The position numbers and the translations under genes are program-made. A DNA stretch of 64,000 bases, taken from contig NZ_CP023396.1 in assembly GCF_008808095.1 (NCBI RefSeq), forward strand, positions 434,001 to 498,000. The letters run 5' to 3'. Of this stretch, positions 1 to 64,000 are shown piece after piece. Below the pieces are notes generated by a model that worked only from the letters and a program-made list of their open reading frames with translations, searched no databases and was not told the DNA's origin. Every line of letters begins with the position of its first letter. The stretch's first letter is position 1. This DNA is from Pseudoalteromonas ruthenica (GTDB lineage Bacteria > Pseudomonadota > Gammaproteobacteria > Enterobacterales > Alteromonadaceae).

Positions 1-1151
1 GTTTTGTTGCTTATTATTCGCAAAAGCAGGCAAAGCTTGCTGCTGAGCAGGAGCAACAAGAAGCTGAGCAGGGCCCTGGCAGCAATGTTGCCACTCACGA
101 CGAACCAAAAGAATTGGGCTGGGACGATGTGCAGCAAGTCGATGTCATCGGCTTGGAGGTAGGCTACCGCTTGATCCCGCTGGTGGATCAGGCCCAAGGT
201 GGAGAATTGTTAAGCCGCATTAAAGGGGTCCGTAAGAAGCTCTCACAGGAACTGGGCTTTTTAGTGCCGCCCGTTCATATTCGCGATAATCTAGAATTAG
301 ACCCTAATGCCTATCGTATTACCCTAATGGGCGTGTCCAGCGGTGATGGTGAGCTCAGTCATGGTGATGAACTGGCCATCAACCCGGGTCAAGTCTTTGG
401 CCCAATCAATGGTGTGGCGACTAAAGATCCGGCTTTTGGTCTGGATGCGGTGTGGATCAAACCAGAGCAAAAAGATGAAGCACAGTCTTTAGGTTACACC
501 GTCGTTGATGCAGCTACGGTAGTGGCGACCCACATTAGCCAGTTACTCACTAATAACGCCTCACTGCTATTGGGCCACGAAGAAGTGCAGAGTCTGCTTG
601 ATATGCTAGCGAAAAGCCATCCGCGTCTAGTAGAAGGTCTAGTACCAGATGTGTTACCGCTGACGACCATAGTGAAAGTGCTACAAAATCTCCTCAATGA
701 AGGCGTTGCTATTCGCGATATGCGTAGCATAGTGCAAACTCTCGTAGAGTATGGTCCACGCAGCCAAGACCCAGATGTATTAACCGCAGCGGTACGTATT
801 TCATTGCGTCGTTTGATTGTGCAAGATGCGGTTGGCGCTACGCCAGAAATTCCTGTCATAACATTGGCGCCTGAGTTGGAACAGATGTTGCATCAGTCGC
901 TTCAGAACGCAGGAGATGAGGGTGCTGGCATTGAGCCAGGCTTGGCAGAGCGGCTACAGGCCTCTTTAAGCGAAGCCCACCAGAACCAAGAAATGTCGGG
1001 TGAACCTTCCATCTTATTGACCTCCGGGATGCTTCGTACAGTGTTATCACGTTTTGTGAAGCACACCATCCCAGGGCTGAAGGTGATGTCTTACCAAGAA
1101 GTGCCCGATGAGCGTCAAATTAAGATTGTTAGCTCCGTTGGACAGCAATAG
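1..1151 (+). CDS. flhA: FlhA, flagellar type III export gate protein (3' part)
   Basis: Partial gene: the frame is open from base 3 and the stop is at 1149-1151, so about 383 C-terminal residues are present of a family length near 700. What remains is the large cytoplasmic domain that forms the nonameric ring of the flagellar export gate and docks chaperone-substrate complexes. The segment IGLEVGYRLIPLVD and the ITLMGV region after it are characteristic of FlhA. The transmembrane half lies off the left edge. It is followed 31 bases later by flhF on the same strand, the usual order in polar-flagellate gammaproteobacteria. Confidence 0.96.
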   Translation, partial: FVAYYSQKQAKLAAEQEQQEAEQGPGSNVATHDEPKELGWDDVQQVDVIGLEVGYRLIPLVDQAQGGELLSRIKGVRKKLSQELGFLVPPVHIRDNLELDPNAYRITLMGVSSGDGELSHGDELAINPGQVFGPINGVATKDPAFGLDAVWIKPEQKDEAQSLGYTVVDAATVVATHISQLLTNNASLLLGHEEVQSLLDMLAKSHPRLVEGLVPDVLPLTTIVKVLQNLLNEGVAIRDMRSIVQTLVEYGPRSQDPDVLTAAVRISLRRLIVQDAVGATPEIPVITLAPELEQMLHQSLQNAGDEGAGIEPGLAERLQASLSEAHQNQEMSGEPSILLTSGMLRTVLSRFVKHTIPGLKVMSYQEVPDERQIKIVSSVGQQ

Positions 1152-1182
1152 ATCGGAAAGCCGGTTGTGAGAGGGTAATATT

Positions 1183-2682
1183 ATGAAAATCAAACGCTTT
1201 TTTGCTAAAGATATGCGTACAGCACTAAAAGAAGTAAAAGATGAGCTGGGTGTTGACGCGGTGATCATGTCGAACAAAAAGCTTGCAGATGGCGTTGAAA
1301 TCGTTGCTGCTATTGACCATGAACGCCCAGCAGCCGCACCGAAAAGCGCTCCCCAGCAGCAAATGCAGCCGCGCGCCACTGAGCAGCGTATGGTACGCCC
1401 ACAAACACGTACGCAACGTCCTGAGCCGCAAAGTCACAATGGTGTGGCTGATTCATTACAGGCGTTGTTAGAGCGTCAGAGCCCAAAACCAAAGAATGCT
1501 GCTCTCGCCGACATGTTTTCGCAATCAGGTATTGATATGAGCGCGCCTGAAGAGCCCGTTGAGCAGCCTCAGCGTCGCGCTGCGCCGGCCAATAACTACG
1601 CTCCGCAGCCAACGCTAGCAGAGCCAACGCAAGCCCGCGCTGCAGCGCAGTCCATGGGTGATGATTTGGACGGTGACGGTTTTGATGAGCTACACCGCCA
1701 GCCCAATGATTCTGTACAGCAAGAGGCCATGGACAGCGAAGAGATCAGTGCCATGCGCGATGAGATGAATGCCATTCGTCAGCTTCTTGAACATCAAGTA
1801 TCCGGCTTATTACACCAGGACCGAGCGCGCCGCGATCCAACTCGTGCCTGCTTTATCGAGCGCTTGCAGGGCATGGGTATCGACACTGAAGTGGCTGAGC
1901 AGTTGGTGCGTTATGTACCAGACGACGTATCGCGCAAGCAGGCGTGGAGTGCAGCCCTTGATATGGTGCAAAAGCAGCTACACACCACCAATAATGAGAT
2001 TTTACGTCATGGCGGCGTATATGCGTTGGTCGGCCCTACTGGCGTAGGCAAAACCACGACGGTTGCAAAACTGGCCGCATTAGGGGCGCAAAAATATGGG
2101 GCTGACAAGGTTGCGCTGATCACCACGGATACATATCGTATCGGTGCTTACGAGCAGCTAGCAACTTATGGACGCATCATTGGTTGCCCTGTGAAGCAAG
2201 TAAAAGATGCCAATGAATTGGCCGATGTGCTTTATCAATTACGCAATAAACGTCTAGTATTAATTGACACTGCGGGAATGAGCCAGCGCGATTTACGTTT
2301 AAGTGAGCAATTAAACACGCTCATGCGTAGTACGCGAGTCGATATTCGTAGCTATTTAGTGCTCAGTGCCACAGCACAACATGAAGTGCTTCAAGAAACC
2401 GTAAGGCACTTCCAAAAAGTTGACTTAAGTGGTTGTATTTTCACCAAACTTGATGAAAGTCTAAGTTTAGGCGAGATTATTAGTGTAGCGATTCAAAATC
2501 GCTTACCAATAGGGTATCTTACTAACGGTCAACGCGTTCCAGAAGATATTCGCGTTGCTAACTCAGAAAAAATGGTTAGAAAAGCTGAACAATTGTTTAT
2601 CAAACGCCAAAAAACACAAAAATCAGCGGCACCAGCAGGGCGCCAAACAGTGGCGTCTCAGGCAGTAGGAATGTATGATTAA
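1183..2682 (+). CDS. flhF: FlhF, SRP-family GTPase for polar flagellum placement
   Basis: A 499-residue SRP-type GTPase that marks the cell pole for flagellar assembly. The N-terminal B domain opens with MKIKRFFAKDMRTALKEVK and is followed by a Gln/Pro/Ala-rich linker of about 150 residues. The C-terminal NG domain carries the P-loop GPTGVGKTT (residues 284-292), then DTYRIGAYEQL, the G3 motif DTAGM and the KLDE specificity motif. All are intact, so GTPase activity is expected. A purine-rich stretch (AGAGGG) precedes the ATG. The end overlaps flhG by 8 bases, suggesting translational coupling of the GTPase and its regulator. Confidence 0.97.
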   Translation: MKIKRFFAKDMRTALKEVKDELGVDAVIMSNKKLADGVEIVAAIDHERPAAAPKSAPQQQMQPRATEQRMVRPQTRTQRPEPQSHNGVADSLQALLERQSPKPKNAALADMFSQSGIDMSAPEEPVEQPQRRAAPANNYAPQPTLAEPTQARAAAQSMGDDLDGDGFDELHRQPNDSVQQEAMDSEEISAMRDEMNAIRQLLEHQVSGLLHQDRARRDPTRACFIERLQGMGIDTEVAEQLVRYVPDDVSRKQAWSAALDMVQKQLHTTNNEILRHGGVYALVGPTGVGKTTTVAKLAALGAQKYGADKVALITTDTYRIGAYEQLATYGRIIGCPVKQVKDANELADVLYQLRNKRLVLIDTAGMSQRDLRLSEQLNTLMRSTRVDIRSYLVLSATAQHEVLQETVRHFQKVDLSGCIFTKLDESLSLGEIISVAIQNRLPIGYLTNGQRVPEDIRVANSEKMVRKAEQLFIKRQKTQKSAAPAGRQTVASQAVGMYD

Positions 2683-3535
2683 CACAGTGCACGATCAAGC
2701 AAGTGGCCTTCGAAAAATGAATCAAAACAATAGCCAAGGCGTAAAAGTAATCGCCGTGACCGGTGGCAAAGGGGGCGTCGGTAAAACCAATGTCTCTTTG
2801 AATTTAGCTATTGCCATGGGTCAGCAAGGCAAACGAGTCTTAGTGTTAGATGCTGACCTAGGACTGGCAAACTGTGACGTTATGCTTGGTCTGCGTGTTG
2901 AAAAGAACCTTTCTCATGTTCTAAGCGGTGAGTGCGAACTGCGCGATATACTGGTAACTGGGCCTGCGGGCATTCGTATTGCTCCGGCAACATCGGGGTC
3001 ACAGAGCATGGTTGAACTGAGTGCCGCAGAGCATGCAGGTTTAATCCGTGCGTTTAGCGAGCTCGATAACGACTTTGATGTCCTCATTGTCGACACCGCC
3101 GCCGGTATCTCCGATATGGTACTGAGCTTCTCGCGTGCTGCGCAAGATGTTGTGGTGGTGGTCTGCGATGAGCCAACCTCGATTACCGATGCCTACGCGT
3201 TGATCAAGGTGCTTAGTCGTGAACATGGCGTATACAAATTCAAAGTCGTTGCCAATATGGTGCGCAGCCAGCGTGAAGGGCAAGACTTATTTGCCAAACT
3301 CTCCAAAGTAACCGACCGATTTTTAGATGTGGCGCTCGAATTAGTGGCCACCGTGCCCTATGATGAAAACATGCGTAAATCAACGCGTCGCCAGAAAGCC
3401 GTCGTGGAGTTATTCCCTAACTCACCCGCTTCGGTATCGCTGAAAAGTCTCGCTGGCAAGGCACTAAAATGGCCAACCCCTAATCAACCATCGGGGCATT
3501 TGGAGTTCTTCATTGAAAAGCTGGTCAATAATTAA
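2675..3535 (+). CDS. flhG: FlhG/FleN, MinD-like ATPase controlling flagellar number
   Basis: A 286-residue MinD/ParA-superfamily ATPase that restricts the number of polar flagella by antagonising FlhF and the flagellar master regulator. The deviant Walker A motif KGGVGKTN starts at residue 32. VLVLDADLGLANCDVMLGL and DVLIVDTAAG give the A' and B motifs. The ATG at 2675 has AGGA just upstream. A second in-frame ATG at 2717 would give a product 14 residues shorter and lacks a clear ribosome site. A C-terminal amphipathic membrane-targeting helix is expected for the family but was not demonstrated here. Confidence 0.95.
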   Translation: MINTVHDQASGLRKMNQNNSQGVKVIAVTGGKGGVGKTNVSLNLAIAMGQQGKRVLVLDADLGLANCDVMLGLRVEKNLSHVLSGECELRDILVTGPAGIRIAPATSGSQSMVELSAAEHAGLIRAFSELDNDFDVLIVDTAAGISDMVLSFSRAAQDVVVVVCDEPTSITDAYALIKVLSREHGVYKFKVVANMVRSQREGQDLFAKLSKVTDRFLDVALELVATVPYDENMRKSTRRQKAVVELFPNSPASVSLKSLAGKALKWPTPNQPSGHLEFFIEKLVNN

Positions 3536-3550
3536 CTGTTGTTCGGATTT

Positions 3551-4273
3551 ATGAATAAAGTGGCTGGATATCAAGATCAATTACAATTAAACACTCTGGT
3601 CGAGCGCCATGCCGCGCTGGTCAAGCGTGTTGCATGTCATTTGCTGGCGCGACTGCCAGCGAGTGTGCAGCTCGATGATCTCATTCAGTCCGGCATGATT
3701 GGCCTCATAGAGGCATCAAAAACCTTTGACGCCAGTAAAGGCGCCAGCTTTGAGACGTTTGCTGGTATTCGTATTCGTGGTGCGATGCTTGATGAAGTAC
3801 GACGGGGAGATTGGGCTCCACGATCGGTACATCGCAATAGCCGCGCTGTAGCTACCGCTGTACATGAATTGGAAACCTCCCTAGGTCGGGAACCAAAGGA
3901 TGTTGAAGTAGCTGAAAAACTTGATATTTCGCTCGATGAATACCATCATATTTTAAACGATGTTAATTGCTCTAAAGTGCTCGGTATCGAAGACTTAGGT
4001 GTCGATGAAGATGTACTCACCCCGAGCAGTGAACAATCTCAAACGGGGCGGCCCTACACCAGCGTTCACAACGAACGCTTTAACCAAGCATTAGTAGCGG
4101 CAATTAATTCTCTCCCCGAGCGTGATGCATTGGTATTATCGTTGTACTATAACGATGAAATGAATTTAAAAGAAATTGGGCAAATACTGGACGTAAGTGA
4201 GTCCCGTGTGAGTCAGATACATGGTCAGGCAATGATTAAGCTCAAGGCGAAAGTCAATGACTGGGTCAATTAG
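3551..4273 (+). CDS. fliA: FliA, flagellar sigma-28 factor
   Basis: A 240-residue sigma-28 that transcribes late flagellar and chemotaxis genes. Region 2 contains [19 protein letters not shown] and the [11 protein letters not shown] segment. Region 4 ends in [19 protein letters not shown], the promoter -35 recognition helix-turn-helix. The ATG at 3551 gives MNKVAGYQ, typical of alteromonad FliA. A TTG four codons upstream (3539) is also in frame. Neither has a strong ribosome site, so coupling from flhG, which stops 15 bases earlier, is plausible. Confidence 0.96.
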
Positions 4274-4311
4274 TAGTAAGAATAAAGGTTCATACCTCAC
4301 TGGAGGATACT

Positions 4312-4695
4312 TTGGATAAAAACATGAAAATTCTCGTGGTCGATGACTTTTCCACTATGAGAAGAATCATTAAAAACCTATTGCGTGATTTAGGCTTTAC
4401 CAACGTGCAAGAAGCGGACGATGGTAGTACCGCGCTGCCCATGTTGCAAAACCAAGAGTTTGACTTTGTGGTTACCGATTGGAACATGCCAGGTATGCAG
4501 GGTATCGATTTGCTCCGTGCAATTCGCGCCGACGACAGCTTAAAGCACATTCCAGTACTGATGGTAACTGCAGAGGCGAAGAAGGAACAAATCATTGCCG
4601 CTGCCCAAGCTGGCGTGAACGGTTACATCGTTAAGCCCTTTACCGCAGCTACATTAAAAACCAAGCTGGATAAAGTATTTGAGCGCTTAGGTTAA
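4312..4695 (+). CDS. cheY: CheY, chemotaxis response regulator
   Basis: A 127-residue single receiver domain that, when phosphorylated by CheA, binds the flagellar switch. Acidic pocket residues Asp11 and Asp12, phosphoacceptor Asp56 (in VVTDWNMPG), the Thr in MVTAEAK and the Lys in VKPFT are all present. The start is probably the TTG at 4312: GGAGG at 4302-4306 lies 5 bases before it, whereas the first ATG (4324) is 17 bases away. The resulting N-terminus MDKNMKIL is usual for close relatives. cheZ follows 17 bases later. Confidence 0.96.
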
Positions 4696-4712
4696 CCGAG
4701 AAGGAGAGGTTT

Positions 4713-5468
4713 ATGTCAGCTCCCGCTGCACCTCACATTACCCTAGAGCAAGCCAAACAGCTTGTATCGTTTCTTGAGCAAGGTGAGCAGGAGAAAGCCG
4801 ATCAGCTGATCCTCGATGCTGCCTCCAAGGAACAGTCCGAACTGTTTGCTGAGGTTGGCAAGTTGACGCGGCAACTTCACGAGTCGTTGAAGAATTTCCA
4901 ACTCGATACGCGCTTGAACGACCTCACGCAAGAAGCCATTCCCGATGCTAAGCAGCGTCTTAATTACGTGATGGAAATGACCGAGCAGGCGGCAAATAAA
5001 ACCATGGATGCCGTGGAAGCCAGTTTGCCTATCGCTGAGCAGCTATCCACTGAACTACATCAAATTAAACCCATTTGGGATAAATTGATGCGTCGCGATC
5101 TCGAATTAGGTGAGTTCAAGCAGTTGTGTCATCAGCTTGATAGCTTTATGAACCGCTCTCAAGGCAGCACAGTGGAGCTGCACGACCTTCTTAACAATGT
5201 GCTGATGGCGCAAGACTACCAAGATTTAACAGGGCAGGTAATTCGCCGCGTAATCGAGCTGGTGCGCGAGGTAGAAGACAGCCTTATTAATTTATTAACT
5301 GTGTTTGCGGGCAACGAAGGTGAAGAACCGGTGGTTGAACAACAAAAAGCAAAACCAGCTGTGAACGCAGAAGGTCCAGAAGGGCCAATTATAGACACAG
5401 AATCACGTGATGACGTGGTCTCAGGCCAAGATGAAGTAGACGACTTGTTGTCTAGTTTAGGCTTCTAA
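4713..5468 (+). CDS. cheZ: CheZ, CheY-phosphate phosphatase
   Basis: A 251-residue, mostly helical protein that dephosphorylates CheY-P and terminates the tumble signal. The catalytic helix contains DYQDLTGQVIRR, including the Asp and Gln used for dephosphorylation in E. coli CheZ. The acidic C-terminal tail ends DEVDDLLSSLGF, the CheY-binding peptide. The linker before the tail is Glu/Pro/Lys-rich. A strong AAGGAGAGG precedes the ATG. It lies between cheY and cheA, so substrate, phosphatase and kinase are co-transcribed. Confidence 0.95.
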   Translation: MSAPAAPHITLEQAKQLVSFLEQGEQEKADQLILDAASKEQSELFAEVGKLTRQLHESLKNFQLDTRLNDLTQEAIPDAKQRLNYVMEMTEQAANKTMDAVEASLPIAEQLSTELHQIKPIWDKLMRRDLELGEFKQLCHQLDSFMNRSQGSTVELHDLLNNVLMAQDYQDLTGQVIRRVIELVREVEDSLINLLTVFAGNEGEEPVVEQQKAKPAVNAEGPEGPIIDTESRDDVVSGQDEVDDLLSSLGF

Positions 5469-5484
5469 AGAGGAGAGCGGCTGC

Positions 5485-7785
5485 ATGAGCTTTGAAGTAG
5501 ATGAAGATATTTTACAGGACTTTTTAGTCGAAGCAGGTGAGATATTGGAGCAGCTCTCTGAGCAGTTAGTAGAGCTTGAAAATAACCCTGATGATAAAGA
5601 CTTGCTCAACGCTATCTTCCGGGGCTTCCACACTGTTAAAGGGGGAGCTGGGTTTCTTGGCATGAATGAGCTGGTGGATGCCTGTCATGGTGCTGAGAAT
5701 GTGTTTGATATTCTGCGCCAAGGTAAGCGCCAGGTTACTTCTGAACTGATGGATGTGATCCTGCAAGCGCTCGATACAATTAACGACATGTTTGCGCTTA
5801 TTCAAGCACGAGAGCAGCCGCAACCTGCAGACCCTGAGTTACTTGCTGTATTGCATAAACTGAGCGAACCTGAAACCGAAGATGAGGCACCTATTGCTGT
5901 GCCTGAACCTGCCGCAACTCCGAGTGAACCTGTTGTTGAGCCCGAACCTGTGCCTGAAAATGACGTCGCATCAGGGGCCGATGATTTTGGTGATGATATT
6001 TTGTTCGATGCGCCAAGTGCTGACAGTGACGAAGGCGAAGCGATTGACGAAATCACCGAAGATGAATTCGAAAGCTTGCTCGATGAATTGCACGGTCAAG
6101 GCAAAGGCCCGTCTGTGGGTGAAGGGTCAGCGGATGCTGGGGCATCCGGTAATGATGAAGATATTACCGATGATGAGTTCGACTCGCTACTAGACGAATT
6201 ACATGGAGCAGGCAGCTTTGGTGCCATTAGCGATAATGGTTCCGCGCCGAGCGCCGAAGAGCAGGGAGCTGCGCAGCAGAGTGCACCGACTACATCGGGC
6301 GAATCAGAGTCGGCCAGTGGTGATGATGAAGACATTACCGAAGATGAATTTGATGCGCTGCTTGATGAGCTGCACGGCAAAGGCAATGCGCCTAAAGCAA
6401 GCTCGGCAGAAGCTTCGCCAGCGCCGGTTGAAAAGCCTGCGGCGCCAGTAAGCCAAAGTAAAGCTAAAGACACACCGCCGGCAACGCCAGCGCCTAGTAA
6501 AGCGCCAGCGGCCGCAAAACCAGCGCCGAGTGCAGCGAAGGGGAGCACCCCGCCTAGTAGTGGTGATGCCAAAAAACCGGCACCTAAAGCCGCGCCACCG
6601 CCACAAGCAGAAACGACAGTGCGCGTCGATACCAAACGACTAGACCAGATCATGAATATGGTGGGTGAGCTGGTATTGGTACGTAATCGTCTTATTACCT
6701 TAGCGAATAATAACAACAGTGAAGCTATGGGTAAGGCTATCTCAAATCTTGACGTGGTCACCGCCGACCTACAAGGTGCGGTGATGGCAACTCGGATGCA
6801 GCCAATTAAGAAAGTATTTGGCCGCTTCCCTCGTGTGGTACGTGACCTTGCCCGTAGTTTACAAAAAGATATTTCCTTGGTCCTTGAAGGGGAAGAGACT
6901 GATTTAGATAAAAACCTTGTCGAAGCCCTAGCTGACCCACTCGTGCACTTAGTACGTAACTCAGTGGACCATGGTATTGAGATGCCTGATGTTCGAGAAG
7001 CAGCAGGTAAACCTCGCACCGGTACGGTGCGCTTATCGGCTTCTCAAGAAGGCGACCACATTCTCCTGAGCATCCACGATGATGGCGCTGGGATGGATGC
7101 CGAAAAACTGAAAAAAATTGCTATTAGCAAAGGGGTTATTGATCACGACCAAGCCGCTCGTTTGAGTGACACGGAAGCCTATAACCTTATCTTTGCACCT
7201 GGATTCTCCACCAAAGAGGAAATTTCTGATATTTCTGGGCGTGGTGTGGGTATGGACGTGGTGAAAACCAAGATCAGCCAGCTTAACGGCACCATTAATA
7301 TCGACTCACAGCTCGGTGTTGGTACCCGTCTAGATATCAAAGTACCGCTGACGCTTGCTATTTTGCCAACGCTGATGGTGATTGTTGGTGAACAAACCTT
7401 TGCTCTGCCATTGGCGGCTGTTAGTGAGATTTTCCACCTTGATTTGACCAAAACTAACATTGTTGATGGCCAGCTCACCATTATTGTGCGTGAAAAAGCT
7501 GTACCACTATTTTATTTAGAGCATTGGTTAGTCAAAGGTGCGGACCGCACCCAACGTAAAGCCGAAGGCCATGTCGTCATCGTTCAAATTGGTACTAAAA
7601 AGGTCGGCTTTGTGGTGGATTCGCTGATTGGTCAAGAGGAAGTAGTCATAAAGCCTCTGGATGCGTTGCTGCAAGGCACACCAGGTATGGCCGGGGCGAC
7701 AATTACCTCAGACGGTGGCATAGCCTTAATTCTAGACGTGCCAAGCATGCTAAAACATTACGCTGGGCGCTCCAGCGTTAACTAA
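5485..7785 (+). CDS. cheA: CheA, chemotaxis histidine kinase
   Basis: A 766-residue kinase that passes receptor signals to CheY and CheB. The N-terminal Hpt domain has phospho-acceptor His49 in FRGFHTVKGGAGF. Dimerisation begins near residue 377. The ATPase N box is VRNSVDHGIE and the G boxes include DDGAGMD and GRGVGMDVV. A CheW-like domain fills the C-terminus. Between Hpt and dimerisation domain there is no recognisable folded P2 domain. Instead a long Ala/Pro/Glu linker carries three copies of an ITEDEFDSLLDELHG-like motif at about residues 188-204, 224-241 and 281-298. These may act as short docking motifs (inference). Confidence 0.96.
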   Translation: MSFEVDEDILQDFLVEAGEILEQLSEQLVELENNPDDKDLLNAIFRGFHTVKGGAGFLGMNELVDACHGAENVFDILRQGKRQVTSELMDVILQALDTINDMFALIQAREQPQPADPELLAVLHKLSEPETEDEAPIAVPEPAATPSEPVVEPEPVPENDVASGADDFGDDILFDAPSADSDEGEAIDEITEDEFESLLDELHGQGKGPSVGEGSADAGASGNDEDITDDEFDSLLDELHGAGSFGAISDNGSAPSAEEQGAAQQSAPTTSGESESASGDDEDITEDEFDALLDELHGKGNAPKASSAEASPAPVEKPAAPVSQSKAKDTPPATPAPSKAPAAAKPAPSAAKGSTPPSSGDAKKPAPKAAPPPQAETTVRVDTKRLDQIMNMVGELVLVRNRLITLANNNNSEAMGKAISNLDVVTADLQGAVMATRMQPIKKVFGRFPRVVRDLARSLQKDISLVLEGEETDLDKNLVEALADPLVHLVRNSVDHGIEMPDVREAAGKPRTGTVRLSASQEGDHILLSIHDDGAGMDAEKLKKIAISKGVIDHDQAARLSDTEAYNLIFAPGFSTKEEISDISGRGVGMDVVKTKISQLNGTINIDSQLGVGTRLDIKVPLTLAILPTLMVIVGEQTFALPLAAVSEIFHLDLTKTNIVDGQLTIIVREKAVPLFYLEHWLVKGADRTQRKAEGHVVIVQIGTKKVGFVVDSLIGQEEVVIKPLDALLQGTPGMAGATITSDGGIALILDVPSMLKHYAGRSSVN

Positions 7786-7798
7786 AATCGAGTATTAA

Positions 7799-8932
7799 AT
7801 GGCTGTCAAAGTTCTAATAGTTGACGACTCAAGCTTTTTTCGTCGCCGGGTTACTGAAATTCTTGAAGGTGATGCCAATATCGAAGTCATTGACGCAGCT
7901 GTCAATGGCGCCGATGCGGTGGAAAAAGCAGTTAAGTTACGCCCAGATGTGATCACCATGGATGTGGAAATGCCAGTGTTAGATGGTATTTCTGCGGTGA
8001 AACAAATCATGGCGAAATCGCCAACGCCTATTCTTATGTTTTCCTCACTGACGCGTGAAGGAGCCAGTGCCACACTGGATGCACTTGATGCCGGGGCATT
8101 GGATTTCTTACCGAAAAAGTTTGAAGACATCGCGCGCAACAACCAAGATGCGATTGAGATACTTCGACAAAAGGTGCGCGAGCTAGGACGTCGTCGTCTT
8201 TCGCGTTTTAATCGCCCAACGACCTCGACAACGGCATCGTCACCAGCGCGCCCCAGTGTCACCACACGCAGTTCAGCGCAACCTGATAGAAGCTTTAACC
8301 AAGGAGCTTCGACTCGGCCTCAAAGCGCTAGCCAATTCAAGCCCAGCGGCAAAAAGTACAAGTTGGTGGCTATTGGCACCTCTACCGGGGGGCCTGTGGC
8401 ACTGCAAACGATTCTGACCAAGCTGCCAGCCAATTTTCCTCATCCTATTTTGCTTATTCAGCATATGCCGGCCGCATTTACTCCTGCGTTTGCGCAGCGC
8501 TTGAATAACCTTTGCAAAATCAAGGTAAAAGAAGCGCAACAGGGAGACCGTTTGCAACCTGGAACGGCGTATCTTGCACCAGGTGGTCAGCAAATGATGT
8601 TTGATGGCCGCGCTCAACAGCAAACTCTGAAGGTATTTCAAGACGACAACCCAAGAATTACTTATAAACCCAGTGTTGATGTTACTTTTGCCAGTAGCGC
8701 AAAAGCATTTGGCGGTGATGTATTAGCTATTGTGCTGACCGGGATGGGCGCTGATGGTCGTGAAGGTGCGCGGATGCTCAAACAATCAGGCTCACGGGTT
8801 TGGGCGCAGGACGAGCAGTCTTGTGTTGTGTATGGCATGCCGCAAGCGATAGCCAGTGCCGGTTTGCATGACCACCAAGTGGCTCTTGACGATGTTGCCG
8901 CGCATTTACTCAAGGAAGTTGGCTGTGGATAA
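7799..8932 (+). CDS. cheB: CheB, receptor methylesterase/glutamine deamidase
   Basis: A 377-residue protein with an N-terminal receiver (Asp9/Asp10 and phosphoacceptor Asp55 in TMDVEMP) and a C-terminal methylesterase joined by a Ser/Thr/Arg-rich linker. The catalytic motifs are [11 protein letters not shown] (nucleophile Ser), IQHMP (His) and [11 protein letters not shown] (Asp). It removes methyl groups from chemoreceptors during adaptation after phosphorylation by CheA. No cheR or receptor gene is in this window. Its last 8 bases overlap the start of motC. Confidence 0.96.
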
Positions 8933-9689
8933 ACTTTCCATAATTGGCCTTGCTGTTGCCATTATCGCCATTACCTTAGGCTATAGCCTCGAGGGCGGTA
9001 TGGTTTCAGGGCTGATTGATGGACCGGCACTGATCATTGTCCTTGGCGGCACTTTAGGTGCCGTGATGTTGCAATCGCAACTAGCGACCTTCAAAAAGGC
9101 TTTGGGAGTCTTTAAGTGGGTATTTGTTCCCCCGTTTTATGATACCCAAGCTGGGATTGAGCAGATTAAATCGTGGGCCAGTACCGCACGTCAAAAAGGA
9201 TACCTGGCTCTTGAGGAACAAGCACTCGTAAGTGAAGACCCTTATGCCGCTAAAGGTTTAAGCTTACTGATTGATGGCTCTCATGAGCAGCGCTTGCGTG
9301 ACACCCTAGAAATCGAGCTTATGTTAGAGCGCGAGCGGTTGCTAGATGCAGCTCGGGTTTACGAAGCCATGGGAGGATATGCGCCGACCATTGGTATTTT
9401 AGGGGCTGTGCTCGGGCTCATTCAGGCGATGGCATACATTAGCGAACCCGATAAATTGGGTGCTGGGGTCGCCACCGCATTTTTGGCCACGATTTATGGC
9501 GTAGGCTTTGCCAACTTGTTATTCCTGCCCGTTGCCAACAAGCTAAAGCAAGTGATTGAAGAAAAAATGCTCTATCATGAGCTCATCGCTGAGGGCATCA
9601 TGGCAATGCAGCAGGGAGAGACGCCCGCAAATATAGAGTTGAAACTCGAGGCTTACTGCGCTGAGCGCCATGTTAGTGCAGGGTACTAA
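8925..9689 (+). CDS. motC: MotC/MotA-family flagellar stator subunit
   Basis: A 254-residue inner-membrane stator protein with four predicted transmembrane segments, including an N-terminal [15 protein letters not shown] helix and the conserved pair around [17 protein letters not shown]. The start chosen is GTG at 8925: an AAGGAAG ribosome site inside the end of cheB precedes it, and the protein then begins like its family. An upstream in-frame ATG (8856) would add 23 residues unlike the family. It pairs with motD, which follows immediately. The position after cheB matches Pseudomonas motCD, the second stator set. Confidence 0.93.
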
Positions 9690-9690
9690 T

Positions 9691-10671
9691 ATGATGCGCA
9701 TTCGTCACCGCCGAGGTCATGTAAAGGAGTCGCAACACACCCACCGTTGGCTCGTTTCTTACGCTGACTATATGACCATTATGTTCGCCTTGTTCGTGGT
9801 CATGTACGCGATTGCTATCAATAAAAAAGACGAAGAGTTTGCTATTTTTTCTCAGACGTTGGAGCAATTTTTTGACCGTGCTACCCAAGTGACTCAACCC
9901 ATATTAACTGAGCAGCAGCAATCCACAGGGGACGGTGTGTTGCAACAACCACTGCCCGTCAATGACAATGTGTTAGAAGGTGAGAGTATTGTCAAAGAGC
10001 CTATTCGTGGCTCAAAGTTGATTCCAGAGCAAGCAGACGTGAGTCTTATCGAGCAAAAAGAGCTCGGAGAGCCTTTAGAAACTTTGTTAGATAAGTTAAC
10101 TGGCACTTTGCTTAATGAAATTCGCCAAGGTGATGCACAGCTCCAACTGAATGAGAACTGGCTTACTATTGAGATGAGTTCGGGGCTGCTTTTTCCAAGC
10201 GCCAGCGCCACGGTGACGAATCGTGCCGAACAAGTGGTGGCTCGTATTGCTGAGATTATTTCGCCAATGCGCAACTACTTGCGTGTGCGTGGCTATACCG
10301 ATGACCGCAGTATCAATAACGAAATGTTTCGCTCCAATTGGCAGTTATCAGCGGCACGTGCAGCGGCCGTAGTCAAAGAGTTGCAAACCCTAGGCATAAA
10401 CCCTGCGCGAATGGCGTTGGAAGGGTATGGGCAGTACACCCCTTTTGCTGACAATGATACTGCCCAAGGGCGGGCGCAAAATCGTAAAGTGGTCATCGCA
10501 ATTTCAAAGTTTGCCTTGCCACTGCAAGAGGCCCGGCAACAAGACAGTGCCGTTGAATCAGTTGAGCCCGCAGTGGAGCAAGAGCTGCCAAGCACTGACA
10601 ATACAATAAAAATAATACAACTACCCCATGGCGGTATTCGTATTACGACGCGCAATGAGGAACAGCAATAA
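9691..10671 (+). CDS. motD: MotD/MotB-family peptidoglycan-anchored stator subunit
   Basis: A 326-residue protein with one N-terminal transmembrane helix containing the ion-binding Asp in SYADYMTIMFALFVVMYAI. A periplasmic linker follows, then a C-terminal OmpA-like domain (VRGYTDDR, LSAARAAAVVKEL, GYGQYTP, NRKVVI) that binds peptidoglycan. Start at the ATG 9691, 8 bases after GCAGGG. An ATG at 9670 inside motC is an alternative. The stop overlaps the next start by one base (TAATG). The tail after the OmpA domain is acidic and Gln-rich. Confidence 0.93.
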   Translation: MMRIRHRRGHVKESQHTHRWLVSYADYMTIMFALFVVMYAIAINKKDEEFAIFSQTLEQFFDRATQVTQPILTEQQQSTGDGVLQQPLPVNDNVLEGESIVKEPIRGSKLIPEQADVSLIEQKELGEPLETLLDKLTGTLLNEIRQGDAQLQLNENWLTIEMSSGLLFPSASATVTNRAEQVVARIAEIISPMRNYLRVRGYTDDRSINNEMFRSNWQLSAARAAAVVKELQTLGINPARMALEGYGQYTPFADNDTAQGRAQNRKVVIAISKFALPLQEARQQDSAVESVEPAVEQELPSTDNTIKIIQLPHGGIRITTRNEEQQ

Positions 10672-11449
10672 TGAAGGTATGGACGGTCGCGAACCAAAAA
10701 GGCGGGGTGGGTAAAACCACCACAACGGTGTCTTTAGGCGGTCTATTGGCTGAACAAGGAAAGCGTGTCTTATTAATTGATACCGACCCTCACGCGTCGC
10801 TTACCTACTATTTTGGTATTGATTCAGAGGCCATCGAAGTGAGTGCTTACGATGTTTTCACTCGCGGTAAAAATATGGCGAGTGAGGAAATACTGCAATC
10901 GCTGTGTCCATCCGGTGTCGAAAATATTGATATTCTGCCGGCTACCATGGCCATCGCCACGCTTGATAGAAGCATGGGTAATAAAAACGGCATGGGGTTA
11001 ATACTTAAAAAGGTATTAGCGAAAATCAGCGAACATTATGATTATGCCATTCTCGATTGCCCACCGGTACTTGGGGTGTTAATGGTGAACGCGTTGGCAG
11101 CAAGCGAGCGCGTGCTCATACCTGTGCAAACTGAGTTTCTTGCGCTCAAAGGACTAGATCGCATGATGCGCACGATGGAGCTGATGCAGCAAAGTGCACA
11201 AACCTATAGCTATCAATACACGGTGGTCGCGACTATGTATGATAAGCGCACCAATGCCTCTTTGGATGCATACAAAAAACTGCGCGCTACGTATCATGAC
11301 AGTGTTTGGCCGGGTGTGATCCCCATTGATACCAAGTTTCGCGATGCCAGCCTTGCGCAGCAGGTGCCTAGTAAGCACTGTGCTAAGGCGCGAGGCGTAC
11401 AAGCCTACCGTGCGCTCTTAGACTATTTGCAAAACAAGCAGGTGGATGC

Positions 11450-11453
<4 letters not shown>
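10671..11453 (+). CDS. ParA-family ATPase (ParC-like) of the chemotaxis operon
   Basis: A 260-residue ParA/Soj ATPase with the deviant Walker A KGGVGKTTTT near the N-terminus, then LLIDTDPHASLT and ILDCPP motifs. In Vibrio and Pseudomonas the homologue at this locus (ParC) positions chemoreceptor arrays at the old pole with its partner ParP, the next gene. Both genes are present here with a 4-base overlap (ATGA type). It is not a chromosome-partition ParA because no parB follows. The polar chemotaxis role is inferred from context. Confidence 0.9.
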
Positions 11454-12334
<881 letters not shown>

Positions 12335-12396
12335 TCAGGCACAAACTAATTGGTAACCAAGGCCGATTCATGACAGACGGCGTTATGGAGCTAAGT

Positions 12397-12891
12397 ATGA
12401 GCGAAGAAAGAATAGTATCAGCGAAAGATGTAGACAGCAGTGATGAGGTACTGCAATGGGTCACCTTCCGGTTAGAGGAAGAAACCTATGGTATCAATGT
12501 GATGCAGGTACAAGAAGTACTTCGTTATACCGAGATCGCGCCCGTGCCCGGTGCACCCAGTTATGTCCTGGGTATTATTAACTTGCGAGGCAATGTGGTT
12601 ACCGTGATTGATACCCGTTCACGCTTTGGGTTGGTTGACGCTGAAGTCACAGACAACTCTCGTATTGTGATTATCGAAGCGGAAAAGCAGGTTATTGGTA
12701 TTTTGGTCGACTCGGTCGCTGAGGTGGTGTACCTGCGCAGCTCTGAAATCGACAGTGCGCCCAACATTGGCACAGAAGAGAGTGCTAAGTTTATCCAAGG
12801 GGTCTCAAACCGTGACGGTGAGTTACTGATTTTGGTGGATCTAAACAAACTACTCAGTGACGAAGAGTGGGACGAGTTAAGTAATATTTAA
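12397..12891 (+). CDS. cheW: CheW, chemotaxis coupling protein
   Basis: A 164-residue CheW that bridges chemoreceptors and CheA. Recognisable segments are LQWVTFRLEEETYGINVMQV, LRYTEIAPVPGAPSYVLGI, INLRGNVVTVIDTR and IGILVDSVAEVVYL. The start at ATG 12397 follows GGAG at 12387-12390 and gives MSEERIVSAKDVD, usual for close relatives. Two upstream in-frame ATGs (12370, 12385) are less likely. It ends 3 bases before the DUF2802 gene. Confidence 0.95.
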   Translation: MSEERIVSAKDVDSSDEVLQWVTFRLEEETYGINVMQVQEVLRYTEIAPVPGAPSYVLGIINLRGNVVTVIDTRSRFGLVDAEVTDNSRIVIIEAEKQVIGILVDSVAEVVYLRSSEIDSAPNIGTEESAKFIQGVSNRDGELLILVDLNKLLSDEEWDELSNI

Positions 12892-12894
12892 GTA

Positions 12895-13311
12895 ATGAAA
12901 GACCCGAATCTGCTGTATATGATAGCCGCTAGCATAGTGTTATTGCTGGCGGTTTTAGTAATAGTGTTGTGGTTACGTACGTCGCAATTAGCGCGGCAAA
13001 TGCGGGCACTGCGACAAAACATGGACACTGAAAAACAGGCGTCATCACAAACGCAAATTTTGCGTGCGGAGGTCAGTGAGTTGCGCACAGCATTGGAAAA
13101 TATGAGCAACCGTATTGGCCAAATTCAACAGCGCACCGAAGAAGTGGCGCAACAGCAAGACACTATTCGTGAAGCAGACCCGCAAGCACGAATCTACTCT
13201 CGAGCAGTAAAAATGATTGAGCTAGGTGCGCCCATGGAAGAAGTCATGAGCGAATGTGAGCTACCTCGGGCAGAAGCTGAGTTACTGTTCTCATTGCATC
13301 AGAAAAATTAA
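12895..13311 (+). CDS. DUF2802 membrane-anchored coiled-coil protein
   Basis: A 138-residue protein of unknown function. An N-terminal transmembrane helix (residues about 5-25, IAASIVLLLAVLVIVLWL) is followed by a heptad-rich coiled coil and a conserved C-terminal motif (ARIYSRAVKMIELGAP, then CELPRAEAELL). This DUF2802 arrangement is found immediately after cheW in Pseudomonas and alteromonads. It is the last gene of the flagellar/chemotaxis operon and overlaps the convergent FlhB-like gene by 4 bases. Confidence 0.85.
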   Translation: MKDPNLLYMIAASIVLLLAVLVIVLWLRTSQLARQMRALRQNMDTEKQASSQTQILRAEVSELRTALENMSNRIGQIQQRTEEVAQQQDTIREADPQARIYSRAVKMIELGAPMEEVMSECELPRAEAELLFSLHQKN

Positions 13312-13613
13312 GCTTTCACATTGAGCTTATTGCTAAAGTTCTGCCATCCAGGTGGAAACTTACCACGTAATACATAGGAAAAGGCAATAAGCTCAGCAAT
13401 CACATAATAAAGCTCTTTGGGGATTTCTTGGCCTTGATCGAGCTTTTCTAAGGTCTTCGCTAAATCAGCATCTTGGTGAATTAAAATGCCTTGTTCTTGC
13501 GCTGCTTCGATAATGTGCTCGGCTAACTCGCCAAACCCTTTGCTCGACACGGTTGGTGCACTGCCATGCTCGTAGAGCAATCCAATGGCACTGCGTTGGG
13601 TTGATGCTGTCAT
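13308..13613 (-). CDS. FlhB C-terminal-domain paralogue (FhlB/YlqH type)
   Basis: A 101-residue protein that matches only the cytoplasmic C-terminal domain of FlhB/YscU export-switch proteins (EHIIEAAQEQGI, then ELYYVIAELIAFSYVLRG). It lacks the membrane domain and the autocleaving NPTH motif. It starts 1 base after the stop of the upstream FliK-like gene, so the two are one transcription unit. In full flagella, FliK and FlhB together switch export from hook to filament. The pairing here suggests a related role, but its function is not established. Confidence 0.85.
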   Translation of the reverse strand: MTASTQRSAIGLLYEHGSAPTVSSKGFGELAEHIIEAAQEQGILIHQDADLAKTLEKLDQGQEIPKELYYVIAELIAFSYVLRGKFPPGWQNFSNKLNVKA

Positions 13614-13614
13614 A

Positions 13615-15820
13615 CTACACCTTTAAATTAACGATACTATGACGGCGATAAAACTGCCGCCACTGTTGTACTTGTTGCTCACTCACCTGCTCAACCTTAA
13701 TGGGCGCAACGCCGAGGCCGTGACTTTGCAGCTTGCGTCTTAGTGTTTCACTGTGTTCGTTAGCAAGGTGGTGCAAAGCCTGAGAGCTGGCGCGAAGTTC
13801 ACAATTGAGGGTTTGCTTACACAAGTGCGCCTGCACACTGAGCTCGCCCAATTTCGGGTAGTCAAATTGCATACGCACAAACCACACGTCTTCGCCTTTA
13901 CCTTGTTGGCTCTTTTCTTTGTAGCGACCAATACTTAGCTGCGTTTGTCCTGCCTCGGGTGGCAAACGCATAGGTAAAAACAGCTGTACCAAAGGGTTAG
14001 AATCTTGTTGCGTTGTTAATTGTGGAGCGCTGGACTGTGGCGTCATACTTTGTTTAATGGCTGCCAAATCGCCGCCTAATGCTTGCGCCCCCGCACTTTG
14101 CAGCTGTTGCAATACTTGCTCAGCAGCAGAAGCTGGCGCTTGCGGTGTTTGAGCTAAAAGTAGGTTTATCAGTGGCATCAAGGCGCTTTGGCTGTGAGTC
14201 GCCATCGTGCTTGGCAGCTGTTGCAGGCTCTGAGCGCCCAACAGTGATAGCAAAAGAGTATCGATTTGAGCTGTGACGCTTGCACGGTATTGGCTAACAG
14301 GCTGTGACCAAGGCTGCAATTGGGCTTGCAACTGATTGACTGTGTTGGCTGCCGGGGTATGCGGTCCAACCATTTTACTAAAAGCTTGATTGACGAGTTG
14401 CTGTAGCTCTTTAGGCGCGTTTTGCACCAGAGTGTCTAGATTGGCAAGGTGATGGGTCAAGCTATGCTGTGCTGTATAAGGCTTTATTAGTGGTGCCATT
14501 AACGCCTTACTGAGAGGCAAGGAGAGTACTTGCTGTGCCCCTGATACCGTTTCTGTAGCAGCCCCAGACACCAAGGTTGCTTTTACCGTGTGTTGCATCT
14601 GTGCGGTTAATGCTAATAGCGGCGACTGACTGCGAAGGGTATTAAGCAAGGCGCTCACCTCAACGCCCGGGCTTAATGGTTGCCCCATGGCGTTGTGTCT
14701 TGCCGCGCCATTAAAGGCGCTGAGAGACACCGGTTCAAGCTTTTTCGGCGTATCAAATAGCACCGTACTAAGCAGTGGCTTTGCAGTACTTTGTAATAAC
14801 TGCTGAGCACTTGCGAGTGAATTGATACTTGGCGCACTTCGCCCTTGCTGCCAAGACTGTAATTGTTGCTTAGCATGCTGCCATAACGAGGTGTTTGCTT
14901 TGTTGTCTATTACCGGCCTATCAGCGAGTTGCTGTGTTGCCGGGGAGGCCGTGGCGGTGCTTTGAGTGCCCACAATCACTTGTGGGCGGGCAACGTGTAA
15001 GTCGATACGCGGTAATTGCAGTTTGAGTTGTAACGCAGGTGATGTTGGCGCTACCCCCAGGCTTGTTGTGAGGCCCTGAGTTGGCAGTTGAGCCGATACG
15101 GTTTCGGTTTATCGGCAAGGTCAATATGGCTTTATTCGCTTGGCCACCGACCAGGTTGAGCTGAGCATGCTTACCATCGGGACGTGGTAGCAACTGCAAG
15201 TTCATCGGCGTCTTTAGCAGCATGGCAACGAGCTTTTGTTGGCTCATCGGCAGTGGTAATTGGCTCCCTCCACTAAGCGGTAAGTGGGCCTGTATCTTTC
15301 CTTTCACTAACTGAACGATCAAGGATGTCGGCGATGGCTGAGCGTTAATTATCTCGGCACTGGATTTATTTAGATGCAAACTGGCATTAAGCGCCGGTAT
15401 TGATAACGCTGCTTTATCAGTTAATTGCACTGTTAGTGCCAAACGCGTTGGGCTCACAACTTGGCCCTGACCATTGGTTAAGGCTGCGCCAAGCAAACGC
15501 ATTATATCCTGAGCGGAGCTAAGCGGTAGCGAGGTTTTGCTGGGCGTTAATTGCAGTTGTCCTTGAGCATTAAGTTGCACGGTGCCTTGCTCAATAGTCA
15601 ATGGTAGCGGCCCCTTTGGCGGTGATTGCAAGGGAACTTCGAGGGTCCGCCATTGACCTTGCAGCTGAACTTGCATTGTCGCTTTGTCAGCGCTGATATG
15701 AACATTTTTAACCGCCAAGGGCTGCTCAGTGGGCAGCGTGAGTGTCCTAGCCTGCTGCGTATCGCCAGCGATGCTCAGCGTTTGTGTGTGATGAATTAAA
15801 GGGGCAGATGGGCCCGACAT
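13615..15820 (-). pseudogene. FliK-like hook-length control protein, split by a frameshift
   Basis: Two adjacent frames together encode one Gln/Thr/Leu-rich protein. The first runs from ATG 15820 (strong GGGGGT upstream), and the second continues to the stop at 13615 with a Flg_hook-type C-terminus (LSVQAHLCKQTLNCELRAS, HLANEHSETLRRKLQ). The 2206-base span is one base over a multiple of three. Removing one base from the TTT run at 15108-15110 (plus strand) joins the frames as LTLPI|TETVSAQLP and gives a 734-residue product. This may be a real frameshift, slippage, or a sequencing error. It is adjacent to the FlhB-like gene it would partner. Confidence 0.85.
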
Positions 15821-15922
15821 ATTACCCCCGAAACAAGATCAAAGTTTTGCCCGCAATTTTTCGCATTAGCATAGCATTATGGTAGACTATCGCCCAATTT
15901 TAAGCACTGAGAATGTCTGTTC

Positions 15923-16543
15923 GTGTTACACGTTGACGCAGTCACTTGCATTAAGCAAGAGCGATGCCTGTTTGAAGACCTTAGCTTTTCAATAAACGCT
16001 GGGGAGATCATGCAGTTAGAGGGGCCTAATGGGGCTGGGAAAACCTCTTTATTGCGCATTTTGGCGGGCTTTTCAGAGCCTATGCAAGGGCAAGTACGCT
16101 TTATGCAAAAGTGTATTCGCCGTGACTACGAAAACTATGCGCAACAAGTGTTGTTTATTGGCCATAAAACAGGTGTAAACACACAGTTAAATGCATTGGA
16201 AAATTGTCAGTTCTGGCTTGATACTCACGGACTGAAAACCGACCTCAATATTTATGACGTGCTGAGCAATCTTGGCTTAGTAGGACTAGAAGATGTTCCG
16301 GTGCGGCAATTATCAGCTGGCCAACAGCGCCGTGTCGCCTTGGCTCGGTTGTGGCTCAATGATGCCAAACTGTGGTTTTTAGACGAGCCATTCACTGCCG
16401 TAGATAAAAAAGGTGTGGCATTATTGCAACAGCGTTTCGCTCAGCATTTAGCCCAACAAGGGGCGATTTTACTCACCAGTCACCAAGACTTGACCGCGCA
16501 CTTTTCTCACCTCAGTAAGTTGCAGTTGGAGTATCGCATTTAA
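15923..16543 (+). CDS. ccmA: CcmA, haem exporter ATP-binding subunit
   Basis: A 206-residue ABC ATPase of the CcmABCD complex, which releases haem-loaded CcmE for cytochrome c maturation. Walker A is GPNGAGKTSLL, the signature LSAGQQRRVALA, and Walker B LWFLDEPFT. The start is GTG at 15923. The nearby ATG at 15913 is out of frame. It is the first gene of a nine-gene ccm operon, and the 100 bases upstream are a divergent promoter region shared with the FliK-like gene. Confidence 0.96.
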   Translation: MLHVDAVTCIKQERCLFEDLSFSINAGEIMQLEGPNGAGKTSLLRILAGFSEPMQGQVRFMQKCIRRDYENYAQQVLFIGHKTGVNTQLNALENCQFWLDTHGLKTDLNIYDVLSNLGLVGLEDVPVRQLSAGQQRRVALARLWLNDAKLWFLDEPFTAVDKKGVALLQQRFAQHLAQQGAILLTSHQDLTAHFSHLSKLQLEYRI

Positions 16544-17229
16544 TGATTCAGCAGCACTCCTACTGGCGAGTTTGGGCCAGCGTATATAAAAAAGATGTGC
16601 GTCTTGTCTTTCGCCAGCGCAGCGATATTGTTAATCCGCTGCTGTTTTTCTTAATCGTGATTACACTGTTCCCACTTGGCGTGGGTCCTGAGCCAAACTT
16701 ATTGGCACGCATGGCGCCGGGTATTATTTGGGTCGCTGCTTTACTAGCGACGATGTTGGGTCTGGATAAAATGTTCCGAGATGATTACCTAGATGGTACT
16801 TTGGAGCAGTTATTATTGTCGCCATTCCCTTTGTCGCTCAGTGTGTCGGCAAAAATTGCAGCGCATTGGACCATTACAGGCTTGCCAATGGTGTTATTAA
16901 CGCCACTGTTCGCATTACTAATGAATTTAGAAATGCAGGCCCTCAATGCAACGTTGTTAACGTTGCTTATCGGTACTCCATTATTAAGCTTGATCGGGGC
17001 GATCGGCGCGGGGTTAACCGTGGGTTTGCAAAAAGGGGGAGTGTTACTCAGTTTGTTGGTCTTACCGCTGTACATTCCCGTATTGATTTTTGCGACTTCC
17101 GCCATTGATACAGCCAGCATGTCGTTGGCTTATGGCGGTCAGCTCGCAATCTTAGGTGCATTTCTTACCGTCGCCATCGTGCTTGCGCCTATTGCCGTTT
17201 CATCAGCATTGAAAGTGAGTATTAACTAG
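16543..17229 (+). CDS. ccmB: CcmB, haem exporter membrane subunit
   Basis: A 228-residue integral membrane protein with about six hydrophobic helices, the permease partner of CcmA. The N-terminus carries the conserved KKDVRLVFRQRSDIVNPLLF segment, and FRDDYLDGTLEQLLLSP is typical of CcmB. The start ATG overlaps the ccmA stop by one base (TAATG), so translation is coupled. No unusual residues were noticed. Confidence 0.95.
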   Translation: MIQQHSYWRVWASVYKKDVRLVFRQRSDIVNPLLFFLIVITLFPLGVGPEPNLLARMAPGIIWVAALLATMLGLDKMFRDDYLDGTLEQLLLSPFPLSLSVSAKIAAHWTITGLPMVLLTPLFALLMNLEMQALNATLLTLLIGTPLLSLIGAIGAGLTVGLQKGGVLLSLLVLPLYIPVLIFATSAIDTASMSLAYGGQLAILGAFLTVAIVLAPIAVSSALKVSIN

Positions 17230-17230
17230 T

Positions 17231-17980
17231 ATGTGGAAGTGGTTACATCCCTATGCCAAGGCCGAGCGGGCCTACACGCTGTGTAACACACTGTTGCCGT
17301 TTTTTGCAGTGGTTACCGTGATATGCATGATCTTAGGTTGGGTTTGGGGGTTGGCTTATGCGCCGGCCGATTACCAACAAAAAGACAGCTATCGCATTAT
17401 CTTCATTCATGTACCGTCGGCTATTTGGTCGATGGGTGCTTATTCGTCGATGGCCATTGCCGCCATCGTCGCGTTAGTATGGCAAATTCGCAATGCCCAA
17501 CTGGCGGTGATTGCTATAGCCCCCGTGGGTGCGGCAATGACGGTGATCGCATTATTGACCGGCGCTGCGTGGGGTAAACCTATGTGGGGTACTTGGTGGG
17601 TATGGGATGCGCGCTTAACCTCAGAGCTCATCCTGTTGTTTTTATACCTAGGGGTCTTGTCTTTGTACCATGCCTTTGAAGACAAACGTGCCGGAGGCAA
17701 GGCAGCGTCTATTTTAGCCCTTGTCGGAGTGGTCAACTTACCCATTATTCACTTCTCAGTGGAGTGGTGGAATACCCTGCACCAGGGCTCAACCATTACT
17801 AAATTTGATACCTCTGCCATCGACCCAAGTATGTTTTGGCCGTTAATGGTTAATATTGTCGCTTTTGCTGGTTTTCTAGGCTGGGCAACGTTGATCCGTT
17901 TGAAAACGGAGTTGTTAAAAAGTGAACAACATCGACCGTGGGTGAGAGCACTCGCCAAAGGAGCAAAACATGGAGTTTAA
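17231..17980 (+). CDS. ccmC: CcmC, haem transfer membrane protein
   Basis: A 249-residue membrane protein with six predicted helices and the tryptophan-rich haem-handling motif WGTWWVWD at residues 119-126. Flanking periplasmic His residues sit in FIHVPSA and HFSVEWWNTLHQG. It passes haem to CcmE. It starts one base after ccmB and overlaps ccmD by 11 bases. Confidence 0.96.
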   Translation: MWKWLHPYAKAERAYTLCNTLLPFFAVVTVICMILGWVWGLAYAPADYQQKDSYRIIFIHVPSAIWSMGAYSSMAIAAIVALVWQIRNAQLAVIAIAPVGAAMTVIALLTGAAWGKPMWGTWWVWDARLTSELILLFLYLGVLSLYHAFEDKRAGGKAASILALVGVVNLPIIHFSVEWWNTLHQGSTITKFDTSAIDPSMFWPLMVNIVAFAGFLGWATLIRLKTELLKSEQHRPWVRALAKGAKHGV

Positions 17981-18182
17981 TAGTTTTTCTGAATTTCTCG
18001 CCATGGGTGGGTATGGCTTTTATGTATGGCTTTCCTTCGGCAGCTGTGCATTTATTTTGATTGCGCTTTTAGTGACCTCGCTATTAGAGAAACGTAACGT
18101 GCTCAAGCAGGTTGCCGCTCAAAGCGCACGAGAGCAACGTATTGAGAGGGCGAAACGCTCGCAGCAGGAGTCGTCACTATGA
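17970..18182 (+). CDS. ccmD: CcmD, small haem exporter subunit
   Basis: A 70-residue single-span membrane protein. The N-terminal part [16 protein letters not shown] leads into one transmembrane helix, followed by a basic cytoplasmic tail rich in Arg, Lys and Gln. The family is short and stabilises CcmE-CcmC interaction for release of holo-CcmE. It overlaps ccmC by 11 bases and ccmE by 4. Confidence 0.92.
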
Positions 18183-18658
18183 ACCCAAGACGCAAAAAAC
18201 GCTTAATCACCATTATTGCCTTATTGCTCGGTTTATCATCGGCGGTGGGGCTTACTCTGTATGCGTTGCAAGAGAACATTAACCTTTTCTATACCCCCAG
18301 TGAGCTGATTGAAGGCAAGGGTAAAGATTTGGAAAAACCCAGTATTGGCCAAAAACTACGGATTGGCGGCATGGTAGTGCCAGGCTCAGTTAAGCGCGAC
18401 GAAAACTCGCTATTTGTAGAGTTTAAACTGATTGACAGTGGCCCTATGGTCACCATCCGTTACAAAGGCATCTTGCCGGACTTATTTCGTGAAGGCCAAG
18501 GCATCGTAGCCCAGGGCACCTTAGTGCAGAGCGATGTGGTAGAGGCATTTGAGGTACTCGCCAAGCACGATGAAGAGTACATGCCAGAGGAAGTGGCAGA
18601 AGCGGTGAAGGGCATCAAACACGAGAAACCTAAATACAATAGCAATTACGGCAACTAA
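18179..18658 (+). CDS. ccmE: CcmE, periplasmic haem chaperone
   Basis: A 159-residue protein with an N-terminal membrane anchor ([18 protein letters not shown]) and a periplasmic OB-fold. The covalent haem-binding histidine is His130 in [11 protein letters not shown], the same number as in E. coli CcmE. The preceding segment [12 protein letters not shown] is conserved. It carries haem from CcmC to the CcmF ligase. The gene starts inside the end of ccmD. Confidence 0.96.
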
Positions 18659-18661
18659 ATT

Positions 18662-20614
18662 ATGATTCCAGAGCTCGGGTACTTTTCCCTAACCTTAGCA
18701 ATGGTGCTGTGTGTACTGTTGTTTATATTTCCTTTGTGGGGCGCGCATACCGGTAATCTCAGGTTAATGCGTGCAGCTCCTTCTTTGGCTGTGGGCCAAT
18801 TCATTTTTGTTCTGCTCTCTTTTGCGGCTCTTATTTACGCCAGTGTCACCGATGACTTTACCGTCGCCTACGTTGCTTACCACTCCAGTAGCACGCTACC
18901 TTGGTATTACAAAATAACCTCGACTTGGGGTGGCCATGAAGGCGCTATTTTATTATGGCTGGTCATGCAAGCGGGGTGGACAGCCGCAGTGGCGCTGATG
19001 TCTAAATCGTTGCCATGGCCGCTGCGCGCCCGGGTGCTCGGCGTACTTGGGTTTTTAGCGGTTGGCTTTATGCTTTATACCTTATTGATGTCGAGCCCGT
19101 TTGAACGCTTATTACCTTACTTTCCAGTAGAAGGGCGCGATCTTAATCCTTTGCTGCAAGACCCTGGCATGATTATTCACCCGCCATTGCTGTATATGGG
19201 CTATGTGGGTTTATCTGTCTCCTTCTCATTTGCCATTGCCGCACTGTTGACCGGTCAACTAGATAATTTGTGGGCCAAGTGGTCTCGTCCTTGGACGATG
19301 GCTGCCTGGGGCTTTTTGACCCTCGGTATCACTATCGGTAGCTGGTGGGCTTATGCTGAACTTGGCTGGGGGGGCTGGTGGTTCTGGGATCCAGTAGAAA
19401 ACGCCTCACTGATGCCGTGGCTGGTGGCCACCGCATTATTGCACTCTTTGGCGACCACGGAAAAACGTGGCATCTTTAAGTCATGGACTGTGCTATTGGC
19501 CATCGCAGCGTTCTCGCTGAGTTTACTAGGTACCTTTATCGTACGTTCAGGGATCATCGTCTCGGTGCACGCGTTCGCGTCAGACCCAGATCGCGGTATG
19601 TTTATTTTGGCGTTTTTAGCCATCGTCGTCGGTGGCGGCTTGTTGTTGTATGCTCTGCGTGCAGGGCAGGTACAAAGTGAGGGACGTTACAGCCTTTTCT
19701 CCCGTGAAGTGGCACTGTGGCTAAATAATATTTTATTGGTGGTGGCAACCCTTATTGTCCTGCTTGGCACGTTGCTGCCTATGGTGCACAAGGAGCTCGG
19801 CCTTGGGTCTATTTCCATTGGTGAACCGTTCTTCAATCAGATGTTCAGTTATTTAATCGTGCCTTTTGCCTTGTTATTAGGCGCCGCACCACTGCTACGC
19901 TGGAAGCAGAATAAGTTTAGCCAAGTGGCACGTAAGTATGGCCTTGGGCTAGTCCTGACACTGATCGCGACACCGGTGTGGCTGTATAGTAGCTTCGATA
20001 GCGTCAGTGCCTTGACGCTACTGGCCACCGGCCTTGGAGTGTGGGTGTTAATCATGAGCGCCCAAGACCTGTTATTAAAAGTGTCACAAGCCAACAGTGT
20101 GGCCACTGGCATTAAGCGCCTCGGTTTGAGCTATTGGGCGATGCTGCTTGGCCATGTCGGTCTTGCCTTAGTCGTGATCTCGGTCACCCTAACATCGGCT
20201 TATTCCACCGAACGAGACGTGCGCGTTGAGCCCGGTGAGCAAGTTGCCTTAGGTGGCTATGAATTCCGTTTTGATGGTGTTAAAGCCATTCGCGGCCCCA
20301 ATTACAGTGGTCACGCTGGCGTTGTCACTGTGTTTGATGGCGATGAAGTGGAAGCCGTATTACATGCAGAAAAACGCCGCTATGACATCGGCATGCAGTT
20401 TATGACCGAGGCTGCGGTTGACCCAGGTTTTACCCGCGATTTATACCTGGCCCTTGGTGAGCAATTAAGCGGTAACGCGTGGTCTTTACGCTTGTACCAT
20501 AAACCTTATGTGCGGGTAATGTGGCTAGGTGGGATATTAATCTCCTTAGCTGGGTTTGTTGTGTTGTTCGATAGACGCTATCGCCGTCGCGTGCGTAAGG
20601 AAGGTCAGTCATGA
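18662..20614 (+). CDS. ccmF: CcmF, cytochrome c haem lyase membrane subunit
   Basis: A 650-residue polytopic membrane protein. It contains TSTWGGHEGAILLWL, the WWD-type motif GWGGWWFWDPVENASL and several conserved His residues (for example IIHPPLLYMGYVG). It transfers haem from CcmE to apocytochrome CXXCH motifs together with CcmH and CcmI. The start is 3 bases after ccmE, and it overlaps ccmG by 4 bases (ATGA). Confidence 0.97.
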   Translation: MIPELGYFSLTLAMVLCVLLFIFPLWGAHTGNLRLMRAAPSLAVGQFIFVLLSFAALIYASVTDDFTVAYVAYHSSSTLPWYYKITSTWGGHEGAILLWLVMQAGWTAAVALMSKSLPWPLRARVLGVLGFLAVGFMLYTLLMSSPFERLLPYFPVEGRDLNPLLQDPGMIIHPPLLYMGYVGLSVSFSFAIAALLTGQLDNLWAKWSRPWTMAAWGFLTLGITIGSWWAYAELGWGGWWFWDPVENASLMPWLVATALLHSLATTEKRGIFKSWTVLLAIAAFSLSLLGTFIVRSGIIVSVHAFASDPDRGMFILAFLAIVVGGGLLLYALRAGQVQSEGRYSLFSREVALWLNNILLVVATLIVLLGTLLPMVHKELGLGSISIGEPFFNQMFSYLIVPFALLLGAAPLLRWKQNKFSQVARKYGLGLVLTLIATPVWLYSSFDSVSALTLLATGLGVWVLIMSAQDLLLKVSQANSVATGIKRLGLSYWAMLLGHVGLALVVISVTLTSAYSTERDVRVEPGEQVALGGYEFRFDGVKAIRGPNYSGHAGVVTVFDGDEVEAVLHAEKRRYDIGMQFMTEAAVDPGFTRDLYLALGEQLSGNAWSLRLYHKPYVRVMWLGGILISLAGFVVLFDRRYRRRVRKEGQS

Positions 20615-21180
20615 GTAAAAAGTGGATAGTGATTACGCCGTTATTAGTTTTCGTGCTGTTATGCGGTTTTTTACTTAAAGGCCTTTTTTCGGATCCGCGC
20701 GAATTACAAAGCGGTCGCGTGAATCAGCCTTTGCCGGCCTTTGACTTGCCTGATCTCATGGATCCAGATAAACGCTGGACCAATGCTGACCTGCAAGGGC
20801 AAACCTATTTACTCAACGTTTGGGGCACTTGGTGTCCTACCTGCTTGGCAGAGCTGGGTTATTTGACCGAGTTACGCGAGCAGGGAGTTAGTATTGTTGG
20901 TTTGTATTATGAACAAGGCTACGATCCTGATTTTGACGGTCAATTTAACCTCGCTGCTTTGCAGCAAGAAGTGCGTGATATGTTGGCCCGTGCAGGCGAC
21001 CCATATCAATTCAACATGCTTGATCTAGATCGCCAATTTCTTCTTGATTTAGGCGTTTCAGGTGCGCCCGAAACCTTCCTAATTAATAGCGAGGGGAAAG
21101 TGCTTGTGCATCATACCGGCGACATTAACCAACGTGTGTGGCGCGCTAAGTTCGCACCCTTAATGCAGGAGGCGCAATGA
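20611..21180 (+). CDS. ccmG: CcmG/DsbE, periplasmic thiol:disulfide oxidoreductase
   Basis: A 189-residue membrane-anchored thioredoxin-fold protein. An N-terminal helix (VITPLLVFVLLCGFLLKGLF) precedes the active site WGTWCPTC with Cys75 and Cys78, and the cis-Pro region is GVSGAPETFLI. It reduces apocytochrome c cysteines before haem attachment. Overlaps with ccmF and ccmH indicate coupled translation. Confidence 0.96.
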   Translation: MSKKWIVITPLLVFVLLCGFLLKGLFSDPRELQSGRVNQPLPAFDLPDLMDPDKRWTNADLQGQTYLLNVWGTWCPTCLAELGYLTELREQGVSIVGLYYEQGYDPDFDGQFNLAALQQEVRDMLARAGDPYQFNMLDLDRQFLLDLGVSGAPETFLINSEGKVLVHHTGDINQRVWRAKFAPLMQEAQ

Positions 21181-21638
21181 GATATTTACTATTAGCCATA
21201 GTACTGATGTTGGCGCTGCCAGCACTTGCTGTGGAGGAAAAGTACGATTTTGCTAATGACGACCAAGCGCAGCTGTTTTCAGAGCTAACCAAAGAGCTAC
21301 GCTGTCCAAAGTGTCAGAATCAAAACATCGCTGACTCTGATGCCGTGGTGGCCAAAGATTTACGCGATAAAGTCGAAGAGCTCGTTAAAGAGGGTCAAAA
21401 TAAAGACCAAGTGATTGATTATATGATCGATCGTTACGGCTACTTTGTGCACTATCAGCCGCCAGTCACTCCAGCGACCATCTTATTATGGATCTTGCCA
21501 GGGCTGATCGTTATTGCAGGCTTAGCTTTTATTGTTTTACGGCAAAAGAAAGCGGCGCAAAAAGCAAGTTGGTCAGCGGCCGATGAGCAAAAACTGCAGC
21601 AACTTATCAAGCAATATCAGCGTAAGGAGTCAGCGTAA
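21177..21638 (+). CDS. ccmH: CcmH, apocytochrome thiol-handling subunit (N-terminal type)
   Basis: A 153-residue protein with a signal peptide (LLLAIVLMLALPALA), the redox motif LRCPKC (Cys43, Cys46) and QNQNIADSDA, then a C-terminal transmembrane helix. It is the short CcmH form, with the CycH/CcmI function encoded separately by the next gene. It works with CcmG to present reduced apocytochrome to CcmF. The next start overlaps its stop by one base. Confidence 0.95.
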   Translation: MRYLLLAIVLMLALPALAVEEKYDFANDDQAQLFSELTKELRCPKCQNQNIADSDAVVAKDLRDKVEELVKEGQNKDQVIDYMIDRYGYFVHYQPPVTPATILLWILPGLIVIAGLAFIVLRQKKAAQKASWSAADEQKLQQLIKQYQRKESA

Positions 21639-22873
21639 TGCTTACTATGTGGGGGGGCTTTGCTGCCCTGATTATTATTGCTTTAGTGTTTGTCTGCTGG
21701 CCGTTTTTTCGACGTTTTCAGGCACAGAGTAATTCAGGAGTTAATGCGCAGCGTATCGACATCTTCAATCAACGTCAGCAAGAGCTTGCAGACGAACTCG
21801 CCATGGAGCGCATCTCACAAAGCAGTTTTGACGAGTCCATGGTTGAGCTGAAGCGTCGTTTGTTGAATGATTTATCACCTGAACAACAGCTACATGGCCG
21901 AGGTAATAACCGTATTTTGGCGCTAACAGGGGTGCTCTTTGTGGTGGTCCTCAGTGGCGTGTTTTACTACTTTACTGGCAGTTATCAGCAGCTAAAGAGC
22001 TGGGAGCAGGCTATTGAACAACTGCCTGAGTTAGGTGAGCGTGCGGTGATGGGCAAAGGTGAACCATTGTCGGCCAACGAGCGACAAGCGTTATTACTCG
22101 GGCTTCGCACCCGCTTGGCACAAGATGGCGATGATGCCGTTGCCTGGCTGATGTTAGGACGCGTTGCTATGACTCTGGACGAGTTTGAAATGGCCACTCA
22201 AGCTTTTGATAAAGTATTGGCCATGGACCCAGACAACTTAGGCGCTAAAGTCGGCTACGCACAAGCGCTGTTGGTACGGGGTAACGACAGCAGTATGACG
22301 CAGGCAGCAAAGTTACTCTCGCAAGTGTTGCAGCAGCAGCCACAAAACATGGATGCGATTTCCATGTTGGCGCTAATAGCCTACGAGCGCCAAGATTGGC
22401 TTGAAGCAAAAAGTGCCTTTGAGCTTATTTTATCGTCCATGCGTCAAGACGATCCGCGTTATGCCATGGTGGCGCAGCGCATCGATGAAATCGAGCAACG
22501 CATTAGCCAGTCGCAGCAAAGCTCCGGCGAGGAAATAACGGTTGCTGTCGCGCTGGCCGATAAAGTTAAAGACCGCATCCCCCATCAAGCGATTTTGTTT
22601 GTCTATGCTAAAGCTGCTTCCGGGCCACCTATGCCTCTGGCAGTAAAGCGTTTTTCTGAATTTTCATTGCCAATGACGGTGACATTATCGCAAGCGGATG
22701 CGATGATGGCGGAATTAACACTGGCTCAATTTGAGCAAGTGCAAATCATCGCTCGTATCTCCAAAGATGGTGATGTCGCCATTGCCAGCGGCGAATTACA
22801 AGGGCAGTCTGGTGTGATTGACCAGCAGCAACAGAAGCAAGTGGACGTGCTTATCGACACTTTGATTCAGTAG
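21638..22873 (+). CDS. ccmI: CcmI/CycH, TPR apocytochrome chaperone
   Basis: A 411-residue protein with an N-terminal membrane segment, a leucine-zipper-like cytoplasmic loop (RQQELADELAMERIS), a second transmembrane helix around LALTGVLFVVVLSGVFYY, and TPR repeats (AWLMLGRVAMTLDEFEMATQ and AISMLALIAYERQDW). The C-terminal domain is the periplasmic CycH type. It captures apocytochrome C-termini and delivers them to CcmF-CcmH. This is the last ccm gene; mlaA begins 8 bases after its stop. Confidence 0.93.
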   Translation: MLTMWGGFAALIIIALVFVCWPFFRRFQAQSNSGVNAQRIDIFNQRQQELADELAMERISQSSFDESMVELKRRLLNDLSPEQQLHGRGNNRILALTGVLFVVVLSGVFYYFTGSYQQLKSWEQAIEQLPELGERAVMGKGEPLSANERQALLLGLRTRLAQDGDDAVAWLMLGRVAMTLDEFEMATQAFDKVLAMDPDNLGAKVGYAQALLVRGNDSSMTQAAKLLSQVLQQQPQNMDAISMLALIAYERQDWLEAKSAFELILSSMRQDDPRYAMVAQRIDEIEQRISQSQQSSGEEITVAVALADKVKDRIPHQAILFVYAKAASGPPMPLAVKRFSEFSLPMTVTLSQADAMMAELTLAQFEQVQIIARISKDGDVAIASGELQGQSGVIDQQQQKQVDVLIDTLIQ

Positions 22874-22881
22874 GAAGTGAC

Positions 22882-23619
22882 ATGTTAAAGAAGACTTTTA
22901 TAACGCTTGTAGCGTTAGTACTCAGTGCCTGTGCCCAGGTTCCTCCAGAAAAAGAGGATCCGCGCGATCCGCTACAAAGCCTGAACCGACCATTGTATGA
23001 CTTTAATATGGATGTGTTGGATGCTTACATTTTGCGTCCAGTTGCAGTGGGTTATGTGGAAGTAACGCCAGCGCCTGTTCGTCGTTCGGTGGTGAACTTT
23101 ACCGACAATATCAGCGCGCCGACCGACGCCATTAACGCAGCACTGCAAGGTAAAGCGGATCACACCGGCATAAGCATTGCGCGCTTTTTAGTCAACACCA
23201 CAGTAGGTATAGGGGGATTATTTGACGTGGCTTCATCCCTTGGATTGGAGTATGTTGATGAGGACTTTGGTCAAACCTTAGGGGTTTGGGGAGTAGGTGA
23301 TGGAGCGTATGTGATGATCCCAGGAATGGGGCCGAGCACCGCACGTAACGTAACCGGCGATATTGTGGATAATGTGGTATTGCCTGAAATCGCTCTGACC
23401 ACACCGCAAACTATTTTAGTGTTTGCTTTGAAGGCCGTGGAGGCGCGAGCTTCATTGATCCCCCAAGAGAGCTTGCTAAATGAATCGCTGGACCCTTATA
23501 CCTTTATGAAAGATATATACTACCAGCGCCAGTTGTATGAGCTACATGACGGTAATCCGCCTATAGAGGAAGAGCCTGAAGCGCAAGACTACGATGATGA
23601 CTTTTTGGAGAATCTCTAG
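22882..23619 (+). CDS. mlaA: MlaA/VacJ, outer-membrane phospholipid transport lipoprotein
   Basis: A 245-residue lipoprotein. The signal peptide ends in the lipobox LVLSAC (lipidated Cys17). The mature part has DPLQSLNRPLYDFN, typical of MlaA, and GQTLGVWGVGDGAYVMIPG. With outer-membrane porins it removes mislocalised phospholipid from the outer leaflet and passes it to MlaC. The acidic C-terminal tail is common in the family. The mla ABC-transporter genes are not in the window. A strong terminator follows. Confidence 0.94.
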   Translation: MLKKTFITLVALVLSACAQVPPEKEDPRDPLQSLNRPLYDFNMDVLDAYILRPVAVGYVEVTPAPVRRSVVNFTDNISAPTDAINAALQGKADHTGISIARFLVNTTVGIGGLFDVASSLGLEYVDEDFGQTLGVWGVGDGAYVMIPGMGPSTARNVTGDIVDNVVLPEIALTTPQTILVFALKAVEARASLIPQESLLNESLDPYTFMKDIYYQRQLYELHDGNPPIEEEPEAQDYDDDFLENL

Positions 23620-23650
23620 TCGATTAGCGCGAACAGCGAATAATAAAAAA

Positions 23651-23672
23651 GCCGGCAATTTGCCGGCTTTTT
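23651..23672. terminator. Bidirectional intrinsic terminator after mlaA
   Basis: An inverted repeat GCCGGCA / TGCCGGC with a 3-base loop, preceded by an A run and followed by a T run. It lies between the convergent mlaA and the EAL-HDOD gene, so it can serve both strands. Confidence 0.9.
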
Positions 23673-23678
23673 CAATTA

Positions 23679-24899
23679 TTACATTATGGCTTGCATTTGC
23701 TCGTTGGCCCAATGAATTGCCTCGTGATAGGCATCAGGCACTTTGTTGGCATCCAGTTTCATTTCTTCTACTGTTGCGTTAGCTTGTTGCCACTGGGCGT
23801 GCTCATAATATTTTACCAAGGTGATATAGCCCGCAAGTACGCCTTCGTTGTCGCGCAGCGCTGCTTTTATATCATTGGCCAAAGGCAAACGTTCAACAAC
23901 CGCTGCCATATCTTGGTCTAAAATCGCGTCTAATAGAGACATCATGCCGGTTAAGAATGCACGTCCTGGATCACCTGCATTTTGGTGCTGCTCTGCTAAT
24001 ACCTCGGCAAAACGGGCGCGGGTAAGGGATAAACGCATCAGTTCGGCAGGTTTGTCTGAAGACAGTTGCGCGGTGAACAGCAGCGATAAAAACTTTTTAA
24101 TCTCTTTGGCACCGAGCACTACGAGCGCTTGCTTAATGGTGGATACTTCAGCGCGGCGTTTAAACATGGCGGAATTGGAATAGCGCAACAACTTGTAAGA
24201 GAGGTTAACGTCGCGTTCAAACACCTTAGTGACTTTTTCCAAATCCATTTCACTGGTTGATGTTTCGTATAGCAACTCGGCAAGCGTCAACTCCGAGGGC
24301 GGCAATGCCTTACTTTGTACCATCTCAGGCTTAGAGAAGAAGAAGCCTTGGAAGTAGCTAAAACCAAGGTCGAGCGCGTGCTGGTACTGCTCATAAGTTT
24401 CTACCTTCTCAGCCAACAGCTTGATATTAGGGAAGCCTTTAATCGCCGCGACCACTTCTTGTATTTCTTGTTCGCTGTTTTCTAGGTAGTCGATTTTAAT
24501 AATATCGATAAAAGGGAAGAAGTGACGCCAGACGTTTTGATGCTTATAGTCATCAAGGGCAATGGTATAGCCTTGCTCTTTAAGGTCTTGTACCAGGGCT
24601 AGCAGACGTTTGCCAGGTTGCACGGTCTCGAGTATTTCAACGACAATTTCGTCAGTGCCCATCATGGTGGCATACCCTTTACTGAGTGTTTCCAAAGTAA
24701 AGTTGATATAAGCCGGCTTATTGTCGGTTAGCTCTTCAAGGCCAAAGGTAAACTGACTTCCTTCGATAAGCTTAGAGGTGGCTTCATCACCATTAATTTG
24801 TGGGAACACATTGGCTAAGCCATCGCGGAACAACAGTTCGTAGCCGACCAGTGTTTTCTCTCTATCCAGAATGGGCTGACGCGCAGCGTAAAAATTCAT
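23679..24899 (-). CDS. EAL-HDOD signalling protein (CdgJ/YuxH type, degenerate EAL)
   Basis: A 406-residue protein with an N-terminal EAL-like domain and a C-terminal HDOD domain (from about residue 200). The EAL signature is YELLF instead of EAL, and the usual LDDFGTG loop reads LDDYKHQN, so c-di-GMP hydrolysis is unlikely. The HDOD part includes SYKLLRYSNSAMF and ALVVLGAKEIKKFLSLL. Related proteins (for example Vibrio CdgJ) affect motility and surface behaviour. It is monocistronic, with about 370 bases of divergent promoter region before putP. Confidence 0.88.
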   Translation of the reverse strand: MNFYAARQPILDREKTLVGYELLFRDGLANVFPQINGDEATSKLIEGSQFTFGLEELTDNKPAYINFTLETLSKGYATMMGTDEIVVEILETVQPGKRLLALVQDLKEQGYTIALDDYKHQNVWRHFFPFIDIIKIDYLENSEQEIQEVVAAIKGFPNIKLLAEKVETYEQYQHALDLGFSYFQGFFFSKPEMVQSKALPPSELTLAELLYETSTSEMDLEKVTKVFERDVNLSYKLLRYSNSAMFKRRAEVSTIKQALVVLGAKEIKKFLSLLFTAQLSSDKPAELMRLSLTRARFAEVLAEQHQNAGDPGRAFLTGMMSLLDAILDQDMAAVVERLPLANDIKAALRDNEGVLAGYITLVKYYEHAQWQQANATVEEMKLDANKVPDAYHEAIHWANEQMQAIM

Positions 24900-25273
24900 T
24901 TATTGGCACTTCCAAAAATACGTTGCTAATTGCTTAACAATATATGAAAAATCTAGGTTGTTTTCATTAATAATTATACTTTTTTGTGAGCTAAGTGCGC
25001 AAATGTGACGTTGAAACCATCATATGTATCAAATATTTAATACATAAGTATGGATATCGCACTAATTGGAGTTGCGGGTCAGGGCCATGCTATAGTGGTG
25101 TGAGCGTACGTTGTGATAAAAATACACTGCAACGTCGTTAGGGTATGCTGACCTTTGCTGCAAAAACAGGCAGCAAAGGTCAACGCGCCTAAGTAATAAT
25201 AACAACATTCTTCGCCCAATCTGTGCTTCGTGCGGCTTTTGGGGTGAAGCTCAGCGCTAAGTTGGAGGCTAAA
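24900..25273. promoter_or_regulatory. Divergent intergenic region before putP
   Basis: An AT-rich stretch between the EAL-HDOD gene and putP. No gene was recognised. It contains a direct AT palindrome-rich part near 25020-25050 and a perfect 13-bp hairpin at 25149-25182. Promoters for both flanking genes must lie here, but no confident -35/-10 pair could be assigned. Confidence 0.6.
25149..25182. promoter_or_regulatory. Perfect 13-bp inverted repeat upstream of putP
   Basis: TGACCTTTGCTGC (25149-25161) and its exact complement GCAGCAAAGGTCA (25170-25182), separated by AAAAACAG. It lies about 90 bases before the likely putP start and lacks a T run on the plus strand, so it is not an ordinary terminator. 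It could be an operator or a 5' leader hairpin; the role is inferred. Confidence 0.75.
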
Positions 25274-26761
25274 TTGGAAGTAGGTACGATAATTTCTCTT
25301 GCTCTGTATTTCATCGTTATGCTCGGCATCGGTCTGTATGCATACAAGAAATCAACGGATGATGTATCAGGGTACATGTTAGGTGGGCGTAATCTTAGAC
25401 CCAGTGTAGCAGCGCTTTCTGCAGGTGCTTCTGACATGAGCGGTTGGATATTGATGGGCTTGCCTGGCGCTATGTTCTTAACTGGCTTTAGTGCTACCTG
25501 GATTGCTATAGGATTGGTGATCGGTGCTTGGGCTAACTACCTATTAGTGGCGCCGCGCTTACGTGTGTATACCGAGCGGGCCAATGATGCGATAACCATT
25601 CCTGATTACTTTGCTAACCGTTTTAACGATTCCAAAAACGCGCTGCGCGTGGTGTCGGCGGTGGTGATCATCGTGTTTTTCACCTTATATACCTCTTCAG
25701 GCGTTGTCGCTGGCGGTAAGCTGTTTGAAAGCTCGTTCGGTTTATCCTATGAAATGGGCTTATATGTGACCACCGGCGTGGTCGTATTGTATACCTTATT
25801 TGGCGGCTTTTTAGCTGTGAGCCTAACTGACTTTGTGCAAGGCTGCATTATGTTCTTAGCGCTCATTATCGTGCCTTTTGTTACCTATACCTTACTTGAG
25901 CAGCCTCTACCTGCCACGCTTGAACAGGTAAATCCGGATATGCTTGAGTGGGTGGGGACCGGCTCAGTACTAGGAATTATTTCGGCTATGGCGTGGGGTC
26001 TGGGTTACTTCGGTCAGCCCCATATCATCGTACGCTTTATGTCAGTTCGTGGTTTGAAAGATATTCGCGTTATGCGCCGTATTGGTATGTCGTGGATGAT
26101 TGTTGCTGCGGTAGGTGCAGTGGCAACAGGTTTATGCGGTGCTGCTTATAGCTATGAGAAAGGTATTACCGTTGAAGATGCGGAAACCATTTTCCTCATT
26201 TTATCTCAATTGCTATTCCACCCACTGGTGGCCGGATTCTTATTAGCAGCTATCTTAGCGGCTATCATGAGTACCATTTCCTCGCAGCTATTAGTGAGTT
26301 CCAGCTCGCTGACAGAAGACTTCTACAAGATTTACATCAAGCGTGATGCCTCAGAAAAAGAGCTTGTGCTCGTGGGTCGCATCAGCGTGCTACTGGTTGC
26401 ACTGTGTGCCATCTACCTTGCATATGACCGCGATAGCTCGATTTTATCGTTGGTGAGTAACGCTTGGGCCGGTTTTGGTGCGGCGTTCGGTCCGCTAGTA
26501 TTATTTAGCTTGTATTGGCGCCGTATGAACCTTCCAGGCGCGCTTGCAGGTATGATTGTTGGTGCGGCTACAGTGCTATTCTGGATTTACGCGCCTGTTA
26601 AGATTGATGGCCAGTCACTAAGCGACTGGATGTATGAAATCGTCCCAGGCTTTATTCTTGCGAGTATCGCTATTGTTGCAGTATCGCTGGCGACTAAAGA
26701 GCCCAGCGAAGCACTGACAGATACCTTTGATAAGGTTGAGGCAGAGCTGCAAGAAGGCTAA
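25274..26761 (+). CDS. putP: PutP, sodium/proline symporter
   Basis: A 495-residue member of the sodium:solute symporter family with about 13 predicted transmembrane helices. SGYMLGGRNLRPSVAALSAG and ASDMSGWILMGLPG are PutP hallmarks, and SSSSLTEDFYK lies in the region associated with sodium binding. The start chosen is TTG at 25274: GGAGG at 25264-25268 lies 5 bases before it, and the product then matches the family length. An upstream frame extension (to 25223) has no helix and is improbable. No putA is nearby. Confidence 0.93.
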   Translation: MEVGTIISLALYFIVMLGIGLYAYKKSTDDVSGYMLGGRNLRPSVAALSAGASDMSGWILMGLPGAMFLTGFSATWIAIGLVIGAWANYLLVAPRLRVYTERANDAITIPDYFANRFNDSKNALRVVSAVVIIVFFTLYTSSGVVAGGKLFESSFGLSYEMGLYVTTGVVVLYTLFGGFLAVSLTDFVQGCIMFLALIIVPFVTYTLLEQPLPATLEQVNPDMLEWVGTGSVLGIISAMAWGLGYFGQPHIIVRFMSVRGLKDIRVMRRIGMSWMIVAAVGAVATGLCGAAYSYEKGITVEDAETIFLILSQLLFHPLVAGFLLAAILAAIMSTISSQLLVSSSSLTEDFYKIYIKRDASEKELVLVGRISVLLVALCAIYLAYDRDSSILSLVSNAWAGFGAAFGPLVLFSLYWRRMNLPGALAGMIVGAATVLFWIYAPVKIDGQSLSDWMYEIVPGFILASIAIVAVSLATKEPSEALTDTFDKVEAELQEG

Positions 26762-26786
26762 TCCCTGAGAATTAGAGATAGTAAAA

Positions 26787-26813
26787 GGCCACCCTTAGCG
26801 GGTGGCCTTTTTT
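26787..26813 (+). terminator. Intrinsic terminator after putP
   Basis: The stem GGCCACCC / GGGTGGCC with loop TTAGC is followed by six T residues, 25 bases after the putP stop. A run of A precedes the stem, so it may also act for the convergent DUF3379 gene. Confidence 0.92.
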
Positions 26814-26872
26814 GTGTCTTTGAGCTGTCCTAAGTAGCGTTGAGGGTATTTAGTAACAGCAACCCTAGTTCG

Positions 26873-27604
26873 CTAATTCCAACGCAGTGATTGGTTTATC
26901 CGTGCCTGGTATTCATCCACTGGCGCTTGCGCCATAGCCACCAGTATGGCGTCTCCTTGAGGGAAGTGTGAAACGCGTCCAGCGAAGCGCTGATCATTAA
27001 AATGAACATCACCGAGATAATCGTTCGCAGAGGGGACGATAAATACCGTCATCGGGCCGAAATCCGATTGAAAAACTAGGTGCAAACCTTTTTGCCCTTT
27101 GAAATTACAGTAACGAGCGTAGGTGATAGCCCCAGGTAACTCATCCAGATGGCCGCCAAGTTCAGAGAGTCGTAAATTGACCTCATCCAAGGCTATTTCC
27201 TCATTTACGCTCAGTGCGTCAATTTCATGATAAACATGTGCCAAGGCGTGCTCACCAATAGATAACGTTGGCGACATCAGGTGATACAACACCCCAGTAA
27301 AGGCGATAACCACAGACGCAGCTATGGCGATATACCAAGGCGTTTTTGGTTTAGTCTGCTTCGCTGCGGGGTTATTGCCCGAGCGTTGATCGCTTTGCTC
27401 CCCCATGGTTTGGTTAAAAATAATTTTATCAGCCAAATTATCGGGTACAGGTACCTGCATCGCCTCAACAAGCTCTTTATCAAGCTGTTTTAACTCATTA
27501 ACTAATTGTTTGCGCTCAGGACTTTGCTCTGCAAACTCAAGCACGTCCTTGTCTTTGGTGTTTGGATGAGCAAAAAGGCGCCGGCGAAATTCTAATTCAT
27601 CCAT
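26873..27604 (-). CDS. DUF3379 protein, probable anti-sigma factor
   Basis: A 243-residue protein with an N-terminal cytoplasmic part (MDELEFRRRLFAHPNTKDKD), one transmembrane helix near residues 92-112 (YIAIAASVVIAFTGVLYHL) and a periplasmic domain containing ARYCNFKGQKGLHLVF. The DUF3379 family lies next to ECF sigma genes in alteromonads. Here it overlaps the sigma gene by 8 bases. The anti-sigma role is inferred from topology and context rather than from a zinc-binding ZAS motif, which is not visible. Confidence 0.8.
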   Translation of the reverse strand: MDELEFRRRLFAHPNTKDKDVLEFAEQSPERKQLVNELKQLDKELVEAMQVPVPDNLADKIIFNQTMGEQSDQRSGNNPAAKQTKPKTPWYIAIAASVVIAFTGVLYHLMSPTLSIGEHALAHVYHEIDALSVNEEIALDEVNLRLSELGGHLDELPGAITYARYCNFKGQKGLHLVFQSDFGPMTVFIVPSANDYLGDVHFNDQRFAGRVSHFPQGDAILVAMAQAPVDEYQARINQSLRWN

Positions 27605-28121
27605 TTGGAGCCCCTTTCATAGGTTCAGTGGTTCGAGTGAGTGCGCTTTTTAGCTGATTTCTAGCTCGATATAAGCGCGTCATAACCGTGTTTTTGTTTA
27701 AGCCGAGGATTTGCGCAATTTCATCGCCGCTGCAGCCACCAATCACTTGTAGGATTAACGGTTCACGGTATTCTTGCGCAAGCTCCATAATGCGTCGTTG
27801 GACAACGGTCATTTCCATTTCGTCATCTAAAGAAGTGCTGCGTTCGTCGCAGAGGGTGTCTTGTTCGACATCACTGTAATCAAACTGCTTGCGTTCAAAG
27901 CGGCGAGCATTTTCTCGTCGCAAAATAGTAAACAGCCACGACTTAGCAGCGTTCTGATCGACTAATGAATCTAATGAACGCCATGCTCGTAAAAAAGTTT
28001 CTTGGACCAGGTCTTCAGCCACACTAGGGTCTTTGCAAAGCCAATAGGCAAAGCGATAGAGCTCTTTGTGGTATACCTGCACCAGCGCCTCATAGCGCTT
28101 TTGTTTATCTGCCATGCCCAT
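27597..28121 (-). CDS. ECF-family RNA polymerase sigma factor
   Basis: A 174-residue extracytoplasmic-function sigma factor. Region 2 shows VAEDLVQETFLRAWRSL and region 4 GDEIAQILGLNKNTVMTRLYR. The ATG at 28121 is 4 bases after GGAGGT. A longer TTG-started reading (28139) would include that ribosome site and is unlikely. It is not the canonical rpoE-rseABC locus because the downstream gene is DUF3379. The stimulus is unknown. Confidence 0.9.
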   Translation of the reverse strand: MGMADKQKRYEALVQVYHKELYRFAYWLCKDPSVAEDLVQETFLRAWRSLDSLVDQNAAKSWLFTILRRENARRFERKQFDYSDVEQDTLCDERSTSLDDEMEMTVVQRRIMELAQEYREPLILQVIGGCSGDEIAQILGLNKNTVMTRLYRARNQLKSALTRTTEPMKGAPNG

Positions 28122-28183
28122 TAAGACCTCCGACAGCAATAAAACATTTCACTTAACGGGAAATTTATTTGCTCAAGGCAATA

Positions 28184-28210
28184 TTAAGCGCCTGCAGAGC
28201 AGGCGCTTAA
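28184..28210 (-). terminator. Perfect 12-bp hairpin after the Bat operon
   Basis: TTAAGCGCCTGC and its exact complement, with the 3-base loop AGA, lie 53 bases downstream of the batD stop and before the sigma gene. Only a weak ATATT follows on the minus strand, so termination efficiency is uncertain. Confidence 0.65.
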
Positions 28211-28262
28211 AGACAGTTGCAGTGATTTGCAGTTGCCACTCGCAGTGAAGCGAACTAATGCC

Positions 28263-29864
28263 TTAATACAAGGAGTCTAGTTCAGTTTGTTGCTTTTGCT
28301 GCATGCTCACGGGTGTGTTAATACCTTGCGCAATCAAAGAGTAGTCAACCACTCTCTCGTCATGGCTATAGAGTTGCTGGCGCAACTTGGTAAGTTCTTG
28401 GCGGGCATTTTCAGGCCAATGGCTTTGCCATTGGTGAAGTGAGCTTTTGTTCGCTTTGGCATGCGCATCTAGGGCGCGATAGAGCTCCTGCGGGTTTTGC
28501 GCTTTAAGCGCGCGCTGCACAGCCTGCAAATTACCCTTTGCTGTTTTAGGCTGCGGTTTGGTGCTGGTTGGTGCTAAAGGCTGAATACGTTGACGTTGCC
28601 ACCACCACGCTGCCATAGTCAGTAGCCACAGCACATAACCTGGTATCGCCCATAGCAAGCTTACATCAGAGTGCGTGGGTGGCGCGCTAACATCGTTAGT
28701 TGCGGTGGTTTGCGGAGCATCACTAGGGGAGGGGGCGGCCGTGGTGCTGGCCTGGCCGACCACGGTAATGGTTTTTTCTGCTACTTTGGCTATCTGCGCG
28801 CGTCCTGTAACGGTATTAAACCAAGGCACCTCGATTGCTGGTAGCGTATAGGTGCCAGGCTGTTGTGGCACATAGGCAATGGATGTGGTGGTTTGAGCAA
28901 TAATACGACCATCGCGAATAAGATGCGTGCGCTCGGATTGATCGGGGTAGCTGCGCACGTTTTCAAGGTCTGGGCTGGTTAAATCCGGCAGTTGCTCTTT
29001 GGTGGTATTCAAAGCCGTCAGTGTCAGCGTTCGAGTGATGGGGGTGCCCACCTGCACTTGTTCATCAGCGCCTTGCCACTGTTCACTTAAATCCACCAAC
29101 TCACTTGGCAACCATGTGCCATTAATGCCTTCGGGCATGGGCTTCACATCAACCAATGTATTTGTGGCACTGGCACTGACTGCCATAGCACGGTAGTTTT
29201 TACGCACTTTGCCATTTAAGCGTGGCGCTTGTAACTCAAAGGTGCCACTTTTTTGTGGTTGTACTAAGTAGTCGCGTTGGATCACTAGGTAGCGCCGCCC
29301 ATCAATGACTTCTTGGCTCTCTCGCTGCTTGCCCATTTGCGTAATATTGGCGTTTTCCATACTCGGCGCGGCCAGTGAACCATCAATTAAATCAACACCT
29401 AAGTAAAGTTTAACGGTATAAACCCCGGCTTGCTGCACATACAGTGACTGCGGGGTGAGCTCGGTTTTAATAAAGGCGGTGCTATCGTCAAGACTGCTGT
29501 TGGCGTTGTTAACCACTTTTAGAGTGAATGGCTCTGAGCTCACGCCATTAATAGTAAACGCCGGGATTTCATAATTACCCGCTTCACGTGCCATCAGCTC
29601 GATTTGCCATGTAGATTGTCGGCTTACGGCACCATTGATAATACGTGTTTGGTTACTACGAGACATAGGGCCAACCACAAAGTCATCAAGCAGCGCTTGA
29701 GTATCGGGTTGGCTGTTGTTGACCGTATCATCGGCTTTGATGGTTATAGCGAAATACTCACCGGCAAGCACAGGGTTTTTATCGACACTGGCGGTAAGCT
29801 TAGTGAGCGCCAAAACGGGCATGGCTAAGCACGTGAGTGCGATGAAGAAGGCGGTTCTTACCAT
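28263..29864 (-). CDS. BatD-like protein
   Basis: A 533-residue protein with a signal peptide (TAFFIALTCLAMPVLA), a periplasmic domain with Ig-like character containing VLAGEYFAITIKADD and YEIPAFTINGVSSEPF, a transmembrane helix near LLWAIPGYVLWLLTMAAWWW and a cytoplasmic tail. BatD (oxygen tolerance) proteins are membrane partners of BatA/BatB in the MoxR-associated complex. It is the last gene of the operon and overlaps the upstream gene by 7 bases. The molecular role is poorly defined in the family. Confidence 0.87.
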   Translation of the reverse strand: MVRTAFFIALTCLAMPVLALTKLTASVDKNPVLAGEYFAITIKADDTVNNSQPDTQALLDDFVVGPMSRSNQTRIINGAVSRQSTWQIELMAREAGNYEIPAFTINGVSSEPFTLKVVNNANSSLDDSTAFIKTELTPQSLYVQQAGVYTVKLYLGVDLIDGSLAAPSMENANITQMGKQRESQEVIDGRRYLVIQRDYLVQPQKSGTFELQAPRLNGKVRKNYRAMAVSASATNTLVDVKPMPEGINGTWLPSELVDLSEQWQGADEQVQVGTPITRTLTLTALNTTKEQLPDLTSPDLENVRSYPDQSERTHLIRDGRIIAQTTTSIAYVPQQPGTYTLPAIEVPWFNTVTGRAQIAKVAEKTITVVGQASTTAAPSPSDAPQTTATNDVSAPPTHSDVSLLWAIPGYVLWLLTMAAWWWQRQRIQPLAPTSTKPQPKTAKGNLQAVQRALKAQNPQELYRALDAHAKANKSSLHQWQSHWPENARQELTKLRQQLYSHDERVVDYSLIAQGINTPVSMQQKQQTELDSLY

Positions 29865-31756
29865 GATTTTTCAACTCCTTGTGGTAAGCGGCGATAACGT
29901 TGTCTTTTTCTTGATTCAAGTTGCATTTTATTGCGCAGCAGAATTTCCGGATCGTCAGGGATCTTGCGCAATAACTGATTCAACTGCTGGGCGCGCTCGC
30001 GCTCCTCAGGCGTCAGCTCACTGGCTTGTGCCGCCAGTTGTTGCTCTGTGCCCTGCTGATCACCTTGCTGTTGCTGCATTTGCTGAGCTTGTTGCTGTTG
30101 TTCAGCACTTTGCGCTTTATCGCCTTGTTGGTGCTCGCCATTTTGGCGTTGCTGCTGTTGCTGCGACTGTTCACTGTCGCTTTGTTTAGACTCAGACTCG
30201 GTGGGTTGTTGCCCACTCGATTCATCGTTTGCTTGGGCACTGTTTTGCGGGTCATTGTTGTTTGCGTCGTTACGCTGACCGGCGCTTTGTTGTTGCCCTT
30301 GTTGTGACTGTTGTTGCTCACCTTGCTGCTGATTATCGTTGTCTTGCTCTGTTTGCTGCTTATTTTGTGAGGAGTCTTGCTCGTTATTTCCTTGTTGTGA
30401 TTCCTGTTGCTGTTGTTGGCGCATTTGTTCCACTAATGCTTTGTTCCGTGCAGCCGATTCGAGCTCAGGATTTTTTTCCAGCGCTTGCTGATAACGCTCA
30501 ATTGCCTCATCAAGTTGCCCTAATTGCGCCAGGGCGTTGCCTTGGTTGTACAGCCCTTGCGCTGAATTGTCTGAAGCAAAGGCATCAAGAGCGCCTTGGT
30601 AATCCTGTTGTTGATATTTTGCTGCTCCGGCTATCAGCGGGTTTTCAGTTTGGCTGGCCTGATCATAGGCCTCGTGCTGATAAGCGGATAGGGCGTTTTG
30701 CTGTTCGTTGTTAAACCAGCTCTGCCACTGCGCCGCATAGGCCTTAGGTTGTGGCAGTAGCACCATAAAGGCGCACAGAACTAAAGCGCGACGGCCCATT
30801 AGCCATAACATTAACGGCACGATTAGCAGGGTTAAATAGATGCCGGCATCAATGCGCCATAAGGTCTGTTTATTGTCCTGTTGCAATTCTTGCTGCTGTT
30901 GCTTGGTGCTCTGCAGTACCGAGGGGTTTGCCGCACTTGCTTGATAGCGTAATAACTTTCCGTTGCCGGCTTGGGCCAAGCGCTGGAGACGTGAAAAGTC
31001 GGTGGTAGGGATAACGATTTGCCCGTACTGATCTTTAAGAAAACCCCCATCTGGCAAGTTAATCGGGGCACCCTCGGCAGTACCTATGGCATAAATATGT
31101 AAGCGATAGTCATGACTGGCGAGCCAATCACGGACATCCGCTTCTTCATCGGCATCTATGCCATCGCTCAGTAAGATCACATCGCCACGTGCATAGCCTG
31201 CTTGGCTGAGTAACTCTTGTGCCTGTGTCAGACCAGCAAGCACATTACTGCCTTGTCCGGGCATAATATCTGGGCTGAGACTGGGAATCAGATTGGTCAA
31301 CGTCTGACTATCTGAGGTTAAGGGCGAAATTGTATAGGCATCATTGGCGTAAGCAACCAGCGCAGTTTCTCCTTCGGTGAACAAATCCACCATATCCAGA
31401 GCTTTATAGCGTGCTTGTTGCAGTCGGCTTGGGGCGATATCGGTGCTATACATTGAGCGCGACATATCCATGACTAACACCCGGGCCATTTTGCTTTGAT
31501 AGACTGGCACCTCTTTTTTGCTAAAGCTTGGGCCGGCAATCGCCACTACCATCAAGGCCATAAGCAAAGTACTTAATACATGACTAGGTGCTCGCTTTTG
31601 CTGGCCTTGACTCAGGACCTGTGTTGCCAAGTGCGGAGCAATAAGTTGGCTATTGCTAGGTTGGCGTTTGCTCCCAGTGAGCCGCCAGAGCATGTACAAA
31701 GCCACCACTATCAGCAACCACAATGCATCGGGGCGAATAAACGTAAACTCGGTCAT
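29858..31756 (-). CDS. BatB/BatC fusion: VWA domain, TPR and Gln-rich tail
   Basis: A 632-residue protein. Two N-terminal helices flank a von Willebrand factor A domain whose MIDAS motif is DMSRS, and a third membrane helix lies near LTLLIVPLMLWLMG. Then come TPR units (YNQGNALAQLGQLDEAIERY) and an extremely Gln/Asn/Ser-rich tail with several Q runs before a conserved end (NQLLRKIPDDPEILLRNKM). BatB and BatC, separate in Bacteroides, are fused here, as in many proteobacteria. It overlaps batA by 4 bases. Confidence 0.88.
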   Translation of the reverse strand: MTEFTFIRPDALWLLIVVALYMLWRLTGSKRQPSNSQLIAPHLATQVLSQGQQKRAPSHVLSTLLMALMVVAIAGPSFSKKEVPVYQSKMARVLVMDMSRSMYSTDIAPSRLQQARYKALDMVDLFTEGETALVAYANDAYTISPLTSDSQTLTNLIPSLSPDIMPGQGSNVLAGLTQAQELLSQAGYARGDVILLSDGIDADEEADVRDWLASHDYRLHIYAIGTAEGAPINLPDGGFLKDQYGQIVIPTTDFSRLQRLAQAGNGKLLRYQASAANPSVLQSTKQQQQELQQDNKQTLWRIDAGIYLTLLIVPLMLWLMGRRALVLCAFMVLLPQPKAYAAQWQSWFNNEQQNALSAYQHEAYDQASQTENPLIAGAAKYQQQDYQGALDAFASDNSAQGLYNQGNALAQLGQLDEAIERYQQALEKNPELESAARNKALVEQMRQQQQQESQQGNNEQDSSQNKQQTEQDNDNQQQGEQQQSQQGQQQSAGQRNDANNNDPQNSAQANDESSGQQPTESESKQSDSEQSQQQQQRQNGEHQQGDKAQSAEQQQQAQQMQQQQGDQQGTEQQLAAQASELTPEERERAQQLNQLLRKIPDDPEILLRNKMQLESRKRQRYRRLPQGVEKSW

Positions 31757-32748
31757 GCATCACCTACTACAGCTTGCTGCTTCAGTTGTCGCCATAAAGC
31801 AGCCAAAAATAACATCAATAAAGCGCCGCTTAGGGGCAGGTAAAACAAGGCATCCACTGGGCGGAATGTTTGCTCTTGCTCAGCTTGTGGCTCGAGCGCA
31901 TCCAATTCTTTATAAATATTGGCCAAACTTTGGGTGTCTGTGGCGCGAAAATACTGACCGCCGGTCTGCTCTGCAATGGTTTTTAGCAGCGATTCGTCGA
32001 GCATGGCCCCAGAGCTGCCAAGCATAGAGAACAACCCGCCTTGGTTGCGGCCATCTGCGCCCACACCCACGGTATAGACTTTGACGCCGGCGTCTTTGGC
32101 CAAAATAAGCGCCTCTTCGGGTTTCAGGTTACCAGCGGTGTTTTGGCCATCGGTGAGTAAGATCACTACCTTGTTTGATTGTGACTTTTCATTAAAGCGC
32201 TTCACCGACAGCCCAAGGGCATCACCAATGGCGGTGGCACGTCCTACTAAACCAATTTGTGATTCTTCGAGCATTTGCGCCACAGTGTCAACGTCGCGTG
32301 TTAGTGGCGTTTGTAAAAACGCGGTGTCGGCAAATAAAATAAGCCCCAGCTGATCGCCACGGCGTTGGCTAATAAACTCACTGAGCACCGCTTTAACGAC
32401 ACTAAGGCGGTCGACGAATCGCCCTTGATAAGCCATATCTTGCTCACGCATTGACCCAGATAAGTCCACCGCCAGCATAATGTCACGGCCTGGCTCTGAG
32501 AGGGTGATGGGTTCACCACGAAACACCGGATTGGCAGCGCTGGCTACAACAAGCGCCCAGACAATTGCGAGTAACCAGTGTGGCCACTTGCGGCTGGGCG
32601 TGACCTTGGTATTGGTCATTCCCATGTGTGCCAATGCGTGAATGCGCAGCATCAAGGTGCTATGGTGTTTTTGTTTGCCAGCGATGAGCGCAATAAGCCA
32701 AGGCAAAGGCAGCAGGGCAAAAGCCCAGGACCAAGCAAATTCAAACAT
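31753..32748 (-). CDS. BatA-like VWA-domain membrane protein
   Basis: A 331-residue protein with N-terminal helices, a VWA domain with MIDAS DLSGS (in MLAVDLSGSMREQDMA), the further motifs TPLTRDVDTV and LLTDGQNTAG, and a C-terminal transmembrane helix. It belongs to the MoxR-linked aerotolerance operon. BatA and BatB are thought to form a membrane complex. Its start overlaps the DUF4381 gene by 8 bases. Confidence 0.9.
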   Translation of the reverse strand: MFEFAWSWAFALLPLPWLIALIAGKQKHHSTLMLRIHALAHMGMTNTKVTPSRKWPHWLLAIVWALVVASAANPVFRGEPITLSEPGRDIMLAVDLSGSMREQDMAYQGRFVDRLSVVKAVLSEFISQRRGDQLGLILFADTAFLQTPLTRDVDTVAQMLEESQIGLVGRATAIGDALGLSVKRFNEKSQSNKVVILLTDGQNTAGNLKPEEALILAKDAGVKVYTVGVGADGRNQGGLFSMLGSSGAMLDESLLKTIAEQTGGQYFRATDTQSLANIYKELDALEPQAEQEQTFRPVDALFYLPLSGALLMLFLAALWRQLKQQAVVGDA

Positions 32749-33172
32749 CGATGCGCTCCTTGGTTTTAAATTGCTTTATGGCTTGGTGCAGCTTGTTTTT
32801 TAGCTCATCGCTTACCGCTCTAGGCTGATATAACTGCTGCAACTCCCGGGCGTTAAAATCAATATCACTTAATAGAGTCAATACTTGGCTCCAGCGCTCG
32901 GCACTGAGCGCCGCTACACGCGTACCATAGTAATGTTTGCCTAACCGTTTGAGCAGTTGATGCAAACGGGCGGCATCTTGGCTCTGCGCCAAGCGCAGTG
33001 CTTCGCGTTTGGCGCGGTTATGGCGGCGTTGACGCACATACAGGGCCAGCGCCAATACCGCAGCAATCAACAGCACAGCAGCGATAACCCACCAGGCGGG
33101 GCCTGGCGGCCAAGCACTTACCTGCTCAGGGACCATGACATCGTCTAATTGAGAAAGGGGATTGCCTTGCAT
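32741..33172 (-). CDS. DUF4381 membrane protein of the MoxR/Bat operon
   Basis: A 143-residue protein with one transmembrane helix (PAWWVIAAVLLIAAVLALAL) preceded by a short periplasmic LSQLDDVMVPEQVSAWPPGP segment, then a basic cytoplasmic region. The DUF4381 family is consistently found between DUF58 and BatA genes. The function is unknown. It starts directly after the DUF58 stop. Confidence 0.85.
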   Translation of the reverse strand: MQGNPLSQLDDVMVPEQVSAWPPGPAWWVIAAVLLIAAVLALALYVRQRRHNRAKREALRLAQSQDAARLHQLLKRLGKHYYGTRVAALSAERWSQVLTLLSDIDFNARELQQLYQPRAVSDELKNKLHQAIKQFKTKERIDV

Positions 33173-34138
33173 TTATGCACTCCGAAGCGAAAATTGTTGC
33201 TCAAGGGCACTGGCAGCGGAAATCTCCACCAGTGAGTGGCAATGGCGAGATAAACGCTGTAGGCGCTGCGAGTCAAATTGCTGTGCTTGGCGATGATAGC
33301 GGCGGCGAAATTGGGCATCATCCAGGGCCAAACTTATTTTACCCCGGCCGGTGTCAACGTTGATGGTGTCATTGAATTGTGGCAGTTGGCGCTCGAACGG
33401 GTCGCTAATGACACCGGCCACCACTTCACAATGGCGTGCCAGGTGCTGCAGTTGACGCTCTATAGCATCGCCGTATTCATCGTTGAGCTCAACAAAGTCA
33501 CTGAGCAAATACACCACACTGCCTGGCTTGGCTAATTGGTTCATGCGTTGCAACTGGCTGAGCAGGTTCCCCGCGTGTACTTGCTCGCCAATGTCTGCAT
33601 GCTGCATGTCTTGCATTGCATGAAGTACCCTCAATACCGCTTTATCACGGCTTTGTGGGCGAAACTCATGGTGCTGCTGTTCGTTAAATACCAAGGCGCC
33701 AAGTTTATCGCCGCGTTTACACGCCGACCAAGCCACCAGCGCAGCCACATGAGCGGCTTGCACCGATTTGAATACAAACTGTGAGCCAAACTGCATCGAC
33801 GAGCTAAGATCGACCATTAGCAACATAGGGCGTTCTTTTTCCTCTTGAAAAAGCTTGGTGTGCGCTTCGCCAGTACGAGCGGTGACGCGCCAGTCGATAC
33901 TGCGCACATCATCGCCTTGCTGGTAATGGCGCACCTCAGCAAACTCCATACCACGGCCTTTATGCGGGGCCAGATACTGACCACTTAGCGGGCTGCGTAA
34001 ACGCTTTTGAACCGCCAAATCCAGCAGCTGGGTTTTGCTTTTATAATATGTCAGCTCTTTCAGTGACAGGCTATGACCATTGCTGTGCAGCTTTTCAAGC
34101 CAGTACGCCACTGAGTGAGTGGGGGCCTGATTGTTCAT
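33173..34138 (-). CDS. DUF58 domain protein
   Basis: A 321-residue cytoplasmic protein. The DUF58 signature is GRGMEFAEVRHYQQGDDVRS followed by IDWRVTARTGEAHTKLFQEE, leading into a VWA-like MLLMVDLSSSM. Such proteins are partners of MoxR ATPases. Its start overlaps the moxR stop by one base (TAATG), which fits tight coupling. No catalytic activity is known. Confidence 0.9.
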   Translation of the reverse strand: MNNQAPTHSVAYWLEKLHSNGHSLSLKELTYYKSKTQLLDLAVQKRLRSPLSGQYLAPHKGRGMEFAEVRHYQQGDDVRSIDWRVTARTGEAHTKLFQEEKERPMLLMVDLSSSMQFGSQFVFKSVQAAHVAALVAWSACKRGDKLGALVFNEQQHHEFRPQSRDKAVLRVLHAMQDMQHADIGEQVHAGNLLSQLQRMNQLAKPGSVVYLLSDFVELNDEYGDAIERQLQHLARHCEVVAGVISDPFERQLPQFNDTINVDTGRGKISLALDDAQFRRRYHRQAQQFDSQRLQRLSRHCHSLVEISAASALEQQFSLRSA

Positions 34139-35094
34139 TAGGGCACAGCCACTCGCTCGAGAATGTGCTGCAACACTTGGTCTTTGGTGATGCCATCGGC
34201 TTGCGCTTCATAACTTAAAATGATGCGATGGCGCAGCACGTTGTGGAACACCGCTTGAATATCTTCGGGGCTGACAAAGTCACGACCCTCTAGCCAAGCA
34301 TGGGCTCGCGCAGCACGGTCAAGGGCTATGGTGGCACGGGGGCTGGCACCATACTCTAGCCAGCTAGCGAGCTGGTCATCCAGTTGCTTGCCATCACGAG
34401 TCGCCATAATGAGTTGCACTAGGTACTGTTCCAACGGCTCGGCTAAGTGCAAGGCTAATACTTCCTTGCGCGCAGCAAATAAATCCGCCTGGGTGAGCGG
34501 CTCAATACGGGCGTGTTCACCCTCAAGTGCTTCGCCGCGCGTCAGCCGTAAAATGGCGAGCTCGGAGTCTGCATCGGGGTAGTCAATATTAAGGTGTAGT
34601 AGGAACCGGTCAAGCTGAGCTTCGGGCAGTGGGTAGGTGCCTTCCTGTTCGAGCGGATTTTGCGTCGCCATTACCATAAACAGTTGCTCTAGCGGATAGG
34701 TGTTTTTACCCACGGTAATTTGCCGCTCTGCCATGGCTTCTAATAATGCCGATTGCACTTTTGCTGGTGCCCGGTTTATTTCGTCGGCTAACACTAAGTT
34801 ATGGAAAAGCGGGCCTGGCTCAAATACAAATTCGCTGGTTTGCTGACGATAGATATCGGTTCCAGTCACATCTGAGGGCAGTAGGTCAGGGGTGAACTGA
34901 ATGCGTTGAAAACTCCCCTCCAACCCTTTGGCCAGCGCATTCACAGCCCGCGTTTTGGCAAGCCCAGGTGGCCCTTCCACCAATAAGTGACCATCAGCGA
35001 GAACAGCAATTAATAATGCTTGAGTCAAATGGGGTTGGCCGATAATTTCGCTATCGAGGTAGGTTTTTAATTGTGCAAACTTAGCAACTGCCAT
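34138..35094 (-). CDS. MoxR-family AAA+ ATPase
   Basis: A 318-residue AAA+ ATPase with Walker A EGPPGLAKT, Walker B VLADEINRAPAKVQSALLEA and the sensor segment ATQNPLEQEGTYPLPEAQLD. MoxR proteins act as chaperones for maturation of VWA proteins; here three VWA/DUF58 genes lie downstream in the same operon. The ATG at 35094 gives MAVAKFAQLKTYL, like the family. ATG 35118 or the longer frame to 35172 are less probable. The first gene of the six-gene unit. Confidence 0.92.
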   Translation of the reverse strand: MAVAKFAQLKTYLDSEIIGQPHLTQALLIAVLADGHLLVEGPPGLAKTRAVNALAKGLEGSFQRIQFTPDLLPSDVTGTDIYRQQTSEFVFEPGPLFHNLVLADEINRAPAKVQSALLEAMAERQITVGKNTYPLEQLFMVMATQNPLEQEGTYPLPEAQLDRFLLHLNIDYPDADSELAILRLTRGEALEGEHARIEPLTQADLFAARKEVLALHLAEPLEQYLVQLIMATRDGKQLDDQLASWLEYGASPRATIALDRAARAHAWLEGRDFVSPEDIQAVFHNVLRHRIILSYEAQADGITKDQVLQHILERVAVP

Positions 35095-35353
35095 AAGTGT
35101 ACGTATCCTTGCCGGCATAAATGAAACAGAGCAACCTAAATGGTGGGGGAACCCAGCCCTAGGTTGGCGCAACGCCCTTTAGGCACTGCACTGTTTAAAA
35201 AGTTCGATTGATTTTACTCACAATTACATAGTTTTAAAGTCTTGTTTTTATTTTCATCGTACCCAGTTCTTAACTATTGTTGTAGCTGGCGCAGGAATTT
35301 TAGCGTCACTATTGGCATTGCGCTTTGGGTTGTTTTAGAATCGAGGAAATATT

Positions 35354-35370
35354 AACAGGTCAGACCTGTC
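35354..35370 (+). promoter_or_regulatory. FadR-type operator upstream of fadIJ
   Basis: AACAGGTCAGACCTGTC contains the perfect 7-bp inverted repeat ACAGGTC-A-GACCTGT. It agrees at 13 of 16 defined positions with the E. coli FadR consensus as I recall it (AACTGGTCNGACCAGTT). It ends 18 bases before the fadI ATG, so a bound repressor would block transcription or early elongation. A fadR gene lies at 59605-60318. Confidence 0.8.
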
Positions 35371-35387
35371 AGCAGGAGAAGCATTTT

Positions 35388-36698
35388 ATGTCTGAGCAAA
35401 CAAAATTAACAACACGCAACGGGGAGCGCATCGCCATTGTTAGCGGCCTGCGTACGCCTTTTGCAAAACAAGCTACCGCCTTTCACCACGTCCCAGCACT
35501 CGATTTAGGCAAGCTGGTCGTCAACGAAATGCTTGAGCGCTTGGACTTTGATCGCAAAGAAATTGATCAGTTGGTGTTTGGCCAAGTCGTGCAAATGCCC
35601 GAAGCGCCGAATATTGCCCGTGAAATTGTCCTGGGTACAGGCATGCCAGTCAATGTCGACGCTTACTCGGTATCACGGGCTTGTGCGACTAGCTTCCAAG
35701 CAATTGCCAATGTCGCTGAATCCATTATGGCGGGTCATACCCAAGTGGGTATTGCTGGCGGTGCAGACTCTTCTTCTGTCTTGCCTATTGGTGTAAGCAA
35801 GAAGCTGGCAGGCAGCCTTGTGGATTTAACCAAAGCGCGGACCCTATCGCAACGCTTGAAGATTTTCTCTAAGTTGCGTCCTAAAGATCTTATGCCAGTG
35901 CCTCCGGCGGTTGCCGAGTACTCAACTGGGCTTTCTATGGGGCAAACGGCAGAGCAAATGGCGAAAAGCCACAGCATTAGCCGCGCTGATCAAGATGCCC
36001 TAGCGCATCGCTCGCACACGTTAGCCAGCCAAGCTTGGGCTGAGGGCAAATTGACGCAGGAAGTTATGACTGCACATGTACCACCTTATAAGTCATTTAT
36101 TGAACAAGACAATAACATTCGTACCAATTCACAGCTTGAAGGCTATGCCAAATTGAAGCCGGTATTCGATCGCAAATACGGTAGCGTCACTGCCGCGAAC
36201 TCGACGCCATTAACCGATGGTGCGGCTGCGGTGATGCTGATGAATGAAAGCAAAGCCAAAGCGATGGGCTATGAAATCTTGGGTTACATCCGCAGTTATG
36301 CCTTCAGTGCCATCGGTGTGCAGGAGGATATGTTGATGGGTCCGGCACATTCTACCCCTGTTGCCCTAGACAGAGCGGGGATCACCTTAGGCGATCTAGA
36401 CCTAATTGAAATGCACGAGGCTTTCGCGGCGCAAACCTTAGCTAATATGAAAATGTTTGCTTCTGATAAGTTTGCCAAAGAGCAGCTTGGCCGTGATAAA
36501 GCCATTGGTGAAATTGACATGGACAAATTTAACGTCAACGGGGGCTCGCTAGCATATGGCCACCCCTTCGCCGCTACCGGAGCCCGTTTGATTACACAAA
36601 GTATTCATGAGCTTAACCGTCGCGGCGGTGGCTTAGCCCTAACTACGGCGTGTGCTGCCGGTGGTTTAGGTGCGGCCTTTGTATTGGAGAGCGCATAA
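35388..36698 (+). CDS. fadI: FadI, 3-ketoacyl-CoA thiolase
   Basis: A 436-residue thiolase of the fatty acid beta-oxidation trifunctional complex, cleaving 3-ketoacyl-CoA to acetyl-CoA. The nucleophilic Cys is in [12 protein letters not shown], a catalytic His in [16 protein letters not shown] and the second Cys in [10 protein letters not shown]. Length equals E. coli FadI. The ATG at 35388 follows AGGAGA; an upstream extension to 35325 would span the FadR palindrome. Its stop overlaps fadJ by one base. Confidence 0.97.
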
Positions 36699-38884
36699 TG
36701 ACAACAGAATCCGTATTTAGTTTTGAGTTAAACGATGAACGCGTTGGCATCGTCACTATTGACGTGCCAGGCGAGAAAATGAACACCTTGCGCGCCAGTT
36801 TTGCTGAGCAGCTGCAAGACATTGTTCGCACCGCCAACGAAAATAACGTCAAAGGCTTGGTATTTACCAGCGCCAAGCCAGATAACTTCATTGCCGGCGC
36901 CGATATCAACATGCTTGATAACGCTCATTCACGTGAAGAAGCCTTAGCGCTATCGACCATGTGTCAGGAAGCGTTTTTTGAACTGGAAAAGCTGCCTTAT
37001 CCCACCGTCGCGGCTATTCATGGTGCCGCCCTAGGCGGGGGCTTAGAGTTTGCCTTGGCATGTGATTATCGGGTGTGCAGCGACAGTGATATTACCAAAA
37101 TGGGCTTGCCTGAAGTGCAGCTTGGCCTACTCCCAGGTGGCGGCGGCACACAGCGTTTACCTAAATTAGTGGGCTTGCAGAAAGCCTTAGAGTGGATGCT
37201 AACCGGCAAGCAAGTGCGTGCTAAGCAAGCGAAAAAAGCTGGCCTCGTCAATGATAGTGTCCCTCACAGTGTTTTACTTGAAGTGGCGTGTAAGTACGCA
37301 CTTAAAGGCAAAGCGCGTGCAACTAAGCCGCCGTTGGATAAAGTATCGGCGTTGTTGGAGTCTAACCCATTTGGTCGCAACCTGATTTTCAAAAAAGCGG
37401 CTGAAAACGTCGCCAAAAAGACCGGTGGTCATTACCCTGCAACGGATAATATTATTAAGGCGGTGCGCGCCAGCGTTGAGCTAGATACCCTCAAAGCCTA
37501 CAAAACCGAAGCCGACGGCTTTGCCGATTTAGTGATGAGTGATGTATCGAAATCGCTGCGCGGTATCTTCTTTGCTACCACGGAAATGAAAAAAGAGTGG
37601 CGCGCCGATGATGCTCCGAGCACCGATAAAGTAGCCGTGCTGGGCGGCGGCTTAATGGGAGCCGGTATCACGCATGTCAGTGCCATCAAAGCGGGCGTGC
37701 CGGTGCGTGTCAAAGACGTTGCCCATAAAGGCATTAGTGGGGCGATGAATTACAGCTACAAGCTATTAGAGAAAAAACGCAAGCGTCGTATTATCTCCAA
37801 AGCGCAGTTGCAAGAGCAGATGAGCCGTATTACCGGCACCACTGATTACAGTGGCTTTGCGCATGTAGATATGGTGATTGAAGCGGTATTTGAAGATCTC
37901 AAGCTGAAGCAATCAATGGTTGCCGATATTGAAAGCCATGGCCAAGCACACACTATTTTCGCTAGTAACACCTCGTCACTGCCCATTGCCCAAATTGCTG
38001 AGCAAGCGCAGCGCCCAGAGAATGTTATTGGCTTGCATTACTTCTCGCCGGTAGAAAAAATGCCGCTGGTGGAAATTATCCCCCATGCAGGCACCAGCGA
38101 GCAGACCATCGCCCGTACGGTGAGCTTTGCCCGTAAACAAGGCAAAACACCCATAGTGGTGAAGGATAAAGCCGGCTTCTTTGTAAACCGTATCTTGGCG
38201 CCTTATGTAAACGAAGCAGCCAACCTATTGCTAGCCGGTGAGCCAATCGAGAAAATCGACAAAGCCTTGGTTGAATTTGGCTTCCCAGTGGGGCCATTAG
38301 CCTTACTTGATGAAGTGGGCATCGATATCGGTTCTAAGATAGCGCCTATCTTGGAAAAAGAACTGGGTGAGCGTTTTAAAGCCCCTGATGCGTTTAGCCG
38401 CTTAATCGATAACAAGCGACTAGGACGCAAATCAGGCCGTGGTTTCTACGATTACTCGAAAAAGGACAAAAAGCCTGACGAGTCAGTGTACGAACTTCTT
38501 GGCGTGACTCCGGCTCCTAAGTTGAACAAAGAGCAAATAGCCGAGCGTTGTGTTATGCAAATGCTTAACGAAGCGGCGCGCTGTTTGGATGAGGGCATTG
38601 TTGCGAGCGCCCGTGATGGCGATATTGGTGCCATCTTCGGTATTGGCTTCCCACCTTTCCATGGCGGACCTTTCAGCTACATGGATAAGTTAGGGCTGAG
38701 CAATGTGTGCTCAACGCTATCGAGCTATGCCCAGCAAAACGAGGTGTTCACGCCAGCCCCCGCTTTGGTGGCAATGGCTGAAAAAGGGCAGCGTTTTTAT
38801 GACCAAGACGCGGCGCCACAGGAGACGGTCGAGCAGGATACTGCAGAGCAGGGGACCGATGACCCCTCGACGCAACCATCTTGA
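36698..38884 (+). CDS. fadJ: FadJ, beta-oxidation multifunctional alpha subunit
   Basis: A 728-residue protein. The N-terminal enoyl-CoA hydratase half has the oxyanion segments FIAGADINML and HGAALGGGLEFALACDYR. The C-terminal 3-hydroxyacyl-CoA dehydrogenase half has the NAD site VLGGGLMGAGI and GLHYFSPVEKMPLVEIIP. It hydrates and oxidises acyl-CoA intermediates for FadI. An acidic, low-complexity tail of about 25 residues extends beyond the usual end. Overlap with fadI (TAATG) makes a two-gene operon. Confidence 0.97.
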   Translation: MTTESVFSFELNDERVGIVTIDVPGEKMNTLRASFAEQLQDIVRTANENNVKGLVFTSAKPDNFIAGADINMLDNAHSREEALALSTMCQEAFFELEKLPYPTVAAIHGAALGGGLEFALACDYRVCSDSDITKMGLPEVQLGLLPGGGGTQRLPKLVGLQKALEWMLTGKQVRAKQAKKAGLVNDSVPHSVLLEVACKYALKGKARATKPPLDKVSALLESNPFGRNLIFKKAAENVAKKTGGHYPATDNIIKAVRASVELDTLKAYKTEADGFADLVMSDVSKSLRGIFFATTEMKKEWRADDAPSTDKVAVLGGGLMGAGITHVSAIKAGVPVRVKDVAHKGISGAMNYSYKLLEKKRKRRIISKAQLQEQMSRITGTTDYSGFAHVDMVIEAVFEDLKLKQSMVADIESHGQAHTIFASNTSSLPIAQIAEQAQRPENVIGLHYFSPVEKMPLVEIIPHAGTSEQTIARTVSFARKQGKTPIVVKDKAGFFVNRILAPYVNEAANLLLAGEPIEKIDKALVEFGFPVGPLALLDEVGIDIGSKIAPILEKELGERFKAPDAFSRLIDNKRLGRKSGRGFYDYSKKDKKPDESVYELLGVTPAPKLNKEQIAERCVMQMLNEAARCLDEGIVASARDGDIGAIFGIGFPPFHGGPFSYMDKLGLSNVCSTLSSYAQQNEVFTPAPALVAMAEKGQRFYDQDAAPQETVEQDTAEQGTDDPSTQPS

Positions 38885-38909
38885 TGGCTCTGCCAATCGC
38901 CTAACACTT

Positions 38910-38937
38910 AGCGCTGGTTTTTAACTGGCGCTTTTTT
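38910..38937 (+). terminator. Intrinsic terminator after fadJ
   Basis: The arms AGCGC..GTT and AAC..GCGCT, with a small TG/TG internal mismatch, are followed by six T residues, 26 bases after the fadJ stop. Confidence 0.8.
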
Positions 38938-39083
38938 ATGCCACAGGCTTAGGCCGCGACGTGCTCAAAGGCGCTAAAAAGGCACTCTGGTTGCTGCTTA
39001 GGGTGATGAACTTACGACTTTGGTGTGGTTAATAACTGAGCGTAAAAATGCTAAACTGCGCGCCTACATTCAGTGGGGGTTGT

Positions 39084-39275
39084 ATGTTGTTGTTAGTGAG
39101 TGTGTGTTTTGCTTTGTTGTTGTTTTTTGTGGCGTCGTTTAAAGGCATGCCAGCAAAACGCTGGGCGCTGGCGGGTGGCTTAATTGGCCCGGTCGCGTTA
39201 GCGCTGTTTAACGTGCATTATCGTCGTGCATTAATGCGCAGCGTTGCCCGCTGCGGTATCATCTGGCGACCTTAG
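39084..39275 (+). CDS. Small hypothetical membrane protein
   Basis: A 63-residue protein not recognised. One or two hydrophobic segments (LLLVSVCFALLLFFVASF and LAGGLIGPVALALF) with basic residues between and after them indicate an inner-membrane protein. The ATG at 39084 follows a G-rich ribosome site (GGGGG). The frame extends upstream to an ATG at 39048, which would add 12 unremarkable residues. It stands alone, with no neighbour that suggests a role. Confidence 0.55.
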   Translation: MLLLVSVCFALLLFFVASFKGMPAKRWALAGGLIGPVALALFNVHYRRALMRSVARCGIIWRP

Positions 39276-39647
39276 TATCCTAGAGTCAAAACATTGCGTG
39301 AGCAGTACGAAAAGGGAATAGGCAAGGTTAATGCGTGTCACCCTGATATGCAACATATAACTTAGCGCTGAATAATAAGCAGCCGTGGTTCGTTTGCGAG
39401 GCTCGTTAGTGCCATAGGCTAATGGCACCATCCAACTTAGACTATAAGCCTCGTTTCATAACGTTTTTCCCCAAACAATCATATCAATTCATCAGTGCCA
39501 CAGAGTGAATTTGTTACCGCGAGTGATTGTCTTTGTACAACCAAATAGATCATCATTAAAACTGCTTGGGTGAGGGAACCACTGGGTTACTGTTTCCCCT
39601 AGCGAGAGCTACCCCTAACATGCAGGCATTTAGCCAAGGAGAGTATT
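39276..39647. other. 372-base intergenic region with nested inverted repeats
   Basis: No supported gene. It contains an outer inverted repeat CGAGGCT (39397-39403) / AGCCTCG (39447-39453) enclosing an inner hairpin GTGCCAT (39409-39415) / ATGGCAC (39422-39428). No T run follows, so it is not a simple terminator. A structured RNA or a remnant of a mobile element are possible. A minus-strand frame of 66 codons here looks like noise. Confidence 0.5.
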
Positions 39648-40100
39648 ATGTTAACTAAAAGTATGAATGAAGTATTGAAAGGGTTTTTTTGGGGGCTTGG
39701 TTTTGCTATTTCAGTTATAGGCTTGGCCAGTGTTTATAGCTTAACCATAGCCGCTTCTGTCGATATGGGTTTTAAGAAAAACGTACGTTTGCACGCTATG
39801 AGTTCGTTTGAAGACTTTGCATCTGACTATGAGCTGAGTTTATCGGAGATATTTAAGGAGAATGGCCGCGTTAAGATCACCGCCGAGCTCAGGAATATCT
39901 CTAACGATGAGTTGTATGCGATGGGGGTTGTTGCGTCCACCTTCGATTCCAACGGCCGATTTATTGGCAACTGTTCAGGTAAAGGCGCCGAGATAAGTTT
40001 GTCTCCCGGTGAGGTCAGTTACGTTGAAATCGACTGTAACTTGTTCAAGACTCAAAGTGAAAGAGTGCACTCTGCGAAGTTAACACTTAAGTGGATTTGA
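39648..40100 (+). CDS. Hypothetical exported or membrane-anchored protein
   Basis: A 150-residue protein not recognised. An N-terminal hydrophobic segment (GFFWGLGFAISVIGLASVYS) is a probable signal anchor. The remainder is predicted beta-rich, with KITAELRNISNDELYAMGV followed by FIGNCSGKGAEISLSPGEVS, a layout like small FxLYD or DUF-type beta-sandwich domains. Two cysteines (GNCSG and EIDCN) could form a disulfide. A good AAGGAGAG precedes the ATG. Confidence 0.7.
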   Translation: MLTKSMNEVLKGFFWGLGFAISVIGLASVYSLTIAASVDMGFKKNVRLHAMSSFEDFASDYELSLSEIFKENGRVKITAELRNISNDELYAMGVVASTFDSNGRFIGNCSGKGAEISLSPGEVSYVEIDCNLFKTQSERVHSAKLTLKWI

Positions 40101-40176
40101 TTGTCTCGCAGCCAACTGCTGGTAAGAGGTGTAGGCAGGCGCTTGTGCCTATCGCCTTGGTGAGTTACTGCGCTTG

Positions 40177-40222
40177 AGGGCCTTTGCCGGTCTTTTTGGA
40201 GATGGCAATGCGGCCCTTTTTA
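40177..40222 (+). terminator. Probable terminator after the 39648 gene
   Basis: A long stem AGGGCC-TTTGCC / GGCAA-TGC-GGCCCT with a loop of about 15 bases is followed by TTTTTA. It lies about 80 bases after the stop of the plus-strand hypothetical gene. Confidence 0.6.
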
Positions 40223-40238
40223 TTCGTGGTAGTGGGCA

Positions 40239-40538
40239 TTACTGCCGAAGTCTCTGCTCCTTTAGATTGAGACGCTGGTGGGAACTATATACGCGGGCTC
40301 TGTCATCGCCTTTGCTCACATAGGCGTCCATCTCAACGCTTATTAGCGCTGATGGGAACACCTCGAGAATCCCCAACTCACCCAAATTAGCGGATAGCAG
40401 TGCAGTTTTGCCAGTGGCAATGAGGCTGCTATCGACATCTCGCAAATCGCCATCGACATATAATTTAGCGCCGTGGAACCAGGAGTTAATGATTCTAATA
40501 TGGTGCCCTTTGACGGTGAAGGTGAATTCTTTTTTCAT
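40239..40538 (-). CDS. Hypothetical small protein
   Basis: A 99-residue protein not recognised. It starts MKKEFTFTVKGHHIRIINSW and contains GAKLYVDGDLRD, suggesting a small beta-rich fold with no signal peptide or membrane segment. The C-terminus is basic and Gln/Leu-rich. It is convergent with the 39648 gene and precedes the GGDEF-EAL gene's end. No functional clue from neighbours. Confidence 0.6.
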   Translation of the reverse strand: MKKEFTFTVKGHHIRIINSWFHGAKLYVDGDLRDVDSSLIATGKTALLSANLGELGILEVFPSALISVEMDAYVSKGDDRARVYSSHQRLNLKEQRLRQ

Positions 40539-40609
40539 TTCTAAAGTCCTTTTAACAGCGGCCTAAAATATTCTTGCTAAGCCTTCATTGATTCCGCGTC
40601 ACACTGTGG

Positions 40610-42859
40610 TTATTGCACCAATGACAAGTGATGCTGATCTTGCGTTTTACTGCGTTCGCGCAATAAAAATGCTTCGAATTGCTCAGCTGAAAGCGGTTTG
40701 GCGTAGTAGTAGCCCTGCATTGTTTCGCAGCCCAACTGCTTTAATTGTTGCAGTTGCTTGGCTTCTTCAACGCCCTCAGCAACCACATGAAGGCCTAAGT
40801 TTTGCGCTATGGTAATAATCGAGTCGACCATGTTTTTACCTCGTTCATTAACCATATCAACAATAAAGGCGCGGTCAATTTTCAACGTGTGCAATGGGAA
40901 GCGCTTTAAATAGGCCAGCGATGAATAACCGGTACCGAAGTCGTCCATAGCGAGGTGAATCCCTTTCCCTACTAGGGCGTGCATAATCGCGATTGCTTGT
41001 TCTGGGCTGTCCATTACGGTGCCCTCGGTTATTTCCAGCTCAAGAGCACTGGCGGGAAGGTGGTATTGCTGTAGTAGGGCGTCGATACGATCGGTTAAAT
41101 CAGGCAGTGCAAACTGTTTCGCCGATAAGTTTACAGCAACTCGCCCGGAAAATAGCTCGGCATCGCGCCAGCGCTTTACATCGCGACAGGCTTTTTTTAA
41201 TACTACTTCACCAATCTCGATAATTTGTCCGGTTTCTTCGGCAATGGGAATAAACTGCCCAGGACTGATCAACCCTTTTTTCGGGGTTATAAAGCGCACC
41301 AGCGCCTCCATTCCGGCTAATTGGCCAGTGGCGATATCCATCTTCGGTTGGTAAAAAACCTCGAAATGATCGCGTTTAAGACCAAACCGCATTAAGTTCT
41401 CAATTTGCAGTCGTTTAACCGCTTGGTGGTTCATCGCATCATTAAAGAATAAGTAACGGTTCCCTTGCTGCTTAGCATGGTACATTGCGGTATCGGCGTT
41501 CTTTAATAGAATTTGTGGCGATACGCCATCCTCTGGGCTCAATACTATGCCAATAGAGGCGGTGATGGCGAGTTCATGGTTCATCATCCGAAATGGTGTT
41601 GCAATGGTTTGCAAAAAGTCGTTACTAATCGCGGTAATAGTATGAATGTCGTTGGTGCCGCGCATCACCAATGCAAACTCATCGCCGCCGAGGCGATAAA
41701 AAGTGTCTTGCGGGCGCTTACGCTCACTTAAACGCTGGGCTAATTTGATAAGCAGCTTATCGCCTAATTGATGGCCCAACGAATCATTAATCTTTTTAAA
41801 GTTATCCAAGTCCATCACCATCATGGCGTGATGGCTGTCTTGTTTCATTAAGGTATCGAGGTCGACAAAAAATTGGTTACGATTGGCAAGCCCAGTCAGG
41901 CTGTCTTGATTAGATAAATCATTGAGGGCTTGTTCAGTCTTTTTGCGCTCGCTTAAATCGGAGTAGACCATAATATAGTAGTCTACCTCGCCCTGTTGGT
42001 TAAGCACCGGGTCCACGCTCAGTTCCATGGCCAATCTTTTGCCATGTTGGCTGCGCACTGACACTTCACACTGAATATGGCTGTGCTTTAGCACTTGGCG
42101 CTTTAGTGTACTTATTTGCTTGGTATTCAAACCCGGAAGAGTAAAAGCCAAGCCTTGGTGCTTTTTCTGAGATAAGGAGAACAATTCGGTGAATGCAGGA
42201 TTGGTATCAACTAGTTTGAATTCATGGTCATATATGGCCATCGCATCACTGAGATTCTCAACGCATTTAGCAAATAGGTCTAAGCGCTGCTCAGTGGTTT
42301 TGATATCGTCGATATCTTTCATTGTGCCACTCATACGCAGCGGTTGTAGTTGGGCGTCTTTTTCTACCACCTTTCCTCTATCTAGCATCCATCGCCACTG
42401 TCCCTGTTGGTCAAGCAATCGGTAGTTAGCTTCAAAAAACGCTGTTTTTTGTGCAAGGTGGGCGCGCAAGGCACTTTGAACGCGAGGTAAATCCTGTGGG
42501 TGTATTAGCGCTTGGTTCGGGGGAATGCAAAAACTTTGTGTGGTTGCACTGTGATTGGCATGTTCATCATTAACGCGTTTGACCTCACCGGTTTTTATAT
42601 ACCAATCCCAGAGGATGTCACCGCTGCCTTCTAAGGTCAGTTTTAGGTGTTGTTCTGAGCGTGCTAATTTCTTACGTGAGCGGCGCAACGAAATAACACT
42701 GAATGTCATAACGCATAGCAAGGCAAGAAGTAGTGATAAAACAACCGTGTGTAAAGGGGAGTCGAACAGCATGTACGCTTGCTCATGAGCAAACGAGCAC
42801 CCACTGACAAGCAACAATCCGCTTATTATTAAGCCTTTTCTACAACCTGACCTAAACAC
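40610..42859 (-). CDS. PAS-GGDEF-EAL cyclic-di-GMP signalling protein
   Basis: A 749-residue protein with an N-terminal signal or anchor, a transmembrane helix near TVVLSLLLALLCVMTFSVIS, two PAS-like domains, a diguanylate cyclase domain with intact GGDEF (YRLGGDEFALV) and an EAL domain with intact EAL (GMEALVRF) plus DDFGTGYSSLAYLK. Both catalytic signatures are complete, so it could make and degrade c-di-GMP. The start chosen is GTG at 42859, because the residues that follow form a signal-like segment. A ribosome site is not obvious. Confidence 0.93.
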   Translation of the reverse strand: MFRSGCRKGLIISGLLLVSGCSFAHEQAYMLFDSPLHTVVLSLLLALLCVMTFSVISLRRSRKKLARSEQHLKLTLEGSGDILWDWYIKTGEVKRVNDEHANHSATTQSFCIPPNQALIHPQDLPRVQSALRAHLAQKTAFFEANYRLLDQQGQWRWMLDRGKVVEKDAQLQPLRMSGTMKDIDDIKTTEQRLDLFAKCVENLSDAMAIYDHEFKLVDTNPAFTELFSLSQKKHQGLAFTLPGLNTKQISTLKRQVLKHSHIQCEVSVRSQHGKRLAMELSVDPVLNQQGEVDYYIMVYSDLSERKKTEQALNDLSNQDSLTGLANRNQFFVDLDTLMKQDSHHAMMVMDLDNFKKINDSLGHQLGDKLLIKLAQRLSERKRPQDTFYRLGGDEFALVMRGTNDIHTITAISNDFLQTIATPFRMMNHELAITASIGIVLSPEDGVSPQILLKNADTAMYHAKQQGNRYLFFNDAMNHQAVKRLQIENLMRFGLKRDHFEVFYQPKMDIATGQLAGMEALVRFITPKKGLISPGQFIPIAEETGQIIEIGEVVLKKACRDVKRWRDAELFSGRVAVNLSAKQFALPDLTDRIDALLQQYHLPASALELEITEGTVMDSPEQAIAIMHALVGKGIHLAMDDFGTGYSSLAYLKRFPLHTLKIDRAFIVDMVNERGKNMVDSIITIAQNLGLHVVAEGVEEAKQLQQLKQLGCETMQGYYYAKPLSAEQFEAFLLRERSKTQDQHHLSLVQ

Positions 42860-42922
42860 ACACTGTCATTCTAATTACTACAATCATGCTAGGTTAATTC
42901 AAGCCGTTGATTGAGTAAAGCA

Positions 42923-45631
42923 TTATGCGTGTTCCAAGGCTTGTTGCGACTGTTTAACCCCGTCACTGAGCCATTCCATGCGAGCCCGCGAAGGAGAAAA
43001 AAGCTGCTGCATATAGTGTTGTACGTCTTCCAAGGAGATAGCATCAAGTGTCGTTAATAAGTTACTTTGCAGGCTAAAATCGACGCCCGGGTTACTAATT
43101 GCTAACCAGAAGCGTTGTGAACGCAAGCGCAGGTTTTTGTCCTTTTCGGCAATTTGCCGGTAGAGGCTGTGCTTGGCTTGTTGCCAGTGCGGCTCATCAA
43201 TTTCAGCAAAGTCCTGAACATACTGCTTAATAAAGGCGCGATGATGAGAAAGTAACGTGTGCGCATCGACATTGGGTGATTGCACGTAAAATGCCAGTCC
43301 AGCGCGAGAATTAAACGGTGCATAGCCTGCACCGACCAAATAACCTAATTGCTGCTGTGTACGCAGTTGATGAAAATAGGGCTGATTAATCAGGTGGTTA
43401 ACAACCATCATCAATACTTTTTCTTTTATATCTGCGGTCTCTGCTTGGTAGTAAATGACCATGGCATTGTCACTGCACTGCAGTTTTAGGTGATGAGTGT
43501 CGACTTGCGTAATTTCATTCAATGGGCGACTAATGCTGTCGATACTCGTGCGGGTACGTAAATGAGATTGCACCAAACGTAAGAAATCGTAGGCATCGGC
43601 TGGGCGCCAATTACCATGTAAAAACGCCTCTACATGCACGGATTCGAAAAACGCTTGGCGGAACTGTTTAAATTGCATGTAGCTGGTGCTTTTAAGTGCC
43701 TGAGCAAGCTCCGTCGGGGTGGGATTCCAAGGCATAATCTGCGCGCCGATACGGCTGAAAATCTCACTGACAGGCTTGTTTTGATTACTGCTTTGCCAGT
43801 GGCGCACTAGCTGTTTTTTGTACTCAGCAAAGCGCTTCGTGCAAATACCCGCATGAAACAGGGCTTGCAATAGACCCTGCACCAGTTCTAGTTGGCTTGA
43901 TGACAAGCCGGCGGTGTGTAAAGTCAGCCCACCTTGATGCGATGAAATATGGTAATTCAGTCCAGCCAACTCAGCAGGGTAGAATTGCTCTGCCACACAA
44001 TCAATAAACAGATCGGCAAATAAACGAGTCAGCGCCATGTGCTGCACGTCTTTGACCGCCAGCTCTGAGTCCAAAGCGAGATAAAAGTGACCCTTAGCAA
44101 CTCGGTAGGTCGCATCTTGCTTAAACCAGAAGTTAAGTCCTGGATGAGTGGCGAGCTTTTGTGGTTTATTGCCTGGCGCCACTAATTCATGAAGCACGCA
44201 AGGACGCTGTAAATAGGGATTTGTGCTTGGCAGAGACATGGTATTGAGTGGCGTATCAATACTCTCCAGCGCGGTTAACCAATCTTTATCGAGGGCGTTG
44301 ATGCGGTACGGCGTGTTATACCACTTTGTATAGCGACTTGGCTCGACGCCGGGGTGGATTAGCACCAGACGCATATTCTGGGGAGTCAGCCATTGCAGTA
44401 CCTCAGCAAATTGCTGGCTGTTAAAGCCAGTCATCAGGTAGTCACCGTACAAATAATGCTCACTGGGGTAGTGGTGCATATTCACGCTGATACCGCTGAC
44501 CCAATCGAGTAAGCGAACTCGCTCTTGGTTATCGAAGGCAATTTGCAACAACGTTTGCTTGTCACGATACAGCGGCGACAGCTTATCGTCGTGACATTTT
44601 ATCAGCGCAATATAGGCGAACACCGTTTCAACGATGTCTTGGTAATACTCAATGCCCTCATCGGTGAGTGCGAGGCTGATATTAAAATCTTTAAAGTTAC
44701 TGCCATTAATGCCTCCACCTGCGGATAACGCATTGATCCATCCTTGATTTTTTAGCAGTGAGTGCAAGGAACCCGGGCCTTCGTAGCCTAATAAGTGGGC
44801 CAAAAAGCTCACCGTTTTGTGTTTATAAAAGGCATCAATGCTGGGCATAGCAAAACTAATTATGAGCTTTTGTAAGTGCTTGTGCGGCTCAATATGCAGC
44901 TCAACCCCCAATTCCTGCTCTCGGTATAATGGCTCGGTGATCGCAGGTTTAGGTTGCTGGGTGCCAGAGATGGGGGTGAATAGCTCCAGAGCCCATTGCT
45001 TGAGCTCAGACAAAGAGTGAGGGCCGCTCAATACCAATGTCATCCACTGGGCTTGATAATGTTGCTTAAAGAAAGCCAGCAAATCATCGCGAATAGCGTT
45101 TTGCTCATCACTTAATGTGTTGCTGTTGCCCACAGAGAACTTGGCAAAAGGGTGTTTTGGGTTCACCGTTTCTTTGTGCGCCTGGTATATGCGCCGGCCA
45201 TCGTCCTTTATTTTAAGTTTAAACTCGGCGTCAATGGCGTTACGTTCTTTATCGACCTCTTCGGCGTTAAATAACGGTGCATAAAAAAGCTGGCTGAAGC
45301 GTGTTAACGCTTGGTAGTAATGCTCGTTGGCGACATCAAAGTAGTAGCAACTGTGTTCGGTGCCAGTCCAAGCGTTACTGCTGCCACCATGATGACTGAT
45401 AAAATCGTGGAATTCTCCGGAGGCAGGGAAATCTTTGGTACCGAGAAATAACATGTGCTCTGTGAAATGCGCTAACCCTTGTCGGTGCCAAGGATCATCA
45501 AAGTGCCCGGTATTCACTGTCAGTGCCGCAGCGGCTTTTTGGCTGTCTTGATCCTCAACCAACAACACCCTAAGACCATTGGGCAGTGTCAGCGGTTGGT
45601 AGAGTCTGTTATCATTGCGGCTGATATTCAA
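42923..45631 (-). CDS. M16-family zinc metalloprotease (pitrilysin/insulinase type)
   Basis: A 902-residue protease. The inverted zinc motif HFTEH (His55, Glu58, His59) and the distal KERNAIDAEF segment give the active site. LGYEGPGSLHSLLKNQGW and the C-terminal inactive M16 domains (QQLGYLVGAGY) match E. coli protease III. It lacks an N-terminal signal peptide, so it may be cytoplasmic. It degrades small peptides in the family. It is a single gene between the GGDEF-EAL gene and sixA. Confidence 0.93.
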   Translation of the reverse strand: MNISRNDNRLYQPLTLPNGLRVLLVEDQDSQKAAAALTVNTGHFDDPWHRQGLAHFTEHMLFLGTKDFPASGEFHDFISHHGGSSNAWTGTEHSCYYFDVANEHYYQALTRFSQLFYAPLFNAEEVDKERNAIDAEFKLKIKDDGRRIYQAHKETVNPKHPFAKFSVGNSNTLSDEQNAIRDDLLAFFKQHYQAQWMTLVLSGPHSLSELKQWALELFTPISGTQQPKPAITEPLYREQELGVELHIEPHKHLQKLIISFAMPSIDAFYKHKTVSFLAHLLGYEGPGSLHSLLKNQGWINALSAGGGINGSNFKDFNISLALTDEGIEYYQDIVETVFAYIALIKCHDDKLSPLYRDKQTLLQIAFDNQERVRLLDWVSGISVNMHHYPSEHYLYGDYLMTGFNSQQFAEVLQWLTPQNMRLVLIHPGVEPSRYTKWYNTPYRINALDKDWLTALESIDTPLNTMSLPSTNPYLQRPCVLHELVAPGNKPQKLATHPGLNFWFKQDATYRVAKGHFYLALDSELAVKDVQHMALTRLFADLFIDCVAEQFYPAELAGLNYHISSHQGGLTLHTAGLSSSQLELVQGLLQALFHAGICTKRFAEYKKQLVRHWQSSNQNKPVSEIFSRIGAQIMPWNPTPTELAQALKSTSYMQFKQFRQAFFESVHVEAFLHGNWRPADAYDFLRLVQSHLRTRTSIDSISRPLNEITQVDTHHLKLQCSDNAMVIYYQAETADIKEKVLMMVVNHLINQPYFHQLRTQQQLGYLVGAGYAPFNSRAGLAFYVQSPNVDAHTLLSHHRAFIKQYVQDFAEIDEPHWQQAKHSLYRQIAEKDKNLRLRSQRFWLAISNPGVDFSLQSNLLTTLDAISLEDVQHYMQQLFSPSRARMEWLSDGVKQSQQALEHA

Positions 45632-45795
45632 ACAATGCTCCTGAAACTAGAGAAGTTGCAAGACGTTCAGGGCCAGCTGTTACGGCTTGGTGCCTACCCG
45701 AATATCGATGGTTAAGCTAGACTATAGCGAACATGCAACCAAGATGGCTAGCTTTTAGGTTAAAACTTTTTTGCTAATTAGTTGATTTCTTTGCA

Positions 45796-46263
45796 ATGAA
45801 AACCATTTTAATCATGCGCCATGGGGAAGCTCAAGCGCTACAAGCGCAGGACCACTTGCGCGAACTGACTCAAAGAGGTCGGCAGCAAGCTGATCATGTA
45901 GGCCAATGGTTAGCACAAAGGTTTAATCCACAAGGCTTGTTAGTGAGCCCTTATGTGCGCGCTCAGCAGACTGCCGAGTGTGTCAAAGAACATTGCCGAG
46001 GTTTCACCTTGGAGCAAACGTGCGATGACATTATCCCCAGCGCTAATGCGAAAACCGCCGTTGACTACTTACAAGCACTCACCGAAGTTCATACTGAAAT
46101 AGACACTTGGTTAGTGGTGGCACACATGCCAATCGTCAGTTACATGGTCGCGGAGTTCTGCCCTGAGCAAATGCCCATTTTCGCAACCTGTGGGGTGGCT
46201 CATATTGACTATGATCCGGCCACCATGAGAGCGCGCTGGCAGGCGTTATATAGCCCTAACTAG
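45796..46263 (+). CDS. sixA: SixA, phosphohistidine phosphatase
   Basis: A 155-residue histidine phosphatase with the RHG motif (MRHGEAQ, His9) and a second His in VVAHMPIVSYM. In E. coli, SixA dephosphorylates the Hpt domain of ArcB or PtsN-family phosphotransfer proteins. It is convergent with yciH, 3 bases apart. No ribosome site of note precedes the ATG. Confidence 0.92.
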   Translation: MKTILIMRHGEAQALQAQDHLRELTQRGRQQADHVGQWLAQRFNPQGLLVSPYVRAQQTAECVKEHCRGFTLEQTCDDIIPSANAKTAVDYLQALTEVHTEIDTWLVVAHMPIVSYMVAEFCPEQMPIFATCGVAHIDYDPATMRARWQALYSPN

Positions 46264-46266
46264 AGG

Positions 46267-46596
46267 TTAACCGCCGGCAATTTTAACTTTGAAGCCCTGA
46301 GCTTCAAGCAAACCTTTGAGCTTGTCGCGATCGTCGCCCTGAATCTCAATCACTCCCTCTTTAACGGCGCCGCCTTGGCCCATTTTTGACTTCAGGGTTT
46401 TTGCCAGTTTTTTCATATCATGCTCGTTTGGATCAATGCCTACAACGAGCATGACACCTTTACCTTTGCGTCCTTTGGTTTGACGCTCAATACGCAGTGC
46501 ACCGTCTTTAAAAAGCTTAACATCCGGCTGTTCACTTTGTTTTTCAGGTCGAATGCGGCCAGAGTCGGTAGAGTAAACCAAGTTATTATCGCTCAT
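46267..46596 (-). CDS. yciH: YciH, SUI1/eIF1-like translation factor
   Basis: A 109-residue SUI1-fold protein. RKGKGVMLVVGID, ELKKLAKTLKSKMGQGGAVK-like spacing and the DDRDKLKGLLEAQGFKVK C-terminus match YciH. It influences fidelity of translation initiation. The ATG at 46596 is 8 bases after GGAG. An upstream TTG four codons earlier would include that site and is unlikely. Confidence 0.93.
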   Translation of the reverse strand: MSDNNLVYSTDSGRIRPEKQSEQPDVKLFKDGALRIERQTKGRKGKGVMLVVGIDPNEHDMKKLAKTLKSKMGQGGAVKEGVIEIQGDDRDKLKGLLEAQGFKVKIAGG

Positions 46597-46716
46597 GGGT
46601 TGCTCCAATTAATAAACATAAAGTGTCATCCTAACATATTTTGGTGTTGTCATTGCGAAATGGCTGGCAAGGTTTATATTTTAAACAGGTAGATTATCAG
46701 TGGCTTAGGAGCGGGT

Positions 46717-47022
46717 ATGAGTTTACAACAGCATTATGTTGAGGAAAAACAAAAACTAGTGATAGTGATAAAGGAAAAGTTTGACTTTAATCTTGTGCAA
46801 GATTTTCGTACAGCTTATGCAGATGTTCATGCCGACACTAAGCACGTGGAAGTTGACTTGCGAGAAACCAGTTACATGGATAGCTCAGCGTTGGGTATGT
46901 TGCTCAATATGCATAAAGCTCTGAAGGGGCAGGTAGAGGGCATTACCATCAGCCATGCAAACCCGCAGTTAAAAAAGATTCTCCAAATTTCGCGTTTCGA
47001 TAAGAAATTTACCATTGACTGA
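46717..47022 (+). CDS. STAS anti-sigma factor antagonist (CrsA/HsbA-like)
   Basis: A 101-residue single STAS domain. The phosphorylatable serine region is SYMDSSALGMLLNM (Ser56/Ser57), as in SpoIIAA. Its partner is the next gene, which overlaps it by 8 bases and encodes both a PP2C phosphatase and an anti-sigma kinase domain. This pairing is known as CrsA-CrsR in Shewanella (RpoS partner switching) and HsbA-HsbR in Pseudomonas. Assignment to one of these pathways is inference. Confidence 0.9.
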   Translation: MSLQQHYVEEKQKLVIVIKEKFDFNLVQDFRTAYADVHADTKHVEVDLRETSYMDSSALGMLLNMHKALKGQVEGITISHANPQLKKILQISRFDKKFTID

Positions 47023-48709
47023 AAAGTACATTTCCTTTCCTTCACATGGGCTTAGCGAAGACTTGCCCTTAGTGCTCATTGTTGATGATGAGTCCATGAA
47101 CCGGCGTATCCTGCGAGCGATGCTGGAGCGTGACAACTATCGCGTCATTGAAGCTGAAAATGGCATTCAGGCACTAGCGCAATGTCAGGCTCACGATGTT
47201 GATGTGGTACTGCTGGATATTCTTATGCCCGAAATGGATGGCTATGAAACCGCAGCGGAGCTTAAACGCACCAATACACGAGTTTATACCCCCATTATTT
47301 TTATTACCGCTTTGGAAGATAACCCTTCATTGGCAAGATGTTTGGACGTAGGCGGTGACGACTTTATGCCCAAACCGTTCGATTTACAGATACTGCGAGC
47401 CAAGTTACATGCACACCTGCGTATTCGCCATTTAGTCAGCGAGTCAAATAAGCAAACGGACGCGTTGACCTATTATCAAAATCAAACCGAACGCGAACAC
47501 GAACTAGTCGAGCATATTTTCAATAATGCCCTGCAACATAAGGATAAACCCAAGGGGGTCGACTCACACTTGTCGCCCGCTTCTATGTTTAATGGCGACG
47601 TGTTTCTCAATGCCTTGGGGCCAAATGGCTCGCAATATTATCTATTAGGCGATTTCACTGGGCATGGGTTAGCCGCTGCCACCGGGGCGCTGCCAGTGGC
47701 GCGTATTTTCTACACTATGGTGGAAAAAAACTTGGCCGTAGGAGATATAGCCAGAGAGTTAAATGCCGCTTTATACGATTTGTTGCCGGCGCATATGTTT
47801 TGCGCTGCAACTATTTTCGAAATTAGTGCCAATGCACAAAGTGCGACGTTTTGGATGGGCGGCTTGCCCGATGGTTACCTTATTGACCATTCGGGCTACA
47901 TGCTTAGTCAGCTCGAATCAAAACACATGGCATTGGGTATTTTGGATGATGAGGAGTTTGAGCGTGATGTGCGCCATGTCACGCTCAATGAATATAGCCG
48001 TATCGTGGTTTACACCGATGGCATCATTGAGGCCGAAAATGCACAACAGCACCAATTTGGCTACAGCGGTTTGCTACGTACCTTGGCGTCGCAAGCGATG
48101 ATCCGTACTGACAACATCATTGCTGCTGTGCACTATTTTACCGGTAATGAAGATCAACAAGACGATTACAGTGTGGTGATTATCGACCCGCAACCTCAAG
48201 CGCCATTACAACCTATTAATCACACTATAAGTCCGCTCCCTATTGAGCTTGAGGTGGTGTTAAGTGCCGAGGAGTTAAAAACGGTGGACCCAGTGGCGCA
48301 ATTGATGGACCTAGTTGGTCACTTGCCAGGGCTGAACACCCACAAATCGACACTGTTTATATTGTTATCAGAGGCTTATAACAACGCTCTAGAGCACGGT
48401 ATTTTGGGGTTAGACTCTGCTTTAAAGGCCGATGACGACGGCTTCTTACAATACTACAGTGAGCGTGAGCAACGCCTAAGCGAACTCACCGAAGGTGAGA
48501 TATGCCTGCGAGTTTGTTATCAGCCACAGCAACGAACATTGCTTTTTAGCGTTAAAGACTCGGGAGCTGGTTTTTCCCTCGAGCCAGCTGCAGGTAGCCA
48601 ACTCCAACACAGCTATGGTCGTGGTATTGAGCTACTTAAAGAGCTGGCGGAAGATGTGGAATACAACCAAGCGGGAAATGAAATACGCATTCGCTACCAT
48701 ATCGACTAA
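47015..48709 (+). CDS. Receiver-PP2C-HATPase partner-switching regulator (CrsR/HsbR-like)
   Basis: A 564-residue three-domain protein. An N-terminal receiver has Asp24/Asp25 and phosphoacceptor Asp68 (LLDILMPEMDGYE). A SpoIIE-type PP2C phosphatase follows (GDFTGHGLAAATGALP, then VVYTDGIIEAEN). A C-terminal HATPase of anti-sigma kinase type has EAYNNALEHGIL and KDSGAGF. Phosphorylation would toggle dephosphorylation or phosphorylation of the STAS partner. The start is a TTG at 47015, because no suitable ATG lies before the receiver. It is translationally coupled to the STAS gene. Confidence 0.9.
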   Translation: MTEKYISFPSHGLSEDLPLVLIVDDESMNRRILRAMLERDNYRVIEAENGIQALAQCQAHDVDVVLLDILMPEMDGYETAAELKRTNTRVYTPIIFITALEDNPSLARCLDVGGDDFMPKPFDLQILRAKLHAHLRIRHLVSESNKQTDALTYYQNQTEREHELVEHIFNNALQHKDKPKGVDSHLSPASMFNGDVFLNALGPNGSQYYLLGDFTGHGLAAATGALPVARIFYTMVEKNLAVGDIARELNAALYDLLPAHMFCAATIFEISANAQSATFWMGGLPDGYLIDHSGYMLSQLESKHMALGILDDEEFERDVRHVTLNEYSRIVVYTDGIIEAENAQQHQFGYSGLLRTLASQAMIRTDNIIAAVHYFTGNEDQQDDYSVVIIDPQPQAPLQPINHTISPLPIELEVVLSAEELKTVDPVAQLMDLVGHLPGLNTHKSTLFILLSEAYNNALEHGILGLDSALKADDDGFLQYYSEREQRLSELTEGEICLRVCYQPQQRTLLFSVKDSGAGFSLEPAAGSQLQHSYGRGIELLKELAEDVEYNQAGNEIRIRYHID

Positions 48710-48844
48710 CCCTCTCATATTGCCTCCGAACCCTATTTTTGCCCTTAAATGACTGGCTTAGTGTCGAAGTGACGGTTTTGTATTGCACGGTAATAAAAAG
48801 GTGTGCTAGCATCCGGCTAAATGTTTAGATGTTTGGATGGCTAA

Positions 48845-49510
48845 ATGCTTTTAAGCTACTTAGAAAATGCACAACTTAGCGCTGAGCCCAAGTTAGTGGC
48901 GAATAAACAACAGGCGCTACAGCAATACCTTAACAATGCGAGTGCCGATGTTCGTTGGCAATATCAAGTTCCGGAGTTGGGCGAGGGTGGGGCGTGTAGT
49001 TTATTTGGTCATCTGCAAGAGCAGCCCTTCGATTTACGCGAACATTTGCCCTCAAGCAGTGAAGCAAAGTTGAGAAAGCTTCAAGCGATTGTCGATTTTG
49101 TTGTTCAAGAAAGTGGCGTAGACTGGTTTGGTATTTATCAAAGTCAACATATTGAAGGTCAGCCACGGCTACTTAAGCTCGCTTATTACGGCGCACCTAG
49201 TCGTCCTCTTTTTCCTATTAACCCTGACTTTGCAACAACCAGCAATAATGTGCAGGTTGCACTCAGCGGGGTTGCTCGGGTGATAAATGATGTGGAAGAC
49301 TATGTTGCCAACGGTGGCGAATACTATACATGTGACCCCAAAGTGAAAGCAGAAAGCTGCTTGCCGCTTTATGACGAGACAGGTAAAGTAGTGGGCATTA
49401 TTGATGCTGAAGCATTTACCGACAAGTTTTTTACCCCTGATCAGGTTGCGTTGCTAATAGCTGCGTGTTTAGAGATTAGCAAGCACTTACCAACCAGCCG
49501 TCAGGACTAA
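48845..49510 (+). CDS. GAF-domain protein
   Basis: A 221-residue protein with a GAF domain from about residue 70 (KLQAIVDFVVQESGVDWFGIY) to GKVVGIIDAEAFTDKFFTPD. The overall layout recalls free methionine sulfoxide reductase GAF proteins, but the cysteine set of that enzyme is not evident, so no activity is assigned. It stands between the partner-switch gene and the aminotransferase. Ligand unknown. Confidence 0.75.
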   Translation: MLLSYLENAQLSAEPKLVANKQQALQQYLNNASADVRWQYQVPELGEGGACSLFGHLQEQPFDLREHLPSSSEAKLRKLQAIVDFVVQESGVDWFGIYQSQHIEGQPRLLKLAYYGAPSRPLFPINPDFATTSNNVQVALSGVARVINDVEDYVANGGEYYTCDPKVKAESCLPLYDETGKVVGIIDAEAFTDKFFTPDQVALLIAACLEISKHLPTSRQD

Positions 49511-49538
49511 CCTAACCTGAGATAATAAAGAGAGTTCC

Positions 49539-50732
49539 ATGTTCTCACAATTAAAACCTTTACCGACAGATCCAATTCTTGGGCTTATGGCTGCGTTTAA
49601 AGCCGACACCAATGACAAAAAAATTGACCTAGGTGTTGGCGTATACAAAGACGAGCAAGGGCAAACCCCTGTATTGAAGGCCGTTAAAAAGGCTGAAGAG
49701 TTTCGTCTCGCCAATGAAACCACTAAGTCATACATTGGGCTGGCCGGTAATTTGGAATATTGTCAGAAAATGGAGCAACTGCTACTTGGCGATGCTCACC
49801 CGGCTTTGCTAGCGGACCGTGTGCGTACAGCTCAGGCCCCAGGTGGCACGGGTTCGTTACGGGTGGCGGCAGAGTTCATTAAGCGTTGTAATGAGCAAGC
49901 CACGGTGTGGGTGACTACGCCAACATGGGCTAACCACATTAGCCTATTTGAAGCGGCTGGCCTGAATGTGAAAGAGTACCCTTACTATGACTATGATAAC
50001 AAAGGTTTGTTATTTGATGACATGGTGAATACGCTCAGCCAAGTGCCTGCGGGTGATGTGGTGCTGTTACATGCATGTTGTCACAACCCAAGCGGCATGG
50101 ACTTGAATTTTGCGCAGTGGCAAAAAGTAGCTGAAATCGCTAAAGTTCAAGGCTTTACAGTACTGGTTGATATCGCCTATCAAGGTTTTGGTACGAGTTT
50201 GGATGAGGATGCTGCGGGTTTGCGCCATTTGGCCTCGCAGGTAGATGAGCTAATCATTTGTTCGTCATGTTCGAAAAATTTCGGCTTATACCGTGAGCGT
50301 ATTGGTGCGTGTTCGGTGATCTCAAAAGATCAAGCCACCGCTGATATTGCTAATTCAGTGATGCTCAGTGTGGTACGCAGTATTTACTCGATGCCGCCGG
50401 CACACGGTGCGGATATTGTTAATACTATTCTTAGTAGCGATGAGCTAACTGCGATGTGGCACCAAGAGCTTGATGACATGCGCTCTCGTATCAATGGTTT
50501 GCGTTCATTGCTTAAGGATAAGTTAAACGACAAATGCGAAGGCATGGACTTCTCATTTATTGAACGCCAGCACGGTATGTTCTCTTTCCTAGGGATTAAC
50601 AAAGAACAGATCGAACGCCTACAAAAAGAGTACTCAATCTACATTGTCAGTTCTAGCCGTGTAAATGTGGCAGGGGTAAGCAAAGATAATATCGATTACT
50701 TTGCCGATGCCGTTGCAGCGGTTACTAAGTAA
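49539..50732 (+). CDS. tyrB: Aromatic/aspartate aminotransferase, class I
   Basis: A 397-residue PLP-dependent aminotransferase that matches the AspC/TyrB family in length and motifs: ILGLMAAFKADTNDKKIDLG, HACCHNPSGMDL, and the PLP lysine in CSSCSKNFGLYRERIGA. The transamination of aromatic amino acids or aspartate with 2-oxoglutarate is the expected reaction. The symbol is assigned by similarity; AspC versus TyrB substrate preference cannot be settled by reading. Single gene with its own terminator. Confidence 0.88.
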   Translation: MFSQLKPLPTDPILGLMAAFKADTNDKKIDLGVGVYKDEQGQTPVLKAVKKAEEFRLANETTKSYIGLAGNLEYCQKMEQLLLGDAHPALLADRVRTAQAPGGTGSLRVAAEFIKRCNEQATVWVTTPTWANHISLFEAAGLNVKEYPYYDYDNKGLLFDDMVNTLSQVPAGDVVLLHACCHNPSGMDLNFAQWQKVAEIAKVQGFTVLVDIAYQGFGTSLDEDAAGLRHLASQVDELIICSSCSKNFGLYRERIGACSVISKDQATADIANSVMLSVVRSIYSMPPAHGADIVNTILSSDELTAMWHQELDDMRSRINGLRSLLKDKLNDKCEGMDFSFIERQHGMFSFLGINKEQIERLQKEYSIYIVSSSRVNVAGVSKDNIDYFADAVAAVTK

Positions 50733-50748
50733 CGCGAATGATAAAAAA

Positions 50749-50771
50749 AGCCAGCAATGCTGGCTTTTTTT
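50749..50771. terminator. Bidirectional terminator after the aminotransferase gene
   Basis: The stem AGCCAGC / GCTGGCT with loop AAT is flanked by an A run and a T run, between convergent genes. Confidence 0.92.
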
Positions 50772-50788
50772 ATGTCTAAGAAATAGCT

Positions 50789-51100
50789 TTACGCTTCTTT
50801 GGCTTTGAGCTCAGTAACATTTTCCTTATCACTTGGCTCTTTGCTGGCTTTTTTTGTGACCTTTGCTGCAGGCTTAGTACCTTTAAGTACGTGCATAAAG
50901 TCGTCTTTTTGTTTTGCTATTTCCAGCGACAGGCTTTCTACTTGTTGCTCACTTAAGGGAACATCAACGCCGCCTAATAACTCTTCTAAGCTTTCGGCAA
51001 TATCGAGCATCTTATCATAGGCATCGGCTTCTTTTTTGCTAGTAAAGGTCATGCGCTCGACTCCGTCTCGTTCTACAACGTATTTAGTTACAACAGCCAT
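50789..51100 (-). CDS. yebG: YebG, SOS-regulated DNA damage protein
   Basis: A 103-residue protein matching YebG: MAVVTKYVVERDGVERMTFT and SKKEADAYDKMLDIAESLEE, with a Lys/Glu-rich tail. The function is not established beyond SOS induction. A perfect LexA box lies 17 bases upstream of the ATG, which strongly supports the assignment and regulation. Confidence 0.94.
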   Translation of the reverse strand: MAVVTKYVVERDGVERMTFTSKKEADAYDKMLDIAESLEELLGGVDVPLSEQQVESLSLEIAKQKDDFMHVLKGTKPAAKVTKKASKEPSDKENVTELKAKEA

Positions 51101-51116
51101 GGCTTCTCCTCAAGGG

Positions 51117-51136
51117 TACTGTTTTTTTATACAGTA
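51117..51136 (-). promoter_or_regulatory. LexA box upstream of yebG
   Basis: TACTGT-TTTTTTAT-ACAGTA fits CTGT-N8-ACAG with extended flanking TA bases on both sides. The half-sites are perfectly complementary. It sits in the short promoter region between yebG and the ComEA-like gene, nearest to yebG. Confidence 0.92.
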
Positions 51137-51316
51137 AGGGTAGTGGTTGGCGATTCGCCCGTCAAGGGTTTTAATCATTCCTTTTAAAGGGTTAAGCATT
51201 TTTACCACAAAAAAGCACGACTTTATCGTTAGTTTTATTTGACACATCTCAGTAATTATTCTTTATTTAATTTTGAAGTAACAAGGATTTTTACTTTAAC
51301 TTCTAAGGAGAGAAGC

Positions 51317-51613
51317 ATGAAGCTACTAACCGCACTCTACACCACCTGTGCGCTTGTACTTACCCCAGCAGTGGTCGCTGCTGAGGCACCTCAACAAGCG
51401 AGTGAGCAGGTAACCCCAGCCAAACTTGATATTAACCAAGCATCCAAAGAACAGCTACAATCGCTGCCGGGCATTGGCCCCACTAAAGCAGCCGCCATCA
51501 TCGAATATCGTCAGGTGCAAGGCAATTTCCGTAGTGTTGATGAGCTAGACGCTGTGCCAGGTATTGGTGCAAGTACGTTGGCGCAAATTCGGGAATTGGT
51601 GAAGGTAAGATAG
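51317..51613 (+). CDS. ComEA-like helix-hairpin-helix protein
   Basis: A 98-residue secreted or periplasmic protein. The signal peptide (LLTALYTTCALVLTPAVVAA) is followed by two helix-hairpin-helix motifs (LDINQASKEQLQSLPGIGP and VDELDAVPGIGASTLAQI). In naturally transformable bacteria, ComEA binds incoming DNA in the periplasm. The family is also widespread in non-competent species. The ATG at 51317 follows AAGGAGAG; the longer frame to 51239 lacks a good start. Confidence 0.88.
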   Translation: MKLLTALYTTCALVLTPAVVAAEAPQQASEQVTPAKLDINQASKEQLQSLPGIGPTKAAAIIEYRQVQGNFRSVDELDAVPGIGASTLAQIRELVKVR

Positions 51614-51637
51614 TGGCAAAGTATTGCTGATAAACCA

Positions 51638-51663
51638 AAGGGCAACGTTTAGTTGCCCTTTTT
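51638..51663. terminator. Terminator overlapping a convergent stop codon
   Basis: The stem AAGGGCAAC / GTTGCCCTT with loop GTTTA and a T run follows the ComEA-like gene. The convergent small membrane protein gene ends inside it, with its stop codon in the loop and its last codons in one arm. Confidence 0.88.
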
Positions 51664-51951
51664 ATGTGCGGCGATGGCTTCTTCAAGGTGAAACAGCGCG
51701 AATGCGTGGCGCACTGGGAGCACAATAATAGGATAGGCGATGCCGGCTAAGAGCAGCCATGGCAACATGTGCCAGCCTTCAAAGCGCACCAGCAGCAGAA
51801 ATAGTGGGGTGATCAGCAACAGTTTAATAATATTGAGCATGACTCGGCGCTGCGCTGATAGCCTGTTTAATGAATCCGTTACTATAGCAAGTCGCTCATT
51901 GTGACTGAGCGACTTGAGTTTCGGAATTTGACTGGGAAGAAAGTAAATCAT
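51649..51951 (-). CDS. Small hypothetical membrane protein
   Basis: A 100-residue protein not recognised with confidence. It has two adjacent hydrophobic helices (MLNIIKLLLITPLFLLLV and MLPWLLLAGIAYPIIVLPV) after a basic N-terminal region and ends HKKGN. It overlaps dsbB by 4 bases, so it is expressed with it. The 3' end is embedded in a terminator. It may be one of the alteromonad-specific small membrane families. Confidence 0.7.
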   Translation of the reverse strand: MIYFLPSQIPKLKSLSHNERLAIVTDSLNRLSAQRRVMLNIIKLLLITPLFLLLVRFEGWHMLPWLLLAGIAYPIIVLPVRHAFALFHLEEAIAAHKKGN

Positions 51952-52469
51952 GAAACCTTAGGTTTATAAAAAAAGCTGCTTAAGGTAATGATAATTGCAA
52001 CGACTGCCATCACCGCAAAGATCACTTGCATCCACCCAGGCATTGATAACCCCATAAATTGCCAATCAATGTTGCCACAATCACCGGTAGCAGCAAAAAA
52101 GCTCGGCAGCCACTCGTGTAAAGGCATAAAGCTTGGGAAGTTAGGTTCAAACTCGCATACGAAGGCAAAGGGATCTGTGGTGGTTTGCATCATGATATGT
52201 TCTTTGGCGAGCAAGAAACCCCAAACACTGGCAACCAGCCAACTCGCCAGCGCCACTAGGCGTAAATACATATTTTGTGGATTAATACAGCCTAGTAAGG
52301 CCGCAAATAGCACACCCAAGACTGCTGTACGCTGATAAATGCACATAATGCATGGCGCTAAGTCCATGGCATATTGGAAATACAAAGCAGTTGCTTCGAA
52401 TACGGTGGCAATCACCGCTAACAGTACCCAAGGCGCACGTTGGTGCGATAGCTTACCTAACCAGCTCAT
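51948..52469 (-). CDS. dsbB: DsbB, disulfide bond formation membrane protein
   Basis: A 173-residue four-helix inner-membrane protein that reoxidises DsbA and passes electrons to quinone. The first redox pair is in APCIMCIYQR (CxxC), and the second pair is formed by Cys in FVCEFEPNF and in GDCGN. Length is normal for the family. In E. coli dsbB is near nhaB and fadR. Here fadR lies about 7 kb away, beyond the cassette region. Confidence 0.95.
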   Translation of the reverse strand: MSWLGKLSHQRAPWVLLAVIATVFEATALYFQYAMDLAPCIMCIYQRTAVLGVLFAALLGCINPQNMYLRLVALASWLVASVWGFLLAKEHIMMQTTTDPFAFVCEFEPNFPSFMPLHEWLPSFFAATGDCGNIDWQFMGLSMPGWMQVIFAVMAVVAIIITLSSFFYKPKVS

Positions 52470-52902
52470 AGTTAACTCACATCGTTATTGATGGGCTGAT
52501 TATGCCACGCCCTCGGCGCTATGCAAGCGTCTTTGCGGGCGTAAAGGTAAGCTCATTGGCGTGCCTAAGCACTTAATTTAGCGCCATTTGTGTACAAGCT
52601 AGCGTTGTTAAGTGAACAAAAAAGCTAATGAATCACTCAAAGCGGTAGGCTGGCTTCCGTTTTTGCTTATGAATCAGTGAAAATGAACAAAAAAATTATT
52701 TATTGAATTGATCGAAGAGCTATACACAGTGCGGAGCTAATGCCGATATTGAACGAATCAAAGTCTCGGCTTTCGACTAAATAAGTCCTTAATCTCTGGA
52801 AAGTACTTACAGGAGAGCATAGTATTCTCAGCATCAATTAGTGTTATATTCGATTTGCAAGTGAATGTAATAAGGAGGTTGTATGCGGGGAATTATATCT
52901 AG
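52470..52902. other. 433-base boundary region with an attC-like palindrome
   Basis: No convincing gene. At 52570-52614 there is an imperfect palindrome with ends CACTTAA and GTTAAGTG and the inner arms AGCGCC.../...GCTAGCG. GTTAAGT fits the attC R' consensus GTTRRRY. This may mark the left edge of the cassette array. The AT content rises from here rightward. A short reading frame with a strong ribosome site begins at 52883. Confidence 0.5.
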
Positions 52903-52906
52903 GTGA
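52883..52906 (+). CDS. Seven-codon leader ORF (MRGIISR)
   Basis: An ATG directly preceded by a near-perfect ribosome site (AAGGAGGT, 52872-52879) opens a 7-codon frame. Its TGA overlaps the GTG start of the next gene. This resembles the short ORF-11 that boosts translation of cassette genes at attI1 by coupling. Function is inferred. Confidence 0.45.
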   Translation: MRGIISR

Positions 52907-53211
52907 GCATGAATAGAATCGCAACGTTAGTTGGGTCACTTCGAAAAGCTTATCCGGAAATAGAATCTTGTAAATTCGAACTAATTTTTTCTTTCCCTAC
53001 TGAAGAAGCGGCCAAAGAGTATTTCAGAAAAACCTATCACTGGGAACATCATGATGGGATGATTAAATATCAACTTAACGGTGAATGTTTCTCGGGCTTT
53101 AAGACTGAAATAGAATTAAATACCAACTATATTAAACACTTAACGGGCTGTTATGTAGATTTGGCATCAGAAACCCAAGGTAGCCTTCACCGTTGGAAGC
53201 TATGGATTTGA
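52903..53211 (+). CDS. Hypothetical protein
   Basis: A 102-residue protein not recognised. It is Phe/Glu/Tyr-rich (CKFELIFSFPTEEAAKEYF) with no signal peptide or membrane segment. The GTG at 52903 overlaps the stop of a 7-codon leader with a strong ribosome site; the ATG at 52909 is an alternative and has no own ribosome site. It would be expressed together with the GNAT gene that begins 23 bases after it. Confidence 0.6.
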   Translation: MSMNRIATLVGSLRKAYPEIESCKFELIFSFPTEEAAKEYFRKTYHWEHHDGMIKYQLNGECFSGFKTEIELNTNYIKHLTGCYVDLASETQGSLHRWKLWI

Positions 53212-53234
53212 GCCTTAATAAGAACGAGCACCAA

Positions 53235-53729
53235 ATGGAAATCAAAGTAAGGAAAACTAAAACAACTGACAGTGGCACATTGTGTATGCTGTGGCAGTTT
53301 TACCAATATCACCAAAGTTCATTTGATCAAGAGGATGTAGGTACTGACGGGCGCTTTGATATTGATGAACAATACCTCAATTCCGTTGTTTGCGGTGAAC
53401 AAGAGTGTGCCGCTTATCTAATTTTTGTTTCTGACCAGATTGCAGGCTTTGCCACTGTTGAGACGACCGAGATTCGGGGTAAAGAAATGCCGGAATTGGC
53501 TGATATATTTATCCTCCCTAAATATCGAAAGCAAGGTGTCGGGAAATTTGTCGTTCAACACTTGATGCAAGCTGTGAGCAAACAATGGCATGTAGCAGTT
53601 TATATAAACGACGGCTTGGCGTCGAAGTTTTGGAGTAACTTGTTTACTCAATTAAATGTGGCTCTTGTTGAGAGAGTGGAGCCTGCTGAAACAGAAGGCT
53701 TTCACGAGTTTGTCATTACCAATGCCTAA
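53235..53729 (+). CDS. GNAT-family N-acetyltransferase
   Basis: A 164-residue GNAT protein. The acetyl-CoA loop region is DIFILPKYRKQGVGKFVVQH, where RKQGVG matches the R/Q-x-x-G-x-G/A motif. The upstream strand LIFVSDQIAGFATVET is typical. The substrate is unknown; such enzymes are common integron cassette cargo. The start at 53235 avoids overlap with the previous gene; an upstream frame to 53193 is possible. The stop lies inside GCCTAAC, a consensus attC R'' box. Confidence 0.82.
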   Translation: MEIKVRKTKTTDSGTLCMLWQFYQYHQSSFDQEDVGTDGRFDIDEQYLNSVVCGEQECAAYLIFVSDQIAGFATVETTEIRGKEMPELADIFILPKYRKQGVGKFVVQHLMQAVSKQWHVAVYINDGLASKFWSNLFTQLNVALVERVEPAETEGFHEFVITNA

Positions 53730-53830
53730 CAGAATAAATACGTGAACGACGTTGTAAGCTTGGCTGACACTCGCTTCTCGTTCAAGCTTAAAACGGCTCG
53801 TATCATGGAGCAGAACACACAAGGAAAGTT
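53724..53830 (+). repeat. Candidate attC site A
   Basis: It begins with GCCTAAC, a perfect R'' consensus enclosing the GNAT stop, and ends near GTTATG at the next gene's start. Inside is an inverted pair with arms CGTTGTAAGCTTG and CAAGCTTAAAACG. The outer arms pair poorly, so this is a moderate candidate. Confidence 0.45.
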
Positions 53831-54937
53831 ATGATTAGAACTATCTTGATAATATCGGGGGCTTTTTTTGCCAACGTTTCTATTGGCAAAGAAATTAAAG
53901 ATATATATGAGCTCACAAAACGTTTGGACGATGGTGTACCGCAAATTTTAGAAAAGCACAAAGCTCCCGGCGTTGCTCTGGCATTCGTTAATGGAAGTAG
54001 AGTTGTGGGCTTTCGTTCCTATGGTTTTGCTGACGTTGCGGCTAAAACTGAAATTACTCAAAGGACTTTGTTCAATATAGGCTCTATTTCTAAGCTGGTA
54101 ACTGCTTGGGGAGCAATGCAATTAGTCGCTCAAGGCAAAGTGGATCTCGATACACCAATTAATCAATATCTTAAACGCTGGCAAATTCCCCAATCTGATT
54201 TTGATGTAAAAAAAGTCACACTAAGAAATATTCTGTCCCACACTTCCGGCCTGTCTTTGGGACCTTATACAGGGTGGGAGTCTCGCGACAAGTTATCCTC
54301 TATTGTCGACTCACTAAATGGTAATAACAACGGCGCTGGACCCGTTGAACTTATCCATGCGCCAAATACAAAGTGGTCTTATTCCGGTGGTGGATATTCA
54401 GTGGTACAACTGTTAATTGAAGATGTATCCGGCATGACATTTGAAGCTTATATGCAGAAAAATGTATTCGAACCTCTGAATATGAAGGATTCTACGTTCA
54501 ATATTACTGAGATAGTAATGAGTAAGTCGGCAACACCTTATGATGATACCGGTAAAGTCACGGGTATGGTGTACTTCAATGAACAAGCAGCGGCGGGCTT
54601 ACAAACAACGGCTGTAGATTTAGCTCGCTTCAATATGGCAGTTTTGCGTAATAGCGATGGACATTATAACGGTTCAATTTTGTTGCCAGAAAAGCTCATA
54701 GATCTAATGATTAAGCCAGCTCCAAATACTAACGGGCGCTGGAGCATGAGCTATGTTGTGGACACAGAAAACAACAGTCTCGGATTTGCTGGATTTAATC
54801 GAGGTTGGGTCTCTCTATCACGTTCTGTCACAGACCTAAATTTTGGTTACGTGATATTAAATAATAGTAGTATCGGTGCTGTGAACAATGAAATTGATAG
54901 CCTCATACTTTCTACCGTTAAACAAGAGCACAATTAA
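53831..54937 (+). CDS. Class C beta-lactamase-family serine hydrolase
   Basis: A 368-residue protein with a signal peptide (IRTILIISGAFFANVSIG) and the serine hydrolase motif SISK (Ser85, Lys88). The tyrosine motif is YSGGGYS, instead of the YxN of true AmpC enzymes. The family includes esterases, D-aminopeptidases and penicillin-binding proteins, so antibiotic resistance cannot be inferred. It is the largest typical cassette gene here. Ribosome site AGGAAAG; the ATG overlaps a GTTATG core. Confidence 0.85.
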   Translation: MIRTILIISGAFFANVSIGKEIKDIYELTKRLDDGVPQILEKHKAPGVALAFVNGSRVVGFRSYGFADVAAKTEITQRTLFNIGSISKLVTAWGAMQLVAQGKVDLDTPINQYLKRWQIPQSDFDVKKVTLRNILSHTSGLSLGPYTGWESRDKLSSIVDSLNGNNNGAGPVELIHAPNTKWSYSGGGYSVVQLLIEDVSGMTFEAYMQKNVFEPLNMKDSTFNITEIVMSKSATPYDDTGKVTGMVYFNEQAAAGLQTTAVDLARFNMAVLRNSDGHYNGSILLPEKLIDLMIKPAPNTNGRWSMSYVVDTENNSLGFAGFNRGWVSLSRSVTDLNFGYVILNNSSIGAVNNEIDSLILSTVKQEHN

Positions 54938-55001
54938 ATTACATAAAAAACACTTTCAGTGGATAGGCTGCGGTGCCTGCATGTTATGTGTCGAGGAAGC
55001 T

Positions 55002-55244
55002 ATGAAGCCCAAGAAGCCAACAATCATGGGAATGGCAGAGTTTGAGCCATCAGCGAGGTGTCCTAATTGTACATTGATAATGTATTTGGGAAACAAATGT
55101 CCGCATTATGATTATTTACTGAGCCAGTCAGAACAAAGAGCTCAAAATTTGTTTTGGAGAAAGTCTAGAAACACAGGTTATGTGTATGGCTTTATGTTTT
55201 TCATTATTTTCCTATTTATACTGTCTTGGTTGCTTAGCATGTAG
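55002..55244 (+). CDS. Zinc-ribbon plus transmembrane small protein
   Basis: An 80-residue protein not recognised by name. A short zinc-binding-like pair, CPNC and a second CPHY, sits in the N-terminal half, followed by a C-terminal membrane helix (FMFFIIFLFILSWLLSM). The start at ATG 55002 follows GAGGAA. The frame extends upstream to 54888, through the end of the hydrolase gene and the intergenic region, and that part is not likely to be coding. Confidence 0.62.
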   Translation: MKPKKPTIMGMAEFEPSARCPNCTLIMYLGNKCPHYDYLLSQSEQRAQNLFWRKSRNTGYVYGFMFFIIFLFILSWLLSM

Positions 55245-55341
55245 CCTCAATCAAAGGTGTCTAAGTTTTATGCGGAGCTGTAAATTTAGCCAACTATGTT
55301 TAGTCGATTATAAAGGTGCTTGAAAAACCAAGGTTCAATAT

Positions 55342-55764
55342 ATGTTCTGGAGAAGTTTGTTAATTGGGTTAACAACAGTGTTTGCTTGGCTACCTGCATC
55401 ATTTCTTATGATATTTGCGCTAATCGGCTTGTTTGGTGGCGTTGCAAATATTTTCACTATGCCGATTGGTTTCAGCTTACAATGGATTCTTTGTTCCTTG
55501 GGTGGAATACTTGGCTATGTAGTATTAACCTCTGTGAGTTGGGGTTTCAAGCTCAAGCATAAAGTTCGATTGTTATTTCTTATTTTTGGCTTTTTGTCTC
55601 TAATATTCACTCATTCCTCAGTCATTGACCTTGATGGTGACTTATTCAAATTAGGTGATGGTTGGGTTGAGCTCTATATGCTTTTATGCCCAGCTATATT
55701 TTTAGCTGTTCACATAGTCTTGCACTTGTTTTGGATGTCGCAAGACAATTTAGCAAGTGCATAA
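55342..55764 (+). CDS. Hypothetical multi-span membrane protein
   Basis: A 140-residue protein with four predicted transmembrane helices, for example LIGLTTVFAWLPASFLMIFA and VRLLFLIFGFLSLIFTH, and a final LLCPAIFLAVHIVLHLFW. No family recognised. The ATG at 55342 follows a GGTTCAATAT region with weak ribosome signal. A second overlapping frame from 55320 is noise. An attC-like site follows 14 bases after the stop. Confidence 0.65.
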   Translation: MFWRSLLIGLTTVFAWLPASFLMIFALIGLFGGVANIFTMPIGFSLQWILCSLGGILGYVVLTSVSWGFKLKHKVRLLFLIFGFLSLIFTHSSVIDLDGDLFKLGDGWVELYMLLCPAIFLAVHIVLHLFWMSQDNLASA

Positions 55765-55777
55765 TCTATTAATGGGA

Positions 55778-55848
55778 GTTAAACCCTTGACTAGCGTTTG
55801 TCTTTCGCTCGTTTTAATCATGTGCATGCAGCTATGAACGGGCGTTAC
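55778..55848 (+). repeat. Candidate attC site D
   Basis: A 71-base element. The left arm GTTAAACCCTTGACTAGC (55778-55795) and right arm GCTATGAACGGGCGTTAC (55831-55848) are complementary at 11 of 18 positions. The right end GCGTTAC matches the most frequent attC end in these genomes. Confidence 0.55.
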
Positions 55849-55864
55849 TTTCACAGGGGATGAT

Positions 55865-56317
55865 ATGGAAATCGAAGACTTAATAAGCATTTTACAATCT
55901 GGCAACGAACGTGAGATATCGGATATTTCATATAGCCTGATGAATGTGTCAGACAATACCTTTTTACAAAATCTCGCGGGCAGCCTTGAGTTAATAACGC
56001 CATTGTCTAGTTCTTCTTATTGGTCCTCTCAAGGAAATAAGCACCGCGTGCGTGTATCAATAGATAGAATTACAACGTTTCTCGAGGCTGTGAGAACAAC
56101 GGGCTGCAGGTGCGCGAAATACCTCCAGCTACCTTACTTTGCCCACAGTGAAGCGGATAAAGGCATGATAGAGATAATATTAAATGAGGCAGACCCACAA
56201 ACGAGGAAGTCGAAAATCACCTGTCAATGTACAGCTTGTGCTCAATACTATGTTGCGCATGAGTTCGACGCGGGATTTGGGCGCAGAGCTCAGTGGGAAA
56301 AGCTCGCAAAACCATGA
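55865..56317 (+). CDS. Hypothetical protein with a cysteine-rich C-terminus
   Basis: A 150-residue protein not recognised. The N-terminus is acidic and Leu/Ile-rich (MEIEDLISILQSGNEREISD). The C-terminal third carries GCRCAKY and CQCTACAQYY, five cysteines that could bind zinc, and ends RAQWEKLAKP. It directly follows candidate attC site D. Ribosome site AGGGGATGAT. A zinc-binding role is inference only. Confidence 0.6.
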   Translation: MEIEDLISILQSGNEREISDISYSLMNVSDNTFLQNLAGSLELITPLSSSSYWSSQGNKHRVRVSIDRITTFLEAVRTTGCRCAKYLQLPYFAHSEADKGMIEIILNEADPQTRKSKITCQCTACAQYYVAHEFDAGFGRRAQWEKLAKP

Positions 56318-56411
56318 AAAAGATGCCTTCTACTGTTATTCCAATTTAAGAATCGGCTCGGTTACGGTAGGGTTGTTTTTGAGAATTCATCACGCAAAGA
56401 GGAATACTTAC

Positions 56412-56714
56412 TTGGAAACGGATCTTCAACAAAAATTGACAAATATTTTTAGCACCCGGCTGTTCAAATTTAACGGGCTTCCCGAAAAAGTAATATCAGA
56501 GCTTAATGCATTAATGCTTGAATATGGCGCAGAGCAATTACTGTTAGCCTGCCAAGCATTGCGACCTAAATTTGAACAAAACGCCGACTTCACACGCGGA
56601 AGTAGAGGAAAGTCTGGATTAGGTGGTGAGTTTTATATGGCCGCTGCAATGGAGCTCAAATACCTTCAGGAAGCCATGGTTTATATAAGAAGCAAAACCA
56701 CCGGGGCATCATAA
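56412..56714 (+). CDS. Hypothetical small protein (start uncertain)
   Basis: A 100-residue protein not recognised. From TTG 56412, which follows AAGAGGAA, it reads METDLQQKLTNIFSTRLF and is predicted helical, with EYGAEQLLLACQALRPKF. The same frame is open upstream to an ATG at 56184, but that part overlaps the previous gene and shows no feature. The stop lies inside CATAAC, the left core of the next attC-like site, exactly as for the cassettes at 57954 and 59085. This supports a real cassette gene end. Confidence 0.55.
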   Translation: METDLQQKLTNIFSTRLFKFNGLPEKVISELNALMLEYGAEQLLLACQALRPKFEQNADFTRGSRGKSGLGGEFYMAAAMELKYLQEAMVYIRSKTTGAS

Positions 56715-56768
56715 CCATGTAGTGTGGTGCTCTGCTATAAGGCTGGAGCATAAGCCAATTAGTTATGC
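56710..56768 (+). repeat. attC-like site G
   Basis: A 59-base element from CATAAC to GTTATG with an inner pair TGCTC / GAGCA and a loop TGCTATAAG-type centre. The outer cores are exact complements. It includes the stop codon of the preceding gene. The next cassette starts TTATGC, and GCATAA follows that cassette's gene, as expected. Confidence 0.65.
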
Positions 56769-56786
56769 AATGAAGAAAAGTAAGGG

Positions 56787-57281
56787 ATGACTATGAATGA
56801 ACACTTGGATAAGAAGTTATTAGGATTTATTGAAACGTATAACAAGCTATTATCAACTTTTGACTATGGAGTAGGTGAGTTTCAAAGAGATATTGCCTTA
56901 GGAATGATTTATGTTTTGGTCGACGCTCAGGCTGCTTGTTGGAACTCTCTAGAGGAGTTAAAGCTGCAGCTCGCAATCAATGCGTTCAACTCTGATGAAA
57001 TGCTTAAAAACATTAGAGACGATGTGTCGGACAACACTTCTCTGAGTTTTAATTATTGCTATTCCCCAATTGCTATGAAGGCGTTTGCAGAATTAGGTTA
57101 CCTAAATCTTTCCACGCTTATTTATATACGAGATCGGTTGGCTCATGAAGTTCATAAGCACAGGAATGCTAGCCCAATGGCGGCCTGTATGCTTAACGTT
57201 CAGGGTGATTCTATGAATTGCAGCATTCTTAATGACTGCATTGAAATTATGGAGAAAAGAGTTAACGGAGCGAATGCATAA
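56787..57281 (+). CDS. Hypothetical protein
   Basis: A 164-residue protein not recognised. It is predicted helical and soluble, with MALGMIYVLVDAQAACW-like core (FQRDIALGMIYVLVDAQAAC) and RDRLAHEVHKH, reminiscent of DUF-type helical bundles but without a firm match. The ATG 56787 (or 56793) follows AAGGGATG. The stop TAA is within GCATAA, complementary to the cassette's first bases TTATGC. Confidence 0.62.
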   Translation: MTMNEHLDKKLLGFIETYNKLLSTFDYGVGEFQRDIALGMIYVLVDAQAACWNSLEELKLQLAINAFNSDEMLKNIRDDVSDNTSLSFNYCYSPIAMKAFAELGYLNLSTLIYIRDRLAHEVHKHRNASPMAACMLNVQGDSMNCSILNDCIEIMEKRVNGANA

Positions 57282-57657
57282 ATAGTGCTTGCCATCAAAG
57301 TAGATTCAAGTATGGCCGCATCCATATTATTTATTAACTGCGTGGAAGGTGATATTCGCGCTCAAAGCAAGTCTAAAAATTGAAGCAGCGGTATGTTGGT
57401 GGCGAATATGGTGACTTTGAAAATATGCAAACACTGTGTATTAAAACAGTTTCAGCGCAGTCGCTCACATAGTCAAGGAAACGGCCCAATTGCAAGCTTT
57501 TGTCGCAAGATAAAAACGAGAAATTGCTATTTTTAATAATACTAGCAATGAGTTAACTAGTCTGTTAAGAATATATCATTCAGAAAAGTGAGCGGCAGCT
57601 TAGTAGAAAAACGCGCGATTCGCTCGCTATAAACATGTTATAAACCTAAGGGAAGTA
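57282..57657. other. 376-base gene-poor part of the cassette array
   Basis: No supported ORF. A degenerate attC may span 57276-57339 (ATAAATA near both ends), followed by a possible geneless cassette that begins TTAACT (57334) and ends with AGTTAAC (57551-57557). A separate perfect 7-bp pair ATTGCTA / TAGCAAT lies near 57521-57550. These small matches could be chance. Confidence 0.4.
57552..57643 (+). repeat. Candidate attC site before the 57658 gene
   Basis: It runs from GTTAAC to GTTATAA, with an inner pair AGTGAGCG / CGCTCGCT (one mismatch). The last core TTATAA is the exact complement of the R'' box TTATAAC at the end of the following cassette, which supports the right border. Confidence 0.55.
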
Positions 57658-57954
57658 ATGGTATTTATCATCCTGTTTGGGGTAGTAGCGATTAGCTTTA
57701 TTGTGTTTAGCATTCAGATGGAAGCATACAAAGAAGCTGCGCATAAAGGTACAGAAGAACGGAAAAATAGGCTAGTTGAATACCTAAGCTACCAAGATCA
57801 GTATTGGGGTATGTTGTTTGGTAACCCTAAAAATTTCCCCCTGTACCATGAAGGTTTAGACAGTCATATTAAAAGGGTACGTATTTCATTGTTCGTAGCA
57901 TCAGGATCGTTTTTTGGCTTATTCATATATATCATTGTTGCAAACGGCTTATAA
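57658..57954 (+). CDS. Hypothetical two-helix membrane protein
   Basis: A 98-residue protein not recognised. An N-terminal helix (VFIILFGVVAISFIVFSI), a charged central region (EAAHKGTEERKNRLVEYL) and a C-terminal helix (LFVASGSFFGLFIYIIVANGL) suggest two transmembrane spans. GGGAAG precedes the ATG. It is the only gene of a complete, well-delimited cassette (about 57638-58042), and its stop is part of the attC R'' box. Confidence 0.68.
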   Translation: MVFIILFGVVAISFIVFSIQMEAYKEAAHKGTEERKNRLVEYLSYQDQYWGMLFGNPKNFPLYHEGLDSHIKRVRISLFVASGSFFGLFIYIIVANGL

Positions 57955-58046
57955 CAAGTTGCTAAAAAGGACGCAAAACGCTCGGCTTGCGTTCATTCGT
58001 CGCTAATTACAGCCAAGCATTTTTGCGCCCATTAGTAAGGCGTTAA
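57951..58046 (+). repeat. attC site E (strong)
   Basis: A 95-base imperfect hairpin. The left arm beginning TAACAAGTTGCTAAAAAGGA and the reverse complement of the right arm, TAACGCCTTACTAATGGGCG, agree through most of 34 positions, and both continue CGCAAAA..GC. The cassette gene's TAA stop is within the left core. The right end reads GGCGTTA. Its R'' box TTATAAC is the complement of the cassette start. Confidence 0.88.
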
Positions 58047-58059
58047 GAGGCAAGAATAG

Positions 58060-59085
58060 TTGGTGCAACAATCACAGATTATGGAAGATAAGATTATTTC
58101 AGCAGTGAAAACTTTTGCTACCTCGATAAATTCAGGTGGCAAAGTAGTCGCTGATATGTCTGAACTAATTGAAGTTACTTCTCAGTTGCCTCTTTCTAGT
58201 TTTGACTACTGGGAGCGAATTATTCGTTCAGAATTTTCTATAGCTATGAGGGAGTCTATTCCCCCTAAATGGAAGGTGTGGTCAAAACCCAAGGAATTGG
58301 TAACTTGGCTTGATCTTATTAGCTGGGATGGTTACAAACGAGAAAAAGCACTTCGAGCACTATCTGGGTCTGCGCCAAATACATTCTTTTTTTCTCTTGC
58401 CGTTCGTAGACTCAACGATTGGGTTCCCCAAGTTCGTAAAGCAGCGAGGGAAACGCTGCCAGAGATATCGAGGTCGACTAATCCTGAATGTGTAGTAGAG
58501 GCATTATGCGTCGCGCTCTCCAATTGGAACTCTTGGGGTAGAATAGAAGAAGCAGATGAAGAGGTTCTTTTTAAAATCATTTCTGAAAAGGAGATAGCAA
58601 AGTCTCTGCGGTCTAAGTTGGTTTTTTCTACTTCAGGACCTATGCCATCACTCTTTTCACAGCTTGGCCGCACTCCGATACTCGATGGGAAAATTGAAGA
58701 AATAGCTAAATCCGCGATTCAGCCTTCGGTTCGAGCTGAGGCATACCGCAGCTTATTTGAAGGGCGGATTACTTGGATCGAAGGCCGAAAATGGGTGTGG
58801 ATTGATATAAGGTACTGCGAAGGCAGGCTAAAGCCTATCGTTGGTGAGCGGAAATTAGAAGTTGAAACTCCACTACTAGATTTACTAGAAAGATCATCTG
58901 AAGATCGTTCATCTATTGTTAGGCGCGTTTCAGCGGAGATTTTAATAAGAGAGTTGGGCAATCCGGGTATTAAAGCCAGAGAATTTGCCGAACGCTTTGC
59001 TTCAGATAGCTCACTCGCTGTATCTGAAAGGGGTGAGTATGTATTAAAAAAATTAGATGAGGCAGAGCGTGACAATGGCTCTTAA
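58060..59085 (+). CDS. Hypothetical HEAT-like repeat protein
   Basis: A 341-residue protein not firmly recognised. Repeated helical pairs such as RRLNDWVPQVRKAARETLPE and SSIVRRVSAEILIRELGNPG resemble HEAT/ARM repeats used in protein-protein interaction. No catalytic motif or membrane segment is seen. The start is TTG 58060 after GAGG, or the ATG at 58081. It is unusually long for a cassette gene. Its stop TAA is inside TCTTAAC, the exact complement of the cassette start GTTAAGA. Confidence 0.7.
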   Translation: MVQQSQIMEDKIISAVKTFATSINSGGKVVADMSELIEVTSQLPLSSFDYWERIIRSEFSIAMRESIPPKWKVWSKPKELVTWLDLISWDGYKREKALRALSGSAPNTFFFSLAVRRLNDWVPQVRKAARETLPEISRSTNPECVVEALCVALSNWNSWGRIEEADEEVLFKIISEKEIAKSLRSKLVFSTSGPMPSLFSQLGRTPILDGKIEEIAKSAIQPSVRAEAYRSLFEGRITWIEGRKWVWIDIRYCEGRLKPIVGERKLEVETPLLDLLERSSEDRSSIVRRVSAEILIRELGNPGIKAREFAERFASDSSLAVSERGEYVLKKLDEAERDNGS

Positions 59086-59150
59086 CAAGTGCATGTTGTT
59101 GGACTGGTTTTCCGCTGCGGCTCCAAACCAGCCGCAAGTGCGGGCGTTAC
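59080..59150 (+). repeat. attC site (strong), end of the HEAT-like cassette
   Basis: A 71-base element. It starts TCTTAACAAGTGC and ends GTGCGGGCGTTAC, with the internal pair CTGGTTTTCCGCTGCGG / the complement of GGCTCCAAACCAG-type right arm. It shares the TAACAAGT start with site E. It is the last attC recognised before fadR. Confidence 0.87.
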
Positions 59151-59604
59151 CAAATAAATACTCTAACTGGTTTCTGTCCAAAAACGAGTTAGATTCAATG
59201 TCCGTTCTTATGGCTCTATTTAATCTTTGCTGGAGTAGCTCAAAGGTTCAAATTGATACACAAGTAGCTATCAAACTTAGCGAAGCCTACTTGTTGAGGT
59301 AGAGCAAGGTATAGTGGTCTAACTATAAATTGATTTACTTCTTGCCTCTCCCCCCACCCTGAAACAATGAGGCTTAAAAGCTTATTGCTAAATTTGTCAC
59401 TTAAGCTTCAAAGATAAATGGGTCTTCGCTAATCAAGCCCTCTTCATAGGAGTGGTTAGAGTCTCACACCGTGTAACAATCCCACCTTTGCTGTGTATGA
59501 CCAAAACTGTGACTGGGCGAGTGTGCTTGTTAGTTGCTTCGCATCTGGTACAATCAGTATGTTAAGATCAATAATAATATTTTTAGTAGTGAAGTGGACG
59601 TTAG
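59151..59604. other. 454-base region between the cassette array and fadR
   Basis: No convincing gene. A frame ending at 59302 continues out of the attC and has only a short in-frame ATG-started part (59201, 34 codons). Upstream of fadR, ATCTGGTACAATCAGTA (59543-59559) shares 11 of 16 positions with the FadR consensus and could be an autoregulatory site, weakly. The fadR promoter must lie here. Confidence 0.5.
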
Positions 59605-60318
59605 ATGAGAATATTCAAAGCCAAAAGCCCAGCTGGATTTGCTGAGGAGTACATAGTTGAGTCCATCTGGAACGGCGAGTTTCCGCCTGGCTCAATTCTT
59701 CCAGCTGAGCGTGAGCTATCGGAACTGATTGGCGTCACTCGCACTACCTTGCGTGAGGTATTACAACGCCTAGCCCGCGATGGCTGGCTGACTATTCAAC
59801 ACGGTAAGCCGACGCGCGTGAACAACTTTTGGGAAACCTCAGGGTTGAACATTCTTGAGACCTTGGCCCGTCTTGATGAAGACAAAATGCCAGAGCTGAC
59901 CGACCAGCTGCTTTCTGCACGTACGAACATCAGCGCCATTTACATGCGCGCAGCGATTAAGATAGACCCTGAACGTGTAAAAGAAATTGTTGCAGATAGA
60001 GAAACTGTAGAAGACACAGCGCAGGCCTTCGCCGATTATGATTACCTTGTCCATCACCAGTTAGCTGGGGCAGGGAACAATAAAATCTATGTATTGATTT
60101 TAAATGGCTTTAAAGGTTTTTACTCTAAAATTGGCTGCCACTATTTCTCTGACCCGCGTACTCGAGAGCTGGCGCGTCAGTTCTATTCAGACCTAGCCAA
60201 GCTTGCCGAGCAGCAAGACCACGATGGCGCAATCGCCCTGATGCGTCGCTACGGCCATAAGAGTGGCCAAATATGGCAAGAGATTCGTGGCAATATGCCC
60301 GAAGATATTATGGATTAA
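59605..60318 (+). CDS. fadR: FadR, fatty acid-responsive GntR-family regulator
   Basis: A 237-residue FadR. The winged helix contains [20 protein letters not shown] and the wing segment [18 protein letters not shown], virtually as in E. coli. The C-terminal acyl-CoA-binding domain ends [10 protein letters not shown]. It represses beta-oxidation genes and activates unsaturated fatty acid synthesis; long-chain acyl-CoA releases it. A matching operator lies before fadI in this window. The ATG follows a weak GGAC region. Confidence 0.97.
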
Positions 60319-60327
60319 ATAGCTTAA

Positions 60328-60351
60328 AAGCCCGCACTAGCGGGCTTTTTT
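60328..60351 (+). terminator. Intrinsic terminator after fadR
   Basis: The stem AAGCCCGC / GCGGGCTT with a 4-base loop (ACTA) is followed by six T residues, 9 bases after the fadR stop. Confidence 0.93.
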
Positions 60352-60598
60352 GTGCCCAGCGCAAAGGCGTTGGTGTCAATCAGTTTTATCGATGATAGCT
60401 ATCGCTAAATGCGATTGTTCTTTTGCGCACAGGGTCAGTACCATATTGCGCAGAATTAGGTGCAACGTGAATTTTGCGTGATGGGGTTGGTTTTTGCTTT
60501 TTCGTCACTATATTTAGTTGCACATACATAAAATGCTTTGACGCATTTGCCGTCAGAGCCACTGTGTTAACGATAAACTCAAACTATTGGAGATTACA

Positions 60599-61204
60599 AT
60601 GGGTGTATTAGTAGGCCGCAAGGCACCAGATTTCACAGCAGCTGCAGTGCTAGGTAACGGCGAGATCGTTGAAGACTACAACCTACACGAAAAAATCAAA
60701 GGAAAGAAAGCGGTTATCTTTTTCTACCCACTTGATTTCACATTCGTTTGTCCTTCTGAACTTATTGCTTTCGACAAGCGCTATGAAGAGTTCCAAAAGC
60801 GTGGTGTTGAAGTAATCGGTGTTTCTATCGATTCACAGTTCTCACACAACGCATGGCGTAACACTGCTGTTGCTGACGGCGGTATCGGTAAAGTTAAATA
60901 TGACCTTGTTGCTGACGTGAAGCACGAAATCTGTCAAGCGTTCGACGTAGAGCACCCTGAAGCGGGCGTTGCTTTCCGTGGTTCTTTCCTAATCGACGAG
61001 GAAGGCACAGTACGTCACCAAGTAGTTAACGACCTACCTCTAGGCCGTAACATTGACGAGATGCTGCGCATGGTTGACGCTCTAGCGTTCCACAGCGAGC
61101 ACGGTGAAGTATGTCCAGCTGGTTGGACTGAAGGTAAAAAAGGTATGGACGCAAGCCCTGAAGGTGTTGCTAAGTTCCTATCTGAAAACGAAGGCGACCT
61201 ATAG
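60599..61204 (+). CDS. 2-Cys peroxiredoxin (AhpC/Tsa family)
   Basis: A 201-residue thiol peroxidase. The peroxidatic cysteine is Cys51 in FTFVCPSEL and the resolving cysteine is in GEVCPAGW. A GGIG segment is also present. It reduces hydrogen peroxide and organic hydroperoxides, recycled by thioredoxin or AhpF (no ahpF nearby). The ATG at 60599 follows GGAG. Codon use is strongly biased to frequent codons (for example CGT, GGT, GAC), consistent with high expression. Confidence 0.95.
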   Translation: MGVLVGRKAPDFTAAAVLGNGEIVEDYNLHEKIKGKKAVIFFYPLDFTFVCPSELIAFDKRYEEFQKRGVEVIGVSIDSQFSHNAWRNTAVADGGIGKVKYDLVADVKHEICQAFDVEHPEAGVAFRGSFLIDEEGTVRHQVVNDLPLGRNIDEMLRMVDALAFHSEHGEVCPAGWTEGKKGMDASPEGVAKFLSENEGDL

Positions 61205-61226
61205 GTCGACCCCAGGTTTCAAGAAA

Positions 61227-61251
61227 AACCGCGCTTTAGCGCGGTTTTTTT
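61227..61251 (+). terminator. Intrinsic terminator after the peroxiredoxin gene
   Basis: The stem AACCGCGC / GCGCGGTT with loop TTTA is followed by a long T run, about 20 bases after the stop. Confidence 0.93.
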
Positions 61252-61361
61252 ATGCCTGAAAACAGCTGTAAGCCTGTACTACAATAACTAAAATCGGTAC
61301 CTTCATCATAACTTCATTCTTCTCAACTAAGATTTTAGTTTTTATAACAAGGATATGTGAC

Positions 61362-62594
61362 ATGCGCGCAGTATTTTCTATGATGCTCATTCTGTTTTGT
61401 AGTGGGGCGGCTTACGGCCAATCGGCTACTCAAAATCCCGCCACGGTGATCATTTCCATCGATGGTTTTCGTCATGACTACATTGAGCATTTCGATACTC
61501 CGGCGCTAGCTAAATTAAGCCGTCAAGGAGTGCGGGCGCTGCGCATGAAAACGGTTTATCCGAGTAAAACTTTCCCCAACCACATCAGCATCGCCACAGG
61601 TCTGCTGCCCAGTCACCATGGTATCGTGGGTAATCGTTTTTGTGATAAACAGCGGCAACAGTGCTATGCCATGGGCAAAGGGCAGGCCGATACCAGCTGG
61701 GTGTCGGGTACGCCACTATGGAATTTAGCTGAGCTACAAGGGGTGAAAGCCGCTACCTATTACTGGCCAGAATCGGATGCGCGTTTCAATGGCCGCACTG
61801 CGTCTTACTTTTATCCGTATTCTAGCCACGGCAAGCAGTCCCATCGCGTAGAGCAAATCATTCAATGGCTTAAGTTACCCAAGCAGCAGCGCCCCAAACT
61901 CATTATGAGCTACTTTTCTGAGGTTGACAGCCTCGGCCACAAATATGGGCCGAACGCGCCGCAAACCAAGGCAGGAGCTTTAGGAATCGATCGCCTTATT
62001 GGTGAGCTGTGGCGCAGAATAAATACCGAGTTAGACACCAAGGTGAACCTGATTGTGGTCTCTGATCATGGCATGAGCGAAGTAAACCCCGATGCCGGCA
62101 TTCCTTTAGCATCGCTCAACATCGATGATGGGTTTAAAGTGATTAACTCTGGCACCCGGGTGGCTATTTATCAACATAAGGCGTCTACGCGTGCTTTACA
62201 GGCACTGCGAGAGCGACTGCACAAGCAGGCGGCGGATCAATACCAGGTGATGAGTAAGGAGCAACTGGCTCAGTATGGTGTCACTATGGGGCCGAGACAG
62301 GCTGATATTGTGCTGCAAACGCGCCCACCGGTGGTTTTTACGCAGCCAGATCATCACTATCTGGGCACCCATGGTTTTATCGATGATGACAATATGGACG
62401 CTGTGTTCTTAGCCGTGGGTCCAAGTTTCCACCAAGGAAAAACGCTGGCGCAGGTGCGTAATCTTGATATTTACCCTATGGTGGCACATATCCTCGGCTT
62501 AGAGATACTGACCCCCATCGACAGTGACGGTGCTACCTTGTGGCCAGCCTTGTTGTCACCGCCAAAGCGCGAATCGGCAACGCGCAGCAACTAG
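61362..62594 (+). CDS. Secreted nucleotide pyrophosphatase/phosphodiesterase-family protein
   Basis: A 410-residue alkaline phosphatase-superfamily enzyme with a signal peptide (FSMMLILFCSGAAYGQ). The metal and nucleophile motifs are ISIDGFRHDY and VYPSKTFPNHISIATG, whose Thr is the nucleophile in NPP enzymes. SDHGMSEV and GTHGFIDDD supply further metal ligands. It is expected to hydrolyse phosphodiester or pyrophosphate bonds in the periplasm. The substrate is not evident. AAGGAT precedes the ATG. Confidence 0.9.
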   Translation: MRAVFSMMLILFCSGAAYGQSATQNPATVIISIDGFRHDYIEHFDTPALAKLSRQGVRALRMKTVYPSKTFPNHISIATGLLPSHHGIVGNRFCDKQRQQCYAMGKGQADTSWVSGTPLWNLAELQGVKAATYYWPESDARFNGRTASYFYPYSSHGKQSHRVEQIIQWLKLPKQQRPKLIMSYFSEVDSLGHKYGPNAPQTKAGALGIDRLIGELWRRINTELDTKVNLIVVSDHGMSEVNPDAGIPLASLNIDDGFKVINSGTRVAIYQHKASTRALQALRERLHKQAADQYQVMSKEQLAQYGVTMGPRQADIVLQTRPPVVFTQPDHHYLGTHGFIDDDNMDAVFLAVGPSFHQGKTLAQVRNLDIYPMVAHILGLEILTPIDSDGATLWPALLSPPKRESATRSN

Positions 62595-62627
62595 GGGTTG
62601 TTGCTAGGCTGAAATCCAGACACAAAA

Positions 62628-62651
62628 AAACCGCCATAACGGCGGTTTTTT
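62628..62651. terminator. Bidirectional terminator between the NPP-like gene and deaD
   Basis: The stem AAACCGCC / GGCGGTTT with loop ATAAC is flanked by an A run and a T run and lies between convergent genes. Confidence 0.92.
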
Positions 62652-62665
62652 ATGTCATTGAAGGC

Positions 62666-64000
62666 TTATTGAAAGCTCACTGCTTTGCGCTCTTTACGCT
62701 GGCCACGGCCTTTAGCGTTAGGGTCGCGGAAACTGCGCTTTTTGCCTTCACCTCGTGGTTCACGTGCCTCACGTGGTGCACGTGCTTCGCTTTGGCTAAG
62801 TGTCAGCTTCATAGGACGCTTGCAGATATACACTTTTTGGAAGTGCGCCAGCTTGTCCTCAGGCATACCCTTTGGTAGCTCAACGGTACTGTGAGCGTCA
62901 TATAAACGAATGTCGCCAATAAACTTGCTGGAGATATCCGCTTCATTAGCAATGGCACCGACGATATTTTTAACTTGTACACCGTGCTCGCGACCCACCT
63001 CAATACGGTACGTATCCATTGGTGTGTTAGCATCACGACGCTCGCGGCGAGGTTTTTCACCGTCGCGACGACGATCGCCTTTGCGCTCACTGCGTTCACC
63101 ACGCTCTGGACGTTCCTTCGCTTTGATTTCCTCGACCTTCAACGGCGACTGTTGCTGTGCCAGATAAAGTAGCGCGGCGGCTAAGTCACCTTGGCTCAAT
63201 TGCAACTTGTTACCTAGGGTATTGGCTACTTGCGCAAAGAACTCACTGTCTTTGTGCTCTAGCGCAGCAGCCACTTTCTTCTCTAGACCATCAATACGCT
63301 TTTGCTCAACGACTTTAGCGCTCGGCAGTTCTACCTGAGCGATGTCGCTTTTGGTGTGGCGCATAATGTTCTTAAGTAGGTAACGCTCATTGCCCTTAAC
63401 GAACAAAATAGCTTTACCTTGACGACCTGCACGGCCAGTACGGCCGATACGGTGTACATAGGCTTCGCTGTCTTGTGGGATATCATAGTTAACCACTAGG
63501 CTGATGCGTTCAACATCTAGGCCTCGTGCTGCCACGTCGGTGGCAATAACAATATCAAGTAAACCATTTTTAAGGCGGTCAACGGTGCGCTCACGCGCCT
63601 GCTGGTTCATATCACCGTTTAATGGTGCGGCAGAGAAGCCTTCGCGCTCGAGGAGCTCAGCCAACTGCACGGTGTCGTTACGAGTACGCACAAATACAAT
63701 GGCAGCATCAAAGTCTTCGGCTTCTAAAAAGCGCACAATGGCTTTGTTTTTGTGTACACGCGCTTGCCAGTACACTTGCTCGATAGTGGATACTGTGCTG
63801 TTGCGTGGCGTAATACGCACTTGCTCTGCGTCTTGCAAATAGGTTTTGCAAATAGACTGAATCTGTTTTGGCATGGTCGCCGAGAACAAACAAGTTTGCT
63901 TGTCTTCTGGTGTTTGCGCCATGATGCTTTCCACATCATCGATAAAGCCCATGCGTAGCATTTCGTCGGCTTCATCCAATACCAATGCACTTAAGCGTGA
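62666..64000 (-). CDS. deaD: DeaD/CsdA DEAD-box RNA helicase (3' part)
   Basis: Partial gene: the frame is open to the right edge, so the start and motifs Q, I and Ia are missing; about 444 C-terminal residues remain. Motif II is VLDEADEML, motif III SATMP, and motif VI HRIGRTGRAGRQG. The DbpA-type RNA-binding domain (YRIEVGREHGVQVKNIVGAI) and an Arg/Gly/Glu-rich tail identify the CsdA subgroup, which acts in ribosome assembly and cold-stress RNA unwinding. The tail has an RSERK-type low-complexity stretch. Confidence 0.96.
   Translation of the reverse strand, partial: SRLSALVLDEADEMLRMGFIDDVESIMAQTPEDKQTCLFSATMPKQIQSICKTYLQDAEQVRITPRNSTVSTIEQVYWQARVHKNKAIVRFLEAEDFDAAIVFVRTRNDTVQLAELLEREGFSAAPLNGDMNQQARERTVDRLKNGLLDIVIATDVAARGLDVERISLVVNYDIPQDSEAYVHRIGRTGRAGRQGKAILFVKGNERYLLKNIMRHTKSDIAQVELPSAKVVEQKRIDGLEKKVAAALEHKDSEFFAQVANTLGNKLQLSQGDLAAALLYLAQQQSPLKVEEIKAKERPERGERSERKGDRRRDGEKPRRERRDANTPMDTYRIEVGREHGVQVKNIVGAIANEADISSKFIGDIRLYDAHSTVELPKGMPEDKLAHFQKVYICKRPMKLTLSQSEARAPREAREPRGEGKKRSFRDPNAKGRGQRKERKAVSFQ

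Follow-up and report, generated by a model that had tools for sequence, protein, structure and literature searches.

An intI-less head with attI before the gene cassettes between dsbB and fadR in Pseudoalteromonas ruthenica, and related heads across the genus

We analysed a 64,000-nucleotide stretch of the Pseudoalteromonas ruthenica genome, referred to here as the window, in which gene cassettes lie between dsbB and fadR. The cassette locus is a decapitated integron and not a bare CALIN, a term that usually denotes an attC cluster without a neighbouring intI. A head carrying an intI promoter region and attI stands directly before the cassettes, so the site reads as a platform that has lost its integrase gene rather than as cassettes stranded at a random place. 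Heads of this kind recur in the genome and in the genus, and the best reading of them, which we consider probable, is that they are scattered attI platforms on which an IntI from another locus acts in trans. The original prediction, an integrase-less array of CALIN type between two core genes, is confirmed as an observation and partly supported in its interpretation: the cassettes do lack a local intI, but an attI head is present.

The cassette array at the window site

The locus has the following parts.

51951..52469, minus strand: dsbB, left chromosomal flank (Pfam DsbB, E 3.3e-43)
52529..57412, plus strand: gene block without attC above threshold, apparently cassette-derived (from ORFs, Pfam and homology)
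52909-53211, 54993-55244, 55342-55764, 55865-56317, 56412-56714 and 56787-57281, plus strand: ORFs in this upstream block
53193-53729, plus strand: GNAT acetyltransferase of the upstream block (Pfam)
53831-54937, plus strand: beta-lactamase-family (PF00144) protein of the upstream block (Pfam)
55748..55850, plus strand: degenerate attC (covariance model, 15 bits, E 0.35)
57413..57637, plus strand: type-B integron head, with intI promoter region and attI (crossover G57637^T57638); intI coding sequence missing
57434..57449, no strand assigned: LexA-type box CTGTGTATTAAAACAG, a pattern match in the putative promoter of the lost intI
57638..58042, plus strand: gene cassette 1 (ORF 57658-57954, 98 aa)
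57949..58048, plus strand: attC 1 (covariance model, 86.5 bits, E 3.5e-19)
58043..59146, plus strand: gene cassette 2 (ORF 58060-59085, 341 aa)
59080..59152, plus strand: attC 2, end of the array (covariance model, 30.3 bits, E 4.8e-5)
59161..59604, no strand assigned: right chromosomal flank before fadR (59161-59558 at 75% to the fadR-upstream region of G071)
59605..60318, plus strand: fadR (Pfam FadR_C, E 4.1e-71)

The attC-like hairpins first noted near 57951-58046 and 59080-59150 are real attCs, both far above chance in the covariance search. The model was trained on 30 attCs from other loci and none from the window, and across the 64 kb its sole other match at E<=10 is the degenerate site in the upstream block. 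Rfam gives no match in the window at the gathering threshold. Folded as single-stranded DNA, the two attCs have energy z-scores of -1.54 and -1.56, which by themselves are not proof. A simple duplex-energy scan for attCs returned far too many candidates, also outside arrays, and was replaced; a stricter fold filter applied after it gave three sites in window positions 1-50000, and the covariance model was used later instead.

As first noted, the R'' box of each cassette is complementary to that cassette's own start. Cassette 1 begins with TTATAA after attI and has the R'' box TTATAAC, and cassette 2 begins with TTAAGA and has TCTTAAC. The stop codons, at 57952-57954 and 59083-59085, lie inside the R'' boxes. 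Covariance-model attCs and R'' boxes that complement their own cassette starts are thus both found at the window array. In 11 chosen arrays of this genome, R'' matched its own cassette start at 4/4 positions in 13 of 17 testable cassettes (cassette 2 included, cassette 1 not), against 2 of 67 comparisons with the starts of other cassettes. Neither ORF product has a match in Pfam or PADLOC at E<=0.01. DNA like cassette 2 is found in G078 (85%) and G023 (83%), and the loci that hold it also contain attCs, so this cassette occurs on its own elsewhere. At attC 1 there is 88% identity with one attC of the complete integron resident in this genome.

The array had been drawn as spanning 52570..59150. 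This holds for the last two cassettes, which alone form the intact array (57638-59146), but not for the genes at 52909-57281, which precede attI and show no attC that passes the threshold. Those genes look cassette-derived, with attCs that would have decayed. Homology of the dsbB flank to G052 stops at 52528, and beyond it the genes show single-gene homologies across the genus with sharp ends near 52898, 53228, 53731, 53815 and 54945; a GNAT homologue in G002 has an attC flush on either side. With their decayed attCs, the upstream genes indicate that much of the locus is not exchanging.

The head matches, at 91%, the region preceding an intact intI of G094 (L062:7865-8092) and, at 87%, an integron remnant in its own genome (remnant B). 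The homology starts just outside the presumed intI start, and in an alignment of 25 head copies the attI end is sharp at G^TT, with two copies reading G^TC. A box of the CTGTGTATTAAAACAG pattern also occurs in the heads of G094, G038 and remnant B. The window site therefore has the attI of a complete integron and, by pattern, the LexA-type box of an intI promoter; an intI adjoining attI is missing. With two attCs and no intI nearby, the site also fits the usual definition of a CALIN (at least two attCs). As had been noted, no intI is visible: three IntI proteins gave no tblastn match in the window at E<=1. A candidate intI relic beside dsbB (52470-52960) was rejected, its tblastn pieces being weak (E no better than 0.015 within that segment alone) and its DNA alignments being equalled by shuffled sequences (of 200 shuffles, 12 for G086, 20 for G038, 67 for the genome's own intI, 85 for G094 and 156 for G071).

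Pfam bears out dsbB and fadR as the flanking genes. The absence of nhaB, also pointed out at the start, is real and shared with most relatives: one gene cluster, represented in G082 by a Pfam NhaB protein, is present in 6 of 40 dsbB-fadR intervals compared. The same gene set is not found in all relatives. Across 85 intervals measured, the length ranges from 178 bp to 20.7 kb, and the longest match of the 7.1-kb window interval outside its own genome is about 1.1 kb among the matches listed from 108 genus genomes, with two candidates scored per genome. At the same chromosomal site G038, G086 and G071 have intI or intI remnants, and an intI-less type-B head between dsbB and fadR was not found in any other genome.

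Integrases and heads in this genome and across the genus

A search of the whole genome for IntI, proposed with the original prediction, found none in the window but one intact gene about 277 kb away, at C1:770481-771425 (446 bits), the only IntI above the cut-off. It belongs to a complete integron at C1:770-779 kb. IntI-like fragments were also seen at C1:1980497 and C1:1151130. The attI of the resident intact IntI is of type A and that of the window of type B; the type-B IntI partner in this genome, in remnant B, is a truncated, stop-bearing pseudogene. An exact CTG-N10-CAG box is missing from the resident intI promoter, and SOS control of that gene is thus only putative.

About 16 attC clusters are spread over both contigs of the genome and together contain at least 46 attCs, from a listing in which 150 of 1789 candidates were scored and which does not include attC 2 of the window. 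A head of at least 100 nt is common to another cluster at 13 of 16 clusters and at none of 26 controls. Fourteen clusters lack a complete or partial intI, and 11 of these have such a shared head. No shared head of this length was found for clusters c3102, d57 and c1306, the last of which has 37-44 nt in common with two type-D heads. Head types C and D, as found in this genome, end in ..TG^TTA just before their cassettes and by analogy are probably attI sites; a search of the other 107 genomes with type D gave nothing at E<=1e-10.

Across the genus we counted 67 type-B heads, 47 of them without intI (tblastn, E<=0.01, two IntI queries); L122_117 and L124_4502 are one site entered twice, which leaves 66 distinct heads, 46 without intI. 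L107 is counted as intI-less, with a short N-terminal remnant under another query, and a full intI in this count is defined by residue span, so that copies with stops or gaps, such as L043, also qualify. The underlying search gave 90 matches in 38 genomes, with 67 places listed, 65 examined and weaker pieces left out. Within 2.5 kb downstream of type-B heads lie 100 attCs in sense and none in antisense orientation. Three of the 100 belong to the training set of the covariance model (two in L062, one in L065), as does the attC at L009:18962. At 17 of the 47 intI-less heads there is no attC within this distance.

Type-A matches occur in 42 genomes, many covering only the first ~60 nt. Of the 19 matches in G000, G094 and G011, every one of which was inspected, the resident integron alone has an IntI within 1.5 kb. 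At 20 of 20 chosen type-A loci attCs follow downstream, 32 in sense and none in antisense; these loci were chosen by hand, with full coverage of G000 (counting earlier loci), G094 and G011. For G052 two matches were left out, one adjacent to an intI and the other 37 nt long, and other type-A matches adjoin intI genes, for example in G083 contig 57 and G095 contig 2.

At the level of aligned sequence, intI-less head copies are not more decayed than copies with intI. In the last 25 columns, the attI end, the consensus share is 0.91 in 38 intI-less copies and 0.91 in 20 copies with intI, and with these equal values we discarded the idea of a special constraint at the attI crossover of intI-less copies. 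The other alignment bins range from 0.79 to 0.92 without and from 0.61 to 0.94 with intI. The head module may itself be mobile. At one site common to two genomes (L142, L145) it stands immediately after an attC, in the position of a cassette. That the head travels in cassette fashion, its left end being G^TT, is unproven, as the left ends are inconsistent, some having GTT before the shared TGCCCCAAG stretch and others not. In a search for vehicles, the heads had no phage match, and matches in a plasmid collection came from five records, all Pseudoalteromonas, four of them larger than 800 kb.

Different cassettes behind orthologous heads and how they may arise

At ten orthologous site pairs without an adjacent complete intI, the sequence past the attI crossover differs between species. 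The pairs comprise six of type B and four of type A and come from five genome pairs (four from G038/G086, three from G094/G011, and one each from G002/G061, G057/G100 and G052/G011); the weaker pairs L138/L140, L151/L154 and L262/L263 are left out of the count. In L264/L265 a single cassette occupies the place of another, with homology breaking at the attI crossover and resuming at the attC R' crossover, after which it runs at 93% over 2979 nt. In L101/L106 both sites retain IntI residues 1-65 only, the left flank is 94% identical over 1802 nt, and nothing is alignable downstream.

Service in trans at the heads is most likely. The window platform would have lost intI and kept its promoter region with the LexA-type box, attI and two genuine cassettes. 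The integrase of the complete integron would act in trans on the scattered attI sites, where cassettes would still be insertable and excisable. Recognition of the window attI by the resident IntI, and current exchange at the window site, are presumed. The pairing of the resident IntI with attI type A speaks against the reading in trans, the window attI being of type B, as do the decayed attCs of the upstream genes, the 17 intI-less type-B heads with no attC within 2.5 kb downstream, and the resident intI promoter with no exact LexA-type box. A more specific version, on which we lean slightly to the negative, is that a promoter-attI module lacking intI has multiplied and now occupies about a dozen sites on both chromosomes, each an active dock for a single integrase in trans.

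The locus could instead be a fossil, a complete integron that lost intI and whose cassettes have been frozen since, with the other headed arrays likewise decayed and cassette differences that predate the loss. The decayed upstream attCs and the truncated, stop-bearing intI of remnant B agree with this, as do L114/L116 and L119/L121, where more intI is left in one species than in the other. We nevertheless find it unlikely, since L101/L106, L136/L141, L251/L254, L258/L260 and L264/L265 share an intI remnant or none and yet differ past attI, and the cassette boundaries and R'' boxes of the window fit exactly. Turnover through homologous recombination that exchanges entire arrays following DNA uptake, without an integrase in trans, is somewhat less probable still. 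The flanks of the compared sites, 88-97% identical, could recombine, but in the pairs shown the homology breaks at the attI crossover, as site-specific recombination predicts, the far break in L264/L265 falls on the attC R', and some IntI would have had to assemble any imported array in the first place. Least credible, and very improbable, is an ordinary CALIN that arose when cassettes entered a secondary site in the genome (attG) with no relation to attI. Insertion at attG has been described (PMC12901181), and cassettes do lie here between core genes without intI. Against it, such an array would have no attI at its left junction, and cassette 1 is directly preceded by a head with promoter and attI, about 225 bp long; the intI genes or remnants at the same chromosomal site in three relatives also tell against it. 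Service of dispersed attI platforms in trans remains our preferred explanation.

Relation to known integrons

Integrons are usually described with a single attI near intI, and intI-less arrays are mostly regarded as degraded. If cassette exchange does take place at numerous attI sites without intI, a single integrase would serve many docks per genome and cassettes could land in varied genomic surroundings, and live platforms would go unseen in CALIN counts, as attI is not looked for. It becomes directly testable whether arrays lacking intI are dead or receive an integrase in trans. IntegronFinder detects attI only for class 1 integrons (PMC9024848), and another report already states that a functional IntI can mobilise CALINs in trans (PMC12444791).

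The window array resembles the CALIN class of IntegronFinder as an attC array without local intI, but it starts with attI and an intI promoter region, and its heads recur in genome and genus. With a sedentary chromosomal integron such as the resident one it has attI, cassettes and attC family in common, but the intI coding sequence is missing. Delta-attI cassettes of class 1 and 2 integrons are reported to carry attI apart from intI and still to be recombined by an integrase from another plasmid (PMC12901181); there, pieces of attI replace the attC at a cassette end, whereas the window type consists of heads of about 200 bp before arrays. The Shewanella prophage M16-3 carries a complete integron and a CALIN that each start with a Shewanella-type attI (PMC9892861). 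It thus has an attI-headed intI-less array alongside a complete integron, as in Pseudoalteromonas, but is one case in one prophage, whereas Pseudoalteromonas has dozens of heads with signs of cassette turnover.

The window array and its head

The original prediction placed attC-like hairpins at 57951-58046 and 59080-59150, in the 7,135-bp interval between dsbB and fadR. Both are borne out by a covariance model built on 30 attCs of other loci, which finds these as the two well-scoring attCs of the 64-kb window (C1:434001-498000 of a Pseudoalteromonas genome). Among named records, dsbB is matched best by strains T1lg48, T1lg75 and T1lg88. The features of the array are as follows, with cassette boundaries determined by sequence reading.

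Features of the dsbB-fadR array (forward-strand coordinates)
55748-55850, degenerate attC (covariance model E 0.35)
57638-58042, cassette 1
57949-58048, attC 1 (86.5 bits, E 3.5e-19)
58043-59146, cassette 2
59080-59152, attC 2 (30.3 bits, E 4.8e-5)

It also holds, as had been claimed, that R'' of each cassette is exactly complementary to the first bases of the same cassette, and that the stop codons of both cassette ORFs lie inside R''. The same complementarity is found in 13 of 17 cassettes from the tested arrays of this genome, against 2 of 67 mismatched comparisons.

The feature overlooked by the original prediction is the head of the array, consisting of an intI promoter region and attI. 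Over 228 bp (57415-57642) it matches at 91% identity the stretch preceding the intact intI of G094, a genus genome; 57415-57666 are 88% identical to the matching region of G011, and 57434-57642 are 87% identical to the decayed second integron of the same genome (L008, remnant B). The head contains a predicted LexA-type box (57434-57449), and its right end is the attI crossover, G57637^T57638. Across 25 aligned head copies, likeness ends at the crossover, with unrelated sequences beyond. The left edge of similarity, read from the alignments, lies immediately beyond the position presumed for the intI start codon, so the intI coding sequence is gone from the window head.

The genes at 52909-57281 lie upstream of attI, on its wrong side. 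Several match genus genomes singly, gene by gene, with sharp ends, and the G002 homologue of the GNAT gene has an attC on either side; judged by these matches, the genes appear to be an earlier block of cassettes whose attCs have decayed.

Heads across the genome and the genus

The genome (two contigs, C1 and C2, 4.12 Mb) has one IntI above the TIGR02249 cut-off, at C1:770481-771425, with its own array downstream (integron A). At least 46 attCs (covariance model, E≤0.1) were grouped into about 16 clusters across both contigs. When the 4.5 kb preceding the first attC of each cluster were compared, 13 of the 16 clusters had at least 100 nt in common with another cluster, as did 0 of 26 control segments. 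Four head families emerge. Type A, to which the complete integron's own attI belongs, recurs at four more clusters and at a fifth site (L266); type B is found in the window, remnant B and contig 2; types C and D occur at three clusters each, one D head (c1306) by short match only. IntI sequence is present in the head regions of integron A and remnant B only (tblastn E≤1e-3). The type D heads (C2:420953-421223, C2:631734-632002 and C1:1310695-1310731) have no counterpart outside this genome (G000) among the 108 genomes searched.

The type-B head gives 90 matches (E≤1e-5) in 38 of 108 genus genomes. Examination of 65 loci gave 67 heads, of which 66 are distinct; by the test used, 47 have no IntI within 1.7 kb, 12 have a partial one and 8 a near full-length span, and many of these genomes are drafts in which contig breaks may hide intI. 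Within 2.5 kb downstream of type-B heads there are 100 sense and 0 antisense attCs, and within 1.8 kb upstream 14 sense and 1 antisense. Of the intI-less heads, 43 are followed by 1.5 kb or more of sequence, and 30 of these have a downstream attC; none was found at 17 intI-less heads, four of which are followed by less than 1.5 kb. Type-A head matches (E≤1e-10) occur in 42 of 108 genomes, many partial only. All 19 in G000, G094 and G011 were examined, and IntI lies within 1.5 kb of one, the resident integron; the same holds for 25 examined type-A loci, among which loci known to adjoin intI had not been picked. Twenty type-A loci have 32 downstream attCs, all sense. All 30 sampled genomes carry attCs at E≤1e-4 (4 to 62 per genome), and six of them (G001, G003, G004, G006, G025 and G027) have no IntI match at E≤1e-60; here too, contig breaks in draft assemblies may hide intI.

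Some loci have unusual arrangements. L122/L124 (G073 contig 44) are tandem heads on the same strand, separated by attCs; intI accompanies the first head but not the second. L109 and L154 have an identical GTTGAACTAAGCCGC sequence directly after the crossover, which looks like a tRNA gene end rather than a cassette. A plasmid-borne integron (L248, 1565-5195 of the 244-kb mobilizable MOBH plasmid unnamed2 of P. donghaensis) has an IS1595-family transposase, an ArsR-type regulator and a permease between intI and attI, a possible way to part attI from intI and ferry heads between cells. On plasmid pTHAF3_a of Pseudoalteromonas sp. THAF3 (L249, 5001-7545), a head match with no annotated intI nearby directly precedes an AAA ATPase and DUF4435 gene pair, which we take to resemble the PARIS anti-phage system.

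The dsbB-fadR site

All 99 genus genomes sampled have both genes, and in 85 they lie on one contig at most 21 kb apart, with gaps below 800 bp in 55 and above 1.9 kb in 30. A minus-strand gene of one cluster is found in 6 of 40 intervals compared; its G082 member is NhaB (Pfam), and this gene order is E. coli-like. At this site G038 has an intact IntI beside dsbB, G086 an IntI sequence (residues 1-314 aligned with gaps, stops reported) and G071 an IntI fragment. Since the head is type A in G071 and type B in G038, G086 and the window, the site has held more than one kind of integron. In G084 the 20.7-kb interval (L044-L045) holds a large island with a 2531-aa reading frame, where a fold filter found no attC; the gap thus receives other insertions too.

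Apparent cassette turnover and a proposed integrase acting in trans

Orthologous heads were identified between species by flanking sequence, giving ten pairs from five genome pairs. In six type-B pairs without an adjacent complete intI (L101/L106, L102/L108, L100/L107, L130/L147, L136/L141 and L142/L145), left flanks are 88-96% identical and unrelated sequence follows straight after the crossover. The right flank returns at 94% beyond the differing content in L100/L107, L136/L141 and L142/L145; L130 has only 560 bp of right-hand sequence. In L102, L130 and L142 no attC scores above threshold downstream, and the differing content is therefore only putative cassette DNA. The pattern is similar in four pairs of type A (L251/L254, L258/L260, L253/L261 and L264/L265), with right flanks returning at 87-96%, and left flanks broken by other insertions in the last two. 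In L264/L265 one single cassette replaces another in the sister genome, and both breaks fall on the recombination points. In two further pairs, L114/L116 and L119/L121, the members keep unequal amounts of intI, so established sites can lose intI as well.

On the simplest model, integron heads were dispersed through Pseudoalteromonas genomes, most of them lost intI, and some of the remaining heads may still take in and release cassettes via an integrase encoded elsewhere. Service in trans is the least certain step for the window array, because its attI is type B while the intact integrase comes from a type-A head, whose intI promoter lacks an exact LexA-type box. In G094 and G011 the one IntI found (E≤1e-60) belongs to a type-B head, yet their type-A heads carry different cassettes. 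A single integrase may thus be able to act on both kinds of attI, unless another integrase was lost.

No report of dispersed attI heads in Pseudoalteromonas was found in the open-access literature searched. In class 1 experiments described in PMC12901181, integrase from another plasmid recombines attI-derived sites, and PMC12444791 names mobilisation in trans as a possibility for CALINs. According to the latter paper, Xanthomonas strains with a common dead intI usually have identical arrays, whereas the Pseudoalteromonas pairs without a complete intI differ downstream.
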